Assembly: GCF_005298075.1 (NCBI RefSeq)
Contig: NZ_SZZH01000001.1
Location: 1,798,001 to 1,862,000 of the forward strand
Direction: 5' to 3'
DNA: 64,000 nucleotides
Source: Nakamurella flava
GTDB lineage: Bacteria; Actinomycetota; Actinomycetes; Mycobacteriales; Nakamurellaceae
Positions within the stretch are counted from its first letter, which is position 1, and each line of letters begins with the position of its first letter. A program made the translations under genes and the position numbers. Positions 1 to 64,000 of this stretch are shown here, in pieces. The notes below the pieces were generated by a model that was not told the DNA's origin, searched no databases, and saw only the letters and a list, made by a program, of their open reading frames with translations.

Positions 1-145
1 GTTCCAGCAGGTCCCCCACGGTGTAGTCCGGGCACGGCGTGGGTGCGCTCAGCTGGTCGTCCCGGATGCCGGACACGACGCGGCTCAGGCGGTCAGCGGC
101 CTCCCCCAGGTCGAACCCGGGTGAGGACGATGACGGGTCGGTCAT
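1..145 (-). CDS. DinB-fold (TIGR03086/MDMPI-like) protein, 5' part only
   Basis: Only the first 48 codons are inside the window; the rest lies beyond position 1. The N-terminus is a short acidic Ser-rich lead, then an amphipathic helix, and the stretch PTPCPDYTVGDLL, which is typical of the TIGR03086/mycothiol-dependent maleylpyruvate isomerase-like four-helix family, where CxxW/CxDY-type motifs precede the metal-binding histidine helix. The ATG at 145-143 is preceded by a purine-rich GAGAGGGG ribosome binding site. Substrate cannot be told from this fragment. It lies downstream of ahcY on the same strand but is separated by a strong hairpin, so it probably has its own promoter. Confidence 0.6.
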   Translation of the reverse strand, partial: MTDPSSSSPGFDLGEAADRLSRVVSGIRDDQLSAPTPCPDYTVGDLLE

Positions 146-172
146 GAGAACCCCTCTCGGTGCAGACGAATC

Positions 173-214
173 GGGGCGGTGACGGCACCCCGAAGGGTTG
201 ACCGCCACCGCCCC
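173..214 (-). terminator. Hairpin terminator after ahcY
   Basis: A 13-bp stem, ggggcggtgacgg against ccgccaccgcccc (one G-T pair), encloses a 16-base loop. Short flanking GAATCG/CGATTC arms lengthen it. There is no T-run, as is common in GC-rich actinobacteria. It sits between the ahcY stop codon and the next gene on the same strand. Confidence 0.6.
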
Positions 215-243
215 GTCGATTCATCGGCCCGGCGGGAGCAGGC

Positions 244-1740
<1,497 letters not shown>

Positions 1741-1892
1741 GGTTCCTCCGGGTGGGGCGGGTGGCCGCACCGACCGGACCGCAGGCGGCCCGGCGCGGCG
1801 GAGGCCACGCGATGGCCGGACTCGGGCTGACGATTCTCAGCGTGCCCTGCACCGGACGCCCCGGACCCCCCGGGACGTGCATGTCGGGCACC

Positions 1893-1898
1893 AGTTTA
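1893..1898 (-). promoter_or_regulatory. Candidate -10 box for ahcY
   Basis: TAAACT on the minus strand matches TAnnnT and would give a 5' leader of about 145 bases before the ahcY GTG. No convincing -35 is visible. The 298-base intergenic stretch 1741-2038 otherwise shows GC-rich hairpin-forming sequence and no gene; I do not see a clear promoter for the rightward gene. Confidence 0.4.
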
Positions 1899-2038
1899 GA
1901 GCGTCGACCGCCCCGGCCCGGCGACCGAGCCCCGTGACGCGGGTTTGTCGGCGATCGGCGCGGGCACCAGGGTGCCCAAGCGGTCCGGCGTCTACGCGCC
2001 CGCACTCATGACAGCCGACCTCAGACGGAAGGCGAGGC

Positions 2039-2533
2039 ATGCCCTCCTCCACGAACCCCGGCCGATACCCGCGGACGGTGGGGCGTCCCGGATGGCGTTC
2101 GCTGCTGGCCGGCGCCCTGTTCGGGATCGGGGTGGCGTCGTTCCTGGACGAGATGGTGTTCCACCAGCTGCTGCGGTGGCACCACTTCTACGACGGCGCC
2201 GGGCCGGACGTCGGGCTCATCTCCGACGGGCTGTTCCATGCGGGCGGGTGGATCGCCACGGTCGTCGGACTGTTCCTGTTCGCCGATCTGCAACGCCGGC
2301 AGCTGACCGTGCCGCGGCGGGTGTGGTCCGGCGGGCTGCTGGGCTGGGGAGGTTTCCAGGTCTACGACGGGCTGTTCCAGCACAAGGTGTTGCGGCTGCA
2401 CCAGATCCGGTACGACGTCGACCTGGTGCCTTACGACATCGCCTGGAACGCCGTGGGGGCGGCCGCCGTGGTGGCGGGACTTGTCCTGCTGCGGACGCCC
2501 GGCCGGTCCCGGCGCGCAGACACCCGACAGTGA
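2039..2533 (+). CDS. DUF2243 membrane protein
   Basis: A 164-residue integral membrane protein of the DUF2243 family. It has about four hydrophobic segments (near residues 22-45, 66-84, 98-112 and 133-152) and conserved histidines in FHQLLRWHHFY and FQHKVLRLHQIRYDVD, arranged as in possible metal sites. Function is not established. DUF2243 genes are commonly found beside CtaG-like cytochrome oxidase assembly genes, and here the downstream caa3-type CtaG gene starts on a GTG that overlaps this stop codon (GTGA), so the two are translationally coupled and probably work together, perhaps in copper or haem-copper oxidase maturation (inference). The start has GGAAGGCGAGG upstream. Confidence 0.8.
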   Translation: MPSSTNPGRYPRTVGRPGWRSLLAGALFGIGVASFLDEMVFHQLLRWHHFYDGAGPDVGLISDGLFHAGGWIATVVGLFLFADLQRRQLTVPRRVWSGGLLGWGGFQVYDGLFQHKVLRLHQIRYDVDLVPYDIAWNAVGAAAVVAGLVLLRTPGRSRRADTRQ

Positions 2534-3480
2534 CCCCCCATCCGGCGGAACACGCGACTACCGCTGCCTCGGTCAACGGATGGCTGGTCCTGCTCGGCGC
2601 CGTCGGGGCCAGCGGCTACCTGATCGGTCTCTTTCAGCCACGCCGGCGCAACCGTCGCTGGCCCGCCACCAGGACCGCGTGTGCACTGGCCGGCTGCGGC
2701 GCGGTGGCCTCGGCCGCCGTGGTCCCGTCGCACCCGTTCACCGGCCATGTGGCCGGACACCTGCTGCTGACCATGCTCGCCCCGCTGCTGCTGGCGCTGA
2801 GCGCCCCGGTGCTGCTGGCGCTGCGCACCCTGCCGCCCGCACCCCGTCGCGCCGTGACCGCCGTCCTCCGGAGCCGGACCGTCCGAACGGTGACCCGGCC
2901 CGCCGTGCTCGCCCCGCTGGTCGTGATCCTGCAGGTGGGGGGACTGTTCGCGTTCTACCTGACCCCCTTGTTCGCGCTGGCGCACCAGCACCCGATGCTG
3001 GGCGCGCTCGTGCATCTGCACATGTTCCTGGCCGGCTACCTGTTCAGCTGGTACCTGGTCGGGCGGGACCCCCGCCCGCATCGGCCGTCCACCGTGCTCG
3101 CCCTGGGTGTGCTGGTGATCGTCGCCGTCAGCCATGACGTCCTAGCCAAGCTGCTGTATGCCCGGCAGTTGCCGACAACGGCCGGTGACCCGGACCAGAT
3201 CCGGGCCGGCGCCCAGCTGCTGTACTACGGGGGCACCGCGATCGAGACGGTAATCGCCGTGCTCGTGATGGCCGACTGGTACCGCCGCGGGGCGCGCCGC
3301 CGACCGCGGGGTCAGGACTTGCCGGAGGCCACCGTGGTCGTGCGGGCCGGCTCCCGGGCGGCCCCGGACACCAGCCCGGCGATCACGATGAGCACCAGCA
3401 CGGCGAGAAGGCCGTTGAGCAGGCCGAAATGCTCGCCGAGGAAGCCGATGAGCGGCGGGCCGACCAGGAACGCCAGATAG
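2530..3480 (+). CDS. CtaG-like (caa3_CtaG) cytochrome c oxidase assembly protein
   Basis: A 316-residue polytopic membrane protein resembling the caa3_CtaG family, proposed to help copper delivery to cytochrome c oxidase. Visible family features are the PSHPFTGHVAGHLLLTMLAPLLL helix (histidines, membrane), the LHMFLAGYLFSWYLVGRDP segment, and a late SHDVLAKLLYARQLP motif. GTG at 2530 overlaps the upstream TGA. Odd point: roughly the last 57 codons, beyond the last membrane helix (ADWYRRGARRRP), run antisense into the 3' end of the convergent MFS gene and encode a Pro/Ser/Arg-rich tail that looks non-conserved. The tail may be a readthrough extension produced by loss of an earlier stop. Confidence 0.8.
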   Translation: MTPHPAEHATTAASVNGWLVLLGAVGASGYLIGLFQPRRRNRRWPATRTACALAGCGAVASAAVVPSHPFTGHVAGHLLLTMLAPLLLALSAPVLLALRTLPPAPRRAVTAVLRSRTVRTVTRPAVLAPLVVILQVGGLFAFYLTPLFALAHQHPMLGALVHLHMFLAGYLFSWYLVGRDPRPHRPSTVLALGVLVIVAVSHDVLAKLLYARQLPTTAGDPDQIRAGAQLLYYGGTAIETVIAVLVMADWYRRGARRRPRGQDLPEATVVVRAGSRAAPDTSPAITMSTSTARRPLSRPKCSPRKPMSGGPTRNAR

Positions 3481-4562
3481 CCGATGGTGGCCACGGCGCT
3501 GACCCGCTCGGCCGCGCGCGCCGGATCGTCGGCAGCCGCGGACATGCCCACCGGGAAGCCGAGCGCCGCACCCAGACCCCACAGCACGACACCGAACGCG
3601 GCCAGGACGATGCTGGGCGAGAAGATCACGATGCTCAGACCGACCACGGCGAACACCGCCGAGACCCGCAGCACCGGCACCCGCCCGTACTTGTCGAGCA
3701 GGCGGACGCCGGCCACCCGGCCGACGGTCATGGCCGCGACGAACAGTCCGATCCCGACCGCCCCGACGGTGTTGCTGGTGCCGTATCCGTCGACCAGCGA
3801 CAGGGCCAGCCAGTCGTTGGCCGACCCCTCGGCGAAGGCCATGCCCAGGACGATGAGACCGATGAGCAGCGTGCGGGTGTCGGCCCAGCGGGCGAACCAG
3901 GACCGCTTGACCACCGGTTCGGTGGTCGTGTCGGCGGCGTCCTCCACGGCGTCCACGATGGGCTCCCGCGCGTAGCGCACGCACCAGACCCCGACCACCG
4001 CGGTGACCAGTCCGGCCAGCGGCAGGTGCACGGCGACCGGGACCTGAAGGAACTCGGCCAGGGCACCGATGCCGGCCCCGACGACCGTGCCCATGCTGAA
4101 GGCGGCGTGGTAGAGCGGCATCACGGTGCGGCCCAGCGCCCGCTCGTTCGCTGCGCCGGAGACGTTCATCGCCACGTCGCAGGTGCTGTTGCCGATGCCG
4201 TAGACGGCTAACGCGGCGACGACGAGCGGAAAGCTGCCGAGCGCGGCTCCGACGCCAGCCCCGGCGAGCCCGAGGCCGCCGGCGGACAGGCCGAACACCA
4301 TGATCGCCTTGGTGCCGAACTTCTCGATGACGGTGCTGGCGGCGAGCAGGCCGAGGATGGCGCCGCAGGACAGGCCGAACACGACCAGACCCATCTGCCA
4401 GGTGCTGGCCTGCAGCGAGTCGCGGATGGTCGGCGTCCGCGCGACCCAGCTGGCCATGCCGACGCCGACGACGCCGAAGATGACGAACAGCGCGTTGCGC
4501 CACGCGGTCACCTGCGACCGGGTCAGGGCGCGGGGGTCGGCGAACGGTTCGGGAGTGGACAT
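3312..4562 (-). CDS. MFS transporter (YbjJ/FucP-like)
   Basis: A 416-residue major facilitator with 12 predicted membrane segments. The first begins around WRNALFVIFGVVGVGMASW, and a conserved loop WVARTPTIRD follows it, as in the YbjJ/fucose permease-like group. The central loop (about residues 195-220) is charged. Substrate unknown; the group includes sugar permeases and exporters. It is transcribed away from a LacI-family regulator, with two near-identical 14-bp operators between them, so that regulator most likely controls it, and a sugar or sugar-derived ligand is plausible. The ATG at 4562 has GAAGG seven bases upstream. Its 3' end overlaps the convergent CtaG-like gene by 169 bases. 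Confidence 0.85.
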   Translation of the reverse strand: MSTPEPFADPRALTRSQVTAWRNALFVIFGVVGVGMASWVARTPTIRDSLQASTWQMGLVVFGLSCGAILGLLAASTVIEKFGTKAIMVFGLSAGGLGLAGAGVGAALGSFPLVVAALAVYGIGNSTCDVAMNVSGAANERALGRTVMPLYHAAFSMGTVVGAGIGALAEFLQVPVAVHLPLAGLVTAVVGVWCVRYAREPIVDAVEDAADTTTEPVVKRSWFARWADTRTLLIGLIVLGMAFAEGSANDWLALSLVDGYGTSNTVGAVGIGLFVAAMTVGRVAGVRLLDKYGRVPVLRVSAVFAVVGLSIVIFSPSIVLAAFGVVLWGLGAALGFPVGMSAAADDPARAAERVSAVATIGYLAFLVGPPLIGFLGEHFGLLNGLLAVLVLIVIAGLVSGAAREPARTTTVASGKS

Positions 4563-4598
4563 GGCACGGCCTTCGGGGCTGGTGAGTCGCGTCGGATT

Positions 4599-4612
4599 TC
4601 GTATCGATTCGA
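4599..4612. promoter_or_regulatory. Candidate LacI-family operator 1
   Basis: TCGTATCGATTCGA, a 14-bp near-palindrome lying 37-50 bases before the MFS start. It differs from operator 2 at only two positions, and both fit TCGwATCGwTTCGA. Such sites suit LacI-family dimers. Confidence 0.55.
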
Positions 4613-4639
4613 GGCTGGTCAGGCCGGGGCCTCGTGCGA

Positions 4640-4653
4640 TCGAATCGTTTCGA
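4640..4653. promoter_or_regulatory. Candidate LacI-family operator 2
   Basis: TCGAATCGTTTCGA, with perfect TCGAA/TTCGA half sites. Its centre is 41 bp (about four helical turns) from operator 1, so both would face the same side of the DNA. It abuts a possible -10 (TACGCT, 4655-4660) for the regulator gene, which suggests autorepression. Confidence 0.55.
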
Positions 4654-4738
4654 CTACGCTATGCCCGAGCAGGTCGGTGGTCAAGTGCGGCACCGGCTGG
4701 GAACCGACGTTGGACGACCTGGCGACAAGGAGGGGAAC

Positions 4739-5788
4739 ATGGCCGCTCGTACCACCCTCGCCGATGTCGCCACCCGGGCCGGCGTGTCCGTCTCCACCGC
4801 CTCGCTGGCGTTCAGCGGGGCCGGCCCGGTGTCCGCGGCGACCCGGGACCGGGTCCTCTCCGCGGCGGCCCTCCTGGGGTACGTGGGCCCGGATCCCCGG
4901 GGCCGGTCGCTGCGATCCGGGCGCTCGGGCATCGTCGGAGTGGTGCTGGAGGACCGGGTCCTCGAGGCGTTCCGCGATCCGATCATGATCGCTTTCCTGG
5001 ACGGCATCGCCGCCGAGGTGTCCCCCGGCGGGCGGGCGCTGTTGCTGCTGGCCGACGTCGGCGAGAGCCCACATGTGCTGAGCACCGCACCCATGGACGC
5101 CGTCATACTCGTGTCCTGCAGCCCGGCCACCACCGCCTCGGCCGAGACGGTCATCCGCCGCGGGATGCCCATCGTCGTCCTCGGCGGGTCGGTGCCGGCC
5201 GAACTCGACGACGTTCCGTCCGTCACCCTGGACGACCGGGCCGCCACGGCGACCTCGGCCCGGCATCTGTTCGCACTGGGTCATCGCGACATCGCGGTGG
5301 TCGCCCTGCCGACCGACATCGCCCGCCGTCCGGGGCCGTTGACCGACGAGCGCATCGCCGCCTGCACCACCGCGGTCACCACCGAACGCATCCTCGGCGC
5401 CCGGGACGTGTTCCCCGACTTCACCGGGGAGATCGCCACCGGCAGCTACGTCGAGGAGGGGGTGCGCACCGGTCACCTGCTCCTGGCCGACCCGTCCCGG
5501 CGGCCCACGGCGATCATCGCGCAGAGCGATCTGCTGGCCGCCGGTGTCATCAAGGCGGCCACCGAACTGGGCCTGGACGTCCCCGGGGATCTGTCGGTCG
5601 TGGGATTCGACGGCGTGCGGGTCGATCACGTCATCGACCACGACCTGACGACCCTGGTCCAGCCGGCCGCCGAGGAGGGCCGCACCGCCGGACGCCTGGT
5701 CCTCGAGCAGTTGGCCGGGGGGGACGTCGAGTCGGTCGCCTTCACGTGCGAGTTCCACCCGGGCGGGACCACCGCGCCGCCCCGCTGA
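4739..5788 (+). CDS. LacI/GalR family transcriptional regulator
   Basis: A 349-residue repressor. The N-terminal helix-turn-helix is plain: TLADVATRAGVSVSTASLAF at residues 5-24, followed by the hinge region. A periplasmic-binding-protein-like effector domain runs from about residue 60 to the end, with the usual late SVVGFDG motif. I start it at the ATG at 4739, which has an AGGAGGGGAA ribosome binding site, rather than at an upstream in-frame ATG at 4634 that would add 35 non-conserved residues and cover operator 2. It is divergent from the MFS gene and should act at the paired operators between them. The ligand is unknown. Confidence 0.9.
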   Translation: MAARTTLADVATRAGVSVSTASLAFSGAGPVSAATRDRVLSAAALLGYVGPDPRGRSLRSGRSGIVGVVLEDRVLEAFRDPIMIAFLDGIAAEVSPGGRALLLLADVGESPHVLSTAPMDAVILVSCSPATTASAETVIRRGMPIVVLGGSVPAELDDVPSVTLDDRAATATSARHLFALGHRDIAVVALPTDIARRPGPLTDERIAACTTAVTTERILGARDVFPDFTGEIATGSYVEEGVRTGHLLLADPSRRPTAIIAQSDLLAAGVIKAATELGLDVPGDLSVVGFDGVRVDHVIDHDLTTLVQPAAEEGRTAGRLVLEQLAGGDVESVAFTCEFHPGGTTAPPR

Positions 5789-5812
5789 CCAAGCCCACTT
5801 GTCGGCGGACGC

Positions 5813-6526
5813 TCAATTCACCAGGGCGTCCTCCAGGAGAGCGATCGCGCCTCGGCGGGCCCGTTCGACGATCGCCGACTCGGCCCCGCAGATGCGCAGG
5901 CAGGCGCCGGCGATGGCGTGCGCGTCCTCGGGTCGGGGCTCGCGTGTCCGCCGGAGTTGGATGACCGTCTCGGCCAGTTGGATGAGCAGATCGCCCAGCA
6001 GGCCGTCGGTCTCACCGAGCGTCGCACCACCGGCGGCCCGGGACGCCGCCCGCCCCAACCGGTCGTAGGTGACCCGCAAATCCTCCCGTTCGGCCCGGAA
6101 CGCGTCGAACCGCTCGTGCTGGATCTCGGGCAGCAGGTAGAGGGTGCCGACGTTGTGCGAGGTCGCGGCCAGGGTGCGGACGTCGATGAGCACGGCGGCG
6201 TAGAGCAGGGCGCCCCCGTCGATGGTCCCGCCCGCCGCCGACCTGTCCTCAAGCGCCCGGATGCGGTCCAGGCTGGGCCGCACCGAGGAGCTGAGCAGGT
6301 CGGCGAGGATGTCGTCCTTACCGGCGTAGTGGTAGTACAGCGACGCCTGACGGATGCCGACGCGTTCGGCGATCATCCGGGTCGACGTGCCCGCGAACCC
6401 GTGGGCGACGAACAGAGCCGCTGCGGCGTCGAGGATCTGGTCCCGCGGTGACAGGGTCCCGGTGTCCGGGACGCGACGGGGCCGACCGGGTCGTCCTCGT
6501 CCACCGGAGTCCCCCATGTCCGGCAT
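5813..6526 (-). CDS. TetR family regulator, probably of the carboxylase operon
   Basis: A 237-residue TetR-type repressor. The DNA-binding region (about residues 27-72) reads from ILDAAAALFVAHGFAGTSTRMI through RVGIRQASLYYHYAGKDDIL. The C-terminal ligand domain is not recognisable. The ATG at 6526 lies 20 bases after the allophanate hydrolase stop, so it is the last gene of the urea/guanidine carboxylase transcription unit and the natural candidate to control it. An alternative ATG nine bases downstream is possible. The product begins with a Gly/Arg/Pro-rich lead (SGGRGRPGRPRR) that may aid DNA binding. Confidence 0.85.
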   Translation of the reverse strand: MPDMGDSGGRGRPGRPRRVPDTGTLSPRDQILDAAAALFVAHGFAGTSTRMIAERVGIRQASLYYHYAGKDDILADLLSSSVRPSLDRIRALEDRSAAGGTIDGGALLYAAVLIDVRTLAATSHNVGTLYLLPEIQHERFDAFRAEREDLRVTYDRLGRAASRAAGGATLGETDGLLGDLLIQLAETVIQLRRTREPRPEDAHAIAGACLRICGAESAIVERARRGAIALLEDALVN

Positions 6527-6546
6527 CCTGCCACCCCCGGAGCCGT

Positions 6547-8238
6547 TCAGTTCGACCTGCGCACGGCCTGTGCGGTCAGGTGCGCCCGCCAGCCGCCGTG
6601 GTGGCTGATGTCGGGGGCGTCCCGCACGGCGACGGGCTCGACCAGGAAACCCGATGACTGCCGGCCGTCCTGCAGGTCGACGGTGCCGATGGCCATGGGG
6701 GCGGGGACGGCGGCCACGAAGGTGCCGAACCCGGCCGCCGGTATCCGCCACACCTCCCCTTCGATGGGGTGTCCGCTCTCCCCCTCGGCGACCCGCACGA
6801 GACCCGGCTTGGCCGGCAGGGTGTCCAGGGCGTGCAACCGGTAGCGATCGGTGGTGCGAGCCGGGCCGACGAGGGTGCCGCCGGCCGCCACGAGCTGGGC
6901 GTTGAGCGGTTGACCAGTGAGATGCGCACCCACCACGAACATCTCGAGGGTCGGGTTGGCCAGGCGACCCGCGAGCACGGCGAGCGCACGGTCGGAGAAG
7001 GCCGGTCCGGTGAACATCACGCCGAACGGCCGGCCGTCGACGAATCCGGCGGGAACGGCGAGTGCGGCCATGTCGAGCAGGTTGGCGAAGTTGGTGAACC
7101 GCCCGAGCCGGGAATTGGCGCCGACCGGGTCAGCCGCCACTTCGGCCAGGGTGGGATGTCCGGTGGTCGTCGGGGTGAGCAGCGCATCGCACCCGGTGAG
7201 CAGGTCCCGTCCGCGGGCCCCGAGCTCGGCCAGCCGGACCGTGTCGGCGGCCCAGTCGGCCGCCGAGAAGCGGCGCGCGCCGAGGATGATCGACGCCACG
7301 GTCGGGTCGATACCTTCGGCCTGTTCGCCGACGGTTTCGAGGTGTTCGCCGACCGCGGCGAACCGTTCGGCCACGAAGGCACCCTCGTAGAGCAGCCGGG
7401 CCGCGTCCAGGAGCGGGGTGATGTCGACGGGAACGATCTCGACCCCGGTGGCGGCCAGTCGGTCGACGGTGGCGGTGAACGCCTCGGCCCAGCCGGTCGC
7501 CAGTCCCTCCAGGTGCTCGGCGGTGGGGACGGCGATCCGTGGCCTCGCGGCCGGCGCCGGACCGGGCTGGTCGAGGCGACTCAGCGGGTCCACCGGGTCG
7601 GGGCCGGTCATGATCTCGGCGGCGATGCGGGCCAGCGTCAGGTCCCGGGCGAAGACGGTGACGCAGTCCTGGGTGTAGCAGGCGGGGACGACACCGGTGA
7701 CCGGCACCAGCCCCTTGGTCGGCTTGACCCCGACGAGTCCGTGCAGGGCGGCCGGCACCCGTCCGGACCCGGCGGTGTCGGTGCCCAGGGCCAGGTCGGC
7801 GATGCCCAACGCAACGGCCACCGCCGAGCCGGACGACGATCCGCCGGAGATGCGGTCGGGGTGGAAGGCGTGGCGGACCGCGCCGTAAGGGCTCCGGGTG
7901 CCGACCAGGCCGGTGGCGAACTGGTCGAGGTTGGTCTTGCCGAGGACGATTGCACCGGCCGCCCGCAACCGGGCCACGGCGGTGCTGTCGGCCTGGGGCT
8001 CGTACGCGTAGGTGGGGGCCGCCGCCGTGGTCGGCAGTCCGGCCACGTCGATGTTGTCCTTTACCGCGACGAGCAGTCCGGCCAACGGCCGGGTCGGGTC
8101 GACGGCGGCCGCCTCGGCGACCAGCTCGTCCTCGGGACGCAGGGTGATCCACACTTCGGGCCGGTCGGCCGTGCGGATGCGGTCGTAGGCGGCCCGGACC
8201 CGGGCGACGGCGGGGCTCTGCACGGTCACGGCGGTCAT
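6547..8238 (-). CDS. atzF: Allophanate hydrolase
   Basis: It hydrolyses allophanate to carbon dioxide and two ammonia, the last step of ATP-dependent urea or guanidine breakdown. The 563-residue protein has an amidase-signature domain with the Ser-cisSer-Lys triad: Lys60 in VAVKDNIDVAG, serines in SGGSSSGSA (131-138), and Ser158 in TDTAGSGR. A C-terminal allophanate hydrolase domain of about 130 residues follows (from about residue 430), as in AtzF/DUR1. Its ATG overlaps the stop of the carboxylase gene (ATGA), so synthesis is coupled. The full-length catalytic features suggest an active enzyme. Confidence 0.95.
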   Translation of the reverse strand: MTAVTVQSPAVARVRAAYDRIRTADRPEVWITLRPEDELVAEAAAVDPTRPLAGLLVAVKDNIDVAGLPTTAAAPTYAYEPQADSTAVARLRAAGAIVLGKTNLDQFATGLVGTRSPYGAVRHAFHPDRISGGSSSGSAVAVALGIADLALGTDTAGSGRVPAALHGLVGVKPTKGLVPVTGVVPACYTQDCVTVFARDLTLARIAAEIMTGPDPVDPLSRLDQPGPAPAARPRIAVPTAEHLEGLATGWAEAFTATVDRLAATGVEIVPVDITPLLDAARLLYEGAFVAERFAAVGEHLETVGEQAEGIDPTVASIILGARRFSAADWAADTVRLAELGARGRDLLTGCDALLTPTTTGHPTLAEVAADPVGANSRLGRFTNFANLLDMAALAVPAGFVDGRPFGVMFTGPAFSDRALAVLAGRLANPTLEMFVVGAHLTGQPLNAQLVAAGGTLVGPARTTDRYRLHALDTLPAKPGLVRVAEGESGHPIEGEVWRIPAAGFGTFVAAVPAPMAIGTVDLQDGRQSSGFLVEPVAVRDAPDISHHGGWRAHLTAQAVRRSN

Positions 8239-11200
8239 GGTCGCACCGCCGCGAGCAGCTGCCCGGCCCGGACCTCGTCACCGGGTCGCACGTAGACCTC
8301 CAGCAGGGTGCCGGCGACCGGGGCGGGGACGCGGGTCTCCATCTTCATGGCCTCCAGAGCCAGGATCGGGTCACGGTCGGCGACGGTAGCGCCGGGTTCG
8401 GCGTTGAGCTGCCAGACGGTGGCGGTGAAGGGAGCGGTCACGGCGATCGCTCCGGCGGGCAGGTCGATCTCGGAGCTGTCGGTCGCAGGCGGTTCATGCC
8501 GGCGGTCGAATTCCCCCGCCGCACGCCAGCGGTCCTTCTCCTCGTCGAAGGCCCGGCTCTGGCGCTCCCGGAAAGTGCTGATCGAGTCGGCGTTGTCGGC
8601 CAGGAAGCGCTCGTATCCGGAGATCGAGAAGGTGCCGTCGGTGGTGTCGACCGGGCCCCGCCCGGCGTCGGTCTCGGCGCGGAGTTCGAGCAGTTCCTCC
8701 GCCGACACCGGGTACCACTCGATCCGGTCGAAGAACCGCAACGCCCACGGGTTCTCGGCGAACAGACCGCCCCGCCGGAACCGGTTCCAAATCTGGGTGG
8801 TGCGGCCGACGAACTGGTACCCGCCGGGACCTTCCATGCCGTAGATGCACAGATAGGCCCCGCCGATGCCCACGGAATTCTCCGCCGTCCAGGTGCGGGC
8901 CGGGTTGTACTTGGTGGTGACGAGCCGGTGCCGGGGGTCGAGTGGGGTGGCGACGGGGGCGCCGAGGTACACGTCGCCCAGTCCGAGCACCAGGTAGGAC
9001 GCGTCGAAGACGGTACGGAAGACGTCGTCGACCGAGTCGAGACCGTTGATCCGACGGATGAACTCGATGTTCCACGGACACCACGGCGCGTCGGACCGCA
9101 CTCCGGCCATGTAGCGCTCGGTCGCGAGGCGGGTGGCCGGATCGTCCCAGGACAGGGGCAGGCGGACCGTCCGCGAGGGCACCACCAGTTCCCGGGTCGG
9201 GGGAACAAGGTCCTCGAGCTCGCCGAGCAGCCGACCGAGGTCCCGGGCCTTGAGCACACTGGGATCGCTATGCACCTGCAGGGAGCGAATCCCCGGGGTG
9301 ACGTCGACGATGCCGCGGGGGGCGTGCTGGCGCAGCACCTCCTGCAGGGCGTGCACCCGCATCCGCAGACCGAGATCCAGGGCCATCGGCCCGTACTCGA
9401 CCAGGACGTTGTCGTCCCCGTCCCGCCGGTACGTCACGGACGGCCGGTCGTCGCCGGCTTCGCGGCGGGCCAGCACACCGTCGTCGCCGTCACCGCCGAG
9501 GCGCGGCACCGTGAGCCGGGACCGCCGCTCGACGAGTCCGGCGGCGGCCGCCTCCGGCACCGGAACGAACCGCAGGCGGTCCCCCGGTCGCAGCTGGCCG
9601 AGCTTCCACAGCTCTCCGCTGGCCACCACGGCCGGGCAGACGAACCCGCCCAGGGACGGACCGTCCGGCCCGAGGATGATCGGGGTGTCGCCGGTGAAGT
9701 CGAGAGCGCCGATGGCGTAGGGGGTGTCGTGGATGTTGGACGGGTGCAGACCGGCCTCGCCGCCGTCGGTGCGCGCCCACGTGGGTTTCGGGCCGATCAG
9801 CCGGATACCGGTGCGGGCCGAGTTGTGGTGGACCTCCCACTCGGCGGCGTAGAGCTGTTCGATGTCGGCGCGGGTGAAGAAGTCGGGCGCGGCGTGCGGT
9901 CCCTCGGTGACCCCGATCTGCCAGTCGTGCGTGAGGGCCAACCGACGGTCGGCCGGGGCGGGCCCGGCAATCGTCGTCAGGCCGGGATTCTCGGCGGCGT
10001 CGGCGGAACGGGGGCGCAGCACGTCACCGACGACCAGGGCCCGCCCGCCGTGACCACCGAACCCACCGAGGGTGAATGTCGCGGTGCTGCCCAGGTATTC
10101 GGGGACGTCCAGGCCGCCGCGGACGGCCAGGTAGCTGCGCAGGCCGAGTCCGGTGGCAGCACCGACGGTCAGCACGCCACCGGCCGGGATCTCGATCGGC
10201 GCCCAACCCGCAGCCGGTTCGCCGTCGAGGGCGATCTCGACCTCGGCCCCGGCGACCGCGACGACGGACGCCGTGGAGAAGCGCACGGTGATGCCGCCGC
10301 CGGTGATCTCCAGGCCGGGGGCGGACGACGGGTTGCCGACCGCCCGGTTGGCCTCGGTCAGCGAGACGGGGTCGAACGGACCGCTCGGCGGGACCCCGAC
10401 GTGCCAGTAACCGAGACGACCGGGCAGGTCCTGCACGGTGGTCATCGGCCCGACCGCGAGGACGTCGATGCGCGCGTCCGGGTCGGCGGTCTCGGACAGG
10501 GTGCTGGTCGAGTGCACGGCAGCCCGCAGATCGATCTCGTCGGTCAGGGCGCGCAGCAGCCCGAGGTTGGTGACGATGCCGTCGATCCGGCTGGCCGACA
10601 GGGCCTCGCCGAGCAGATCCAGGGCGGCGTCGCGGTTCACTCCGGTGGCGATCACCTTGGCCAGCATGGGGTCGTAGAAAGGCGAGACCTCCAGGCCGGT
10701 CTCGACGTAGCCGTCGACGCGGACGCCGGACATCGACGGTGATCCCTGCCCGGGGAGGGACGCGTGGGTGACCAGGCCGGAGGACGGCAGGCAGTCGCGC
10801 CCCGGGTCCTCGGCGTAGACCCGGGCCTCGATGGCCGACCCGTCCGCCACCCACTCGCGGGTGAACACGTCGGGCTCCACCTGACCGTCGCGGGCCAGTC
10901 GCAGCATGAGGTCGACGAGATCGACGCCGTAGACCTCCTCGGTGACGGGGTGCTCGACCTGCAGCCGGGTGTTGACCTCCAGGAACGCGGCCTCCTCGCG
11001 GACCGGGTCGTAGACGAACTCGACGGTTCCGGCGCTGCGGTACCGGACGGCGGCCAGCAGGTCGTGGGCACTGCGGTGCAGCGTCTGGCGCACGTGATCG
11101 GGCAGCGCAGGCGCCGGCGCCTCCTCGATGACCTTCTGGTTGCGGCGTTGCAGGGAGCAGTCGCGGTCGCCGATCACGGCGATGCGGCCGGCGCCGTCGC

Positions 11201-11840
11201 CGAACACCTGGACCTCGACGTGTCGGGCGGGCCGCACGAGCCGTTCCAGGAAGACCCCGGCGGACGAGAAGTTCTGGCGGGCGAGGGCGGCGACGCGACC
11301 GAAGGCGTCGCTGACGGCGTCGGCGTCGGCGCACGCCTGCATGCCGATGCCTCCGCCGCCGCCGGTGGCCTTGACCATCACCGGGTAGCCGATGGCGTCG
11401 GCCGCGGCGACGGCCGCGTCGACGTCGGCCAGCAGGTCGGTGCCGGCGAGCATCGGCACCCCCGCGTCGCGGGCCAACGCCCGCGCGGTGTGCTTGGCCC
11501 CGAACGCGACGATCTGATCGGCCGTCGGACCGGCGAAGACGATGCCGGCCTCTTCCAGACGCCTTGCGAAATCGGCGTTCTCGGAGAGGAACCCGTACCC
11601 GGGATGGACGATCGTCGCCCCGGTGTCCTGGGCCGCCTGCAGGATCAGGTCGGTGCGCAGGTAGGAGTCACGGGCCGGAGCCGGGCCCAGCCGCACGGCC
11701 TGGTCGGCCTCGCGGACGTGGGGGGCGGCGCGATCGGCGTCGGAGAACACGGCGACGGTGCGCAGCCCCAAGTTCCGGGCGGAACGGATGACCCGGCGGG
11801 CGATCTCGCCGCGATTGGCGACGAGCACGGTGGGCGTCAT
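8235..11840 (-). CDS. uca: Biotin-dependent urea or guanidine carboxylase
   Basis: It carboxylates urea to allophanate, or guanidine to carboxyguanidine, using ATP, bicarbonate and biotin. The 1201-residue chain shows, in order, a biotin carboxylase domain (residues 1 to about 450; LVANRGEIARRVIRSA, the ATP-grasp glycine loop KATGGGGGIGM, and EVNTRLQVEHPVTE), a carboxyltransferase region built from AHS2/AHS1 (KipA/KipI-like) modules (about 480-1080), and a C-terminal biotin carrier domain with the biotinylated lysine near residue 1166 in EAMKMET. Urea and guanidine carboxylases share this architecture and differ at few active-site residues, so the substrate cannot be settled here. Coupled by ATGA overlaps to genes on both sides. 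Confidence 0.95.
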   Translation of the reverse strand: MTPTVLVANRGEIARRVIRSARNLGLRTVAVFSDADRAAPHVREADQAVRLGPAPARDSYLRTDLILQAAQDTGATIVHPGYGFLSENADFARRLEEAGIVFAGPTADQIVAFGAKHTARALARDAGVPMLAGTDLLADVDAAVAAADAIGYPVMVKATGGGGGIGMQACADADAVSDAFGRVAALARQNFSSAGVFLERLVRPARHVEVQVFGDGAGRIAVIGDRDCSLQRRNQKVIEEAPAPALPDHVRQTLHRSAHDLLAAVRYRSAGTVEFVYDPVREEAAFLEVNTRLQVEHPVTEEVYGVDLVDLMLRLARDGQVEPDVFTREWVADGSAIEARVYAEDPGRDCLPSSGLVTHASLPGQGSPSMSGVRVDGYVETGLEVSPFYDPMLAKVIATGVNRDAALDLLGEALSASRIDGIVTNLGLLRALTDEIDLRAAVHSTSTLSETADPDARIDVLAVGPMTTVQDLPGRLGYWHVGVPPSGPFDPVSLTEANRAVGNPSSAPGLEITGGGITVRFSTASVVAVAGAEVEIALDGEPAAGWAPIEIPAGGVLTVGAATGLGLRSYLAVRGGLDVPEYLGSTATFTLGGFGGHGGRALVVGDVLRPRSADAAENPGLTTIAGPAPADRRLALTHDWQIGVTEGPHAAPDFFTRADIEQLYAAEWEVHHNSARTGIRLIGPKPTWARTDGGEAGLHPSNIHDTPYAIGALDFTGDTPIILGPDGPSLGGFVCPAVVASGELWKLGQLRPGDRLRFVPVPEAAAAGLVERRSRLTVPRLGGDGDDGVLARREAGDDRPSVTYRRDGDDNVLVEYGPMALDLGLRMRVHALQEVLRQHAPRGIVDVTPGIRSLQVHSDPSVLKARDLGRLLGELEDLVPPTRELVVPSRTVRLPLSWDDPATRLATERYMAGVRSDAPWCPWNIEFIRRINGLDSVDDVFRTVFDASYLVLGLGDVYLGAPVATPLDPRHRLVTTKYNPARTWTAENSVGIGGAYLCIYGMEGPGGYQFVGRTTQIWNRFRRGGLFAENPWALRFFDRIEWYPVSAEELLELRAETDAGRGPVDTTDGTFSISGYERFLADNADSISTFRERQSRAFDEEKDRWRAAGEFDRRHEPPATDSSEIDLPAGAIAVTAPFTATVWQLNAEPGATVADRDPILALEAMKMETRVPAPVAGTLLEVYVRPGDEVRAGQLLAAVRP

Positions 11841-12568
11841 CGGTCGCTCCCAGCGATGGTCTCCGGCCGGACCACGATCATCCGCAGCGGCGTGGGGTTG
11901 AAGTCGTTGCAGGGGTTGTTCATCTGGGGGCAGTTGGAGAGGATCACCAGAACGTCGACGTCGGCCCGCAGCGCGACCCGGCGGCCGGGGGCCGATCGTC
12001 CGTCGACGATGCCGAGCGCACCGTCGGCCTCGACCGGGACGTTCATGAACCAGTTGAGGTTGGACACCAGGTCGCGGGCTCCCAGCCCGTGCCGGGCGGC
12101 CTCGGTCAGGAAGTTCTCCCGGCAGCCGTGCTGGTAGGCCACATGGTGCCCGTAGCGCAGGGTGTTGGACTCCTTCGAGCAGGCCCCGCCGATGGTGTCC
12201 TGGTGCGGCACCTCGTTGGCGACGACCGTCATCAGGGCGCGACCCTCGTTGCTGCGCAACACGGTTCCGGTGTCGACGTAGGCGTTGCGCTGGGCGGCGA
12301 GCGTGTCCGGCACGCTGTACCGCTCGTCGGGATCGTCGGCCCGGTAGATCAGGCAGTCGGCCGACTGGTTGCCGCCGACGTCGACGATGGTCAGCACCTG
12401 ACCGGCCGGGACGACGGCCGACCACGGCGCATTGGGCGCCACCCGGTCGTCGCGGACGACGGTGCCGGCGACCGCACTCTCGCTCCAGTCCAGGGGCGAG
12501 TCGGGCGTATGGACGGCGCCGACCGGGACGGTGCTGGCGACGCGTTCGATGGTCATGGTGGGGCTCAC
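11837..12568 (-). CDS. DUF1989 protein UAAP2 / carboxyguanidine deiminase subunit
   Basis: A 243-residue DUF1989 protein matching urea carboxylase-associated protein 2. Conserved pieces are NQSADCLIYRADDPDERYS, GGACSKESNTLRYG and the C-terminal NNPCNDFNPTPLRM. Work on guanidine utilisation showed that paired DUF1989 proteins beside a carboxylase can act as carboxyguanidine deiminase, forming allophanate; whether this pair does so is inference. I prefer the GTG at 12568 (GAGGA five bases before it, and GTGA overlap with the upstream stop) to the ATG four codons later. Cys and His residues in the conserved motifs are metal or catalytic candidates. Confidence 0.85.
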   Translation of the reverse strand: MSPTMTIERVASTVPVGAVHTPDSPLDWSESAVAGTVVRDDRVAPNAPWSAVVPAGQVLTIVDVGGNQSADCLIYRADDPDERYSVPDTLAAQRNAYVDTGTVLRSNEGRALMTVVANEVPHQDTIGGACSKESNTLRYGHHVAYQHGCRENFLTEAARHGLGARDLVSNLNWFMNVPVEADGALGIVDGRSAPGRRVALRADVDVLVILSNCPQMNNPCNDFNPTPLRMIVVRPETIAGSDR

Positions 12569-13431
12569 TGAATTCCTCGCGCGTCGCAGTAGTCGATGGA
12601 GTTGAGGTAGGCCCGGTGCAGTTCGGGCGTCGCGGTGAAGCGACCGTCCTGCGGTCCGGTAGCGACCCCACGCCAGGCGTGCACCCGCAGCGGGCCCACC
12701 CGGTAGTCGGGGTCGGGGTCGAGCGGGTGGGTGACATTGGCGATCAACACCAGCAGCGGCAGTTCGGCGATGAGCTCGACATGCGTTCCCGGGCCGGCGC
12801 TTCCGACCCACTGGAGGGTTCCCTCGCCGTCGACCCGGACGCCCTGGAAGAAGGAGACGCTGGGCGGGAGGTCGCGCCGGGTCAGCCCATGCTTGGCCGC
12901 GGCCTTGACGAACAGCGACCGACCGGACGGCGTGGGACCGTGTGGGTCGGCGTTGCCGTACTTCGTCTCGACGACGCCGTCGGTGGTGGTGCCGCAGAAA
13001 GCGTCGTGCCGCCCGGAGGTGTCGGCGGAGATCGTGGCCAGGATGCGCCCCTCGCCGGACAGCAGCGGGTGCCCGGAGCCCAGGTAGGCCTGCCACGGGA
13101 TCTTCTGGGTGTCGGCCACGTTCAGCCGCTCGACCGGTTCCAGGGCGTTGAACAGCACCACGTGGGCGCACGCGTCACCGGTGGGATCGTCCAGCCGTAG
13201 CCGACTGCCGCGGGCCAGCACCTTGTGGGTGTAGCCGCCGGGGGCGACGGTCTCGGCCCAGGTGAGCGCGGCCGGGTCGACCCCGTCCGGGCACCAGGGG
13301 CTTTCGGAGGCGGGCAGGTACGGCATCCACTCGCTGCGACGGCCGCCCTGGGCCCGCGCGTCGGCCCGCGCGTTGCCGACGCTGTCGGTGAGATGCTTAG
13401 CTCGGACGTCGATCTCGCTGATGGTGGTCAT
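12565..13431 (-). CDS. DUF1989 protein UAAP1 / carboxyguanidine deiminase subunit
   Basis: A 288-residue DUF1989 protein matching urea carboxylase-associated protein 1. Recognisable motifs are ADTSGRHDAFCGTT, ETKYGNADPHG and PLDPDPDYRVGPLRV. It is about 45 residues longer than UAAP2, mainly from an N-terminal stretch of about 60 residues before the cupin-like fold. Together with UAAP2 it probably forms a heteromeric enzyme that removes ammonia from the carboxylated intermediate (known for guanidine pathways; inferred here). The ATG at 13431 overlaps the permease stop codon as ATGA, so permease, both subunits, carboxylase and hydrolase are one coupled unit. Confidence 0.85.
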   Translation of the reverse strand: MTTISEIDVRAKHLTDSVGNARADARAQGGRRSEWMPYLPASESPWCPDGVDPAALTWAETVAPGGYTHKVLARGSRLRLDDPTGDACAHVVLFNALEPVERLNVADTQKIPWQAYLGSGHPLLSGEGRILATISADTSGRHDAFCGTTTDGVVETKYGNADPHGPTPSGRSLFVKAAAKHGLTRRDLPPSVSFFQGVRVDGEGTLQWVGSAGPGTHVELIAELPLLVLIANVTHPLDPDPDYRVGPLRVHAWRGVATGPQDGRFTATPELHRAYLNSIDYCDARGIQ

Positions 13432-15008
13432 CGAGCGTCTCCGGTGGGGGCGATCATGCCGTCGACCTGGTGGCTGTGCGGGACGTGCCGCAGCTCGATG
13501 GTCGTGTGCAGGCGGCGGGTGAGGAAGTAGGCCGCCCCGGCCAGGACCGTGGCGCCGACAAACAGCAGGGCGCTCCAGCGCAGCCACCAGGTCTCACCGG
13601 TGAGGTCGTAGATCTCCGGCCGGGGCCACAGCAGGTTGACGGCCATGCCGACCTGATAGAGCACGGCGGCGACGTTGATGGCGATGCCCCAGCGGCCGAG
13701 GGAGAACAGCGGCTTGCCGTCCTCGTCTAGACCGGAAGGCAGACCGCCGCTGCGGCGCAGTCGGATCCGCTGGATCAGCAGCGGCAGGGTGACGCCGAGG
13801 TAGGCCAGGTAGAGCATGGCGATGCACAGGCTGGCCAGCGCGGTGAAGATCGCCGACTGGTGAATGTTGACCAGCAGGGCCAGCGCGGCGCCCACCCCGA
13901 CGACGATCGAGGCGCTGATCGGGGTGCCGGTGCGGGGCGAGATCTTGCTCAGCCAACGGTGTCCCGGGAAGGCGCCCTCGCGGGCCATGGAATACATCAT
14001 GCGGGCCCCGGCGGTCTGGACGGCGAGCGTGCAGACCAGGACGGCCACGGCGACACAGCACAGCAGCAGCCGGCCGATCACGTCGCCCAGCCGCTCGGTG
14101 ATGATCCAGGGCAGACCGCCGAGCGCGAGCTCGCCGTCGGTCAGACTCGGCGCGGCCATGAGCGCCGCCAGGATCAGCAGGGCACCGCCGATGCCGGACA
14201 GGATCAACGCCCGCAGGATCGTCCGCGGGGTGGTGCGGCGCGGGGCGTGGGTCTCCTCGGACAGTTCGCTGGCCGAGTCGAATCCGACCATGACGTACGC
14301 GGCCATCAGGGCGGAGGCCAGGAACGCCGGCAGGTACGCGCCGTCACCGGTCCAGCCGTCGGTGGTCATGACGACCGACGGCCCGCGTTCGGAGAGCGCA
14401 AACAGGACGCCGATGAGGACGACGACGCCGACGATCTCGACGGTGACACCGGCGCTGGTGGCCATCGCCATCTGCCGAACACCCGAGATGTTGATCAGGG
14501 TGGTGATCACCAGGATGGCCACACCCAGCAGGACGGCGTTCTGCGCGCCAGTGGCTGACGCAACCGATGGGTCGGCGTCCGAGCCGCCGACGATCTGGAA
14601 GCCGGACCAGATGCTGGGCAGGACGGCCTGGGCAGCGATGGCGGCCACGGCGACGGTGAGGATCTGTCCGATCACCATGATCCAGCCGGTGAACCATCCC
14701 CACGTGGTGCCGGCCAGCCGGCTCGCCCACTGGAAGATGGCGCCGGAGATGGGCCAGCGCGCCGACAGTTCCGCGAAGCAGAGGGCGACGAGCAGCTGCC
14801 CGGCGAAGACCATCGGCCAGGCCCAGAAGAACGCCGCACCGCCCAGGCCGAAGCCCAGACCGAACAGCTGGAAGACGGTGGTGAGGATCGAGACGAAGGA
14901 GAACCCCGCCGCGAACGACGAGAAGGATCCGACGCCGCGATGGAGCTCCTGGCGGTAGCCGGTGGACGGTTCGGACGAGACAGCGGTTCCGTGCTGGGTG
15001 GCAGTCAT
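13428..15008 (-). CDS. APC-superfamily permease of the carboxylase operon
   Basis: A 526-residue amino acid/polyamine/organocation permease with about 12 membrane helices. The first helix carries FSSFAAGFSFVSILT, followed by the APC-type segment ELSARWPISGAIFQWASRLAG. It resembles GABA/choline-type permeases that sit beside urea carboxylase genes, and it presumably imports the nitrogen substrate (urea derivative, guanidine or an amine). The start ATG at 15008 has GGAG six bases upstream. An in-frame extension back to about 15240 lacks hydrophobic or family-like features and was not used. It is the first gene of the operon, so the promoter lies in 15009-15250. Confidence 0.88.
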   Translation of the reverse strand: MTATQHGTAVSSEPSTGYRQELHRGVGSFSSFAAGFSFVSILTTVFQLFGLGFGLGGAAFFWAWPMVFAGQLLVALCFAELSARWPISGAIFQWASRLAGTTWGWFTGWIMVIGQILTVAVAAIAAQAVLPSIWSGFQIVGGSDADPSVASATGAQNAVLLGVAILVITTLINISGVRQMAMATSAGVTVEIVGVVVLIGVLFALSERGPSVVMTTDGWTGDGAYLPAFLASALMAAYVMVGFDSASELSEETHAPRRTTPRTILRALILSGIGGALLILAALMAAPSLTDGELALGGLPWIITERLGDVIGRLLLCCVAVAVLVCTLAVQTAGARMMYSMAREGAFPGHRWLSKISPRTGTPISASIVVGVGAALALLVNIHQSAIFTALASLCIAMLYLAYLGVTLPLLIQRIRLRRSGGLPSGLDEDGKPLFSLGRWGIAINVAAVLYQVGMAVNLLWPRPEIYDLTGETWWLRWSALLFVGATVLAGAAYFLTRRLHTTIELRHVPHSHQVDGMIAPTGDAR

Positions 15009-15101
15009 GGCGGACTCCGGGGCCGTGGGGCTAATAGCTGTCGATTGACAGGTAACTCCCGAGAAGAGTCGGCCCGGCATGTTGCGCCGGTCGACTGCCA
15101 G

Positions 15102-15171
15102 CGTTAATTCGAGGTAACGGCAGTCCGGGTTGTCGAGTTCGCCACCGACGACCACGTCCCGACAAGGACGT
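15102..15171. promoter_or_regulatory. Inverted repeats upstream of the carboxylase operon
   Basis: Two dyads lie in the 255-base divergent region: CGTTA-n8-TAACG at 15102-15119 and ACGTCC-n6-GGACGT at 15154-15171. Either could be the TetR operator of the operon. I looked for the conserved parts of the guanidine-I riboswitch on the minus strand and did not find them. Confidence 0.35.
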
Positions 15172-15251
15172 ACGGCGATCCACGGGACCGACCCGTCGAT
15201 AGCCATCCGATCGAACATGCGTCGGACCATACACACGTTCGCTTTCTGAGC

Positions 15252-15257
15252 TATGGT
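15252..15257 (+). promoter_or_regulatory. -10 box of the DUF222/HNH pseudogene
   Basis: TATGGT ends six bases before the ATG at 15264 and there is no ribosome binding site, which points to a leaderless transcript. Confidence 0.5.
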
Positions 15258-15263
15258 GGGCCT

Positions 15264-16627
15264 ATGTCTCCGACCAACCCCACTCTGCCGAAGTGGCGCT
15301 CCGCTGTTGCGGTGGCCCCGGCCTCTGAACTGTCCCCGTTGTTGGGGTCGCGGCCGGAGCGTCCGGTGGGGTGTTCGGCGCGAGAGTGGGCCAACGTACT
15401 GCTGGATGCGGTGATCGCCCGGCAGCGGTGGGTCGCGCACGAGTCGGCGCGGCAGGTGCATGACCTGGTCGAGCTGTCCGCCGCGGCCGGGGAGGACTCG
15501 GCCGGGGTGGAGGAGTTCCTGGCCACCGAGTTGGCTCTGGCGCTGGGGGTGGCCGAGTCCACGGCGGGCCGGTATCTGCTGGAGGCGGCCGAGTTGACCG
15601 CCCGCTGCCCGGCCACTCTGAACGCTCTGGAACAGGGCCTGATCTCGCCGGGGAAGGCGTCGGTAATCTGCCGGGGCACCGCTGATCTGACCGTCGAGGT
15701 GACCGCGCTGGTGGAGGCCGATGTCCTGCCGGCCGCCGGGTCGTCGACGGTGCCGGGTTTGCGGAACGCGGTCGCCCGGTCGGTGATCCGCCGGGACCCC
15801 GACGGGGCGCAGCGCCGCCACGAGCAGGCCCGCCGCCGACGCTCCGTGTCCCGGCGTAGCGATCTGGATGGGATGGCGTGTCTGTCGCTGTACGGCACCG
15901 CCCAGGACGTCGCGGTGATCTGGGACTGCCTGACCGCCGCCGCCGACGCCGGCAAGACAGAGGGGGATGACCGTTCGGTCGGGGAACGGCGGGTCGATGC
16001 CCTGGTCGACGTGTGCACCGACATCCTCGACCGCGGCCTCCTACCCACCGATCAGCCCCTACCGACCACGCAGCGGCGCCGCCCGCACCTGCTGGTCACG
16101 CTCCCCGCGTCAGCTCTCGTGGACTCGGAGTCCGGGCGTGGTGAGGTCGCCGAGCTGGTCGGGCACGGACCCATCACCCCTGCCCAAGCCAGGGTCATCG
16201 CCGCCGACGCGACCTGGCGGCGCCTGGTCTGCGACCCCACCAGCGGTGCGCTGCTGGACTACGGCCGCACCACCTACACCCACCCTAAGCGCTCACCGAC
16301 TTCGTCCTCACCCGCGATGCGAGTTGTGTCATGCCGGGCTGCCGGTAACCCGCCCACCGCTGCGACGTCGACCACCGCGAACCGTTCCACCCCGGCCACA
16401 CCACCGGCGGCGACACCAGCGCCGAGAACCTGGCCGTCCTGTGCCGCCGCCACCACCGCGCCAAAGACACCGGCGGCTACCAACTGCGCCGCACCCCCGA
16501 CGGCGACCACCACTGGACCACCCCCCTCGGCCGCACCTACACCCGACACTGGCCCCCACCCGAAACCAGCTCCGCGACGGCACTTCTCGAGAGGGAGGCA
16601 GGTGACGATGACCCGCCACCGTTCTGA
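15264..16627 (+). pseudogene. DUF222/HNH endonuclease (13E12 repeat family), broken
   Basis: Residues 1 to about 340 are a clear DUF222 domain (HESARQVHDLVEL, ESTAGRYLLEAAELT, GLISPGKASVI, ITPAQARVIAAD). The frame is then lost: one A seems to be missing from CCTAAGCG at 16284-16291, because from 16289 the next frame (frame 2) continues with ALTDFVLTRDASCVMPGCR. That frame meets TAA at 16346-16348, where the family has Gln (CAA to TAA), then goes on with PAHRCDVDHREPFHPG and NLAVLCRRHHRAKD, the HNH core, ending at TGA 16625-16627. So two lesions separate the intact DUF222 part from the nuclease motif. The family is multicopy in actinobacteria, with unknown role. Sequencing error is possible for one lesion but unlikely for both. 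Confidence 0.8.
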
Positions 16628-16718
16628 GCGTCCCGAACAGGACATGGCGCGGGTGTCGACGACAGAGGGGCCTTGCTACCCGTGGGGACGCCGGCCGGGG
16701 TTGCGGTGGGCCGCCCGT

Positions 16719-17429
16719 CTAGTCAGCCTTGCTCAGGCATGCACTGGCGTGCGGCATCCCGGCATCGTCGACCTGCGCCAGCATCTCCCCGTCGGCGTCG
16801 ACGATCATGGACGTCCCGACGGTCACCGGGAACAGTGGCGTCGACCCGCGGTAGTGCGCGATGGCGACCGGTGCGCGCAACGCCCGGGCCGTCACGAAGG
16901 TGCGGGCGATCCGTTCACCCTCCTCGCCCGGACCGTCGAGGACGCCGGCGGCGTACAGATCCACCCCGCGCCGGGCCAGCTGAGCCGTGTGCTGCTGGAC
17001 GTTGGTGTCGAAGCAGATGGCCAGACCCACCGCCCAGCCGTCGACGTCGATGACGGCCGCCTCAGTTCCGCAGCTGAATCGCTGGTGCTCGCCGCCGTGC
17101 ACCCACACCTTGCGCGCCGCCACCGACGCCCCGTGCTCGTCGACCCGGAGCATCGCGATGAAGTCACGGCCGCTCTCGGTGATCGGCGCCCCGACCAGCG
17201 CCACCGCGCCGGATGCCCGGCACGCGTCGATCAGCGGACGCAACACCGCGTCGGTCGGCGCCACCGACGGCGCGTCCAGGTCGTATCCGGTCAGCGACAG
17301 CTCCGGGAAGACGACCAGCCGAGCCCGGGCGGCGCGGATCACCTCGAGGTGGGTGGCGATGTTCGTCGCGAGGTCACCCACCACGATCTCGGCCTGAGCG
17401 ACCGCGACGGTCAACGACGGCTGCGACAT
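16719..17429 (-). CDS. Carbon-nitrogen (nitrilase-superfamily) hydrolase
   Basis: A 236-residue nitrilase-fold amidohydrolase. The Glu-Lys-Cys triad is visible: Glu in VVFPELSLTGY (about residue 43), Lys in AARKVWVHGGEH (about 109) and Cys in LAICFDTN (about 142). It is at the short end for the family and lacks extra domains, so a small soluble omega-amidase or N-carbamoyl hydrolase type is likely; the substrate is unknown. It starts four bases after the lipoprotein stop and is the last gene of the pyrimidine operon, so a role with carbamoyl compounds or pyrimidine breakdown products is tempting but unproven. Confidence 0.85.
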   Translation of the reverse strand: MSQPSLTVAVAQAEIVVGDLATNIATHLEVIRAARARLVVFPELSLTGYDLDAPSVAPTDAVLRPLIDACRASGAVALVGAPITESGRDFIAMLRVDEHGASVAARKVWVHGGEHQRFSCGTEAAVIDVDGWAVGLAICFDTNVQQHTAQLARRGVDLYAAGVLDGPGEEGERIARTFVTARALRAPVAIAHYRGSTPLFPVTVGTSMIVDADGEMLAQVDDAGMPHASACLSKAD

Positions 17430-17433
17430 TCGA

Positions 17434-18153
17434 CTACCCCTCCCGCGCCTGGCCCCACGGGGCGATCCGCACCGTCGTCTCCGGGCCGATGTCGACGTGG
17501 TCCTCGGCACCGAGCGGCAGGGTCGCCGCACGCTGGCCGTCAGCGAACTGCACGACCAACAGTGACGCAGGCTCGTCGTAGGCACCGCCCAACGACCCGG
17601 TCCACTCCAGGGCGGCGGCGGCATGTCCGCCCGGCCCGACCATGACCGGGACCGCGGGATCCGCGGGTGGTACCCCGATCGGATTCGCCTCGGGCTGGTT
17701 CTGACCGACCACCGTCGTGAACGGTGTCCCCCACTCACCCCGGATCCCCATGCCCGGCCACCCCTGCACCTCGCACGAGCGACCCGAGATGTTGGTGGCC
17801 AGCAGGCGGCCGAAATGGTGCCCGGCCGCGGCGTCGGGACTGTCCAGTGACAACCGCAGATCGCCTGCGGTGCAGGAGTTGTCGGTCGACGGCACGGACG
17901 CCACGCTCATCAGCAGCGCGTCCAGCTGCTCGCCCGTGAGCTCCGCGTCCGGTGTCGCCGGCGCCCCCTCCGGGCGGTTCGCACCCCGCGGCAGCTCGAC
18001 CCGGGAGGTCGGCAACACGCTGGAGTAGTAGACGTCCGACGGCAGGACGTCCGTGGCTCCGGCGGACGCCGCCGGAGGCACCGATCCCGGCTGCGCGCAC
18101 CCGGCCAGCAGCACTGCACCCAGGACGACGGGCAGCGCCCGACCCGGGGTCAG
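17434..18153 (-). CDS. DUF4232 lipoprotein in the pyr operon, CTG start
   Basis: A secreted lipoprotein of 239 residues when started at CTG 18153. The frame then opens with [18 protein letters not shown], an ideal lipoprotein signal with lipobox LAGC. The only GTG in frame (18114) would leave just five residues before the Cys, too short for a signal. The CTG overlaps the pyrF stop (CTGA), as expected for a coupled gene. The mature part contains a DUF4232 domain (from about residue 85; CTAGDLRLSLDSPDAAAG, TNISGRSCEVQGWPG). Function unknown; the domain is common in actinobacterial surface proteins. The start codon is an inference from signal-peptide logic. Confidence 0.7.
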   Translation of the reverse strand: MTPGRALPVVLGAVLLAGCAQPGSVPPAASAGATDVLPSDVYYSSVLPTSRVELPRGANRPEGAPATPDAELTGEQLDALLMSVASVPSTDNSCTAGDLRLSLDSPDAAAGHHFGRLLATNISGRSCEVQGWPGMGIRGEWGTPFTTVVGQNQPEANPIGVPPADPAVPVMVGPGGHAAAALEWTGSLGGAYDEPASLLVVQFADGQRAATLPLGAEDHVDIGPETTVRIAPWGQAREG

Positions 18154-19010
18154 CTGCCCACCGCCGCGCGCACCTGCTCGACCACGCGGGCCGCCGCGTC
18201 CCGCAGACCGCCGACCGACGGGCCGTGCTGCAGCACGTCCCGACTGCTGGTGGCCAGCACGTTCCGCCGGGCGTCGCCGAACACCCGCTGCAGGTCCTCG
18301 GCGGTGGCGCCCTGGGCGCCCAGGCCCGGGGCCAACAGCGGCCCGTTCACCGCGGCCAGGTCCACGTCGGTGGACCCGATCGTCGCGCCCACCACCAACC
18401 CGATCGATCCGAGCGGGTCGGCCCCGACATTGATCTCCGCCGCCTGGGCGGCGATCGTCGCCGCCACCGTGCGACCCGACTCGTCCACCGCATGCTGAAC
18501 CTGCGGCCCCTCCGGGTTGGACGTCAACGCCAGCACGAACAACCCGCGCCCGGACGCCAGGGCCGCCTCCACCGCCGGCGCCAACGAGCCGAACCCGAGG
18601 AACGGGCTGACGGTCAACGAGTCCGCGGCCAGCGGGCCGTCACCCGTCAGGTAGGCCGTCGCGTAGGCCGCCATCGTCGACCCGATGTCACCGCGCTTGG
18701 CGTCCAGCACCGACAGCGTGCCCACATCCCGGCAGTCGGCGAGAACGCGCTCCAGGACGGCGATCCCCGCCGACCCGAACACCTCGAAGAACGCCGACTG
18801 CGGCTTGACCGCGGCCACCGACGGGCCGACCGCCTCGACCACCGTGCGGGCGAACCGCTCCACCCCGGCGGCGCTGAGCGGCAGATCCCACGCCGACAGC
18901 AGCCCCGGATGCGGGTCGATACCGACGCACAACGGCCCGCGCGCAACCATGGCCTCGGCCAGCCGCCGCCCGAACGGAACGGGCACGCCTGCCGCTTGAA
19001 CCGCGCTCAC
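18150..19010 (-). CDS. pyrF: Orotidine 5'-phosphate decarboxylase
   Basis: It converts OMP to UMP, the last step of de novo pyrimidine synthesis. The 286-residue protein is of the longer type-2 kind found in mycobacteria. The catalytic Asp-Lys-Asp set lies in [11 protein letters not shown] (Asp103, Lys105, Asp108), with an early [11 protein letters not shown] motif. The GTG start overlaps the pyrD stop (GTGA). In mycobacteria pyrF directly follows carB and is succeeded by mihF and gmk; here pyrD is inserted before it, and a lipoprotein and a nitrilase follow it. Confidence 0.96.
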
Positions 19011-20095
19011 GACGCCACCCCGACCGGGGAGCCCGCCGCGATCCGGCGGTTCAGACCCGTCACCAGATCCGGTCCGGCATAGATGAGCCCGGAGTAGATC
19101 TGCAGCAGCGCGGCCCCGGAGTCCAGCAACGCCAGACCGTCGTCGACGGACATGATGCCGCCCACCCCGATCACCGGCAGATCACTCCGGGAGGCCACGA
19201 AACGCACCACTTCACGGGCCCTCTCGGTCAGCGGCCGACCCGACAGACCGCCGGCCTGCGCACCACCGACCTCCGCATCGGCCGGAGTCAGACCGTCCCG
19301 GCCCAGCGTCGTGTTGGTGGCGATGACCCCGGCGATCCCCCGGTCCGCGCACACCTGCAGCACCTCGGCGATGGCCTGATCGGTCAGGTCCGGGGCGATC
19401 TTGACCAGCACCGGCACCGGCCGGCGGGTCCGGCCGGCCGGGCCGGCGGCGGCCAGGCAGGCCGCCTCCTCGGTGAGCGCGCCGAGCAGTTCGTCCAGCG
19501 GCCCGCGGTCCTGCAGGCTCCGCAGGCCCGGGGTGTTCGGGCTGGAGACGTTGACCGCGATGTAGTCGGCGAAGGGATGCACCGCCCGCAGGGACGTGAG
19601 GTAGTCCCCCACGGCCTGATCGACCGGCGTGATCTTGGACTTGCCGAGCGAGACCCCGATGGGGACACCGATCGGCCCGGTCCGCTCGAGGGTCCTGGCC
19701 AGTACCGCCGCCCCGGAGTTGTTGAAGCCCATCCGGTTGATGATCGCCTCGGACTCCTTGAGCCGGAACATCCGCGGCTGCGGGTTGCCCGGCTGGCCGT
19801 GCGCGGTCACGGTGCCCACCTCGACGAAGCCGAAGCCGAGCGCCGGCCACGCCTTCAGGGCCAGGCCGTCCTTGTCCATCCCAGCGGCCAGGCCGACCAC
19901 CCCGGGGAAGTCGACCCCGAACACGGTGCGGGGAGCGGCATCCAGCCCGTACAGCTTGTGCAGCGCGGCCAGGGACGGCCGGGACCGGCCGACCCGGCCG
20001 AGCAGACCCAGGGTGCGGTGATGAGCGACCTCGGGGTCACCCCCACCCATCCGGAACAGCACCGGACGTGCCAGGTGTCCGTACAGACCGTTCAT
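19007..20095 (-). CDS. pyrD: Dihydroorotate dehydrogenase (quinone), class 2
   Basis: It oxidises dihydroorotate to orotate with FMN and passes electrons to membrane quinone. The 362-residue length and the N-terminal helix region ([21 protein letters not shown]) that precedes the barrel mark the class 2, membrane-associated type. FMN-binding features are [10 protein letters not shown] early and [13 protein letters not shown] late, and the catalytic serine lies in the [11 protein letters not shown] segment. The ATG at 20095 has AGGGGAG upstream. It sits 34 bases after carB, the largest gap inside the operon. Confidence 0.97.
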
Positions 20096-20129
20096 GCCCG
20101 CTCCCCTGTCATCCCTTGCTCCCCGCGTC

Positions 20130-23473
<3,344 letters not shown>

Positions 23474-23474
<1 letters not shown>

Positions 23475-24724
23475 CAGGCGTTCTTCCCTTCCGGGGTGTT
23501 GCTGTCCATGAGCTCGACGAAACGGTCGAAGAGGTAGCCGGCGTCGTGCGGGCCGGCGGCGGCCTCGGGGTGGAACTGCACCGAGAAGGCGGGCTTGTCC
23601 AGGCATTCCAGTCCCTCGACGACGTCGTCGTTGAGGCAGGTGAAGGCGACCCGGGCCGGGCCGTAGGGGGTGTCGAAGTCGCCGTCCCGGGGGGCGTCGA
23701 CGGCGAAGCCGTGGTTGTGGGCGCTCACCAGCACCTGCCCGGTGCGGCGGTCCTGCACGGGCTGGTTGATCCCGCGGTGTCCGAACTTCAGCTTGTAGGT
23801 GCCCAGACCCAGGGCGCGGCCCAGGATCTGGTTGCCGAAGCAGATCCCGAATAGCGGGATGCCGGCCTCCAGCACGTCGGCGGTCAGCGCGACCATCGCG
23901 TCCGCAGTGGCCGGGTCACCCGGGCCGTTGGACAGGAACACCCCGTCGGCCCCGACGGCGCGGACGTCCTCGATGGTCGCGGTGGCCGGCAGCACGTGGG
24001 TGGTGATGCCGCGGGCGGCGAGCATCCGGGGGGTGTTGGCCTTGATGCCGAGGTCGAGCGCGGCGACGGTGAACTTCTGCTCACCGGCCGCCGGCACCGT
24101 GTACCGCTCGGTGGTGCTGACCTCGCCGGACAGGTCGGCGCCGGCCATCCCGTCCGTGGCCTTCACCGCGGCCACCATCGTCTCGACGTCGGTGACGTCC
24201 GACCCGGAGAAGATGCCGCAGCGCATCGCCCCGGCGGTGCGCAGGTGCCGGGTCAGCGCCCGGGTGTCGACCCCGGCGATGCCGACCACGCCCTGGGCGG
24301 CCATCTCGTCGGACAGCGTGCCGGTGGCCCGCCAGTTCGACGGGCGCGGCGCGAGATCGCGGACCACGAAGCCGGCGACCCAGATGGCCTTGGACTCGTT
24401 GTCGTCCGGATCCTGCGGGCCGGCGGGGACGTCGGCGCGGACGCCTTCGGGCAGCGCGGTGGTCTGCCGGTCGCGGGAGCTGCCGGCCACCCAGCCGGTG
24501 TTACCGATCTGCGGAGCGGTGGCGACCACGATCTGCCGGCGGTACGACGGGTCGGTCAGCGTCTCCTGGTAGCCGGTCATCCCGGTGGTGAAGACGGCCT
24601 CGCCGAAGGCGGTGCCGGTGGCGCCGAAGGCGGTGCCGCGGTGCACTCGCCCGTCCTCGAGCACCAGGACGGCCGGTACCGGGGTGGTCGGGGTGGTGGC
24701 CCCGTCGGGTGAGGTGCTGGTCAC
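23474..24724 (-). CDS. carA: Carbamoyl-phosphate synthase small chain
   Basis: Glutamine amidotransferase subunit that supplies ammonia to CarB. The 416 residues comprise an N-terminal CPSase small-chain domain ([26 protein letters not shown]) and a class I glutaminase domain with the catalytic Cys in [11 protein letters not shown] and the His-Glu pair in [11 protein letters not shown]. The GTG at 24724 overlaps the stop of the PH-like gene (GTGA). The nucleophile motif reads GICFGNQ where the commonest form is GICLGHQ; the catalytic Cys is kept. Confidence 0.97.
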
Positions 24725-25251
24725 GCCTGTTCTCCCTCTGTCTTCGTGTGCTGTGGTGTGGTGGGCAGCAGGGTGCGAGCCGCCTGCAGCCAGGTCTGCT
24801 GTTCGTCGGGATCGTCGGCCCGGACGCCACTGTCGAGCGCGGTGCCGTCCAGGTCCCAGGTCAGCAGCAGGACACCGCCGGCCTGGCCCATCACCTTCCC
24901 GGCGATCCCGGGGGCGGTGCCGATGGCCCGGAGGGCGGATCGGGGCAGGAACAGCGGTTCGGAGTTCTCGCGGTCGATGAGGACACCGGCCGGGGTCGCC
25001 CGCACCAGGGCGCGGTCGCGGACCCCCAGCCCCTGGGCCACGATGCGGTCCTGCCAGGAGCCGGAGCGGGTGGTGGAGACGTACACGCCGGCCAGCGGTG
25101 GGGTCATCTCGTCGCCGGTTTCGGCGGGAACCGCGGGCAGGGCGGGGATGTCGGCCTGACGCTGGGCCCGGTGCTGCCAGCCGCGGTACAGGCCCCAGAA
25201 GGCCAACGCGACGAACACCACCATGGCCAGCGTCAGCAGCAGCCGCTCCAT
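24721..25251 (-). CDS. PH-like-domain membrane protein between pyrC and carA
   Basis: A 176-residue protein with one N-terminal membrane helix (residues 3-21, [19 protein letters not shown]) and a cytoplasmic domain of about 130 residues, seemingly a PH-like fold (a [20 protein letters not shown] strand pair, later [12 protein letters not shown]). It occupies the same place as the mycobacterial gene between pyrC and carA (Rv1382 position), where it is a conserved membrane protein of unknown role. It is joined to pyrC by a TGATG overlap and to carA by GTGA. The long conservation of this placement suggests a function tied to pyrimidine or carbamoyl phosphate metabolism. Confidence 0.8.
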
Positions 25252-26558
25252 CAGGCGGCCCCACCGGCGGGAGCCGTGGCCAGAGCGACGGTGTCGACGC
25301 CCCGCAGGTAGGTGGCGACCACCCGGCCGGGCAGCTCCATCCCCTCGAAGGGCGTGTTGTCGCTCAGCGAGGCGAGCTCGGCGCCGCGCACCGTCCAGGT
25401 GGCGGACGGGTCGATGAGCACCAGGTTGGCCGGTTCACCGACCGCGATCGGCCGGCCCTGATCGACGAGACCGCCGATCTCGGCGGGCTTCTCGCTCAGG
25501 ACCCGGGCCACCCCGCGCCAGTCCAGCAGCCCGGTCCGCACCATGGTGGCGACGACCACCGACAGCGCGGTCTGCAGGCCGAGCATGCCCGGCTTGGCGT
25601 GGTCCCACTCGGTTTCCTTGTCCTGGCTGGCGTGCGGCGCGTGGTCGGTGGCGACGATGTCGATCGTGCCGTCGGCCAAAGCGGCGCGCAGAGCCTGGAT
25701 GTCGGTCTCGGTGCGCAGCGGCGGGTTGACCTTGAACACCGGGTCGTACCCGACGGCGCGCTCGTCGGTGAGGATCAGGTGGTGCGGGGTGACCTCGGCG
25801 GTCACCGCCGTTCCGCGCCGCTTCGCCGCGGCGACGACCTCGACCGACCCGGCGGTCGACAGGTGGCAGACGTGCAGCCGGGATCCGACGTGGTCGGTCA
25901 GCAGGCAGTCGCGGGCGATGATCGCCTCCTCGGCCACCGCCGGCCAGCCGGTCATCCCGAGCCGCGCGGAGACGACACCCTCGTGCATCTGGGCGCCCTC
26001 GGTGAGCCGGGGCTCCTGCGCGTGCTGGGCGATGACCCCGTCGAAGGCCTTCACGTATTCCAGGGCCCGGCGCATGAGCAGCGGATCGGAGACGCAGTCG
26101 CCGTCGTCGGAGAACACCCGCACCTGGGCGGCCGACGACGCCATCGCCCCGAGCTCGGCCAGCCGCTGGCCCTGCCGGCCGACGGTCACCGCGCCGATCG
26201 GGTGGACGTCGACCAGGCCGACCTCCTGCCCGAGCCGGAAGACCTGCTCGACGACGCCGGCGGTGTCGGCGGTCGGGTCGGTGTTGGGCATCGCGAACAC
26301 GGCGGTGTATCCACCGAGAGCCGCTGCAGTAGAACCGGTCTCGACCGTTTCGGCGTCTTCGCGGCCCGGCTCTCGCAGGTGGGTGTGCAGATCGACCAAC
26401 CCGGGCAGCAGCACCAGGCCGGCCGCGTCCACGATCTCCGTGTGGTCGGACGCGGCAACCTCCGCCTCAGTACCCACCGCGGTGATGACGCCGTCGACGA
26501 TCAGGACATCGGCCGGCGCCTCGCCGTAGGGCGCGGCACCCCGAATCAACACGCTCAC
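25251..26558 (-). CDS. pyrC: Dihydroorotase
   Basis: A zinc amidohydrolase that cyclises carbamoyl aspartate to dihydroorotate. The 435-residue length and motifs mark the class I type: the metal-binding [30 protein letters not shown], and [13 protein letters not shown] with the catalytic Asp. The GTG start overlaps the pyrB stop codon (GTGA). Order and coupling pyrR-pyrB-pyrC are as in mycobacteria. Confidence 0.97.
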
Positions 26559-27559
26559 AGGGCTCCCTCGGATCCGGACAACAGCAGATACAGCACGGCC
26601 ATCCGCACGGTCACGCCGTTGGTGACCTGCTCGACGATGACGGAGTTCGCGCCGTCGGCGACCTGCGGGGTGATCTCCATCCCGCGGTTCATCGGGCCGG
26701 GGTGCAGCACGATCCCGTTCGGAGCCAGCAGGTCGCGCCGGCGGCCGTCCAGGCCGTAGCCGCGCGAGTACTCGCGGGCAGTCGGGAAGAAGGCGCCCTG
26801 CATGCGCTCCTGCTGCACGCGCAGCATCATCACCGCGTCCGCGCCGACCAGCGCCCGGTCCAGGTCGTAGGAGACGGTGGCCGGCCAGTCGCTGACCCCG
26901 ACCGGCAGCAGAGTGGGCGGGGCGACCAGGGTGACGTCGGCACCCAGGGTGCGCAGCAGCAGCACGTTGGAACGAGCAACCCGGGAGTGCAGGACGTCGC
27001 CCACGATGACGATGCGGCGGTCCTGCAGTCCGCCGAGGTGCCGGCGCAGGGTGTAGGCGTCGAGCAGCGCCTGCGTCGGGTGCTCGTGGGTGCCGTCGCC
27101 GGCGTTCACCACATGCCCGTCGACCCAGGCCGAGAGTTGCTGCGGCGCACCGGACGAGGAGTGCCGGCAGACGACCGCGTCGGCTCCCATGGCCTGCAGC
27201 GTCCAGGCGGTGTCCTTGAGCGACTCGCCCTTGGACACCGACGATCCCTTGGCCGAGAAGTTGATGACGTCGGCCGACAGCCGCTTGGCCGCCAGCTCGA
27301 ACGAGATGCGGGTGCGGGTCGAGTCCTCGAAGAAGAGGTTGACCACGGTCCGCCCGCGCAGCGTGGGCAGCTTGCGCACCTCCCGGCCGGCGATCGCCTG
27401 CTCGATCCGGGCGGCGGTGTCGAGCAGGTGCTCGGCGGTCGGCCGGTCCAGGTCACCGGCCGCCAGCAGGTGCCGGGGCATCGCCGGGCCGAACGGTTCG
27501 GCCGGTACCGAGGCGGAGCCGGCCTGTTCGGTGGGGCGTGCCGCACTGGTGGTGGTCAT
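26555..27559 (-). CDS. pyrB: Aspartate carbamoyltransferase
   Basis: It transfers the carbamoyl group from carbamoyl phosphate to aspartate, the committed step of pyrimidine synthesis. The 334-residue chain has the carbamoyl-phosphate site [19 protein letters not shown] and the aspartate-side motifs [16 protein letters not shown] and LHPGPMNRG. There is no pyrI regulatory-chain gene nearby, as expected in actinobacteria. About 20 residues of Ala/Pro-rich lead precede the core. The ATG overlaps the pyrR stop (ATGA). Confidence 0.97.
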
Positions 27560-28176
27560 CGGATCTCCCCCGCGGTCGGGGCGGCGCGGACGAGTTCGAC
27601 CGCGTCCCGGCCGTCGGTCTCGGCCAACCGCACGGCCACGTCGTCGCCGAGTGCGGTCGGGATGTTCTTGCCGACGTAGTCGGCGCGGATCGGCAGTTGC
27701 CGGTGGCCACGGTCGACCAGCACGGCCAGCTGGACCACCGCCGGCCGGCCGTGGTCGCGGAGGGCGTCCAGGGCCGCCCGGATGGTGCGACCGGAGTACA
27801 GGACGTCGTCGACCAGGACGACGACGGCGTCGTCGATACCGCCGCCGGGGATGAGCGTCTCCAGCAGGGCCCGGGGCGGCCGACGCCGCAGGTCGTCCCG
27901 GTAGAGGGTGATGTCCAGGGAGCCCACGCCGACCGGCTCGGAGCCGGCGGCGAAGGTGTCCAGCCGCTCTCCCAGCCGACGGGCCAGGTACACACCGCGA
28001 GTGGGGATGCCCAGCAGGACGACCGGCCGGTCCCCGTTCCGTTCGAGGATCTGGTGGGCGATGCGGTCGATGGTGCGCGCGATGTCACCCGGACCCAGGA
28101 TCTCGGTGGCGACCGCAGCAGCGTTCTCGGCGACGGGCGTGCCGGAGCCACTGGCTCCGGACGAAGGCACTGTCAC
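27556..28176 (-). CDS. pyrR: PyrR bifunctional regulator / uracil phosphoribosyltransferase
   Basis: UMP-dependent RNA-binding regulator of the operon with uracil phosphoribosyltransferase activity. The 206-residue PRTase fold shows the PRPP loop [20 protein letters not shown], the [10 protein letters not shown] motif and an N-terminal [13 protein letters not shown] helix. The start is the GTG at 28176, set by an excellent AGGAGGT five bases upstream; a Ser/Gly-rich lead of about 27 residues precedes the fold. The leader immediately upstream carries a PyrR-binding-loop consensus next to a structure that can hide the ribosome binding site, so autoregulation at translation is likely. Confidence 0.95.
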
Positions 28177-28182
28177 GCGAGA

Positions 28183-28218
28183 CCTCCTTTCCCGCCTCAC
28201 CGGACGGTCCTTAAAGGA
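28183..28218 (-). promoter_or_regulatory. PyrR-binding RNA leader with anti-Shine-Dalgarno stem
   Basis: On the minus strand CGTCCGGTGAGGCG (28206-28193) matches 12 of 14 positions of the PyrR binding-loop consensus (ARUCCNGNGAGGYU, recalled from the literature). TCCTTT (28218-28213) can pair with AAAGGA (28190-28185), the start of the AAAGGAGGT ribosome binding site of pyrR, closing a stem around the loop. This fits translational repression rather than a terminator/antiterminator switch; no T-run follows. Confidence 0.65.
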
Positions 28219-28265
28219 TGTCTTCCCGGCCCGCTTCCCCTGAACGGGTCGGCAAGCCGTCGACG

Positions 28266-28271
28266 ATCCTA
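28266..28271 (-). promoter_or_regulatory. -10 box of the pyr operon
   Basis: TAGGAT on the minus strand would start the transcript near 28259 and leave a leader of about 83 bases containing the PyrR site. The -35 region is not recognisable. The rest of the 300-base gap between pyrR and bldD holds the bldD promoter and no gene. Confidence 0.5.
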
Positions 28272-28357
28272 ACAAGCCGTGGGGTCCCACCGGGGCCCCG
28301 CCCGCGGACCACCCCGTCATCCGAGCGGTTGGTTTGTCCGCGCACCACCGGTTCGGG

Positions 28358-28394
28358 TTGACGTCACGCGCTGTGTAGCGACTACTCTGCGTAT
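28358..28394 (+). promoter_or_regulatory. bldD promoter with a candidate BldD box
   Basis: TTGACG (28358-28363) and TACTCT (28383-28388) form a promoter with a rather long 19-base spacer. Overlapping the -10 is CTACTCTGCGTAT (28382-28394), whose core AC-n-C-T-G-n-GT matches the palindromic BldD consensus TNACNCWGNGTNA at all internal positions and misses only the two outer ones. BldD is known to repress its own gene in Streptomyces. Confidence 0.5.
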
Positions 28395-28476
28395 AGATTG
28401 ATCGTCTGAACTGCAGGACGCGGTCGCCGGACCACTGCGATGGGGCCGCGGCACCACGGGAAGTCAAGGAGCCTGG

Positions 28477-28959
28477 ATGTCTGCCGACTACGCACACGCG
28501 CTGGGAGCGCGACTGCGCGCGATCCGGGCGCAGCAGGGCCTGAGCCTGCATGGGGTCGAGGAGAAGTCGGACGGCCGCTGGAAGGCCGTCGTGGTCGGCA
28601 GCTACGAGCGCGGCGACCGCGCCGTGACCGTCGCCAAGCTGGCCGAACTGGCCGAGTTCTACGGGGTTCCGGTCGCCGAGTTGCTGCCCGACGCCCGGGC
28701 CGCCCGCCGCGGCGCCCCCAGCCCGAAACTGGTCATCGACCTGCAGCGGCTCGCCGAGTTGCCGACGCACCAGGCCGGGCCGCTGGCCCGATATGCCGCC
28801 GCGATCCAGTCGCAGCGGGGCGATTACAACGGCAAGGTCCTGACCATCCGGTCCGAGGACCTGCGGTCACTGGCCGTGATTTACGACATGACGCCGGAAG
28901 ATCTCACCGATCAGCTCGTGCACTGGGGTGTGCTTCCGGCCGGTACCGAGCTGGACTGA
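28477..28959 (+). CDS. bldD: BldD developmental master regulator
   Basis: A 160-residue transcription factor. It has an N-terminal helix-turn-helix (residues 8-70; [35 protein letters not shown]) and a C-terminal domain that in Streptomyces dimerises through a tetrameric c-di-GMP. The ligand signature R-x-D-x8-R-x-x-D is intact at the same numbering as in Streptomyces: RGD at 114-116 and RSED at 125-128 (RQDD in S. coelicolor, so Arg125 and Asp128 are kept while the middle two differ). The start has AAGGAG upstream. It is convergent with the two-component genes downstream and divergent from the pyr operon. Confidence 0.95.
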
Positions 28960-28974
28960 GCCACCCACCGCGGG

Positions 28975-29631
28975 TCACGGACCCATCAGGTCGCCCGGCC
29001 CGAGCCCGAGATGGCGCTCGAGGTCGGCGGCTGAATGGGTGCTGAGGTAGTCCACGAATTTGGCCGCCACCAGATTCATGTGCTCCTCCGCGGTCCGTCG
29101 GCTGATGTACAACCGATCAGCAATCGCCTGGAACGACTGGCCACGGGCCCGGCCGGAGAGCACCTCTCGCTGCCGCGGGCTCAGGGCCGGCATGCCGCCA
29201 CGTCGTTCGACCACCTCGGCCAGGCCCACGAGAGCGGGCGTGATGACCGTCCCACCGGCGGCGACGGCGGTGATGGCCGACACCAACGCCGGCATCTCCT
29301 CGGCCTTGTGGATGACCCCCCGGGCACCGGCCGCCAGGCACCCGGCGAGAACCTCCCGTCGGTGCTCATTCGTGTAGATCAGGGCCCGGTACCCGGACGC
29401 GGCGACCGCCCGCACTCCGGCCGCTCCCTGCCGCACACCTTGTCGTCCCGTCCCCGAGAGGACGAGATCGACGAGGACCGCATCGACCTCGGGAGCCGCA
29501 TCGAGGAAGGTCTCGACATCGGCGAAGGAACGAATGGACCGGGCCGGTGGGAGCAGTAACGGCAGCCCCTGCCGGATGACCGTGTCGTCATCGATGACGG
29601 CCACCGCAAGTGTCGACCACTCGACTGTCAT
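28975..29631 (-). CDS. LuxR/NarL-family response regulator
   Basis: A 218-residue response regulator. The receiver domain (1 to about 135) has the acidic cluster DDD (14-16), the phospho-acceptor Asp in LVDLVLSG (about residue 53), Thr in LIYTNE and Lys in VIHKAEE, so all key residues are present. The LuxR-type helix-turn-helix follows (about 145-205; LSPRQREVLSGRARGQSFQAIADRLYISRRTAEEHM shortened here to its key parts: SPRQREVL, ISRRTAEEHM). Its ATG overlaps the kinase stop codon (ATGA). A candidate dyad target lies upstream of the kinase gene at 30977-31003. Confidence 0.9.
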   Translation of the reverse strand: MTVEWSTLAVAVIDDDTVIRQGLPLLLPPARSIRSFADVETFLDAAPEVDAVLVDLVLSGTGRQGVRQGAAGVRAVAASGYRALIYTNEHRREVLAGCLAAGARGVIHKAEEMPALVSAITAVAAGGTVITPALVGLAEVVERRGGMPALSPRQREVLSGRARGQSFQAIADRLYISRRTAEEHMNLVAAKFVDYLSTHSAADLERHLGLGPGDLMGP

Positions 29632-30887
29632 CGGCCGACGGTTCCGTGGTCAGTGATGGTGATCGTGGTGCCCTGACCCGGCCGACTGTCGATGCGAGCG
29701 CACGCACCGATGCGCTGGACCTCGGCCATAACCTGCCTCCGCAGGCCGAAACCCCACTCCTGGTCCGCCGGGTCGAACCCGACCCCGTCGTCGTTCACCG
29801 TGACCTCCCAGGAACCACCCGGTCCACCGTCCGCATGCACGATGACCTGACGCGCATGCGCGTGGACACGGACGTTGTGCAACACCGTGCAAACGGCCGC
29901 CCCCAACACCTTGGCCCGCTCATCGTCGAGGACGACGGAAGCGGCGAGGTCGACCGAGATCGTCAACGGGAGGTCGCCGAATCCGGATGCCGCCTGCAGC
30001 ACGGTGTCTGCGACCGAGCGGTCGGCGAGGTCCGTGGAGGACACCGGGTCCGCCACCCCACGGGCATCACCGAGAAAGATCCGAATACGCCCGGCGGCGG
30101 CAGCGGCCTCCGAGCGGAGCAGTCCCGCCAGGGCGGGGTCGAGACCGGGCTGGGCCAGCAGGCGCAGGACGGTGGCCTGGTCATGGAGCAGGAGCCGGTG
30201 CCGATCGAGCATGGCCTGCGCCGCTGCTTGCGCCGCGTCGGCCCGGGCCTGATCGGCGTCGCGGCCCAGCCGCCGGAGATAGCTGCTCAGCAACCGGCCG
30301 AAGAGCCCGAACGCCGGGAAGGCGAAGGTGTTGCTCCAGACGGTGGCGAGCTCCCCGGAGTCCCTGACCGCCGGGAGGCTCACGGCGAGGTATGCGCCGA
30401 CCAGCACCGTCACTGCCGTCAGCGTCTGCCCCCGTCTCGGGAACCCGACTCCCGCGGCCAGCGCGGCGCCGACACCGACGGGATACCCCCACGCCACCCA
30501 CGTCCCGATCCGCGTCGCCTCCGCCGTGAACCACGGTTGGGCGACCATCACCACCGTCGCGACCGTGAGATCAACGGCCGTCCAGGGGGCGCTCAGAAAA
30601 CGTCGTCGCCGGATGGACACCACCGCGATCGCGACGGACTCCGCCAGGTAGGCGACCATCAACCCGCCGTCGAGAGCCGGAGCCGTGGACGACCGCAGAC
30701 CGCCCGGTACCGACACGGCAAGTTGCACCAGATCGGTCGAACGAAGGACCAGAAAGATCGTCAGCAGACCGATCTCGACCCCGGCCAGCGTGGTCGGCAG
30801 CAGGGAACCCGCACGCCACCAGGCATGGGTCACGGGTCGCGAGATGTCCTCACCCGTCCGATCGACCGTGAGCTGTGAAGCGACCAC
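29628..30887 (-). CDS. Membrane sensor histidine kinase (NarL/DesK-like)
   Basis: A histidine kinase of about 419 residues. Six to seven membrane helices fill roughly residues 25-215, with no large extracytoplasmic loop, so it likely senses a membrane or intramembrane cue. A coiled linker leads to a HisKA_3-like phospho-acceptor, His in RLLLHDQATVL, and a C-terminal HATPase with N-box LHNVRVHAHA and G-boxes DDGVGFDP and WGFGLRRQ. The start is uncertain; I chose the GTG at 30887 because CAGGGA precedes it, while upstream in-frame sequence is Arg/Pro-rich and unlike a protein. Coupled to the response regulator downstream. Confidence 0.85.
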   Translation of the reverse strand: MVASQLTVDRTGEDISRPVTHAWWRAGSLLPTTLAGVEIGLLTIFLVLRSTDLVQLAVSVPGGLRSSTAPALDGGLMVAYLAESVAIAVVSIRRRRFLSAPWTAVDLTVATVVMVAQPWFTAEATRIGTWVAWGYPVGVGAALAAGVGFPRRGQTLTAVTVLVGAYLAVSLPAVRDSGELATVWSNTFAFPAFGLFGRLLSSYLRRLGRDADQARADAAQAAAQAMLDRHRLLLHDQATVLRLLAQPGLDPALAGLLRSEAAAAAGRIRIFLGDARGVADPVSSTDLADRSVADTVLQAASGFGDLPLTISVDLAASVVLDDERAKVLGAAVCTVLHNVRVHAHARQVIVHADGGPGGSWEVTVNDDGVGFDPADQEWGFGLRRQVMAEVQRIGACARIDSRPGQGTTITITDHGTVGR

Positions 30888-30976
30888 TGGCGCAGATCCC
30901 TGCCTCAGGACCGGGGTCCCTGTCGCATCCGCCGGGTGACGGGGCGAGCGACATCGTGCCACCCGACCGGGTGGCG

Positions 30977-31003
30977 GTCCACCCCGTAGGTCTACGGATG
31001 GAC
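30977..31003. promoter_or_regulatory. Nested dyad between the two-component genes and the small gene
   Basis: CCGTAG-GT-CTACGG (30984-30997) is a perfect palindrome, and outer arms GTCCA (30977-30981) and TGGAC (30999-31003) are also complementary. The outer right arm coincides with the -35 of the rightward promoter. This is what a NarL-type regulator site would look like. Confidence 0.5.
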
Positions 31004-31027
31004 ACCTAGCCCTCCTGTGGCTACCTT
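30999..31027 (+). promoter_or_regulatory. Promoter of the small gene at 31079
   Basis: TGGACA (30999-31004) and TACCTT (31022-31027) separated by 17 bases form the best sigma70-type promoter in the window. Transcription would start near 31034. Confidence 0.6.
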
Positions 31028-31078
31028 CAGCGGTCCCGACGGAAGTCGGCCCCGTCGACGTCGCTACAGGAGACTGTG

Positions 31079-31327
31079 ATGGCATTCGCAATAGGACAGA
31101 ACGTCATCGCCCGGACCCGACTCAGCAACGGCGAATTCGCTGTCGAAAAAGGTGCTCGAGGCGTGGTCACCGGAACGTCCGGCTTCTTCTCGACGTCTCA
31201 CGTCGTCCACTTCTTCGGAAGAAAGGGCGAGGCCATCATCGGCAACGTGAAGGGGTCGGCCCTTCAGGCGGTTCCGGCCGGGACCAAGATCGGTCGACCG
31301 GCATCTGGCGCACCCCGCAGGCGTTGA
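31079..31327 (+). CDS. Small basic protein, unknown function
   Basis: An 82-residue protein, not recognised. It is rich in Gly, Val and beta-forming residues (IGQNVIARTRLSNGEF, GARGVVTGTSGFFST, SHVVHFFGRKG) and may form a small SH3-like barrel; the last 15 residues are basic and Pro-rich. There is no signal peptide or membrane helix. The ATG at 31079 has AGGAG about seven bases before it. It has a strong promoter and a dyad that the neighbouring two-component system could bind, so it may be an output gene of that system (inference). Confidence 0.65.
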   Translation: MAFAIGQNVIARTRLSNGEFAVEKGARGVVTGTSGFFSTSHVVHFFGRKGEAIIGNVKGSALQAVPAGTKIGRPASGAPRRR

Positions 31328-31340
31328 ACCCCGGCCGGAC

Positions 31341-31371
31341 GGTGACCGGAGGACCCCCACCCCCGGTCACC
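31341..31371. terminator. Bidirectional terminator hairpin
   Basis: GGTGACCGG and CCGGTCACC form a perfect 9-bp stem with a 13-base loop between two convergent genes, ending nine bases before the stop of the leftward one. Confidence 0.6.
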
Positions 31372-31379
31372 ATGAGCGG

Positions 31380-31763
31380 CTAGCGCTGGCAGTACCAGGA
31401 GAACACGTCCCACCGGTTCCGTAACCCGGACCAGGCGCCCGGACCGTACTGGTTGGCGCAGGCCCGGTTGACGTCGATCCCGCCGCGGTATCCCCACGGC
31501 GCCGAACAGCGCCAACTGTAGGCGTCCCAACGGTTTCCGTACGTAGCCGTCAGACCCCAGCTCGACGGGTACTGCATGGAACATGCTCGCTGCATGTCTA
31601 CTCCACCGACCGGTGTGGCCGCACTGGCCGACGGCGCGACACCGAGCGACAGCGCTGCGGCCGCCGCGAGACCGGCCGCCCCGACGACCAGACGCCGACC
31701 CCAGGTGGAGGACGGACGCTGCTCCCCAGTGGCTCTGTTACCCACGGATCTGACATTACCCAT
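31380..31763 (-). CDS. Secreted protein with two NRWDxxSWxC repeats
   Basis: A 127-residue exported protein. A Sec signal peptide (basic residues 13-24, hydrophobic 26-45) has a predicted AxA cleavage site in PSASA near residue 48. The mature part is two copies of an approximately 32-residue unit, 54-86 and 95-125: G(V/I)D-x2-RAC-x2-QY early, and NRWD-(A/V)-(Y/F)-SW-x-C late, with two Cys each that could form a disulfide inside each repeat. Similar units occur in short secreted actinobacterial proteins; the function is unknown and binding of a surface ligand is a guess. I chose the ATG at 31763 over a GTG nine bases upstream because the GTG has no room for a ribosome binding site. A possible -10 (TAGCCT) lies at 31814-31809. 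Confidence 0.75.
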   Translation of the reverse strand: MGNVRSVGNRATGEQRPSSTWGRRLVVGAAGLAAAAALSLGVAPSASAATPVGGVDMQRACSMQYPSSWGLTATYGNRWDAYSWRCSAPWGYRGGIDVNRACANQYGPGAWSGLRNRWDVFSWYCQR

Positions 31764-31876
31764 CGTTTCCACCCTTTCCTGTCCGCCGCTGTCCGGCGAA
31801 TTCAGGAAAGGCTAAAATGAGCACCCCCCGCGCACTACCCGTAAAAGGACGGGGTGCTGATCGAACGCACGCGATC

Positions 31877-32245
31877 TCAGTCGGATCGGAGACCGAAACC
31901 AAACCCGAGCACTATTCTCGTGCTGCCCGGGTCCAGCCCACGCAGGTGCTCGAACGGGACGACCACCCGGCCCCTGTCCAGCGCTTCCCGGGCAACCGGG
32001 TCGCCGGTGTCCTCGACGAACCGCCGCAGGTCGGCCGTGACCCGATCGGGCAAGTCGTCCATCAGGTACTGATACCGACCGCCGGTCTCCGCCAGCACTT
32101 CATCCAGGAGGCGTCCGTCCGGGTTCGGGGATCCCCCCGCGGCCCGCTCCCGCGCCATCTCGGGCGTGACCACCTCGGCGTGGGTGCGGAATCGCTGCCG
32201 TGGCTCGCGGCGCGAGCCGTCGTCGTCAGGTCCGTCCTGCGCCAT
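31877..32245 (-). CDS. Hypothetical acidic protein
   Basis: A 122-residue soluble protein I do not recognise. The first 25 residues are Asp/Arg-rich and likely disordered (DGPDDDGSRREPRQRFR). The centre (about 45-75) looks helical (LLDEVLAETGGRYQYLMDDLPDRV), and the end is a short beta-type stretch, IVLGFGFGLR. No signal, membrane segment or metal motif is visible. The ATG at 32245 is preceded by AGGGAGAA, supporting translation. It is divergent from the AraC-type regulator, with 132 bases between them, so co-regulation is possible. Confidence 0.6.
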   Translation of the reverse strand: MAQDGPDDDGSRREPRQRFRTHAEVVTPEMARERAAGGSPNPDGRLLDEVLAETGGRYQYLMDDLPDRVTADLRRFVEDTGDPVAREALDRGRVVVPFEHLRGLDPGSTRIVLGFGFGLRSD

Positions 32246-32377
32246 GACATTCTCCCTGGCCTCTCGGGGCTGCTACCCGATGCCCAGGGTGCCATGGCCC
32301 CCGCTGTCCAGGCTGCGGACCCGCGACCGCGTCCCGCCCACCGGAATACCGGCCGGTGATCATCTGTTGCGGCTGAC

Positions 32378-33274
32378 GTGAGTCCCGACTCCGTCGCCCT
32401 CGAGGACGCGCTGTCGTCCCTGGACGTCCATCTCGGTCAGACCCGGCGGTGGAGTCTGTCCCCCGGCGGGACCGTCGATCTCGACCGCGGCCGCACCGTT
32501 CTCGGCTACGTCGCCCACGGCGAGGTCAGGGCCGACACCCTTGGTCGTACCGCCTGCGCGGTCGCGGTGTCGACCGGTGCGGCGACGCCGACGGAAGCCG
32601 GGCGGACCCTGATGGCCGGTGACGCGTTCCTCAGCCTCGGCTGCGACGCCCTCACGCTGCGGTCGCCCGGCCCGGGTCGGCTGGCGACGGCGGTCGTGCG
32701 CTTCGCCCCGCCGGCCGGTCTGCCCCCGCTGCCGCCCGTCGTGTACGTCCCCGGGTTCGTTCGCCTGGAACCGGCCGCGGCCGCCCTGGCCGCTCACCTG
32801 GGACCCCGGGAGCAGTACCCCACCATCTCGCAGGCCGGCGACCCGGTCATCTGCCGGCTCATGGTCACCACGGTGCTGTTGTCCGTCATCCGCGCCTGGG
32901 CGCAGACGGTGCACACCCCAGGTCCCGGACTGGCTCCGAGCGGCGATGCGTTCCTCGACCGCGTCGCCGCCGCCGTCCGGGACGACCCGGGCCGGGACTG
33001 GACCGTCGACCGGCTAGCGCTCGTCGGCGCCATGTCCCGGACCGTCCTGTCCGAACGGTTCCGCGCCGCCTTCGGGCGCAGCCCGGCCGGGTACGTGACC
33101 GAGGTGCGCATCCGGCGGGCCATGGACCTGTTGCAGCTGGGCCATTCGGTGTCCGAGACCTCCCGCGCCCTCGGGTACGCCTCCGACGAGGGATTCAGCC
33201 GAGCGTTCCGGCGGCACGTCGGGCAGGCCCCGTCGTCCTGGCGGGACCAGCGACGCGGCGTCCCGCCGGCGTGA
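32378..33274 (+). CDS. AraC family regulator
   Basis: A 298-residue regulator. The N-terminal two thirds is a cupin-like ligand domain of the type found in exporter-linked AraC proteins (GYVAHGEVRAD, LMAGDAFLSLG). The C-terminal pair of helix-turn-helix motifs spans about residues 190-290: DWTVDRLALVGAMSRTVLS, then the signature FGRSPAGYVTEVRIRRAM and GYASDEGFSRAFRRHVG. The start is a GTG with no clear ribosome binding site. It is convergent, tail to tail with a 19-base gap, with an MFS exporter that it probably regulates, a common pairing for this subgroup. Confidence 0.88.
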   Translation: MSPDSVALEDALSSLDVHLGQTRRWSLSPGGTVDLDRGRTVLGYVAHGEVRADTLGRTACAVAVSTGAATPTEAGRTLMAGDAFLSLGCDALTLRSPGPGRLATAVVRFAPPAGLPPLPPVVYVPGFVRLEPAAAALAAHLGPREQYPTISQAGDPVICRLMVTTVLLSVIRAWAQTVHTPGPGLAPSGDAFLDRVAAAVRDDPGRDWTVDRLALVGAMSRTVLSERFRAAFGRSPAGYVTEVRIRRAMDLLQLGHSVSETSRALGYASDEGFSRAFRRHVGQAPSSWRDQRRGVPPA

Positions 33275-33293
33275 GCCGCGGACGCCGCGCCGG

Positions 33294-34493
33294 TCAGCCG
33301 ACGGCCGGGACGGGCTTCCGGGCGGACGCGGAGAACAGCGCGGCTCCGACCAGCAGCAACACCACGCCGAGCAGGTAGTTCGCCGTCACCCCGACGCTGT
33401 CCAGGAGCAGCCCGCCGACCCCCGCGGCGAGCACGATGCCCGTCTGGAAGCCCAGGACGACCAGGCTGCCCCCGGCCTCCAGCCGATCCGGCATGCGCCG
33501 CCCCACCCACACGTTGACGATGATCAACCAGGACGCGAACACGAATCCCCACACCGCGACCGACACCCCCAGCGCCACCGACGACCCGGTGACCGTCAAC
33601 ACCGCGACCAACGCGGCCGCGATGGTCACCGGCGCCCCCACCGCGAACGTCCGGAACCGGCGGTCGGCGACGGCCCCCACGACCACGTTGCCGACCAACC
33701 CGCCGGCCCCGAAGACCGCCAGGAGGACGACGATCTGCCCGGCGTCGAGGTCGCCGCCGCGTTCCAGCGCCGGGCGGACGTAGGTGTAGGCCACAAAGTG
33801 CCCGAGCACCACGAACACGTTGCCCACCACACCGGACAGCACACCGGGCCGGCGGAGGACCTCCGCGAGCACCCCGGGACCGGCCGTCGGTGCCGCCGGG
33901 ACACTCGGCACCAGCATCCGCAGGGGAATCGCCAGGACGATGGTGAGCGCCCCGACCAGGCCGAACGCGGCACGCCAGTCGATCCACTCGCTGAGCACCA
34001 CGCCCACCGGCACCCCGGCCACCGTCGCCAGCGACACTCCCGCCGAGGTGAACATGGTCCCGCGGCCCACCCGGTCCGCACCGGCGACCCGCGCGACGAC
34101 CGTGATCGACATGGCCCAGAAGGCGCTGATGGCCGCACCCAGCAGGACCCGGGCCAGCAGGAGCAGCACCAGGTTGGGGGCGAGCGCGGCCAGGACCCCG
34201 GACGTTCCGGCGGCGACCGCCAACCCGACCAGCAGCGTCCGCCGATCCAGACGGGGGAACAGCAGGCCGATCGTGGGGGCGACCAGCAGGCCGACGAAGG
34301 CGGTCACGGTCACCGTCTGACCGGCCTGCCCCGGGCTGACGCCGAGCCCCCTGGCCATCTCGGTGAGCACACCGTTGGGCAGGAACTCGGCGGTCACCAG
34401 CGCAAAGCTGAGGAACATCAGGGTGCCGAGGGTGAGGTACGGCAGCCGCCCGGCTGCGGTCACCGGGGCGGACGGGCAATCGGTCGACGACAT
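33294..34493 (-). CDS. MFS transporter (AraJ/Cmx-like)
   Basis: A 399-residue major facilitator of the DHA1 drug or sugar-efflux type with 12 predicted helices. The first helix contains LGTLMFLSFALVTAEFLPNG, where TAEF is typical of the AraJ/PbuE/Cmx group, and the loop 2-3 region reads FVGLLVAPTIGLLFPRLDRR. The substrate is unknown; relatives export arabinose derivatives, purines or chloramphenicol. I start it at the ATG at 34493 with GGTGGAG upstream; a GTG three codons earlier is possible. Its neighbour, the AraC regulator, is the likely controller. Confidence 0.85.
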   Translation of the reverse strand: MSSTDCPSAPVTAAGRLPYLTLGTLMFLSFALVTAEFLPNGVLTEMARGLGVSPGQAGQTVTVTAFVGLLVAPTIGLLFPRLDRRTLLVGLAVAAGTSGVLAALAPNLVLLLLARVLLGAAISAFWAMSITVVARVAGADRVGRGTMFTSAGVSLATVAGVPVGVVLSEWIDWRAAFGLVGALTIVLAIPLRMLVPSVPAAPTAGPGVLAEVLRRPGVLSGVVGNVFVVLGHFVAYTYVRPALERGGDLDAGQIVVLLAVFGAGGLVGNVVVGAVADRRFRTFAVGAPVTIAAALVAVLTVTGSSVALGVSVAVWGFVFASWLIIVNVWVGRRMPDRLEAGGSLVVLGFQTGIVLAAGVGGLLLDSVGVTANYLLGVVLLLVGAALFSASARKPVPAVG

Positions 34494-34587
34494 GGTCTCC
34501 ACCCTGGGACGGCCCGACCCCCGGCGCCCGACCGGACGTCCGGGCGGACCGACCGATCGTCCGCGCCGACCGTGACGCAGCGGCGAA

Positions 34588-35022
34588 TCAGTTGCCGCGC
34601 AGTCGCGGGGCGATGGCCAGGATCTGGCCGAGGACCCCGTTGACGAAACGGGGCGAGTCGTCGGTGGACAGCGTCTTCGCCAACTGCACCGCCTCGTCGA
34701 CCGCGACCGGCGGCGGCACGTCGGCGTCGTAGGCGAGCTCGTACACGGCGATCCGCAGGATCGTCCGGTCCACCGCGGGCATCCGGTCCAGGGTCCAGCC
34801 GTGGGCGTGCTCGGCGATCAGGCCGTCGATGCGGTCCATGTGGGCGGTGACCCCGCGGACGAGCGCCTCGGCCCAGTCCCCCAACGGCACCCACTGCTGG
34901 GTCTGCGGGCCGGTCGGCGGCTGCAGCCGCTCGTCCAGCACCGTCAAGGGGTCGACACCCCGTGCCTCGGCCGCGAACAGCACGTCGAGCGCCCGCTTAC
35001 GGGCCTTGCTCCGGGCAGACAT
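34588..35022 (-). CDS. nusB: Transcription antitermination factor NusB
   Basis: An all-helical RNA-binding protein of 144 residues that joins NusE (S10) in rRNA transcription antitermination. The N-terminus [21 protein letters not shown] is the conserved RNA-contacting helix, and the middle contains [20 protein letters not shown] and [27 protein letters not shown] in shortened form ([20 protein letters not shown]). I use the ATG at 35022 with GGGGA eight bases before it; a GTG five codons upstream is possible. It follows efp but a terminator stands between them. Confidence 0.95.
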
Positions 35023-35055
35023 CTGGCCATTCCCCACTGCGTGATTCGCGCTGTC

Positions 35056-35099
35056 TAGAAAAATGCGGCAGGCCGCGCCGGCAGGAAGCCGACGCGGCC
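35056..35099 (-). terminator. Intrinsic terminator between efp and nusB
   Basis: On the minus strand GGCCGCGTCGGC pairs with GCCGGCGCGGCC (one G-T pair, 5-base loop), followed after six bases by a TTTTT run. This is the only textbook rho-independent terminator with a T-run that I found in the window, and it lies inside the normally joined efp-nusB pair. Confidence 0.8.
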
Positions 35100-35113
35100 G
35101 GGAGGTCGGAACG

Positions 35114-35674
35114 TCAGTTCACGCGACCGAGGTAACGGCCGTCGCGGGTGTCCACCTTGATCTTGTCGCCGGTGTTGAGGAACAGCGGCACGGCAATCTC
35201 CGCGCCGGTCTCCAGGGTCGCCGGCTTGGTGCCGCCGGTGGACCGGTCGCCCTGCAGGCCCGGGTCGGTGTGCTGGACGACGAGCTCGACCGAGGCGGGC
35301 AGCTCGACGTACAGGACCACACCCTCGTTCTGCGCGACCAGCGCGACCTGGTTCTCCAGCAGGTAGTCGGCGGCCGAGCCGACCGTCTGGGCCGGGATGT
35401 GGATCTGCTCGTAGGTGTCGCCGTCCATGAAGACGAAGTCGGTGCCGTCCTTGTAGAGGAAGGTCATGTCCCGCTTGTCGACGGTCGCGGTGTCGACCTT
35501 GACGCCGGCGTTGAACGTCTTGTCGACGACCTTGCCCGACAGCACGTTCTTGAGCGTGGTGCGGACGAAGGCAGGGCCCTTGCCCGGCTTGACGTGCTGG
35601 AACTCGGTGATCGTCCAGAGCTGGCCCTCGAGGTTGAGGACGAGGCCGTTCTTGAAGTCCGCGGTGGAAGCCAT
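35114..35674 (-). CDS. efp: Translation elongation factor P
   Basis: It relieves ribosome stalling at proline runs. The 186-residue protein has the three-barrel architecture: a KOW-like domain I with the tip loop [13 protein letters not shown] (the functional basic residue is Lys32), an OB domain II, and a C-terminal OB domain ending with the EFP signature region [16 protein letters not shown]. The length is standard. The ATG at 35674 has AAAGG about 12 bases upstream, a weakly placed site. It lies downstream of pepQ (85-base gap) as in most actinobacteria. Confidence 0.97.
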
Positions 35675-35759
35675 GTGCTTGCAATGCCTTTCGATCAGTT
35701 CGGTGGCGACCCGGTGTGCCGGGCCGGCTGGTGGGACGGCGCCCGCGCCGACCGGGCGA

Positions 35760-36998
35760 CTACAGGATCCGCAGTTCCCGGGCGGTCAGCGTCAGGACGA
35801 GGTAACCGTCCGGACCGACCACGCCACTGTCCTCGATGCGCACTCCACCCCGGCCGGGCAGGTACACCCCGGGTTCGACGGTGACGCACATGTCGGCGGC
35901 CATGATACTGGCCGATCCGGCCGCCAATGATGGCGCTTCGTGCACCTGCAACCCCACCCCGTGTCCGAGTCCGTGGGTGAAACGGTCGCCGTAGCCGGCG
36001 TCGATGATCACGCCGCGACTGGCCTGATCGATGTCCGCGCCGTTCGCGCCGACCACGCAGGCCTCGCGCCCGGCCCGCTGGGCCGCCAGCACCAGGTGGT
36101 GGATCTCCCGCTGCCAGTCGGCCGGTTCACCGAGCACGACGGTGCGGGTCATGTCCGAGTGGTAGCCGTCGACGGTCGCGCCGAAATCGAACTTCACCAG
36201 ATCGCCGGCGCCGAGGACGGCGGCGGTGGGACGGTGGTGCGGGATGGCGCTGTTCGCGCCGGTGGCCACGATCGTCTCGAACGACGGATCCGAGGCCCCC
36301 AGCACCCGCATCCGCTGGTCGAGGTCGAGGCCGACCTCACGTTCGGTGCGACCGGGCCGGATGCCGCCCGCCTCGATCAGTTCGGCGAACGCCTGGTCGG
36401 CCACCCCGCAGGCCCGCAGCAGGGCGTCGATCTCCCCCGGGTCCTTGACCGCCCGCAGCTCCTCGACCAGACCGGACGTGGCCGTCAGCTCGACGTCACC
36501 ACCCCGGTCGTCGACGACCCGGCGCAACGCCCCGTGGGCGGACACGCTGACCGCATCGGCCTCGAAACCGATGACGCCCGCCGCGGTGGTCCGCAGCAGG
36601 GCGGTGTCGACCGGCCGGCCGATCAGCCGGGGCAGGTCCGGGACCTCCGCGGCGGACTGGGTGGTGTACCGGCCGTCGGTGCAGAACCGGGTGCGGTCGC
36701 CGTCGGCCACCCCTGACGCAGAGTCCGGGCCCGACGAACCGGCGTCGTCGGGCACTAGGTCGCCGTCGTCCGCGTCGTCGTCGGCCATCACCAGCAGCGC
36801 ACCGTTGGACCCGGTGAAACCGGTGAGGTAGCGGACATTGACCAGGTCGGTGACCAGCAGACCGTCCAGGCCCCGTTCCCGCAGCACCGCCCGCAGGCGG
36901 GCGCGGCGGGTACTGGTGGGCGACCCGGTCGAGGTGGCCGACGCCGCCGGCGGCGACGGTACGACGGGTGGGCGGGAGTCGTGCTGCGAAGACGTCAT
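35760..36998 (-). CDS. pepQ: Xaa-Pro peptidase (M24B), PepQ-like
   Basis: A 412-residue metallopeptidase of family M24B that cleaves X-Pro bonds. The creatinase-like N-domain (40-170) is followed by the pita-bread catalytic domain, with metal ligands in [15 protein letters not shown] (two Asp), [14 protein letters not shown] (His) and TVEPGVYLP / GGVRIEDSG (two Glu). Odd point: an acidic low-complexity insert at about residues 72-100 ([18 protein letters not shown]) interrupts the N-domain, and a Pro/Ser-rich lead of about 30 residues precedes it. A TAGGAT -10 box (37012-37007) eight bases before the ATG suggests a separate, nearly leaderless promoter, independent of the genes upstream. Confidence 0.93.
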
Positions 36999-37048
36999 CG
37001 CTGCTCATCCTAGGCGGCGGGGCACCGCCCGGACCCGGCCGGAACGGC

Positions 37049-39148
37049 TCAGCCCGTCGACCGGGCCGCATCCAGTCGCTGCTCGATCACCGGCGCGAGC
37101 GCGTCGACCATGGCCGCCCCCAGATGGTGCACGTCGCGGTAGAGCAGGCGGTTGCCGGCGATCGGGCCGCAGGTGGTGTCGGTGCACAGGTGGTCGAGGA
37201 GGTCGACCATCGGCACTCCGGCGGCCGCGGCGGCGGCCGCGCTCGCTTCCCGGATCTCGCCGTTCAGGGCCTCGGCCCTGGGCAGCGCACAGGCCGCGGT
37301 GTCGTCCAGATGGGCGGCCAGGCAGTTGCTCGGGGCATCGGCGAAGTGGGGCGTGTCGGCCATCATCACCGTCCGGCCGGCGGGCAGCCGTTCCAGCGTG
37401 CGCTGCACACCGGCCCGCCAGGTCGGCAGGTCGTCGGCCGAACGCCGCCCGGCCAGGAAACCGAACGAGTCGTAGTTCGAGGTCACCACCAGGGCCGGGT
37501 CGAGGGCGTCGATGCGGTCCAGGACCGCGCTGCGCCAGGCGTCGCACTGCGGGTAGGCCCCGTTGGGCGAGGACATCCGGACGTCCGCCGCGGGACAGGC
37601 GGAGCGGGTGAAGACGACCAGCGTGGCCTGGCGGTCCAGCGCGTAGCGCTCGACGGCCGGGAACCACTGGGCGGCGTGCGAGTCGCCGAACAGCACGATC
37701 GTCGACGTGCCGTTCGGGTCGCCGTAGGTGCAGTCGGGGATGCGGGTGGTCACGAAGTCGAGCACGCACCCGTCGCCGTACAGGACGGGGACGTCGGACG
37801 AGGCCGCCCGCAGCGACGGCACCAGGTTGTCCGGGACGTACGGGGTGAAGACCGGCGGTGCGGTCGGTTCCCCGGTCGCCGCCGGGCGTCCCGCGTCGAG
37901 CTCTCCCCGGCTGGCCAGCTTGCCGAGGCCGACGAAGCCGGCGGCCAGCACCAGGGCGGTGACCAGCGCGGCGACGATGACCGTGCGGGACGGCAGGCCG
38001 GCCCGGAAGGACCCGGCACCGAAACCGGAGCGGAACGGTTCCTCCACGAACCGGTAGCTGGCCATCGACAGCAGCACGGTGACCGCGAGCATCACGGTGC
38101 CGGACAGGAGCCCGGGCGGCCCCCAGAGTTCCGTGGCGAAGACGATCACCGGCCAGTGCCAGAGGTAGACGCTGTAGGAGATGCGGCCCACGAACTGCAT
38201 CGGCGCCCGGTCCAGCAGCACCCCGCCGCCCCCGGTCACCGGCCCGAACGACCCGGCCGCGATCACCAGGGCGGTGGCCGCGACCGGCAGCACGGCGGCG
38301 GAGCCGGGGAAGGTGGTCTGCGCGTCGTAGACCAGGGCCACCCCGACCAGCACCAGCAGGCCGAGCCAGCCGGCCGTCGCCCGCACCGGCGCGGGGACCG
38401 ACCAGCGCTGATCGCCGGCCGCCCGGGCCAGCAGCAGCAGGGCCAGCAGCGCGCCGACGCCGAACTCCCAGGCGCGGGTGGGCAGCGAGAAGAACGCCCA
38501 GGCCTGCCGGGTCGGGGTGAACCAGACGCTGGCCGCCAGGGAGACGAGCACCAGGGCCGTGACCCCGACGCCGAGCAGCCGCCACGGGCGACCCGACCGG
38601 CGGCGGGCCAGCAGGAACAGCCCGACCAGCAGCGCCGGCCAGATCAGATAGAACTGCTCCTCCACCCCCAGCGACCAGTACTGCTGGTACGGCGACTCGT
38701 TGCTGTCGGTGAGGTAGCTCGTGCCGTTGAGGGCCAGCCACATGTTGGGGACGTACAGCGCCGCGCTGGCCGCGTCGGCGGCGATCCGTTCCAGGCGCAA
38801 CGGCGAGGACACCAGCAGGGCTACGGCGAAGGTGGCCACCGCGACGACCAGCGCGACCGGGATGATGCGCCGGATGCGGCGGGCGTAGAACCGGCCGAAC
38901 CGCAGGCGGCCGGTGCCGGTCACCTCCCGGGCCAGGTGCGAGGTGATGAGGAACCCGGAGATGACGAAGAAGACGTCGACCCCGACGTAGCCGCCGGGCA
39001 GGAACGGCACCCCCAGGTGGAACAGCACCACGAGGCCGACCGCGACGGCGCGCAGGCCCTGGATGTCGGTCCGCAGCTCTCGTCGGGGCGCACCGTGGTC
39101 CGGCGGGTCGATCGGGGTGGCGGCTCGGGTCCGCACCTGGAACGCCAC
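37049..39148 (-). CDS. OafA-type acyltransferase with SGNH domain
   Basis: A 699-residue membrane O-acyltransferase. The acyltransferase-3 domain (about residues 25-400, some 10-11 helices) has the conserved R-x10-H-type start LRTDIQGLRAVAVGLVVLFH and YWSLGVEEQFYLIWP. A C-terminal extracytoplasmic SGNH hydrolase-like domain follows, with the nucleophile in IVLFGDSHAAQW and the closing Asp-His in DVHHLG. Such fusions O-acetylate surface polysaccharides or glycolipids. The GTG at 39148 is chosen because GAGGAG lies seven bases upstream; an upstream TTG would add 15 Arg-rich residues. It is the gene next to pepQ in the accessory block. Confidence 0.92.
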   Translation of the reverse strand: MAFQVRTRAATPIDPPDHGAPRRELRTDIQGLRAVAVGLVVLFHLGVPFLPGGYVGVDVFFVISGFLITSHLAREVTGTGRLRFGRFYARRIRRIIPVALVVAVATFAVALLVSSPLRLERIAADAASAALYVPNMWLALNGTSYLTDSNESPYQQYWSLGVEEQFYLIWPALLVGLFLLARRRSGRPWRLLGVGVTALVLVSLAASVWFTPTRQAWAFFSLPTRAWEFGVGALLALLLLARAAGDQRWSVPAPVRATAGWLGLLVLVGVALVYDAQTTFPGSAAVLPVAATALVIAAGSFGPVTGGGGVLLDRAPMQFVGRISYSVYLWHWPVIVFATELWGPPGLLSGTVMLAVTVLLSMASYRFVEEPFRSGFGAGSFRAGLPSRTVIVAALVTALVLAAGFVGLGKLASRGELDAGRPAATGEPTAPPVFTPYVPDNLVPSLRAASSDVPVLYGDGCVLDFVTTRIPDCTYGDPNGTSTIVLFGDSHAAQWFPAVERYALDRQATLVVFTRSACPAADVRMSSPNGAYPQCDAWRSAVLDRIDALDPALVVTSNYDSFGFLAGRRSADDLPTWRAGVQRTLERLPAGRTVMMADTPHFADAPSNCLAAHLDDTAACALPRAEALNGEIREASAAAAAAAGVPMVDLLDHLCTDTTCGPIAGNRLLYRDVHHLGAAMVDALAPVIEQRLDAARSTG

Positions 39149-39471
39149 GGGCACTCTCCTCGCCGCGTCGGGACCAGCCCTTCGCTTCGTCAACCACGAC
39201 CTCGAACGGGGGAACCCTAGCGGGCGACAGGCAGCGCTGAGTGACGTCAGCGTTTCCGAGAGTGGTCACAAGGGAGAGAAACCGCACAGCCCGTGCCCGG
39301 GGGCGCTTCCCGACCGTGGTCGGCCCGGCCGCCGACGACGGAATACGCACGGCTCGGGCCAGGTTGGTCGAGTCGCCGGGCTGACCTCACACCGTTTACC
39401 CCGCCCCGGATCCGGTCACGGAACGATCGAGCAGCCGCCCCACTCCCACCCCCACCCCTTTCGGAGGTCCC
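39149..39471. other. Divergent intergenic region, acyltransferase / DJ-1 gene
   Basis: 323 bases without a gene. TAGGGT on the minus strand (39219-39214) is a possible -10 for the acyltransferase. CGCTGA-n6-TCAGCG at 39235-39252, with TGACGTCA inside, is a possible regulator site. The stretch just before 39472 is pyrimidine-rich and ends in a good ribosome binding site, CGGAGG. I see no RNA gene here. Confidence 0.4.
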
Positions 39472-40146
39472 ATGTCCCCCCGCGTCCTTCTCGTCCTCAC
39501 CAGCCACGACGACCTCGGCGGCGTCCGCAAGACCGGGTACTTCGTCGGCGAGGCCGCCCATCCGTGGAAGGAATTCGTCGACGCCGGTTTCACCGTCGAC
39601 CTCGCGTCCATCTCCGGTGGCACCCCGCCGCAGGACGGCTACGACGACAGCGACCAGATCCAGAAGGACTTCCTGGCCGATCCGCGGATGGCCGAGCAAC
39701 TGGCCGACACCCGCAAGCTCGACGAGGTCGACCCGGCCGAGTACGACGCCATCGTGCTGGTCGGCGGGCACGGCACCATGTGGGACTTCCCCGACAGCCC
39801 GGCACTCGCCGCGCTCGGCCGCTCCGTCTGGGAGAACGGCGGCATCGTCTCCGCCGTCTGCCACGGCCCGTCCGGCCTGGTGAACATGACCCTGTCCGAC
39901 GGCACCCCGCTGATCGCCGGGCGCCGCGTCGCCGGGTTCACCAACGAGGAGGAGGCCGCCGTCGAGCTCACCGACGTCGTTCCGTTCCTGCTGGCTGACC
40001 GGCTCACCGCCGCCGGGGCCGAGCACGTCCCCGGCCCGAAGTTCACCGAGCAGGTCCAGGTGGACGGTCGTCTGGTCACCGGCCAGAACCCGCAGTCCGC
40101 CGCCGCCCTGGGCCGCGAGGTGGTCACGCTGCTGCAACAGCGCTGA
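39472..40146 (+). CDS. DJ-1/PfpI (Hsp31-like) family protein
   Basis: A 224-residue class I glutamine amidotransferase-like protein of the DJ-1/PfpI superfamily. The nucleophile elbow Cys lies in IVSAVCHGPSGLVN (about residue 128), and upstream is the usual acidic partner region VLVGGHGTMWDF. The length and the early GVRKTGYFVGEAAHPW segment resemble Hsp31/glyoxalase III-type proteins, so detoxification of methylglyoxal or protein deglycation is the likely role; the exact activity is not certain. GGAGG lies four bases upstream of the ATG. Two hairpins follow it, separating it from the flavin module. Confidence 0.88.
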   Translation: MSPRVLLVLTSHDDLGGVRKTGYFVGEAAHPWKEFVDAGFTVDLASISGGTPPQDGYDDSDQIQKDFLADPRMAEQLADTRKLDEVDPAEYDAIVLVGGHGTMWDFPDSPALAALGRSVWENGGIVSAVCHGPSGLVNMTLSDGTPLIAGRRVAGFTNEEEAAVELTDVVPFLLADRLTAAGAEHVPGPKFTEQVQVDGRLVTGQNPQSAAALGREVVTLLQQR

Positions 40147-40156
40147 CCGGACGAAC

Positions 40157-40215
40157 GTCCCGGACCGTGGTGCTTCCGACGGCGGTCCGGGACGGCCCGG
40201 GTGGTCCACCGGGCC
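40157..40215 (+). terminator. Tandem terminator hairpins after the DJ-1 gene
   Basis: A perfect 11-bp stem, GTCCCGGACCG (40157-40167) with CGGTCCGGGAC (40183-40193), is followed at once by GGCCCGG (40194-40200) with CCGGGCC (40209-40215). The two stems probably insulate the flavin-transfer genes from upstream transcription. Confidence 0.65.
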
Positions 40216-40324
40216 ACCGTGGGCCCAATCCTGGGGATTGCCCGCGGTCGCCGTGGCCCGCGACGCTGAGCCCGGGTCCGATGATCAGCGGGGCCCAGTG
40301 TCTTCACAGCAACCCCTCAGGGTC

Positions 40325-40349
40325 GGAACCGGCGAGAAACTCAAACGTT
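40325..40349 (+). promoter_or_regulatory. ECF-sigma-like promoter of the flavin module
   Basis: GGAAC (40325-40329) and CGTT (40346-40349) separated by 16 bases match the GGAAC-n16/17-(C)GTT pattern of stress-type ECF sigma factors. Transcription would begin about 130 bases before the lipoprotein ATG. The rest of the 341-base gap 40147-40487 holds the terminators above and no gene that I can see. Confidence 0.5.
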
Positions 40350-40487
40350 CATCTAGCGTGGTGTCGTCGCGGTGATGCATTCCGTCACCGCCGACGCAAC
40401 GACTCCGCCCCGTCCGACGAGGACGTCGGGGGCCGGCGCATCCCGGGTCCGGGCTTCGGGCCCCCGAACACCAGCAGGAGCCACCAC

Positions 40488-41114
40488 ATGACGAACGACC
40501 ACTCCCCCAGCACGGACAGCCCGGTCGCCCCGGCCGAGCTCGCCCGGGGTCGCCAGGCCCGCCGCCGTCGGACGACCTACGCCTCGCTGGCCGGGTGGAC
40601 CCTGCTCGGCGCCCTGAGCACCGGCATCGTCGCCTGCAGCTCGACCCCCACCACCACCGCCGGCGCGACCACCACGGCCGCCCCCGCGTCCACCAGCGCC
40701 GCCGCCACCTCCGCCGCCTCCTCGGCCACCAGCAGCGCGGCGTCATCCTCGGCCGCCGCCAGCTCCGCCGCACCGGCCTCCACGAGCGCGGAGAGCAGCG
40801 CCGCCGCCGCGGCCACCGAATACAAGGACGGCACCTACACCGCCACCGGCAGCTACCAGAGCCCGGGCGGCGAGGAGTCCGTCGAGATCACCCTGACCAT
40901 CGCCGGCGACGCCATCACCGACGCGACCGGTAAGAGCAACGCCACCCGGCCACAGTCCGTCGAGTACCAGGGCCAGTTCCTGGCCAACTTCGCCGGGCAG
41001 ATCGTCGGCAAGAACGTCGACGACGTCTCGCTCAGCAAGGTCGCCGGCTCGTCCCTGACCTCCGGCGGCTTCAACCAGGCCCTGCAGACCATCAAGACCG
41101 ATGCCAAGGCCTGA
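40488..41114 (+). CDS. FMN-binding domain lipoprotein
   Basis: A 208-residue exported electron carrier. An Arg-rich N-region (RQARRRRT, 22-29) and hydrophobic stretch end in a lipobox-like IVAC (Cys50). A Ser/Ala/Thr-rich tether (about 51-110) follows, then an FMN_bind domain (111-208; YKDGTYTATGSY early, VEYQGQFLANFAGQIVG). The motif where ApbE normally attaches FMN to Thr (SGATxTS) reads AGSSLTS at 186-192, so a Ser (189) occupies the acceptor place. The ATG has AGGAG seven bases upstream. apbE starts inside its 3' end (14-base overlap), strong evidence that this is the ApbE substrate. Confidence 0.85.
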   Translation: MTNDHSPSTDSPVAPAELARGRQARRRRTTYASLAGWTLLGALSTGIVACSSTPTTTAGATTTAAPASTSAAATSAASSATSSAASSSAAASSAAPASTSAESSAAAAATEYKDGTYTATGSYQSPGGEESVEITLTIAGDAITDATGKSNATRPQSVEYQGQFLANFAGQIVGKNVDDVSLSKVAGSSLTSGGFNQALQTIKTDAKA

Positions 41115-42072
41115 CGGCACCGCGGTCACCGGGTCGGTCGACACCGTCGACCGACCCGGTCCCCGGCCGTTCCGGCGGGACTTCGCCGCCCTGGGGACCC
41201 GGTGGCAGATCGACACCGACCGGGCGCTGTCCGTCGCCGAATGGACCGACATCGATGAGCGCATCGACACCTACGACCGCTGCTACTCGCGTTTCCGGGA
41301 CGACTCGCTGGTCAGCCGGCTGACCGCCGGACCGGGCACCGTCGAGTTCCCCCCGGACGTCCTGCCCCTGCTCGAGCTCTATCGGCGGCTCTACGACGGC
41401 ACCGGCGGAGCCGTCACCCCGCTGATCGGCGGCACCCTGGCCGACCTCGGTTACGACAGCGACTACACCTTCCGACCGGTCGCCGCCCCCCGCGCCACCC
41501 CGGCCTGGGACGAGGCCATGACCTGGGACGGACCCGTCGTCACCACCCGGCGCTCCGTCGTGCTGGACGTCGGGGCCGCCGGCAAGGGCCACCTGGTGGA
41601 CATCGTGGGCGACCTGCTGACGTCGTTCGGGATCGACTCCTGGGTGGTCGACGGATCCGGAGACCTGCGTCATCGAGCCCCGTCCGGAGACCCGGACGAC
41701 GCCCTGCGGGTGGGCCTGGAGCATCCGTTCGTCCCCGACCAGGTCATCGGCGTCGCACCGCTGTCCGACGACGCACTGGCCGCATCGGCCGGCAATCGCC
41801 GCCGGTGGTCGACACCCGAAGGGCCCGGGTCCGGCCGGGTGCTCCACCACATCGTCGACCCCCGCACGGGCGCGCCCACCTCGGCCGTGCTCGCCACCTG
41901 GGTGATCGCCGGTTCGGCCCTGGTGGCCGACGGGCTGGCCACCGCCCTGTTCTTCACCGATCCCGTCGCGAGCCGCGACCTCGCCGAGGCGTTCGGCGCC
42001 GATTGGGTGCGCGTCGCGGCCGACGGATCGGCCACCTGGTCGCCCACCTTCGAAGGAGAGTTGTTCCGATGA
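41101..42072 (+). CDS. apbE: FAD:protein FMN transferase
   Basis: A 323-residue ApbE-family flavin transferase that covalently links FMN from FAD to Ser/Thr of target proteins. Family landmarks are FRRDFAALGTRWQI at the start, DRCYSRFRDDSLVSRL, the FAD/Mg segment VLDVGAAGKGHLVDIVGDLL, the GSGDLR strand, and HHIVDPRTGAPT before the metal-binding region. No signal peptide or lipobox is evident, so it may act in the cytoplasm or be exported otherwise; many ApbE proteins are periplasmic lipoproteins. It overlaps the lipoprotein gene by 14 bases and the next gene by ATGA. Confidence 0.92.
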   Translation: MPRPDGTAVTGSVDTVDRPGPRPFRRDFAALGTRWQIDTDRALSVAEWTDIDERIDTYDRCYSRFRDDSLVSRLTAGPGTVEFPPDVLPLLELYRRLYDGTGGAVTPLIGGTLADLGYDSDYTFRPVAAPRATPAWDEAMTWDGPVVTTRRSVVLDVGAAGKGHLVDIVGDLLTSFGIDSWVVDGSGDLRHRAPSGDPDDALRVGLEHPFVPDQVIGVAPLSDDALAASAGNRRRWSTPEGPGSGRVLHHIVDPRTGAPTSAVLATWVIAGSALVADGLATALFFTDPVASRDLAEAFGADWVRVAADGSATWSPTFEGELFR

Positions 42073-43646
42073 GCGTGAGCACGAACCGCGGGAGCTCCGC
42101 CGCCCCCACCGCGCCGCCGCTGGTGGCGGCGCGCACCACCCTCGACCGACTGCTGGGGCGGGTCACCATGTACCGGCTCGTCGTCCTCGGCCTCGCCGCG
42201 CTCGTCGTCCTCTCGTTCGTACTGTCGTTGACCGGGGCGATCTTCTACACCCCGGCCGCGCTGGCCCTGACCCTGGCCGTGCTCGTCGTCGTCACCCTGG
42301 CCTCGGGACGGCTCTACGGCGCGCTGTTCGGCGTCACCCCGCACACCGAGTCCGCGCTGGTCACCGCCGGACTGCTCTACTTCCTGCTCTGGCCGAGCAC
42401 CGAACCGCTGAAGCTGCTGGCCATCGCACTGGCCGCGTTCGCCGCGTCGGCCTCGAAGTACCTGGTGGCCTGGCGCGGCCGGCACATCCTCAACCCGGCC
42501 GCCGCCGGCGTGCTGCTGGTCACCCTGCTCGGGCTGACCGGCGGGGTGTGGTGGGTGGCCACCGAGCCGCTGCTCTACCTCGTCGCGCCGCTGGTCCTGC
42601 TGATCGCCTACCGCACCGGCAAGCTCCCCGTCGTCGCACTGTTCATCGTCGTCGCCGGGGCGCTCACCGTCGTCTTCAGCATGTCCGGCGGGACCGACCT
42701 CGCCGGAGCGCTGCAGTACGCCTTCGTCGCCAGCCCGATCGTCTTCCTCGGCGGGTTCATGCTCACCGAGCCGCTGACGCTGCCCCCCACCCGCGGCCAG
42801 CAACTGGCCGTCGCGGCCCTGGTCGGCGTCCTCGTCGCCCTGCCCACCCTGGTCAGCCTGCACGTCGGCCTGCTGTCGCTCACCCCGGAGACCGCGCTGC
42901 TGGTCGGGAACGTCGTGGCCTTCGCGCTGGCCCGGCGGCGGGGTCTGAGCCTCACCCTGTCCGGGCGACGCTCGTTCGGACCGACCACCACGGAGTTCGT
43001 CTTCACCCCCGATCATCCGGTGCGGTACCGGCCCGGCCAGTGGCTGGAACTCACGCTGCCCCATCGCAAGGTCGACTCCCGCGGCTCCCGGCGGGTGTTC
43101 TCCATCGCCTCGGCCACCCCGGACGGGTCGTCGGTCGCCGTCGGCATCAAGCTCCCGCCCGGCCACACCAGCTCATTCAAGCGGGCCCTGGGCGACCTGC
43201 CTGTCGGCACCCACCTGCGGGCCACGACCGTGGCCGGTGAGTTCACCCTGCCCACCGACCGCAGTCAGCCGCTACTGCTGGTCGCCGGCGGCATCGGCAT
43301 CACGCCGTACCTGACCCAGCTCGCGGAATGCGTGCAGCAGGGCCGTGACGTCGTCCTGGCCTACGGGGTCACCGACCCCGACGAGATCCCCTACCGGGAC
43401 GACCTGGTCGACCTGGGTGTCCCGGTGGTGCTGGCCGCCCCCCGGGTGGCCTCGGTGGATCTGCCCGACGGCTGGGTGCCGGTGGAAGGGTTCCTCACCG
43501 CGGACACGTTGCGCGAACACGTCCCGGACGTCGACCGCCGCGTCGCCTACGTCTCCGGCCCACCGGTGATGGTGAACGCGTTGTCCGCCACCCTGCGTCA
43601 GCTCGGCGCCCGGAAAGTGCGGACCGACGCCTTCGTGGGGTACTGA
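42069..43646 (+). CDS. RnfD/NqrB-like membrane protein fused to a ferredoxin-NADP reductase domain
   Basis: A 525-residue fusion. The first 290 residues are about nine to ten membrane helices of the RnfD/NqrB type (GRHILNPAAAGVL; GGFMLTEPLTLPPTRGQQ, matching the FMATDPVT region). The remainder (about 295-525) is a flavodoxin-reductase-like domain: FAD-binding RRVFSIAS, NAD(P)-binding LLLVAGGIGITPYL, and a C-terminal YVSGPPVMV. It should carry electrons from cytosolic NAD(P)H through the membrane to the FMN lipoprotein. The ATG overlaps the apbE stop (ATGA), with AAGGAGAG upstream. No other rnf or nqr genes are nearby, so it would be a one-protein version of those complexes (inference). Confidence 0.85.
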   Translation: MSVSTNRGSSAAPTAPPLVAARTTLDRLLGRVTMYRLVVLGLAALVVLSFVLSLTGAIFYTPAALALTLAVLVVVTLASGRLYGALFGVTPHTESALVTAGLLYFLLWPSTEPLKLLAIALAAFAASASKYLVAWRGRHILNPAAAGVLLVTLLGLTGGVWWVATEPLLYLVAPLVLLIAYRTGKLPVVALFIVVAGALTVVFSMSGGTDLAGALQYAFVASPIVFLGGFMLTEPLTLPPTRGQQLAVAALVGVLVALPTLVSLHVGLLSLTPETALLVGNVVAFALARRRGLSLTLSGRRSFGPTTTEFVFTPDHPVRYRPGQWLELTLPHRKVDSRGSRRVFSIASATPDGSSVAVGIKLPPGHTSSFKRALGDLPVGTHLRATTVAGEFTLPTDRSQPLLLVAGGIGITPYLTQLAECVQQGRDVVLAYGVTDPDEIPYRDDLVDLGVPVVLAAPRVASVDLPDGWVPVEGFLTADTLREHVPDVDRRVAYVSGPPVMVNALSATLRQLGARKVRTDAFVGY

Positions 43647-43741
43647 GCCGCAGCGAGCGAGCATCGCAGGCGCCCCCGGCGCCGAGGAGCGCAGCGAGCG
43701 CCAGGCGAACATCAGACACTGAGCCGCAGCGAGCGCCAGGC
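43642..43741. repeat. GCAGCGAGCG direct repeats over and after a stop codon
   Basis: ACTGAGCCGCAGCGAGCG occurs at 43642-43659 and again at 43718-43735. A third, shorter copy, GCAGCGAGCGCCAGGC, is at 43691-43706 and repeats at 43726-43741. The first 18-mer contains the TGA stop of the RnfD/FNR gene. The repeats look like a local duplication of the gene end; similar GAGCGnAGCGAG strings are frequent in actinobacterial intergenic DNA. Confidence 0.6.
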
Positions 43742-43768
43742 CCACTTCGGGGCAGGGGGTCGTGTGGT

Positions 43769-43774
43769 TACCGT
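43769..43774 (+). promoter_or_regulatory. -10 box of the VOC gene
   Basis: TACCGT ends six bases before the GTG at 43781 with no ribosome binding site, indicating a leaderless transcript separate from the flavin module. Confidence 0.5.
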
Positions 43775-43780
43775 GGTCCG

Positions 43781-44551
43781 GTGATGGACGTGCGCTGGAC
43801 CACCGCGTTTCTCGACTTCCCGGCGGCTGTTCACCCGGCGGGAGCCCGGTTCTGGGAGCGGGTGACGGGCAGCACGCTGTCCCCGTCGCGCGGGGATCAC
43901 CGGGAGTTCGCGACGCTGGTCCCCGGTGCGGGCGACGGGTTCCTGCGGGTGCAGCGGCTGGCCGACGGGCCCGCGCGAGTGCATCTGGATCTGCATGTCG
44001 CCGACTTGGAGGCCGGGACCACGGCGGCGGTGTCGTCCGGAGCGACCGTGGTGCACCGGTGGGACGACGGGGACGTGGTGGTGCTGCGCTCGCCCGCCGG
44101 ACTCGTCTTCTGCCTGGTGCCGTTCGCCGCCGCACCGGGCACGCGCTGGCATCGCCCGCCGCCGTCGCCGTGGGCCGGGCACCTGTCGCTGGTCGACCAG
44201 ATCACCGTCGACGTCGCCCCGGACGACGCCGATCGGGAGGTCGGGTTCTGGGCCGCCCTCACCGGTTGGGAGCCGTTGCGGCCGCACTGGGCGGGGCCGT
44301 TCCGGCCGCTGCTGCGACCGGAAGGCCAGCCGCTGCGCATCATGCTGCACCGGCTAGACCGGGGTCGCGGGCCGGCCACCGCACACCTGGACCTGGCCAG
44401 CACCGACCGGGCGGCGGAGACCGAGCGGCAGACCCGGCTAGGCGCCGTCGTCCACGCCGTGCACGACGACTTCACCGTGCTGACCGACCCGGCCGGGCTG
44501 GCCTACTGCATCACCGACCGCGACCCGGTCAGCGGGTTGTCACCCGACTGA
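43781..44551 (+). CDS. VOC-superfamily (glyoxalase-like) protein
   Basis: A 256-residue protein with two tandem glyoxalase/bleomycin-resistance-like halves (about 5-118 and 130-250). Each has the VOC pattern of a helix after the first strand and a C-terminal beta strand ending in DPAGLAYCI or SPAGLVFCL. Metal ligands are plausible in HLDLHVADLE and HLDLASTDRA, which share the HLDL motif. The substrate is unknown; relatives are annotated as glyoxalase-like proteins without proven activity. I use the GTG at 43781 because its -10 box is exactly placed for a leaderless mRNA; the ATG next codon is the alternative. Confidence 0.82.
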   Translation: MMDVRWTTAFLDFPAAVHPAGARFWERVTGSTLSPSRGDHREFATLVPGAGDGFLRVQRLADGPARVHLDLHVADLEAGTTAAVSSGATVVHRWDDGDVVVLRSPAGLVFCLVPFAAAPGTRWHRPPPSPWAGHLSLVDQITVDVAPDDADREVGFWAALTGWEPLRPHWAGPFRPLLRPEGQPLRIMLHRLDRGRGPATAHLDLASTDRAAETERQTRLGAVVHAVHDDFTVLTDPAGLAYCITDRDPVSGLSPD

Positions 44552-44577
44552 CCGGGTCGCGCCGCGCACCCGGTCAG
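44548..44577. terminator. Bidirectional terminator spanning both stop codons
   Basis: CTGACCGGGT and ACCCGGTCAG form a perfect 10-bp stem with a CGCGCCGCGC loop. The TGA of the VOC gene (44549-44551) lies in the left arm and the TGA of the convergent lectin gene (44576-44574) at the mirror position in the right arm, so one hairpin ends both genes. Confidence 0.7.
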
Positions 44578-47500
44578 ACCGGGAGAGCCCACCGCTGGGC
44601 CGCGCTGCCGTTGCAGTCCCAGATCTGCAGGCGGTTCCCGTTGGCCGGGTTCCCGGCCGGAACATCCAGGCACTTGCCGGACTGCGGGTTCCGCAGGGTG
44701 TCGCCCTGCTCGACCCAGACCTGGGCACCGCTGCCGTTGCAGGTGTAGATCTGCAGGGCCGAACCGTTCGTCGTCCCGCCGCCGGCCACGTCCAGGCACT
44801 TGCCCTGGGCGCGAAGGGTGCGGTCGCTCGAGACGTTCCACTGCTGGGCCTTGCTGGTGTTGCAGGCGTACAGCTGCACGGGGGTCCCGTCGTCCGTCCG
44901 GGCCTCCCGGACGTCCGCGCACTTGCCGGCGAGCCCGATGATCTGCCCGACCGCGATCGACGACACCGGCAGCGACCAGCGCTGCGCCACCGTGCTGTTG
45001 CAGTCGTAGAGCTGCAGCGCGACCCCCTTGGCCAGGTTGCCGCCCGGGATGTCCAGGCAGCGACCCGACTGCGGGTTCTTCAGCGCCAGTCCCTGCTGCA
45101 CCCACACCTGGGCACCGGATCCGTTGCACGTCCAGATCTGGACCGGCGCGAAGTTGACGGTCCCGCCGCCGGCCACGTCCAGGCACTTGCCCAGCGCGCG
45201 GACCGTCTGATCGCTCCCGACGTTCCAGGTCTGCGCCTCGGTGCCGTTGCAGTCCCACCGCTGCACCCGGGCGCCGTCGGTCGGGTTGCCGCCGCGGACG
45301 TCCAGGCAGGACCCTTGCGGCCCGACGACCGGACCGGAGGCGATCACGCTGCTGGCGACCCGCCACTGCTGGGCGCCCGAACCGTTGCAGTCCCACAGCT
45401 GCAGACGCTGGCCGTCCACCGCGTTGCCGCCGGGGACGTCCAGGCAGCGGCCGGACTGCGGGTTGCGCAGCGAGCCGTCACCCTGCGGCACCCAGACCTG
45501 GGCGCCGGAGCCGTTGCAGCTCCACAGCTGCACGGGGGTGCCGTTGGTGGTGCCGCCGCCCGCGACGTCCAGGCACTTCCCGAACGCCCGCAGGCTCTGG
45601 TCCGACCGCACGGTCCACTTCTGGGCCCCACTGCCGTTGCAGGTGTAGATCTGCACCGGCGTCCCGTCCGCCGAGCGCGCCTCCCGCACGTCCAGGCACT
45701 TGCCGCCCGGCCCGACGACCTGCCCGGCCGCCCCGGACGTCCCGGTGCCGCGGACCTGCACCTGCTGGGCGCCCTGGCCGTCGTTACCCGTGATGATGTA
45801 CGTCCCGGTGACCTCGCCGGACGCCGTCGGCTTGAACGACACCGCCTGCCGGATCGTGTCGAGGGGCTCCAGTTCCTGTCCCTCGGCGACCGGGTCGGCC
45901 ACGTCGAACGGTGCGGCCGGCGGGGCCGCCTTGTTCAGGGTGAGCGCGAGGTTGCCCTCGTTGACGATGTCGAAGTACTTGGTCGCCGTCTGCCCCACGG
46001 GCACCGCCCCGAAATCGATGACGTTCGGCGTGAGGGTCAGCTTCGGTGCGCCGACGACCCCCTCACCCGACAGCGGGACCCGCACGGTTCCGGTCGACGA
46101 GCGCACGACCAGCGCGGTGTCCACCGTGCCCGCCGCGGTCGGCGCGAACGCGATCGGCACCGACACCGACTGTCCGGCGGCGATGGTGGAACCCACGGTC
46201 GGCGGTGCGGCCACCCGGTAGGGCGCCGGTGGCAGGTCGACCCCGGTGATGGTGGTGCTGGTCGTCCCCGTGTTGGTGATGTTCGCGCTCAGGGTCACCA
46301 CGCCGCCCGTCGGGACCTCCTCGAAGTCCAGCGACGCCGGGGTGGACAGCAGACCGTCCCGGGTCCCCAGGCCGTGCAGGTCGAAGCCCAGTGGCCCCGC
46401 GCTGGTGGCGAAGTTCAGGGCGCCGGACAAGGAGGTCGGAGTGCCCGGGGTGAAACTGACCGGGACGGTCAGGGTCTGCCCGGTCTTCAGCTGGGCCGGA
46501 ACGGTGACCCCGCCCGCCCGGAACCCGTCGCCCGAGGTGGAGACGCCGGTGACCGTGACGTCGCGGACGGCGGTGACCGTCACCGACTTCGTCGCCGTCG
46601 CACCGACCGCGACCGAACCGAAGTCGGTGGGCGACCCGGACAGCGCGACCGTCGTCGGCCGGCCGAACCCGAACACCACGCCGTCCCGCGTGCCGGTGTA
46701 GACCCGGCCCCCGTCCGTGGCCGGCTTGGCGAACTTGGTCGCGGTGCCGATCGGCGCCGAGTAGCGCAGCACCATCTGGCCGTTGCGCGGCACCGCCTCG
46801 AAGGCCCGGATCTGACCGCCGGAACCGTTCGACCCGCTGCTGTACACGGCCCACACCAGGGCGGTGCCCGACTTCGTCCCGTCCGACGTCACCGCCGGGG
46901 ATCCCGAGGTGTAGCCGAACCAGCCGGTGCTGGTCCCGGTCCGGGTCAGCGACGGCAGGCCGTTGCCGGCCACGCCGATCTTGAACGCCGACAGCGGCCC
47001 GCCGTTCGTCACCATGTAGACGTAGCCGCCGTCGCCGCCCCAGAACGCGGGATGTCCCCAGACGCCGTTGTAGGGGCCGACGGTCTGCAGCACGGCGTCG
47101 GTCTTGCCCGGCCCCTGCCCCATCCCGCCGAGCTTGTCCCGGTCCAGCAGGAACACCCGACCGTCCTTGCCGACCTGCACCATCAGGTGGGGATTCGCGG
47201 CCGTGCCGAAACCGTCCGGGATCGCCATCGGCGAGCCGGATCCGAAGTCGACGTCGTCGCGGTCGAGGTTGGTGTTGTTGACCGGGCTGAAGAAATCCTT
47301 GGACACCAGGGAACGGTCCGAGTTGACCTGGAGGCGAACGACCGATTCGCCGAGGGTGCCCGGCGGGGACTGGCCCGGACCGGGCGGCGGCGAGACGCCG
47401 TTGCCGGTGGTGAAGAAGATGCGACCGGGCCCGTCGGAGACCAGCCCACCGCCGGAATGCCAGATGCCGGCCCCGTCGCTGGACGATCCGGTCTCCGTCG

Positions 47501-48245
47501 CCCACATGGTGGTTTGGCGGCCGCTCGTCGCGTCGAAGCCGATCACGTAACCGACGTAGGCGCCGTAGTCGCAGTGACTGGCGAAGGAGGCGTAGACGAC
47601 CCCGTCCAGCAGCAGCAGACCCGGCCGCTGCATCGCCGTCTTGGCGTTGAACGTGTTGGCGGGGTTGTTCGTCGGGCTGCCGGCGATCTTCGTCGGGAAG
47701 CCGGACCGTTCCCGGCCGGTCGTGATGTCGACGGCGTGCATGTACCAACTGGGCTGGTCGACCGTCGGGCCGTCGTTGACCTTGGACGTGAAGTACGCGG
47801 TTCCGGTAGCCGGGTCGACCACCGGCGTCGCGGTGATGCCGATGTTGGGAACCAGGTCACCGCACCCGATGGCCGAGGCCGGCCAGGGGCGGCCGACGTC
47901 CCGGGTCCACCGGATGGCCCCGCTCTTCGGGTCCAACCCGTAGGCCTTGTTGTTCTCGGTGACCGCCAACAGGGTGTCCTTGGCGATCACCGGCTGCGCG
48001 TAGATCTGGCCGTCGAGCTGGGTCGCGAACAGCTGGCCGAAGTCCGCCGCGGAGACGTCGGACGGCCCGAGTCCCGGCTGGTTCGGGTCCCATCCGGTCC
48101 GGTTGTTGTCGTACGACACGGTGGTGTTGTCGGCCGCCGCCGGGATGGACCCCGCCAGCGTGCCAGTGACGACGAGTGCGGTCGCCGACAGGATGGCGAC
48201 CGCTTTCCGTCTGACGCGCTCTACCCGGATACGGATGGTCTGCAT
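44574..48245 (-). CDS. Giant secreted propeller / ASH / triple ricin-B lectin protein
   Basis: A 1223-residue exported protein. After a signal peptide (1 to about 38, AxA-like end PAAADN) comes a PQQ-type beta-propeller (about 40-540; repeated strands such as GRVYTGTRDGVVFGF), then three ASH/choice-of-anchor-D-like modules (about 540-850; DFGSVAVGATATKSVTV, LDFEEVPTGG, IDFGAVPVGQTATKYFDI). Last come three ricin-type beta-trefoils (about 852-1223) with nine QxW repeats (QKW, QVW, QQW, QTW, QVW, QRW, QQW, QVW, QRW), each with CLDV-type strands. It should bind galactose-like or other sugars on a surface; no catalytic residues are identified. The ATG at 48245 follows GGTGGGGGGAA; an upstream in-frame start would disrupt the signal. 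Confidence 0.88.
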   Translation of the reverse strand: MQTIRIRVERVRRKAVAILSATALVVTGTLAGSIPAAADNTTVSYDNNRTGWDPNQPGLGPSDVSAADFGQLFATQLDGQIYAQPVIAKDTLLAVTENNKAYGLDPKSGAIRWTRDVGRPWPASAIGCGDLVPNIGITATPVVDPATGTAYFTSKVNDGPTVDQPSWYMHAVDITTGRERSGFPTKIAGSPTNNPANTFNAKTAMQRPGLLLLDGVVYASFASHCDYGAYVGYVIGFDATSGRQTTMWATETGSSSDGAGIWHSGGGLVSDGPGRIFFTTGNGVSPPPGPGQSPPGTLGESVVRLQVNSDRSLVSKDFFSPVNNTNLDRDDVDFGSGSPMAIPDGFGTAANPHLMVQVGKDGRVFLLDRDKLGGMGQGPGKTDAVLQTVGPYNGVWGHPAFWGGDGGYVYMVTNGGPLSAFKIGVAGNGLPSLTRTGTSTGWFGYTSGSPAVTSDGTKSGTALVWAVYSSGSNGSGGQIRAFEAVPRNGQMVLRYSAPIGTATKFAKPATDGGRVYTGTRDGVVFGFGRPTTVALSGSPTDFGSVAVGATATKSVTVTAVRDVTVTGVSTSGDGFRAGGVTVPAQLKTGQTLTVPVSFTPGTPTSLSGALNFATSAGPLGFDLHGLGTRDGLLSTPASLDFEEVPTGGVVTLSANITNTGTTSTTITGVDLPPAPYRVAAPPTVGSTIAAGQSVSVPIAFAPTAAGTVDTALVVRSSTGTVRVPLSGEGVVGAPKLTLTPNVIDFGAVPVGQTATKYFDIVNEGNLALTLNKAAPPAAPFDVADPVAEGQELEPLDTIRQAVSFKPTASGEVTGTYIITGNDGQGAQQVQVRGTGTSGAAGQVVGPGGKCLDVREARSADGTPVQIYTCNGSGAQKWTVRSDQSLRAFGKCLDVAGGGTTNGTPVQLWSCNGSGAQVWVPQGDGSLRNPQSGRCLDVPGGNAVDGQRLQLWDCNGSGAQQWRVASSVIASGPVVGPQGSCLDVRGGNPTDGARVQRWDCNGTEAQTWNVGSDQTVRALGKCLDVAGGGTVNFAPVQIWTCNGSGAQVWVQQGLALKNPQSGRCLDIPGGNLAKGVALQLYDCNSTVAQRWSLPVSSIAVGQIIGLAGKCADVREARTDDGTPVQLYACNTSKAQQWNVSSDRTLRAQGKCLDVAGGGTTNGSALQIYTCNGSGAQVWVEQGDTLRNPQSGKCLDVPAGNPANGNRLQIWDCNGSAAQRWALPV

Positions 48246-48389
48246 ACGTGGTTCCCCCCACCTGCCGAAAGCCATTCGGGTGTCAGTCGTCTGTGACCGA
48301 CAAGGGGAACGTACAGGAGCGTGGTGGACGGGTGACGAAGTTCGTCGACGCCCGCACCTGGAAGACGTTTTGTCGACTTTGTCCGAGCG

Positions 48390-51306
<2,917 letters not shown>

Positions 51307-51335
51307 GGCCGCCATCCTTCCATTGATTGCCGGCG

Positions 51336-52160
51336 TCAGTGCGCGGCCTCCCAGGCGGCGTACGCGTCGTGCACGACCCGGACCATGTCGTCGACGTCGT
51401 CGGTGACGTGAAGCAGACCCAGGTCTGGCGGCGAGATGTTGCCGGCCCCGGCCACCGACGTGCCGATCCACTCGACGAGTCCGCCCCAGTACTCGGAGCC
51501 GAACAGCACCACCGGGAACTTGGTGACCTTCTTGGTCTGCACCAGGGTGAGCGCCTCGAACAGCTCGTCCAGGGTGCCGAAGCCGCCGGGCAGGCAGACG
51601 TAGGCCTGCGAGTACTTCAGGAACATCGTCTTGCGGGCGAAGAAGTAGCGGAAGTTGATGCCGAGGTCGACGTAGTCGTTCAGGCCCTGCTCGAACGGCA
51701 GCTCGATGCCCAGCCCGACCGACAGCCCGCCGGCCTGCTTGGCGCCCTTGTTGGCCGCCTCCATGATCCCGGGGCCGCCGCCGGTGATGACGGCGAAGCC
51801 CTCCTCGGCCAGTGCCTGGCCAATCTGCACGGCGGTCTCGTAGTACGGCGTGCCGGGCTTGGTCCGGGCGCTGCCGAAGACGGTGACCGCGCGGGGCAGG
51901 TCGGCCAGCGCACCGAAGCCCTCGACGAACTCGGCCTGGATGCGCAGCACCCGCCACGGGTCGGTGTGCACCCAGTCGTTCGGACCTCGGGAGTCCAGGA
52001 GCCGCTGGTCGGTGGTGGTCGCCGGGATCTGCTGATCCCGCAACCGCACCGGTCCGCGGAAGCGTTCCTCCTCACCATCGTGGGTGGAGGAGCGAGCCGC
52101 GCGGGCGGTCGCCGCCGCCGCGGCGGCCTCGACGTCTTCGGGTGGGATGAATTCGGCCAC
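51336..52160 (-). CDS. LOG-family (TIGR00730) nucleoside-monophosphate phosphoribohydrolase
   Basis: A 274-residue Rossmann-like protein of the lysine decarboxylase-like/LOG family with the two hallmark motifs: [21 protein letters not shown] (ligand loop, here [11 protein letters not shown]) and [16 protein letters not shown] (PGGxGTxxE). Such enzymes cleave cytokinin- or AMP-type 5'-monophosphates to base and ribose phosphate. An N-terminal extension of about 70 residues precedes the fold, as in the long actinobacterial group beside dapE. The GTG at 52160 is six bases after a TAGTGT -10 and has no ribosome binding site, so the mRNA should be leaderless. Confidence 0.9.
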
Positions 52161-52166
52161 CTGATC

Positions 52167-52172
52167 ACACTA
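52167..52172 (-). promoter_or_regulatory. -10 box of the LOG gene
   Basis: TAGTGT on the minus strand, six bases before the GTG start; no ribosome binding site. Leaderless promoter arrangement. Confidence 0.5.
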
Positions 52173-52246
52173 ATCACGGCGAGGTGTCCTCCGGTGGCGC
52201 AGCGCGCCCACCGGCGGCGGGTTCACCCCCTGTTCATGGCCGACCG

Positions 52247-53350
52247 TCAGATCAGGAAGGTCCGCAGGGTGTCCGTCATCTGCCGGATCTGCGCCCGGGA
52301 CACGTGTTCCTCCCGGGTGTGGGCCAACGACGGGTCGCCCGGCCCGAAGTTGACGGCGGGCACCCCCAGCGCGGCGAACCGGGAGACGTCGGTCCAGCCG
52401 AACTTGGCCTGCGCCGCTCCCCCGGTGGCGGCGACGAACTCCGCGGCGGCGGGCGCGGACAGGCCGGGCAACGCCCCGGCCACCGCGTCCAGCACGGTCA
52501 CCTCGTAGCCGTCGCACACCTCCCGGACGTGGTGAAGGGCCTGGTCGACCGACCGGTCGGGCGCGAAACGGAAGTTGAGGCGGACGACGCACTCGTCGGG
52601 GATGACGTTGTTGGCCACGCCACCGGAGATGTGCACGGCGTTCAGCCCCTCGCGGTACAGGCAGCCGTCGATGTCCACCGACCGTGCCTCGTAGGCCGCC
52701 AGCCGCGCGAGCAGCGGTGCCGCGCCGTGGATCGCGTTGACGCCCTTCCACGACCGGGCCGAGTGCGAACGGCGACCGGGGACGGTGACCGCGACGGTCG
52801 CCGTGCCCTGACAACCGGCCTCGACCACCCCGTTCGTCGGCTCGCCGAGCAGGGCGAGGTCGGCGGTCAACCAGTCGGCGTGCTCGGCCTCGATGCGGGT
52901 CAGCCCGTTGCGGTCGTGCTCGATCTCCTCGCAGTCGTAGAAGACGAGGGTCAGGTCGCGAGACGGTTCGGCGGGCTCGTCGGGGGTCCCGAAGAGGGTG
53001 GCCGCCAGGTGCAGGATCATCGCGTCGCCGGACTTCATGTCCGTGGTGCCGCAACCGTGCAGGATGTCGCCGTCCCGACGGGACGGCACGTTCCCCGCGA
53101 TCGGCACGGTGTCCAGGTGACCGGCCAGCAGCACCCGGGTCGGGCGGCCGAGATGCGTGCGGGCCAGCACGGCGTTGCCCGAACGCAGCACCTCGTACTG
53201 CCCGAGCTCGCGCAGGGCCGCCTCGACCAGATCGGCCAGGGGTTCCTCGTTCCCGGACACCGACGGGATGTCGACGAGCGTGGCGGTGAGATCGGCCGGA
53301 TCGGACCGCAGGTCCAGCGACGGCGGGACGGTGGCAGCAGGATCGGTCAC
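52247..53350 (-). CDS. dapE: Succinyl-diaminopimelate desuccinylase
   Basis: An M20-family dizinc hydrolase that releases succinate and LL-diaminopimelate for lysine and peptidoglycan. The 367-residue protein shows the first metal motif [27 protein letters not shown], the catalytic Glu pair in [12 protein letters not shown], and [19 protein letters not shown] in the dimerisation region; a late His (AHTREEH) completes the site. It matches the actinobacterial DapE type. The start is GTG 53350, eight bases after a TACTGT -10 that overlaps the -10 of the divergent gene. Confidence 0.95.
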
Positions 53351-53358
53351 ACCGCGGC

Positions 53359-53368
53359 ACAGTACCGT
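53359..53368. promoter_or_regulatory. Bidirectional promoter with overlapping -10 boxes
   Basis: ACAGTACCGT carries TACTGT on the minus strand (53364-53359, for dapE) and TACCGT on the plus strand (53363-53368, for the lysozyme-like gene), sharing the central TA. The two start codons are only 25 bases apart and both genes would be leaderless. Confidence 0.55.
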
Positions 53369-53375
53369 CGGCGGC

Positions 53376-54287
53376 GTGCGTCGCTCGGTGTCGGTTCCGC
53401 TGTTGGTCGTCGGTGTGCTGCTCGTCCTGGCCGTGGCGGGTGTCGGCGGGTTCCTGCTGCTCCGGTCGTCGTCGATCGCCGGACCCGAGTGCACGGTGGC
53501 CGGCGACGCGGCCGACCAGGACCGCACCCCGGACGTGGACCTGACGGCCGCCCAGTTGCAGCACGCCTCGACGGTCAACGCCGTGGGCCTGCGGCGCGGG
53601 CTGCCCGAGCGGGCCCGGGTGATCGCCCTGGCCACGGCGTTCCAGGAGTCCAGCCTGCGCAACCGGCCGGACGGCGACCGCGATTCCGTCGGCCTGTTCC
53701 AGCAGCGTCCCTCACAGGGGTGGGGCACCCCCGAGCAGATCCTCGACCCGGTGTACGCCTCAGGCCGGTTCTACGACGCCCTGGTGGAGGTGCCCGGGTG
53801 GACGGACCTGCCGCTGACCGAGGCCGCCCAGGCCGTGCAGTACTCCGGTCACCCCGACGCCTACGCCAAGTGGGAACCGCAGGCGACGACGCTGGCCCGG
53901 GGTCTCGGCGGCCGCACCTTCGTCCCGCTGGGCTGCCGGAACGGGGCGACCGACCCGGCGCCCATCGCCGCCGAACGCGCCGCCGTCGAGGGGCTGTCCG
54001 GGGCCGACCCCCGGTTGACCACCCTGCTGGAGGCCGCACAGGCCGAGTTGGGCGGGGTGGCCGTGTCCTCCGTCGGTGACGACGGCCGCACCGCGACCGT
54101 CACGGCGTCGGTGCCCGACCTGGACCCGACGGCGGCGGCCACCGCACTGGCCGCCTGGACGGTGGCCCACGGGACCACGGCCGACGTCGCCACGGTCACC
54201 ACCGCCGGGCATCGGTGGGCCGGTCACGAGTGGGTGGGCGGCGACACCGCCGTGCCCGTGGGCTCGGTCACGGTGACCGTCGCCTGA
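53376..54287 (+). CDS. Membrane-anchored lysozyme-like (transglycosylase-type) protein
   Basis: A 303-residue protein with one N-terminal membrane helix (7-29; [20 protein letters not shown]) and an extracytoplasmic part. Residues 60-200 look like a goose-lysozyme/SLT fold: [12 protein letters not shown] offers Glu91 as the catalytic acid, followed by [15 protein letters not shown] and [15 protein letters not shown]. The C-terminal 90 residues form a separate Ala/Thr-rich domain. Proteins of this kind are often labelled hypothetical or 'heavy metal transporter'; cell-wall cleavage is inferred from the motif and from the position between dapE and dapD. GTG start 53376, leaderless (TACCGT seven bases upstream). 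Confidence 0.7.
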
Positions 54288-54322
54288 TCCGCCGGGGTCG
54301 GTGTCGGTCGCTGACCGGCCGA

Positions 54323-54328
54323 TAGGCT
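54323..54328 (+). promoter_or_regulatory. -10 box of dapD
   Basis: TAGGCT ends exactly six bases before the dapD ATG, with no ribosome binding site: leaderless arrangement. Confidence 0.5.
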
Positions 54329-54334
54329 TCGGCC

Positions 54335-55324
54335 ATGACTGACGTCGACCCGTTCGCCCTGATCACCGACGGCGCCGAGGGCGCCGGACTGGCCACCGTC
54401 GCCGCCGACGGCACCGTCCTGGACGTCTGGTACCCGACCCCCTCGCTGCGCCACTCCGCCGGCGAGCCGGTCGAGGTGGCGACCGCCGCCCCGGCCACCA
54501 CCGTCGACGACCTGGCCGCCGCCGAGCGGCACGACCCGATCCGCGACGTGACCCTGACCGCCGTGCAGACGGTCGTCTCCTCCCTCGCCGACCCGCCGGC
54601 CGACACCACCGACGCGTACCTGCGTCTGCACCTGCTGTCCGCGCGGCTGGTCCGGCCGCGCACCGTCAACCTCGACGGCATCTTCGCGGTACTGCCGAAC
54701 AACGCCTGGACCAGCCTCGGCGCGGTCCGGCCGGACGACGTGGAGACGGTGCGGCTCCGGCTGCTCGCCGCCGGCGGTCGCCTGTCGGTCTTCGGCATCG
54801 ACAAGTTCCCGCGCATGACCGACTACGTCGTGCCGTCCGGGGTGCGGATCGCGCACGCCGATCGCGTCCGGCTCGGGGCGCACCTGGCCTCCGGCACCAC
54901 CGTCATGCACGAGGGGTTCTGCAACTTCAACGCCGGCACGCTCGGCACGTCGATGGTCGAAGGCCGCATCTCGCAGGGTGTCGTGGTCGGGGACGGCAGC
55001 GACATCGGCGGTGGGGCGTCGATCATGGGCACCCTGTCGGGCGGCGGCAAGGAACAGGTGACGATCGGTGCGGGCTGCCTGCTCGGCGCCAACTCGGGCG
55101 TCGGCATCTCCCTCGGTGACGACTGCGTGGTCGAGGCCGGCCTGTACCTGACCGCCGGTACCAAGCTGCTGCTGCGGGCCGACGGGGAGGAACGGGTGGT
55201 GAAGGCCCGCGACCTGTCCGGCACCGCCGGCCTGCTGTTCCGTCGCAACTCGCTGACCGGCGGCGTCGAGGCCGTGCCGCGGTCCGGCTCCTGGGGTGGC
55301 CTGAACGCGATCCTGCACGCCTGA
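54335..55324 (+). CDS. dapD: Tetrahydrodipicolinate N-succinyltransferase
   Basis: It transfers succinyl from succinyl-CoA to tetrahydrodipicolinate in the succinylase branch of lysine/DAP synthesis. The 329-residue protein is the actinobacterial type: an N-terminal domain of about 160 residues, then a left-handed beta helix of hexapeptide repeats (from about 165; [27 protein letters not shown] in part) and a short C-terminal cap ([20 protein letters not shown] in part). Partner of DapE and DapC in this window, though in separate transcripts. Confidence 0.96.
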
Positions 55325-55347
55325 CCCGTGCCCGCCTGACTGCAGGC

Positions 55348-56955
55348 TCAGCTCACCGCGGCCGGGTCGGCGGCCCGGCCCACCGGGTCGGGCCGCCGGT
55401 TCGGCAGCGCCAGCGTCGCGAGCAGTCCGACGACCAGGAACCCGGCCGCGACGTAGGCCGCGAAGCTGGTGCCGTCCGAGAACGCGGTCTTGGCCGCGTC
55501 AGCGACCGCCGCCGTGTCCGGGGCGGCGGCCAGCTGGCCGATCGCCCCGCCGGCGCTTTCGACCACGACGTTGACGAGCTGGTCGGCGGCGGCAGTGGGC
55601 AGCCCCTGGTCGGTCAGCCGGTCGCCCAGGGCATTGCCGGCGCTGACGAAGAGGACCGTGCCCAGCACGGCGATGCCCAGCGCCGAACCGACCTGCCGGG
55701 CGGTGCTCGAGATGCCGGAGCCCTCGCCGCTACGGCGGACCGGGACGTCGGCCAGCACCACCCCGGTCAGCTGGGCGGTGGCCAGCCCGACCCCGAACCC
55801 GTAGACGAACAGGAACGCCACCAGCGCCGGCCACCCGGTCGTCGGCGAGACCACCAGGCCGATGCCGACGATCTCCGCCGCGATGCCGATGCGGACGACA
55901 CCGACCGCCCCGATCCTGGCCGGCAACCCGACGGACAGACCGCTGGCCGCGAACGATCCGACGGCCAGGCCCAGGAGCACCAGGCCGGTCTGCAGGGCGC
56001 TGTAGCCCAGGACGTTCTGCAGCCAGATCGGCAGCGACAGCAGGATGCCGAACTCGCCGAGCGAGACGATCAGGGCGGCGACGTTGCCGTTGCGAAACCC
56101 GGAGATCGAGAACAGGCCCGGGTCGATCAGGGAGGGCCGGCCGGCCCGGGTCCTGCGCTGGGCCCGGACGACGAACACGACGAGGGCGATGGCGCAGACG
56201 GCGAACGCGACCGGGATCGGCGACAACGGGGCGGACCAGGACCAGCTCCCGATGCTCAGCGGCCGCAGGGACGTCCACCAGCCGTACTGCCGTCCCTCGA
56301 TGAGACCGAAGGCCAGCAGACCGAACCCGACGGTGGTGAGCAGCGCGCCGACCCAGTCGACCCCGGTGGTGTGTTCACCCCGGGACTCCGGGACGAAGAG
56401 CACCACCAGCGCGATGATGGCCAGCCCGATGGGCAGGTTGATGCCGAAGGCCCAGCGCCAGGAGAAGGCGGTGGTCAGCCAGCCGCCGAGGAGCGGACCG
56501 ACGGCGGCCATACCGCCGATCGTCGAGCCCCAGACGGCGAAGGCGATACCCCGCTCGCGGCCGGTGAAGGTCGCGTTGATCAGCGACAGGGTGGTGGGCA
56601 GCATCATCGCGCCGCCGATGCCCTGGACGACGCGGGCGCCGATCAGCAGCGCTCCCGTCGGCGAGACCGCGCACAGGACCGATGCCAGCAGGAACAGCGC
56701 GGTTCCGGTGAGCAGGATGCGGCGACGGCCGTAGCGGTCGGCCAGCGCCCCCCACACCAGCAGGGTGGCCGCGAACACCAGCGTGTACGACTCCTGCACC
56801 CACTGGACCTCGGTGGAGGACAGGGTCAGGTCGCGCACGATCGACGGGACGGCGACGTTGACGATCGTCGAGTCGACGATGATCAGCGCGACCGCGAGGC
56901 TGATGCCGATCAGGCCGATCCACCGGTTGCGGCCGGCGGGTGCGGTGGTGGTCAC
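55348..56955 (-). CDS. DHA2-family MFS drug exporter
   Basis: A 535-residue major facilitator with 14 predicted helices, the DHA2 layout. Motifs include helix-1 LIGISLAVALIIVDSTIVNVAVPSI (in part: ALIIVDSTIVNVAVP), WVQESYTLVFAATLLVWG, motif A GALADRYGRRRILL, and motif C region GARVVQGIGGAMMLPTTLS. Proton-coupled export of lipophilic drugs is typical. The GTG at 56955 has GGGAGGT four bases upstream. It is divergent from a MarR repressor with a palindrome between, so drug-induced derepression is likely. Confidence 0.9.
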   Translation of the reverse strand: MTTTAPAGRNRWIGLIGISLAVALIIVDSTIVNVAVPSIVRDLTLSSTEVQWVQESYTLVFAATLLVWGALADRYGRRRILLTGTALFLLASVLCAVSPTGALLIGARVVQGIGGAMMLPTTLSLINATFTGRERGIAFAVWGSTIGGMAAVGPLLGGWLTTAFSWRWAFGINLPIGLAIIALVVLFVPESRGEHTTGVDWVGALLTTVGFGLLAFGLIEGRQYGWWTSLRPLSIGSWSWSAPLSPIPVAFAVCAIALVVFVVRAQRRTRAGRPSLIDPGLFSISGFRNGNVAALIVSLGEFGILLSLPIWLQNVLGYSALQTGLVLLGLAVGSFAASGLSVGLPARIGAVGVVRIGIAAEIVGIGLVVSPTTGWPALVAFLFVYGFGVGLATAQLTGVVLADVPVRRSGEGSGISSTARQVGSALGIAVLGTVLFVSAGNALGDRLTDQGLPTAAADQLVNVVVESAGGAIGQLAAAPDTAAVADAAKTAFSDGTSFAAYVAAGFLVVGLLATLALPNRRPDPVGRAADPAAVS

Positions 56956-57009
56956 GGTGACCTCCCGGGAGGCTGGACGGACCGGGGGCGCGGCGGCGTG
57001 ACCCGGAAG

Positions 57010-57028
57010 TACTACGGAAACCGTACTA
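57010..57028. promoter_or_regulatory. Candidate MarR operator
   Basis: TACTACGGAAACCGTACTA: perfect TACGG/CCGTA arms around AAA, with one mismatched pair before matching outer TA ends. It lies between the DHA2 exporter and marR, just upstream of the marR -10 box, and could repress both. Confidence 0.55.
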
Positions 57029-57037
57029 CACGGAAGG

Positions 57038-57043
57038 TATCAT
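57038..57043 (+). promoter_or_regulatory. -10 box of the marR gene
   Basis: TATCAT ends six bases before the ATG at 57050, without a ribosome binding site: leaderless. It begins ten bases after the palindrome. Confidence 0.55.
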
Positions 57044-57049
57044 CACATC

Positions 57050-57508
57050 ATGACCGGACCCCCGGCGGCCGCGCGGCACAGCGAACCGGAGACCCAGCTC
57101 CTCCGGCAGATCCAGGTGGCCGGGTCGATGGCCGAGCAGGTCATGGCCCGCCGGCTGGAGGTCAACGGCACCGACCTCGCGGCGATGGGACACGTCAGCG
57201 CCGCCGAGCCACCGATCGGCCCCCGGGAGCTGAGCCAGCGCCTGGGCCTGAGTCCGGCCGCCGTCACCGAGGTGGTCGATCGCCTGGAGTCCGCCGGTCA
57301 CCTCGTCCGTCAACGGGACACCCGTGATCGGCGGCGGGTGCAGCTGCGGCCGTCCCCCACCGCCGTCGGCCGGGTGCTGACCGAGATCGCCCCGCTGACC
57401 CGGGAGCTGGACAGGTTGGCCGATTCCTTCGACGACGCCGAGCGCGCGGTGATCGGGCGGTACCTCACCGGGGTGCTGGTCGCGTACGAGCATTTCGGCC
57501 GGGACTGA
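57050..57508 (+). CDS. MarR family repressor
   Basis: A 152-residue MarR-type winged helix-turn-helix protein. The recognition region is GPRELSQRLGLSPAAVTEVV (residues 62-81), followed by the wing RDTRDRRRVQLRPSPTAVG, where the DxRxxR salt-bridge motif is intact. Dimerisation helices lie at both ends. It has its own leaderless promoter and a palindromic site upstream, and is divergent from the DHA2 exporter that it most likely controls. The inducer is unknown. Confidence 0.9.
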   Translation: MTGPPAAARHSEPETQLLRQIQVAGSMAEQVMARRLEVNGTDLAAMGHVSAAEPPIGPRELSQRLGLSPAAVTEVVDRLESAGHLVRQRDTRDRRRVQLRPSPTAVGRVLTEIAPLTRELDRLADSFDDAERAVIGRYLTGVLVAYEHFGRD

Positions 57509-57560
57509 CCACCCGCCGACCGGCAGCAGGTCGCCCGGACCCGCTTGGGATACTGGCCCG

Positions 57561-58775
57561 GTGCCTCCGCGACGACGAACCGCCACCGTGACCGCTGCCA
57601 CGCCGGGGAAGACCCCGGCGAAGCCCCGGGCCAAGACCCCGGGCAGGACGACGAAGGCCGCCCCCGCTGCGCAGCCCGCGGCGGCCGACGCCGTCGCGCC
57701 GCCCGGCCCCGCGGCCGGCCGTCGGACCACGACCAGCCGGCCGAAGCGCGCGCCCCGTCCCGCGCCGCTCAAGCCCACCGATGGCATCACGCCGGTCGCC
57801 GACGATCCGTCACCGGCCGGCGCCCTCCCGGTGGACGCCGACGCGATCGCCCCACCGCGGCCCGCCCCCCGCCGTCCCGGGTTGATCCCCACCGACATCG
57901 CCGACACCATCCGGCCGGTCCTCGGTAAGGCCGTCGCCGACATCCGCGCCCACGAGGAGGGCAGCCGCCGCGGCGGCGACATCGAGAACGTGCACAAGAT
58001 GCGCGTCGCCACCCGCCGCATCCGCGCCTACCTCAAGGCCGCCCGGCCGGCCCTGGACCGGGTCGCCGTCGACCGGCTGCGCGACGACGTGCGGGAACTG
58101 GCCGGCACGCTCGGTGTGCTGCGCGACCACGACGTGATGATCGACCGGCTGCACACCGAGGCGTCCCGGCTCGGCGAACCGGATACGGCCGCGCTCGAGC
58201 AGTTGATCGCCCGACTGGACGCGGACCGGGTCCTCGCCCGGCGACGTCTGGTGGCCGAGCTCGACGACCCCGCCTACGCGGCGCTGCTCACCGAGTTGGA
58301 CGAGGCCGTCGCCACGCCGCCGGTCGCCGACCCGTGGGCCGACCTGGTGGCGCTGGCCGCGGCCGAGTGGCGGGTGCTGGTCAAGCAGCAGCGCCGGCTG
58401 CAGCGCCGGTTCGGCGACGACCCGCCCAACGACGACCTGCACGACCTGCGGATCTACGGGAAGCGCGCCCGGTACGCCGCCGAGCTCCTGCCGTCGGAAC
58501 CGAGGACCGTCGCGTTCCTCGGGGCCCTGGCCGAGTTCCAGGAGGTGCTCGGCGACCATCAGGACGCGTGTGTGCTGGAGGACCAGCTGCGCGAGCTGCT
58601 CGGCGGCGGTGCGTCACCGGGGGGCGCTGCGGACGTCGACCTGGCTGCGGCCGGGATCGCGGCCGGCCGGGTCATCCAGGGCTGCCGGGAACGCCGGGTC
58701 ACGGCACGGGCCGACTACCCGGGGGCCTGGAAGAAGGTCAAGGCGGCCGGTGACGCCGCCTTCGGCGACGCCTGA
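57561..58775 (+). CDS. CHAD domain protein
   Basis: A 404-residue protein. The first 110 residues are a Pro/Ala/Arg-rich low-complexity lead (KTPAKPRAKTPGRTTKAAP), followed by a CHAD domain (about 115-400), an all-helical fold with conserved histidines and basic residues: ENVHKMRVATRRIRAYLK, GVLRDHDVMIDRL, and DDLHDLRIYGKRARYAAELLP. CHAD proteins bind polyphosphate through these positive patches. No CYTH phosphatase domain is present here. GATACT six bases before the GTG start suggests a leaderless mRNA. Polyphosphate-granule association is inferred from family knowledge. Confidence 0.88.
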   Translation: MPPRRRTATVTAATPGKTPAKPRAKTPGRTTKAAPAAQPAAADAVAPPGPAAGRRTTTSRPKRAPRPAPLKPTDGITPVADDPSPAGALPVDADAIAPPRPAPRRPGLIPTDIADTIRPVLGKAVADIRAHEEGSRRGGDIENVHKMRVATRRIRAYLKAARPALDRVAVDRLRDDVRELAGTLGVLRDHDVMIDRLHTEASRLGEPDTAALEQLIARLDADRVLARRRLVAELDDPAYAALLTELDEAVATPPVADPWADLVALAAAEWRVLVKQQRRLQRRFGDDPPNDDLHDLRIYGKRARYAAELLPSEPRTVAFLGALAEFQEVLGDHQDACVLEDQLRELLGGGASPGGAADVDLAAAGIAAGRVIQGCRERRVTARADYPGAWKKVKAAGDAAFGDA

Positions 58776-58790
58776 TCGAACACCGCACGG

Positions 58791-58826
58791 GGCTCCCGCC
58801 GGCCGGCTCACCGGCCTGCGGGGGCC
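58791..58826 (+). terminator. Hairpin terminator after the CHAD gene
   Basis: GGCTCCCGCCGGCCGG and CCGGCCTGCGGGGGCC form a 16-bp stem with two imperfect pairs and a CTCA loop, followed by TTCGTCGTT. It lies between the CHAD gene and the convergent dapC. Confidence 0.65.
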
Positions 58827-58856
58827 TTCGTCGTTCCCCGGGCCGACGGCCGGGCA

Positions 58857-58884
58857 GGTGGTTCAGCGCCGGTGGTTCAGCGCC
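58857..58884. repeat. Tandem 14-bp duplication over the dapC stop
   Basis: GGTGGTTCAGCGCC occurs twice in tandem (58857-58870 and 58871-58884). The dapC stop codon lies in the second copy, so on the minus strand the gene end is followed by an out-of-frame duplicate. A small slippage duplication. Confidence 0.65.
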
Positions 58885-60091
58885 GGCGACCCGCGCGGAG
58901 TCGCTCGGCGGCGGCCTCGACCCGCTCGTCGGTCGCCGTGACGGCGACCCGGAAGTGCTGGGAACCGGCCGGCCCGTACATCGAACCCGGGGCGACGATG
59001 ATGCCCAGCCCGGCGAGCCACTCCACCGACTGCATGGCCGGTTCCCCCCGGGTGCACCACAGGTAGAGACCGGCGTCCGACTCGGCCTGCACGCCGGCCG
59101 CCTCGAACGCGTCGATGAGCGTCTTGCGGCGGTTCTTGTAGCGGCTGCGCTGGGCCAGGACGTGCCCGTCGTCGGCCAGCGACGCGGCCGCGGCCGCCTG
59201 GATCGGCGTCGGGACGATGGCGCCGAGGTGGCGGCGCAGCGCGACGAGACCGGCGACGAGGTCCGGATCACCGGAGACGAACCCGGCCCGGTACCCGGCC
59301 ATGTTGGAACGCTTGGACAGCGAGTGCACGGCCAGCAGGCCGGTGAAATCGCCCCCGCACACCTCCGGATGGAGGATCGAGACCGGCGTGACGTCCCAGC
59401 CGAGGTCGATATAGCACTCGTCGGAGGCGACGATGACGCCCCGGCTGCGCGCCCAGGCGACCACCTTGGCCAAATGTTCCGGGGGCAGTACCCGCCCCGT
59501 CGGGTTAGACGGCGAGTTCAACCACACCATGGAGACGCGGTCCGGCCCGATGGCCGTCAGGGAATCGGCCCGCAGCGGGGTCGCCCCCGCCATCAACGCA
59601 CCGATCTCGTAGGTCGGATAGGCGATCTCGGGGATGACGACGATGTCGCCGCTGCCCAGCCCCAGCTGGGTGGGCAGGGAGGCCACCAACTCCTTGGAGC
59701 CGATGGTCGGCAGCACGGCCTGGGGGTCGACGTTCGGCACGCCGTGGGCGCGGGCCAGCCAGGAGGAGTACGCCTCCCGCAGGTCCGCGGTGCCGTGGAC
59801 CGTCGGGTAGCCCGGACAGTCCGAGGCGTCGCCCAGCGCGCGACGGACCGGCAGGGGGACCCGATCGACCGGGGTACCGATGGACAGGTCCACCGGGCCG
59901 TCCGGGTGCTGGGCGGCCCGTTGCCGGGCCGGCACCAGGCTGTCCCACGGGAAGGCGGGCAGCCGGTGAATGGGACTGCTCCCCCGGCTCCGCCCGCCCG
60001 GCCCGTTCGCCGATCTCCCAGGACCGGCCGGAGGAGGCGCGGATCCCGGGGCGGCGGACGGGCTGGACGGGGAGCCGGGGGCGGGAGTCAC
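58877..60091 (-). CDS. dapC: Succinyldiaminopimelate aminotransferase
   Basis: A PLP-dependent fold-type I aminotransferase that makes N-succinyl-DAP in lysine synthesis. The 404-residue protein opens with a Pro/Ser/Gly-rich lead of about 38 residues, then FPWDSLVPARQRAAQHPDGPVDLSIGTP in part (PVDLSIGTP), the substrate loop WLNSPSNPTGRVL, ASDECYIDL, and the PLP lysine in HSLSKRSNMAGYRAG. It is the actinobacterial DapC type that follows ferredoxin fdxC. The GTG at 60091 comes four bases after the fdxC stop. Confidence 0.93.
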   Translation of the reverse strand: MTPAPGSPSSPSAAPGSAPPPAGPGRSANGPGGRSRGSSPIHRLPAFPWDSLVPARQRAAQHPDGPVDLSIGTPVDRVPLPVRRALGDASDCPGYPTVHGTADLREAYSSWLARAHGVPNVDPQAVLPTIGSKELVASLPTQLGLGSGDIVVIPEIAYPTYEIGALMAGATPLRADSLTAIGPDRVSMVWLNSPSNPTGRVLPPEHLAKVVAWARSRGVIVASDECYIDLGWDVTPVSILHPEVCGGDFTGLLAVHSLSKRSNMAGYRAGFVSGDPDLVAGLVALRRHLGAIVPTPIQAAAAASLADDGHVLAQRSRYKNRRKTLIDAFEAAGVQAESDAGLYLWCTRGEPAMQSVEWLAGLGIIVAPGSMYGPAGSQHFRVAVTATDERVEAAAERLRAGRRR

Positions 60092-60095
60092 GGGG

Positions 60096-60422
60096 TCAGT
60101 GGTCCTCACCCATCGGGGGCAGGCCCGCGACCATCGGGTCGTCCTTGGCCACCTTGCCGGTCTTGGAGGCACCGCCCGGGGAGCCGAGATCGTCGAAGAA
60201 GTCGACGTTGGCCCGCGTGTAGTCCGCCCACTCGGCCGGGACGTCGTCCTCGTAGAAGATGGCCTCGACCGGGCAGACCGGTTCGCAGGCCCCACAGTCG
60301 ACGCATTCGTCGGGGTGGATGTACAGCATGCGGCCACCCTCGTAGATGCAGTCCACGGGGCATTCCTCGACACAGGCCCGGTCGAGCACGTCGACGCAGG
60401 GCTCGGCGATCACATAGGTCAC
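60096..60422 (-). CDS. fdxC: Ferredoxin (7Fe-4S type)
   Basis: A 108-residue ferredoxin with one [3Fe-4S] and one [4Fe-4S] site. The second cluster motif, [15 protein letters not shown], is complete; the first reads C-x7-C-x3-CP ([14 protein letters not shown]). It matches mycobacterial FdxC in length and in the YVIAEPC start. A soluble electron carrier. The GTG at 60422 has GGAGAA upstream. It is co-transcribed with dapC; the 146-base gap upstream contains a possible -10 (TACCTT, 60548-60543). Confidence 0.95.
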
Positions 60423-60568
60423 GTCAGTTCTCCGACTGTGCAGGTGCTGCGGTGCGAGCGTTCCGGGTGGTTCCCGGCCCGGTCCGGACGGCCCGGGACA
60501 CCCCCCGGCGGCGGGCGGCGGACATCACGGACTCGACCGTCAAAGGTACGGCACCGCGGAGCACCCGA

Positions 60569-61087
60569 TCACCCGGCCGGTGGGCTGCGCTGCGCCGGAG
60601 CCGGATCGCCCGCCGCCTTCCCGGCGGCCGGCGCGGACGCCGCGACCTGCTGGCGCACGTGCTCGCCCCAGATCAGCGACAGCGCGGCCGCCCCGGTCAG
60701 CGCGCCCAGCCCGAGCAGCAGCATCACCCGCCACTGACCGTCGTGCACCGCATACGGCTGACCGGGCAGGATGCCGTTGCGGGCGATGCTCAACCAGCCC
60801 GCGGTGATCAACCAGGCCGCCGCGGGCAGCACCGCGGCGAAGACGGAACCGGTCAGCCGATGGACCGCCCGCGGCGCCCACCACAGCACGATGGGCCCGA
60901 GCAGGACGCTGATCGGCAGGGGCACCGACCCGACGTACAGCGGCAGGAACGCGGTGCCGACCAGAGCGGTGGCCGCGGCCAGCAGGATGATCCAGATCAC
61001 GACGGCCCAATCCGCCACCGGCTCCGGCGCCGGTCCCTCGGTCGGGGACGGCACCACACCCTCAACCGATGGCTCCGGTGTCGTCAC
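60569..61087 (-). CDS. DUF6113-like membrane protein downstream of mshB
   Basis: A 172-residue membrane protein with about four hydrophobic segments (near 29-48, 53-75, 85-105 and 120-140) between a Pro/Glu-rich N-terminus and an Ala/Pro-rich C-terminal tail. It is probably the conserved DUF6113 protein that follows mshB in many actinobacteria; function unknown. The GTG start overlaps the mshB stop (GTGA), so the pair is translationally coupled, which hints at a link to mycothiol synthesis or its regulation without proving it. Confidence 0.7.
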   Translation of the reverse strand: MTTPEPSVEGVVPSPTEGPAPEPVADWAVVIWIILLAAATALVGTAFLPLYVGSVPLPISVLLGPIVLWWAPRAVHRLTGSVFAAVLPAAAWLITAGWLSIARNGILPGQPYAVHDGQWRVMLLLGLGALTGAAALSLIWGEHVRQQVAASAPAAGKAAGDPAPAQRSPPAG

Positions 61088-62007
61088 CGGCGGATCCGCC
61101 CCGGCCCACCGGAGGAGTCCGATCCCGCGAACAGGTCGGTGGCGGGCCGTTCGCCCGCCGGGTAGTCCGGTCCGGCCAGCAGCTGGAAGCTCTCGTGCGG
61201 CAGCAGCGGCTGCACCCGCTTGTTGGAGAGGACGAAGCCGTCCGGGACGCGGGCCGCGACCTCCAGATGGGGGTCGCCGCCGAAGACCGTGACCTGGGTG
61301 GCGTGCGCCCGCAGAGCGGCGGCCCGGGCTGCGGCGGCGTGGGGGCCGACGGGGACGGCGACGTCCACCGCGGCGTCGTCGACGAGGAACCCGAGGTCGT
61401 CGGCCGGCACCCGGGTGAACCCGGCCGGCACGGTGAGGCCGGCCAGGGCGGCGGTGAACGCCTTCCGGGGGCGGGCGACGGCGAGCAGCCGGGCCGACCG
61501 AATGCCGTCGGCGGTCCACTGGGCGAAGGCCGCGGCCGTGACCTCGTGGGTGGCGATGTGGTCGGGATGCCCGTACCCGCCGTCGGCCGCGTAGGTCAGC
61601 ACCACGTCGGGGGCCACCTCGTCCAGGACGCCCAGCAGCGCGGCCACCGCCAGATCGTGGTCGGGGCCACCCGGGCGGGCCCGGACGAAGGCCCGCGGGT
61701 GTGCCGCGGAAGGGGTACCGACCATGCCCGAGTCCCGCCAGGCGCCCACGCCGCCCAGCAGCCGCCAGTCGGCGACCCCGAGCGCGGCCACGGCCGCCCG
61801 CAGTTCTGTGTACCGGTAGCCGCCCAGCTGGTCGGCCCGGTCGGCCACCAGCCCCTGCAGCTCGTGCCCGATGACCTCGCCCTGCTCACCCAGGGTCGCC
61901 GTCACCAGGGTCACCCGCACCCCGGCGGCGACCGCCCCGGCGAGGGTCGCCGCCATGGTCAGCGACTCGTCGTCGGGATGGGCGTGGACGGCGAGCAGGG
62001 CAGGCAT
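61084..62007 (-). CDS. mshB: GlcNAc-Ins deacetylase (mycothiol biosynthesis)
   Basis: A zinc deacetylase of the LmbE/PIG-L family that removes acetyl from GlcNAc-inositol in mycothiol synthesis. The 307-residue protein has the metal motif AVHAHPDDESL (His, Asp, Asp) at the N-terminus and the third ligand in YGHPDHIATHE; GEQGEVIGHELQGL is the conserved specificity region. The ATG at 62007 is seven bases after a TAGGTT -10 box, so the transcript is probably leaderless and starts inside the intergenic gap after the ABC gene. Mycothiol is confined to Actinomycetota, supporting the taxonomic call. Confidence 0.93.
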   Translation of the reverse strand: MPALLAVHAHPDDESLTMAATLAGAVAAGVRVTLVTATLGEQGEVIGHELQGLVADRADQLGGYRYTELRAAVAALGVADWRLLGGVGAWRDSGMVGTPSAAHPRAFVRARPGGPDHDLAVAALLGVLDEVAPDVVLTYAADGGYGHPDHIATHEVTAAAFAQWTADGIRSARLLAVARPRKAFTAALAGLTVPAGFTRVPADDLGFLVDDAAVDVAVPVGPHAAAARAAALRAHATQVTVFGGDPHLEVAARVPDGFVLSNKRVQPLLPHESFQLLAGPDYPAGERPATDLFAGSDSSGGPGRIRR

Positions 62008-62014
62008 GGCCCCG

Positions 62015-62020
62015 AACCTA
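62015..62020 (-). promoter_or_regulatory. -10 box of mshB overlapping the ABC gene stop
   Basis: TAGGTT on the minus strand: its first three bases are the TAG stop codon of the upstream ATPase gene, and the mshB ATG follows seven bases after it. No ribosome binding site. Confidence 0.5.
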
Positions 62021-63175
62021 CTGCGTGGAACCCACCGGGTCGGGGACCGGACCGGTGCCCGCCCCCCGGGCGACGGCCGCGATCTCGGCCTGCGGGTCGT
62101 CCACCGGGAAATGGCAGGCGGCCAGGTGCGGGCCGGCCGTCCCACCGGCGGGGTCGACCAGCGGCGGTTCCTCCCGAGCACAGATGTCCTGCGCCTTCCA
62201 GCAGCGGGTGCGGAAACGGCATCCGGACGGTGGGTTGAGCGGACTGGGCACGTCACCGGTGAGGATGATGCGCTGGCGGCTCCGTTCGAGCCGGGGATCG
62301 GCCTCCGGCGCGGCCGACAGCAGGGCGACGGTGTAGGGGTGCCGGGGGTTGGTGTAGACCTCGTCCTTCGGACCCGTCTCGATGACCTTGCCGAGGTACA
62401 TGACGGCGATCCGGTCCGAGATGTGCCGCACCACCGACAGGTCGTGGGCGATGAAGAAGTAGGCCAGGCCGAGCCGCTCCTGCAGGTCCTCCAGCAGGTT
62501 GACCACCCCGGCCTGCACCGAGACGTCCAGCGCGGAAACCGGTTCGTCCAGGATCAGCACCTCCGGTTCCAGGGCGAGCGCCCGGGCGATGCCGATGCGC
62601 TGGCGCTGCCCGCCGGAGAACTCGTGCGGATACCGGTTGCCGTGCTCGGGCGACAGACCGACGAGCTTGAGCAGCTCCCCGACCCGGGCCAGCCCGGCCG
62701 CGGTCTTCCCGCCCCTGGCACTCTCGGATCCGCCGGCGGTGTCCCACAGGCCGTGGATCTTCAGGGCCTCCCCGATGATGTCGTTGACCGGCATCTTCGG
62801 GTTCAGCGAGGCGAACGGGTCCTGGAAGACGATCTGCAGGTTGCGGCGCACACCGCGCAGTTCGTCGGCGTCCATCGTGGTCAGTTCACGACCCCGCAGC
62901 TTGACCGACCCGGACGTCGGCTTGTGCAGCTGCAGGATGGCCCGGCCGGTGGTCGACTTCCCGCACCCGGATTCGCCGACCACGCCGAGGGTCTCCCCCG
63001 CGTCCAGGTGCAGCGACACCTTCGACACGGCCTGCACCTTGCCGACGGTGCGGCGGACGAAGCCCTTGCCCTTGACCGGGAACTCCATCACCAGGTCGGT
63101 GACCTCGAGCAGCCGTTCACCGCCGGCCGGCCGGCCGGTCGACCCGGAATCGGCGGGCTTGGTCGAATCCGTCAT
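62018..63175 (-). CDS. Oligopeptide ABC transporter ATPase (OppF-like)
   Basis: A 385-residue ATPase of the peptide/nickel ABC group. Walker A is [16 protein letters not shown] (about residue 65), the Q-loop [11 protein letters not shown], the signature [14 protein letters not shown], Walker [12 protein letters not shown] and the switch His in FIAHDLSVV. The C-terminal oligo_HPY domain (about 290-360) has the Cys set [14 protein letters not shown] that in relatives binds an iron-sulfur cluster. It energises uptake of oligopeptides with its partner ATPase; permease and binding-protein genes must lie outside the window. The ATG overlaps the partner's stop (ATGA). Confidence 0.92.
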
Positions 63176-64000
63176 GCGATACCCCCTACGGGTGCGCCCG
63201 CCGCCCCGGCCACGGTCTCGGTCCCCGGCCCCTCGCGGAAGAAACGGGTGGGGTCGTCGGTCGCGGCCAGCCGGTCCCAGTGGTGGCAGGCGGCGAGATG
63301 GTCGGGATCGTCGGTCGGAGCCAACGGCGGCTCCTCCTTCGTGCAGATGTCGGTGGCCACCGGGCAGCGGGGCGAGAACGGACAGCCCGGCGGCAACGAG
63401 ATCAACGACGGCGGAGCGCCCTTGATCGGACGGAGCCGACCGGTGTCGCCGGCCGACGGGATGGACCCGAGCAGGCCCGCCGTGTACGGCATCCGGGTGC
63501 GGTAGAAGATCTCGTCGGTCGAGCCGAGCTCCACCGGACGACCGGCGTACATGACCAGGGTGCGGTGGGCCATACCGGCCACCACCCCGAGGTCGTGGGT
63601 GATCAGCACGATGGCCGCGTTGACCGCGTCCTTGACCTCGATGAGCTTCTCGAGGATCTGCGCCTGAACCGTGACGTCCAGAGCGGTGGTCGGCTCGTCG
63701 GCGATGATCACGTCCGGGTTGTTGATCACGGCCATGGCGATCATCGCCCGCTGTCGCATGCCGCCGGAGAACTCGTGCGGGTAGGAGTCGAGCCGCGTCT
63801 TCGGCTGCGGGATGCCGACCAGGGCCAGCATCTCCTCGGCCCGCGCCAGCGCCTGCTTCTTCGGCATCAGTTCGTGGCTGAGAACGGCCTCGGCCAGCTG
63901 GAATCCCACGGTGTAGACCGGGTTCAGGGCGGTCATCGGATCCTGGAAGATCATCGCGATGCGCTTGCCGCGCAGGCCCCGGCGCTGCCGGGCCGACATG
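63172..64000 (-). CDS. Oligopeptide ABC transporter ATPase (OppD-like), 5' end cut off
   Basis: The C-terminal 275 codons of the partner ATPase; the Walker A part lies beyond position 64000. Visible are the Q-loop [12 protein letters not shown], the signature [14 protein letters not shown], Walker [13 protein letters not shown], the switch His in [11 protein letters not shown], and a C-terminal oligo_HPY region with Cys residues ([14 protein letters not shown]). The last approximately 25 residues are Gly/Ala-rich and probably flexible. The true start is outside the window; the in-frame ATG at 63999 is internal. Confidence 0.92.

Follow-up and report, generated by a model that had tools for sequence, protein, structure and literature searches.

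The window, i.e. the whole 64,000-nucleotide stretch of Nakamurella flava DNA that was analysed, holds three overlapping genes that encode a lipoprotein, a flavin transferase and a membrane protein fused to a reductase domain (P0001, P0002 and P0003, respectively; Table 1). The overlaps proposed in the initial annotation are real, amounting to 14 nucleotides between the first two genes and to an ATGA between the second and third, all on the forward strand. The same annotation had described the triplet as strand-isolated, which could not be confirmed, since the PfpI-family gene upstream (39472-40146) and the glyoxalase-like gene downstream (43781-44551) lie on the forward strand as well. A promoter of its own had also been assumed; no sigma-70-like site was found in 40100-43900, and the 341-nucleotide gap ahead of the triplet leaves room for a promoter of another kind. 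The insulating terminators mentioned there are likewise not borne out, as neither end of the triplet carries a T-run terminator-like site. When 40147-40250 was folded, hairpins just after the PfpI gene stood out (z -3.65, equalled in none of 200 shuffles), while the region after the fusion gene showed nothing unusual (z -0.86). No Rfam match at gathering score was obtained in 39000-45000.

Table 1. Features of the triplet and its upstream interval, in positions of the window.
Feature	Position	Strand	Basis
Strong G+C-rich hairpins downstream of the PfpI-family gene and ahead of the triplet, which may form a barrier to transcription	40157..40250	+	folding
FMN_bind-type lipoprotein P0001, 208 aa	40488..41114	+	gene call, fold, alignment
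ApbE-family flavin transferase P0002, 323 aa	41101..42072	+	PF02424
RnfD/NqrB-like + flavodoxin-reductase fusion P0003, 525 aa	42069..43646	+	fold, profile, PF00175
Thr99 codon, aligned with NqrB Thr162, a riboflavin contact	42363..42365	+	alignment; role after PMC9325719
His139 to Asn142 codons, aligned with NqrB Asn200 and Asn203, riboflavin contacts	42483..42494	+	alignment; role after PMC9325719
What is left of the RnfD five-helix linker, a short stretch (GVWWVATE, residues 159-166)	42543..42566	+	alignment, segment lengths
Glu234 codon, aligned with NqrB Asp346, a riboflavin contact	42768..42770	+	alignment; roles after PMC9325719 and PMC10643135

Relatives and surroundings of the triplet

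A family profile search found relatives in 29 of 394 genomes of the class at E<=1e-30. PF03116 (E<=0.001) matches in only 6 of those 29 genomes, its other five matches lying elsewhere. The published count of 127 Nqr/Rnf-like clusters is based on PF03116 and is therefore probably too low, since this profile misses most such proteins in the class. The comparisons below draw on 80 named loci, the top-ranking ones among 192 confirmed relatives rather than a random sample; together with P0003 they give 81 fusion rows, and P0001 with 78 loci gives 79 lipoprotein rows. Two smaller alignments of the fusion (A2, 54 rows) and the lipoprotein (A3, 45 rows) were selected for variety, and one locus with an interrupted frame (L010/L185) was excluded from the alignments. 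The search of other actinobacterial neighbourhoods suggested in the initial annotation did recover the same triplet: the three genes stand in this order at 78 of these best 80 loci and adjoin each other in 77, which argues that the arrangement is not due to chance.

Partner genes were sought by comparing all flanking frames of at least 90 aa within 8 kb against each other (E 1e-12), and apart from the triplet itself no family exceeded 12 of 30 genus bins (29 loci). The comparison gave seven larger frame clusters, three of which, although each is centred on the triplet like the other four, include stray frames as well, and these occur in no more than 7 bins. Ten downstream genes picked from 78 comprised four GT87 proteins, two Clp ATPases, one each of OmdA, HxlR/BTAD and DUF218, and one without a match. 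According to a crude gene caller, a same-strand neighbour lies within 50 nucleotides at 5 of 78 loci downstream and at 1 of 76 upstream. Upstream matches to five typed consensus sites of regulators (iron, zinc, redox, Fur and NO) were slightly above those of resampled sequence, with 0 to 3 of 60 sets equal; as the shift was similar for all five A+T-rich patterns, it is attributed to uneven composition. For the iron box, the best match in the window has 9 mismatches in 19 positions and the best of all has 5 (locus L021), a value also reached by 3 of 60 resampled sets.

Lipoprotein and flavin transferase

P0001 begins with a signal sequence whose lipobox ends at Cys50, followed by a low-complexity tether up to about residue 110 and an FMN_bind-like domain (residues 113-208). 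The closest solved FMN_bind domain is the second one of SaFMN3 from Streptomyces azureus (8p2a, Z 10.5; PMC10339131), a protein with three flavin domains linked through threonine, whereas P0001 has a single domain with serine at that place. NqrC also matches (Z 9.0), and IscU-type chains do so nearly equally well (Z up to 9.4), so that the FMN_bind-like fold is not a unique match. P0001 has no match in Pfam, PF04205 included; this profile matches 34 of the 45 A3 members at E<=1 (best 1.5e-5), P0001 not being among them, and the comparison of the lipoprotein profile with the single E. coli RsxG sequence was weak (probability 0.3). A lipobox was found by a loose pattern in all 79 lipoproteins, in keeping with an exported FMN_bind partner.

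The predicted flavin site of P0001 is Ser189 within GSSLT (187-191), a motif that is present in all 79 lipoproteins where the fold places the flavin, with serine instead of the usual threonine. It differs from the tested flavinylation consensus D-x-x-[ST]-G-A-[ST], in which serine is an accepted target, and a change from threonine to serine lowers flavinylation in the tested cases (PMC12052999). This deviation would fit a lipoprotein that is not flavinylated at all, its GSSLT domain binding something else and ApbE having another target, as would one Nakamurella copy in which the lipoprotein and the fusion have no adjoining ApbE and an orphan lipoprotein that is also present. Such an arrangement is unlikely, as ApbE accompanies the lipoprotein at 78 of 80 loci and as GSSLT is invariant at the position of the flavin, with a residue that the transferase can accept.

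The transferase P0002 matches PF02424 (E 1.2e-40). Its residues K162, H249, H250 and D253 recur in 79 of 80 ApbE rows and D277 and T281 in all 80, positions that we take to be catalytic. The initial annotation spoke of extracytoplasmic flavin transfer, against which stands the missing signal peptide: the frame of P0002 has neither an upstream ATG, GTG or TTG start nor a hydrophobic N-terminal stretch. A stretch of this sort, as in a lipoprotein or Sec signal, was found in none of the 80 ApbEs, of which 40 are long enough to be measured, 36 have 1-14 residues ahead of the domain and 4 have none; E. coli ApbE served as positive control and scores above the cut-off. An ApbE without export signal, together with a lipobox and an invariant GSSLT on its substrate, suggests at the level of sequence that the lipoprotein is flavinylated before export. 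More specifically, ApbE would stay in the cytosol and flavinylate the GSSLT serine of the precursor, and the covalent flavin would then cross the export channel with the protein, guided by a signal that is mostly of the Sec type, a course of events that we consider less likely than not. In the textbook order ApbE acts extracytosolically and depends on FAD being available there. Flavinylation ahead of export would, if true, depart from this order, and the absent signal of ApbE poses the direct question of whether the flavin is attached before or after export.

Membrane domain of the fusion protein

P0003 joins an RnfD/NqrB-like membrane domain (residues 1 to about 290) to a flavodoxin-reductase domain for FAD and NAD(P)H, which spans about 291-525 and matches PF00175 over residues 404-505 (E 7.7e-09). 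The AlphaFold model (pLDDT 92.2, pTM 0.89) places the membrane domain on RnfD 8ahx_D with Z 23.3 and an rmsd of 3.6 over 247 aligned residues; two further RnfD chains score nearly as high (Z 23.2 and 23.0) at larger rmsd values of 6.9 and 8.1. For the reductase domain, GcoB (Z 25.7) and NqrF (Z 23.6) were found. NqrB is not among the 50 fold matches listed, which is no evidence of its absence. The profile of the N-terminal domain aligned with 24 RnfD sequences in hhalign (probability 91.5, E 8.6e-7), a set chosen by the motif ATP[LI] with the exception of RsxD, and the fusion profile matched the single E. coli RsxD weakly (probability 10.8). PF03116 does not match P0003 and matches 11 of the 54 A2 members at E<=0.01. 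The kinship of the first 290 residues with RnfD/NqrB, on which the initial annotation had made its reading depend, is thus upheld by fold and by profile.

The residues aligned with the riboflavin contacts of NqrB are largely retained, T99 in 77 of 81 fusions and H139, N142 and E234 in all 81. Compared with NqrB, Asn200 is replaced by histidine and Asp346 by glutamate, which means that the domain may bind FMN instead, or no flavin at all.

The site at which NqrB and RnfD carry covalent FMN is less clear-cut. The NP motif and the acidic residue of helix VIII are a median of 92 residues (84-108) apart in the 81 fusions and 126 (125-167) in 31 canonical RnfD sequences (the 30 best-scoring loci and RsxD, without motif filter). 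The bulk of the RnfD segment for covalent FMN is missing from P0003, and Thr165 may be a leftover of the site. Column 165, probably what remains of the ATPL site, holds threonine in 40 fusions, serine in 19, asparagine in 11, alanine in 10 and valine in 1. The pattern [ST]xA[TS]P occurs in none of the 81 fusions and the ATPL-type pattern in 24 of the 31 canonical RnfD sequences, a count that overstates the contrast because six of the other seven carry ASPL, some of them without serine or threonine three places before. Judged by sequence, the covalent-FMN site of the membrane domain is not cleanly gone. A membrane domain flavinylated at Thr165 or an equivalent residue, as in NqrB/RnfD, would put two covalent FMNs into the path, and it could draw on the 59 of 81 fusions with threonine or serine in this column and on the 38 that show [AG][TS]P at 164-166 (WVATE in the window). 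We regard it as unlikely, since the column has asparagine, alanine or valine in the remaining 22 fusions, since the more complete motif D..[STA].A[TS]P is found in 0 of 81 and the segment lacks about 34 residues relative to that of RnfD, and since Huang et al. (PMC10979944) give the site as not conserved in the system they describe. The SGGT of P0003 (206-209) was also considered as covalent FMN site and was ruled out, as it is not conserved.

No cysteine column is conserved across the 81 fusions, and the only histidine columns reaching half of the rows are His92 (67/81), His139 and the cytosolic His332 (81/81 each). With no conserved cysteine and no second invariant histidine in the membrane domain, the path is likely to run over flavins only, without metal. 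The fusion might instead work as an MsrQ/NOX-type transmembrane reductase that depends on heme, a type which does the same job with a related reductase domain; full-length SpNOX (8qta) matches the model with Z 22.6 and rmsd 6.6 over residues 180-524, reaching into the membrane part, and a separate MsrQ-like locus was seen by eye in the same genome. This is highly improbable, because the membrane domain matches RnfD at the rmsd given above and because conservation limited to His92 and His139 means that two bis-His sites are missing; a heme wire through the fusion was rejected for want of conserved histidine pairs.

Proposed electron path and kindred systems

Taken together, the triplet is an actinobacterial member of the Nqr/Rnf-like kind that most likely passes electrons from NAD(P)H over flavins to a tethered FMN lipoprotein, a reading to which we give a probability of roughly 65%. 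We infer its electron steps, the identity of its flavins, the flavinylation and its compartment, and the acceptor as follows. NAD(P)H would reduce the FAD of the cytosolic reductase domain, from which electrons would pass singly to a riboflavin or FMN bound non-covalently within the RnfD-like bundle, at the place where NqrB has its riboflavin. From there they would move to the FMN on the serine of the lipoprotein, loaded by ApbE, probably in the cytosol and ahead of export. The lipoprotein would dock on the outer face, in the space left by the covalent FMN of RnfD, and then swing outward, where it would reduce some small oxidant on the surface of the cell. No conserved partner gene in the flanks of the triplet loci points to an electron acceptor; ferric iron is a first guess that we offer tentatively and with low confidence. 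If this mechanism holds, a single protein carries electrons through the membrane by flavins alone, without iron or heme, and such iron-free transfer would be of use under iron shortage.

NADH has a potential of -320 mV. Flow in the opposite direction, with the lipoprotein gathering electrons outside and the reductase domain making NAD(P)H, has a precedent in the FMN-to-riboflavin leg of NQR, which goes inward (PMC9325719). It is nevertheless very unlikely here, as no donor enzyme is conserved in the flanks of the loci and as the potential of SaFMN3, a single FMN_bind value of -184 mV (PMC10339131), lies above that of NADH, so that inward flow would be uphill. The triplet could in principle also be coupled to ions, pumping them or being driven by them as in NQR and Rnf rather than acting as a plain reductase, given that its membrane domain shares ancestry with the subunit to which Na+ transport is ascribed in both complexes. 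Such coupling is improbable: the lack of any further family above 12 of 30 genus bins within 8 kb indicates that the unit does not include the other NQR/Rnf core subunits, and the five-helix linker, to which PMC9588780 assigns a role in gating, is largely missing.

The minimal outward path from NAD(P)H that the initial annotation put forward is supported by fold, profile and conservation; it is not new. The Nqr/Rnf-like system was described by Meheust et al. (2021; eLife, PMC8238504) and Huang et al. (2024; preprint, PMC10979944), and the latter modelled that of Ktedonobacter racemifer and already proposed the main points of the same path, including electrons that leave NAD(P)H in the outward direction only. 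The triplet belongs to this kind, sharing the NqrB/RnfD-like domain and PF00175 reductase in one protein, the FMN_bind partner, the apbE gene and a covalent FMN site of NqrB/RnfD that is not conserved. PF03116 and PF04205 miss the fusion and the lipoprotein of the window, respectively. No description of a serine-type GSSLT, a lipoprotein tether or a signal-less ApbE was found in the passages of PMC8238504 and PMC10979944 that were covered, and the new details are where, and on which residue, the flavin is probably attached.

With RnfD/RnfG and NqrB/NqrC/NqrF the triplet shares the folds of the membrane, FMN_bind and reductase domains and the riboflavin positions. Rnf and Na+-NQR differ in their full set of subunits, the others being absent from the unit, and in their cysteines for Fe-S centres, none of which are conserved in the triplet; here, moreover, the covalent-FMN segment is shortened, its threonine is not conserved and the reductase sits on the same chain. 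The MsrQ-like flavinylation system (PMC8238504) likewise combines a reductase-fused membrane protein, an FMN_bind protein and ApbE, and it crosses the membrane by hemes, whereas the triplet, whose fusion has no conserved heme-ligating histidine pairs, would do so by flavin. An MsrQ-like system apparently also occurs in this genome (L186), and its FMN_bind partner carries the usual SGAT and no lipobox.

Gene order, surroundings and distribution

The three genes are present at 40488-43646 with the overlaps that the initial annotation had described, while a Pfam search left both the membrane domain of the fusion and the lipoprotein without a match.

Genes of the triplet in the window
Gene	Position	Strand	Remarks
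Lipoprotein	40488-41114	+	Gene 1 of the triplet
ApbE	41101-42072	+	14-nt overlap with the lipoprotein gene; Pfam E 1.2e-40
RnfD-like/FNR fusion	42069-43646	+	ATGA overlap with apbE; reductase part PF00175, E 7.7e-09

The same annotation had called the triplet strand-isolated, with its own promoter and insulating terminators. Since both flanking genes, one of the PfpI family and one glyoxalase-like, are co-directional with the triplet, it is not strand-isolated, and a sequence scan of the locus returned no promoter-like site. The scan gave only two terminator-like sites, both intragenic (0.8 expected). RNA folding 3' of the fusion is ordinary (z -0.86); strong hairpins directly follow the PfpI gene (z -3.65, matched by 0 of 200 shuffles). 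At 43642-43748, after the fusion, a CGCAGCGAGCG-type repeat occurs twice as identical 18-nt units and twice as 24-nt units (88%). On the minus strand, 44574-48275 encodes a protein of 1233 aa, secreted by appearance, whose repeated CLDV...CNGSGAQ.W units resemble ricin-type carbohydrate-binding repeats by eye.

Meheust et al. (2021; PMC8238504) report 127 such clusters, mainly from Actinobacteria and the candidate phyla radiation, six of them with a VIT1 iron transporter. The triplet was found in order in 78 of the 80 named loci (the best 80 of 192 confirmed relatives) and mutually adjacent in 77; contig ends truncate L047 and L088, and in L062 the lipoprotein gene is found about 2.4 kb upstream. 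The ATGA-type overlap of apbE and fusion recurs in 64 of 79 loci. Full-length fusions occur in five of the 17 genus genomes (six loci in total). Across 394 genomes of the class, a fusion profile was positive in 29: in 27 the match covers nearly all of the model, in one a TAA breaks the frame, and in one only the reductase part is matched. PF03116 found 11 in the same genomes, six above its cut-off, and six of the 11 overlap with the 29. No further family is common to more than 12 of the 30 genus bins within 8 kb, so that the triplet looks self-contained and its acceptor would likely be small or encoded elsewhere.

In a second Nakamurella copy (genome G094, L206:4106-6240) the lipoprotein adjoins the fusion with no ApbE gene between them. 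Nakamurella silvestris has an orphan lipoprotein homologue (L204:3501-3986) next to a 99-aa frame resembling a membrane protein; the 8 kb examined there contain neither ApbE nor fusion. A genome from the same order has a fusion frame broken by TAA beside lipoprotein and ApbE matches (L185:4144-6051), reflecting either decay or sequencing error.

The membrane domain of the fusion and its probable cofactor sites

A lack of any relation between the N-terminal part and RnfD had been set beforehand as refuting the proposal. A confident structure model from 54 aligned sequences (pLDDT 92.2, pTM 0.89) resembles RnfD 8ahx_D in this part (Z 23.3, rmsd 3.6, 247 aligned); 8rbq_D and 9eri_D score similarly (Z 23.2 and 23.0), yet with rmsd 6.9 and 8.1. 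The second part matches FNR-type reductases, NqrF among them, and full-length SpNOX is also among the fold matches (Z 22.6, rmsd 6.6). The profile of the N-terminal part aligned with 24 RnfD sequences at probability 91.5 (E 8.6e-7) and weakly with E. coli RsxD as a single sequence. PF03116 was detected in two of six and 11 of 54 aligned members, the window fusion itself having no match. By predicted fold and by profile, the domain is RnfD-like, so the proposal is not refuted on this point.

RnfD carries FMN on Thr153, with Arg130 and Glu185 adjacent and a five-helix linker above (PMC9588780). This linker is mostly gap in the fusion family when aligned with RnfD by hhalign, and the acidic residue in helix VIII is separated from the NP motif by a median of 92 residues (84-108) in 81 fusions versus 126 (125-167) in 31 canonical RnfD. 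The full motif D..[STA].A[TS]P is absent from all 81 fusions; [AG][TS]P is kept at 164-166 in 38, and 59 have Thr or Ser at 165, the window fusion reading WVATE. In the canonical set, 24 of 31 have an ATPL-type motif and six of the other seven ASPL. At the Arg130 position, which we placed through the NP motif, the fusions have Ala (73), Val (7) or Thr (1). The covalent-FMN motif is not conserved in these sequences but is partly left; a second covalent FMN in the membrane bundle is a rival reading of low probability.

The NqrB riboflavin contacts Thr162, Asn200, Asn203 and Asp346 (PMC9325719), the last of which impairs the enzyme when changed (PMC10643135), map by alignment to T99 (77 of 81) and to H139, N142 and E234 (81 of 81 each). 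No Cys column is conserved in half of the 81 rows, and His columns reach half only at His92 (67), His139 (81) and the cytosolic His332 (81). We infer an electron chain made of flavins only, in which electrons would pass from FAD through one non-covalent flavin in the bundle to the lipoprotein FMN. The lipoprotein flavin would occupy the site vacated by the covalent FMN of RnfD and would be in electron-transfer range there, because in Rnf that FMN lies 7.7 A from riboflavin and is approached by the RnfG FMN to within 5 A (PMC9588780).

The lipoprotein and the probable compartment of flavin attachment

All 79 lipoproteins have a lipobox (loose pattern). The confident part of the model (113-208) has an FMN_bind fold close to SaFMN3-D2 (Z 10.5, rmsd 2.0, 87 aligned) and NqrC (Z 9.0); since IscU-type chains reach Z 9.4, the fold match alone is not specific. 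GSSLT occurs in 79 of 79, placing Ser, the putative flavin residue, where SGAT has Thr, whereas the other FMN_bind protein of the genome has the usual SGATVTS. ApbE target motifs accept Ser, at reduced yield in tested cases (PMC12052999).

The window ApbE has no upstream ATG, GTG or TTG start in frame and no N-terminal hydrophobic stretch. Where at least 15 residues precede the ApbE domain (40 of 80 rows), none exceeds the signal cut-off (hydrophobicity 1.6). Above it lie the ApbE of E. coli (1.99) and all but one of the 79 lipoprotein signals. Of the other ApbE rows, 36 have 1-14 residues, too short for a signal, and four have none, one being a contig-end fragment. A twin-arginine pair is present in 14 of the 79 signals, including that of the window lipoprotein, and none of the 14 fits a stricter Tat pattern. 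The missing ApbE signal, the few twin arginines and the lack of a strict Tat pattern suggest cytosolic attachment of the flavin and export mainly of the Sec type. PMC12052999 describes ApbEs of the cytosol that serve cytosolic targets; in the literature passages covered, none was described as serving an exported target.

Relation to earlier work and other flavin loci

Huang et al. (2024; PMC10979944, preprint), who modelled the system of Ktedonobacter racemifer, report the covalent FMN site as not conserved and had put forward the main points of the proposed mechanism, which is therefore credited mainly to that work; the window locus is a member of the group. The present analysis adds where the riboflavin contacts fall, the serine in GSSLT, the lack of a signal on ApbE, the argument for a chain without metal, and the Pfam blind spot. 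Among the titles and abstract openings searched, no experimental study of such a triplet was found.

A second flavinylation locus of the same genome (L186:4900-8200, about 797,400-800,700 of the contig) combines a reductase-fused membrane protein, MsrQ-like by eye, with the SGATVTS protein, which has no lipobox, the second ApbE of the genome (hydrophobicity 1.27, below the cut-off) and apparent two-component genes. In other actinobacterial genomes (L173:3389-6715, L177:3461-7528, L178:1345-4572), RnfD-like domains with an HIFNPSN motif occur in fusions with FG-GAP and UnbV_ASPIC domains, which may represent another architecture for outer electron transfer.
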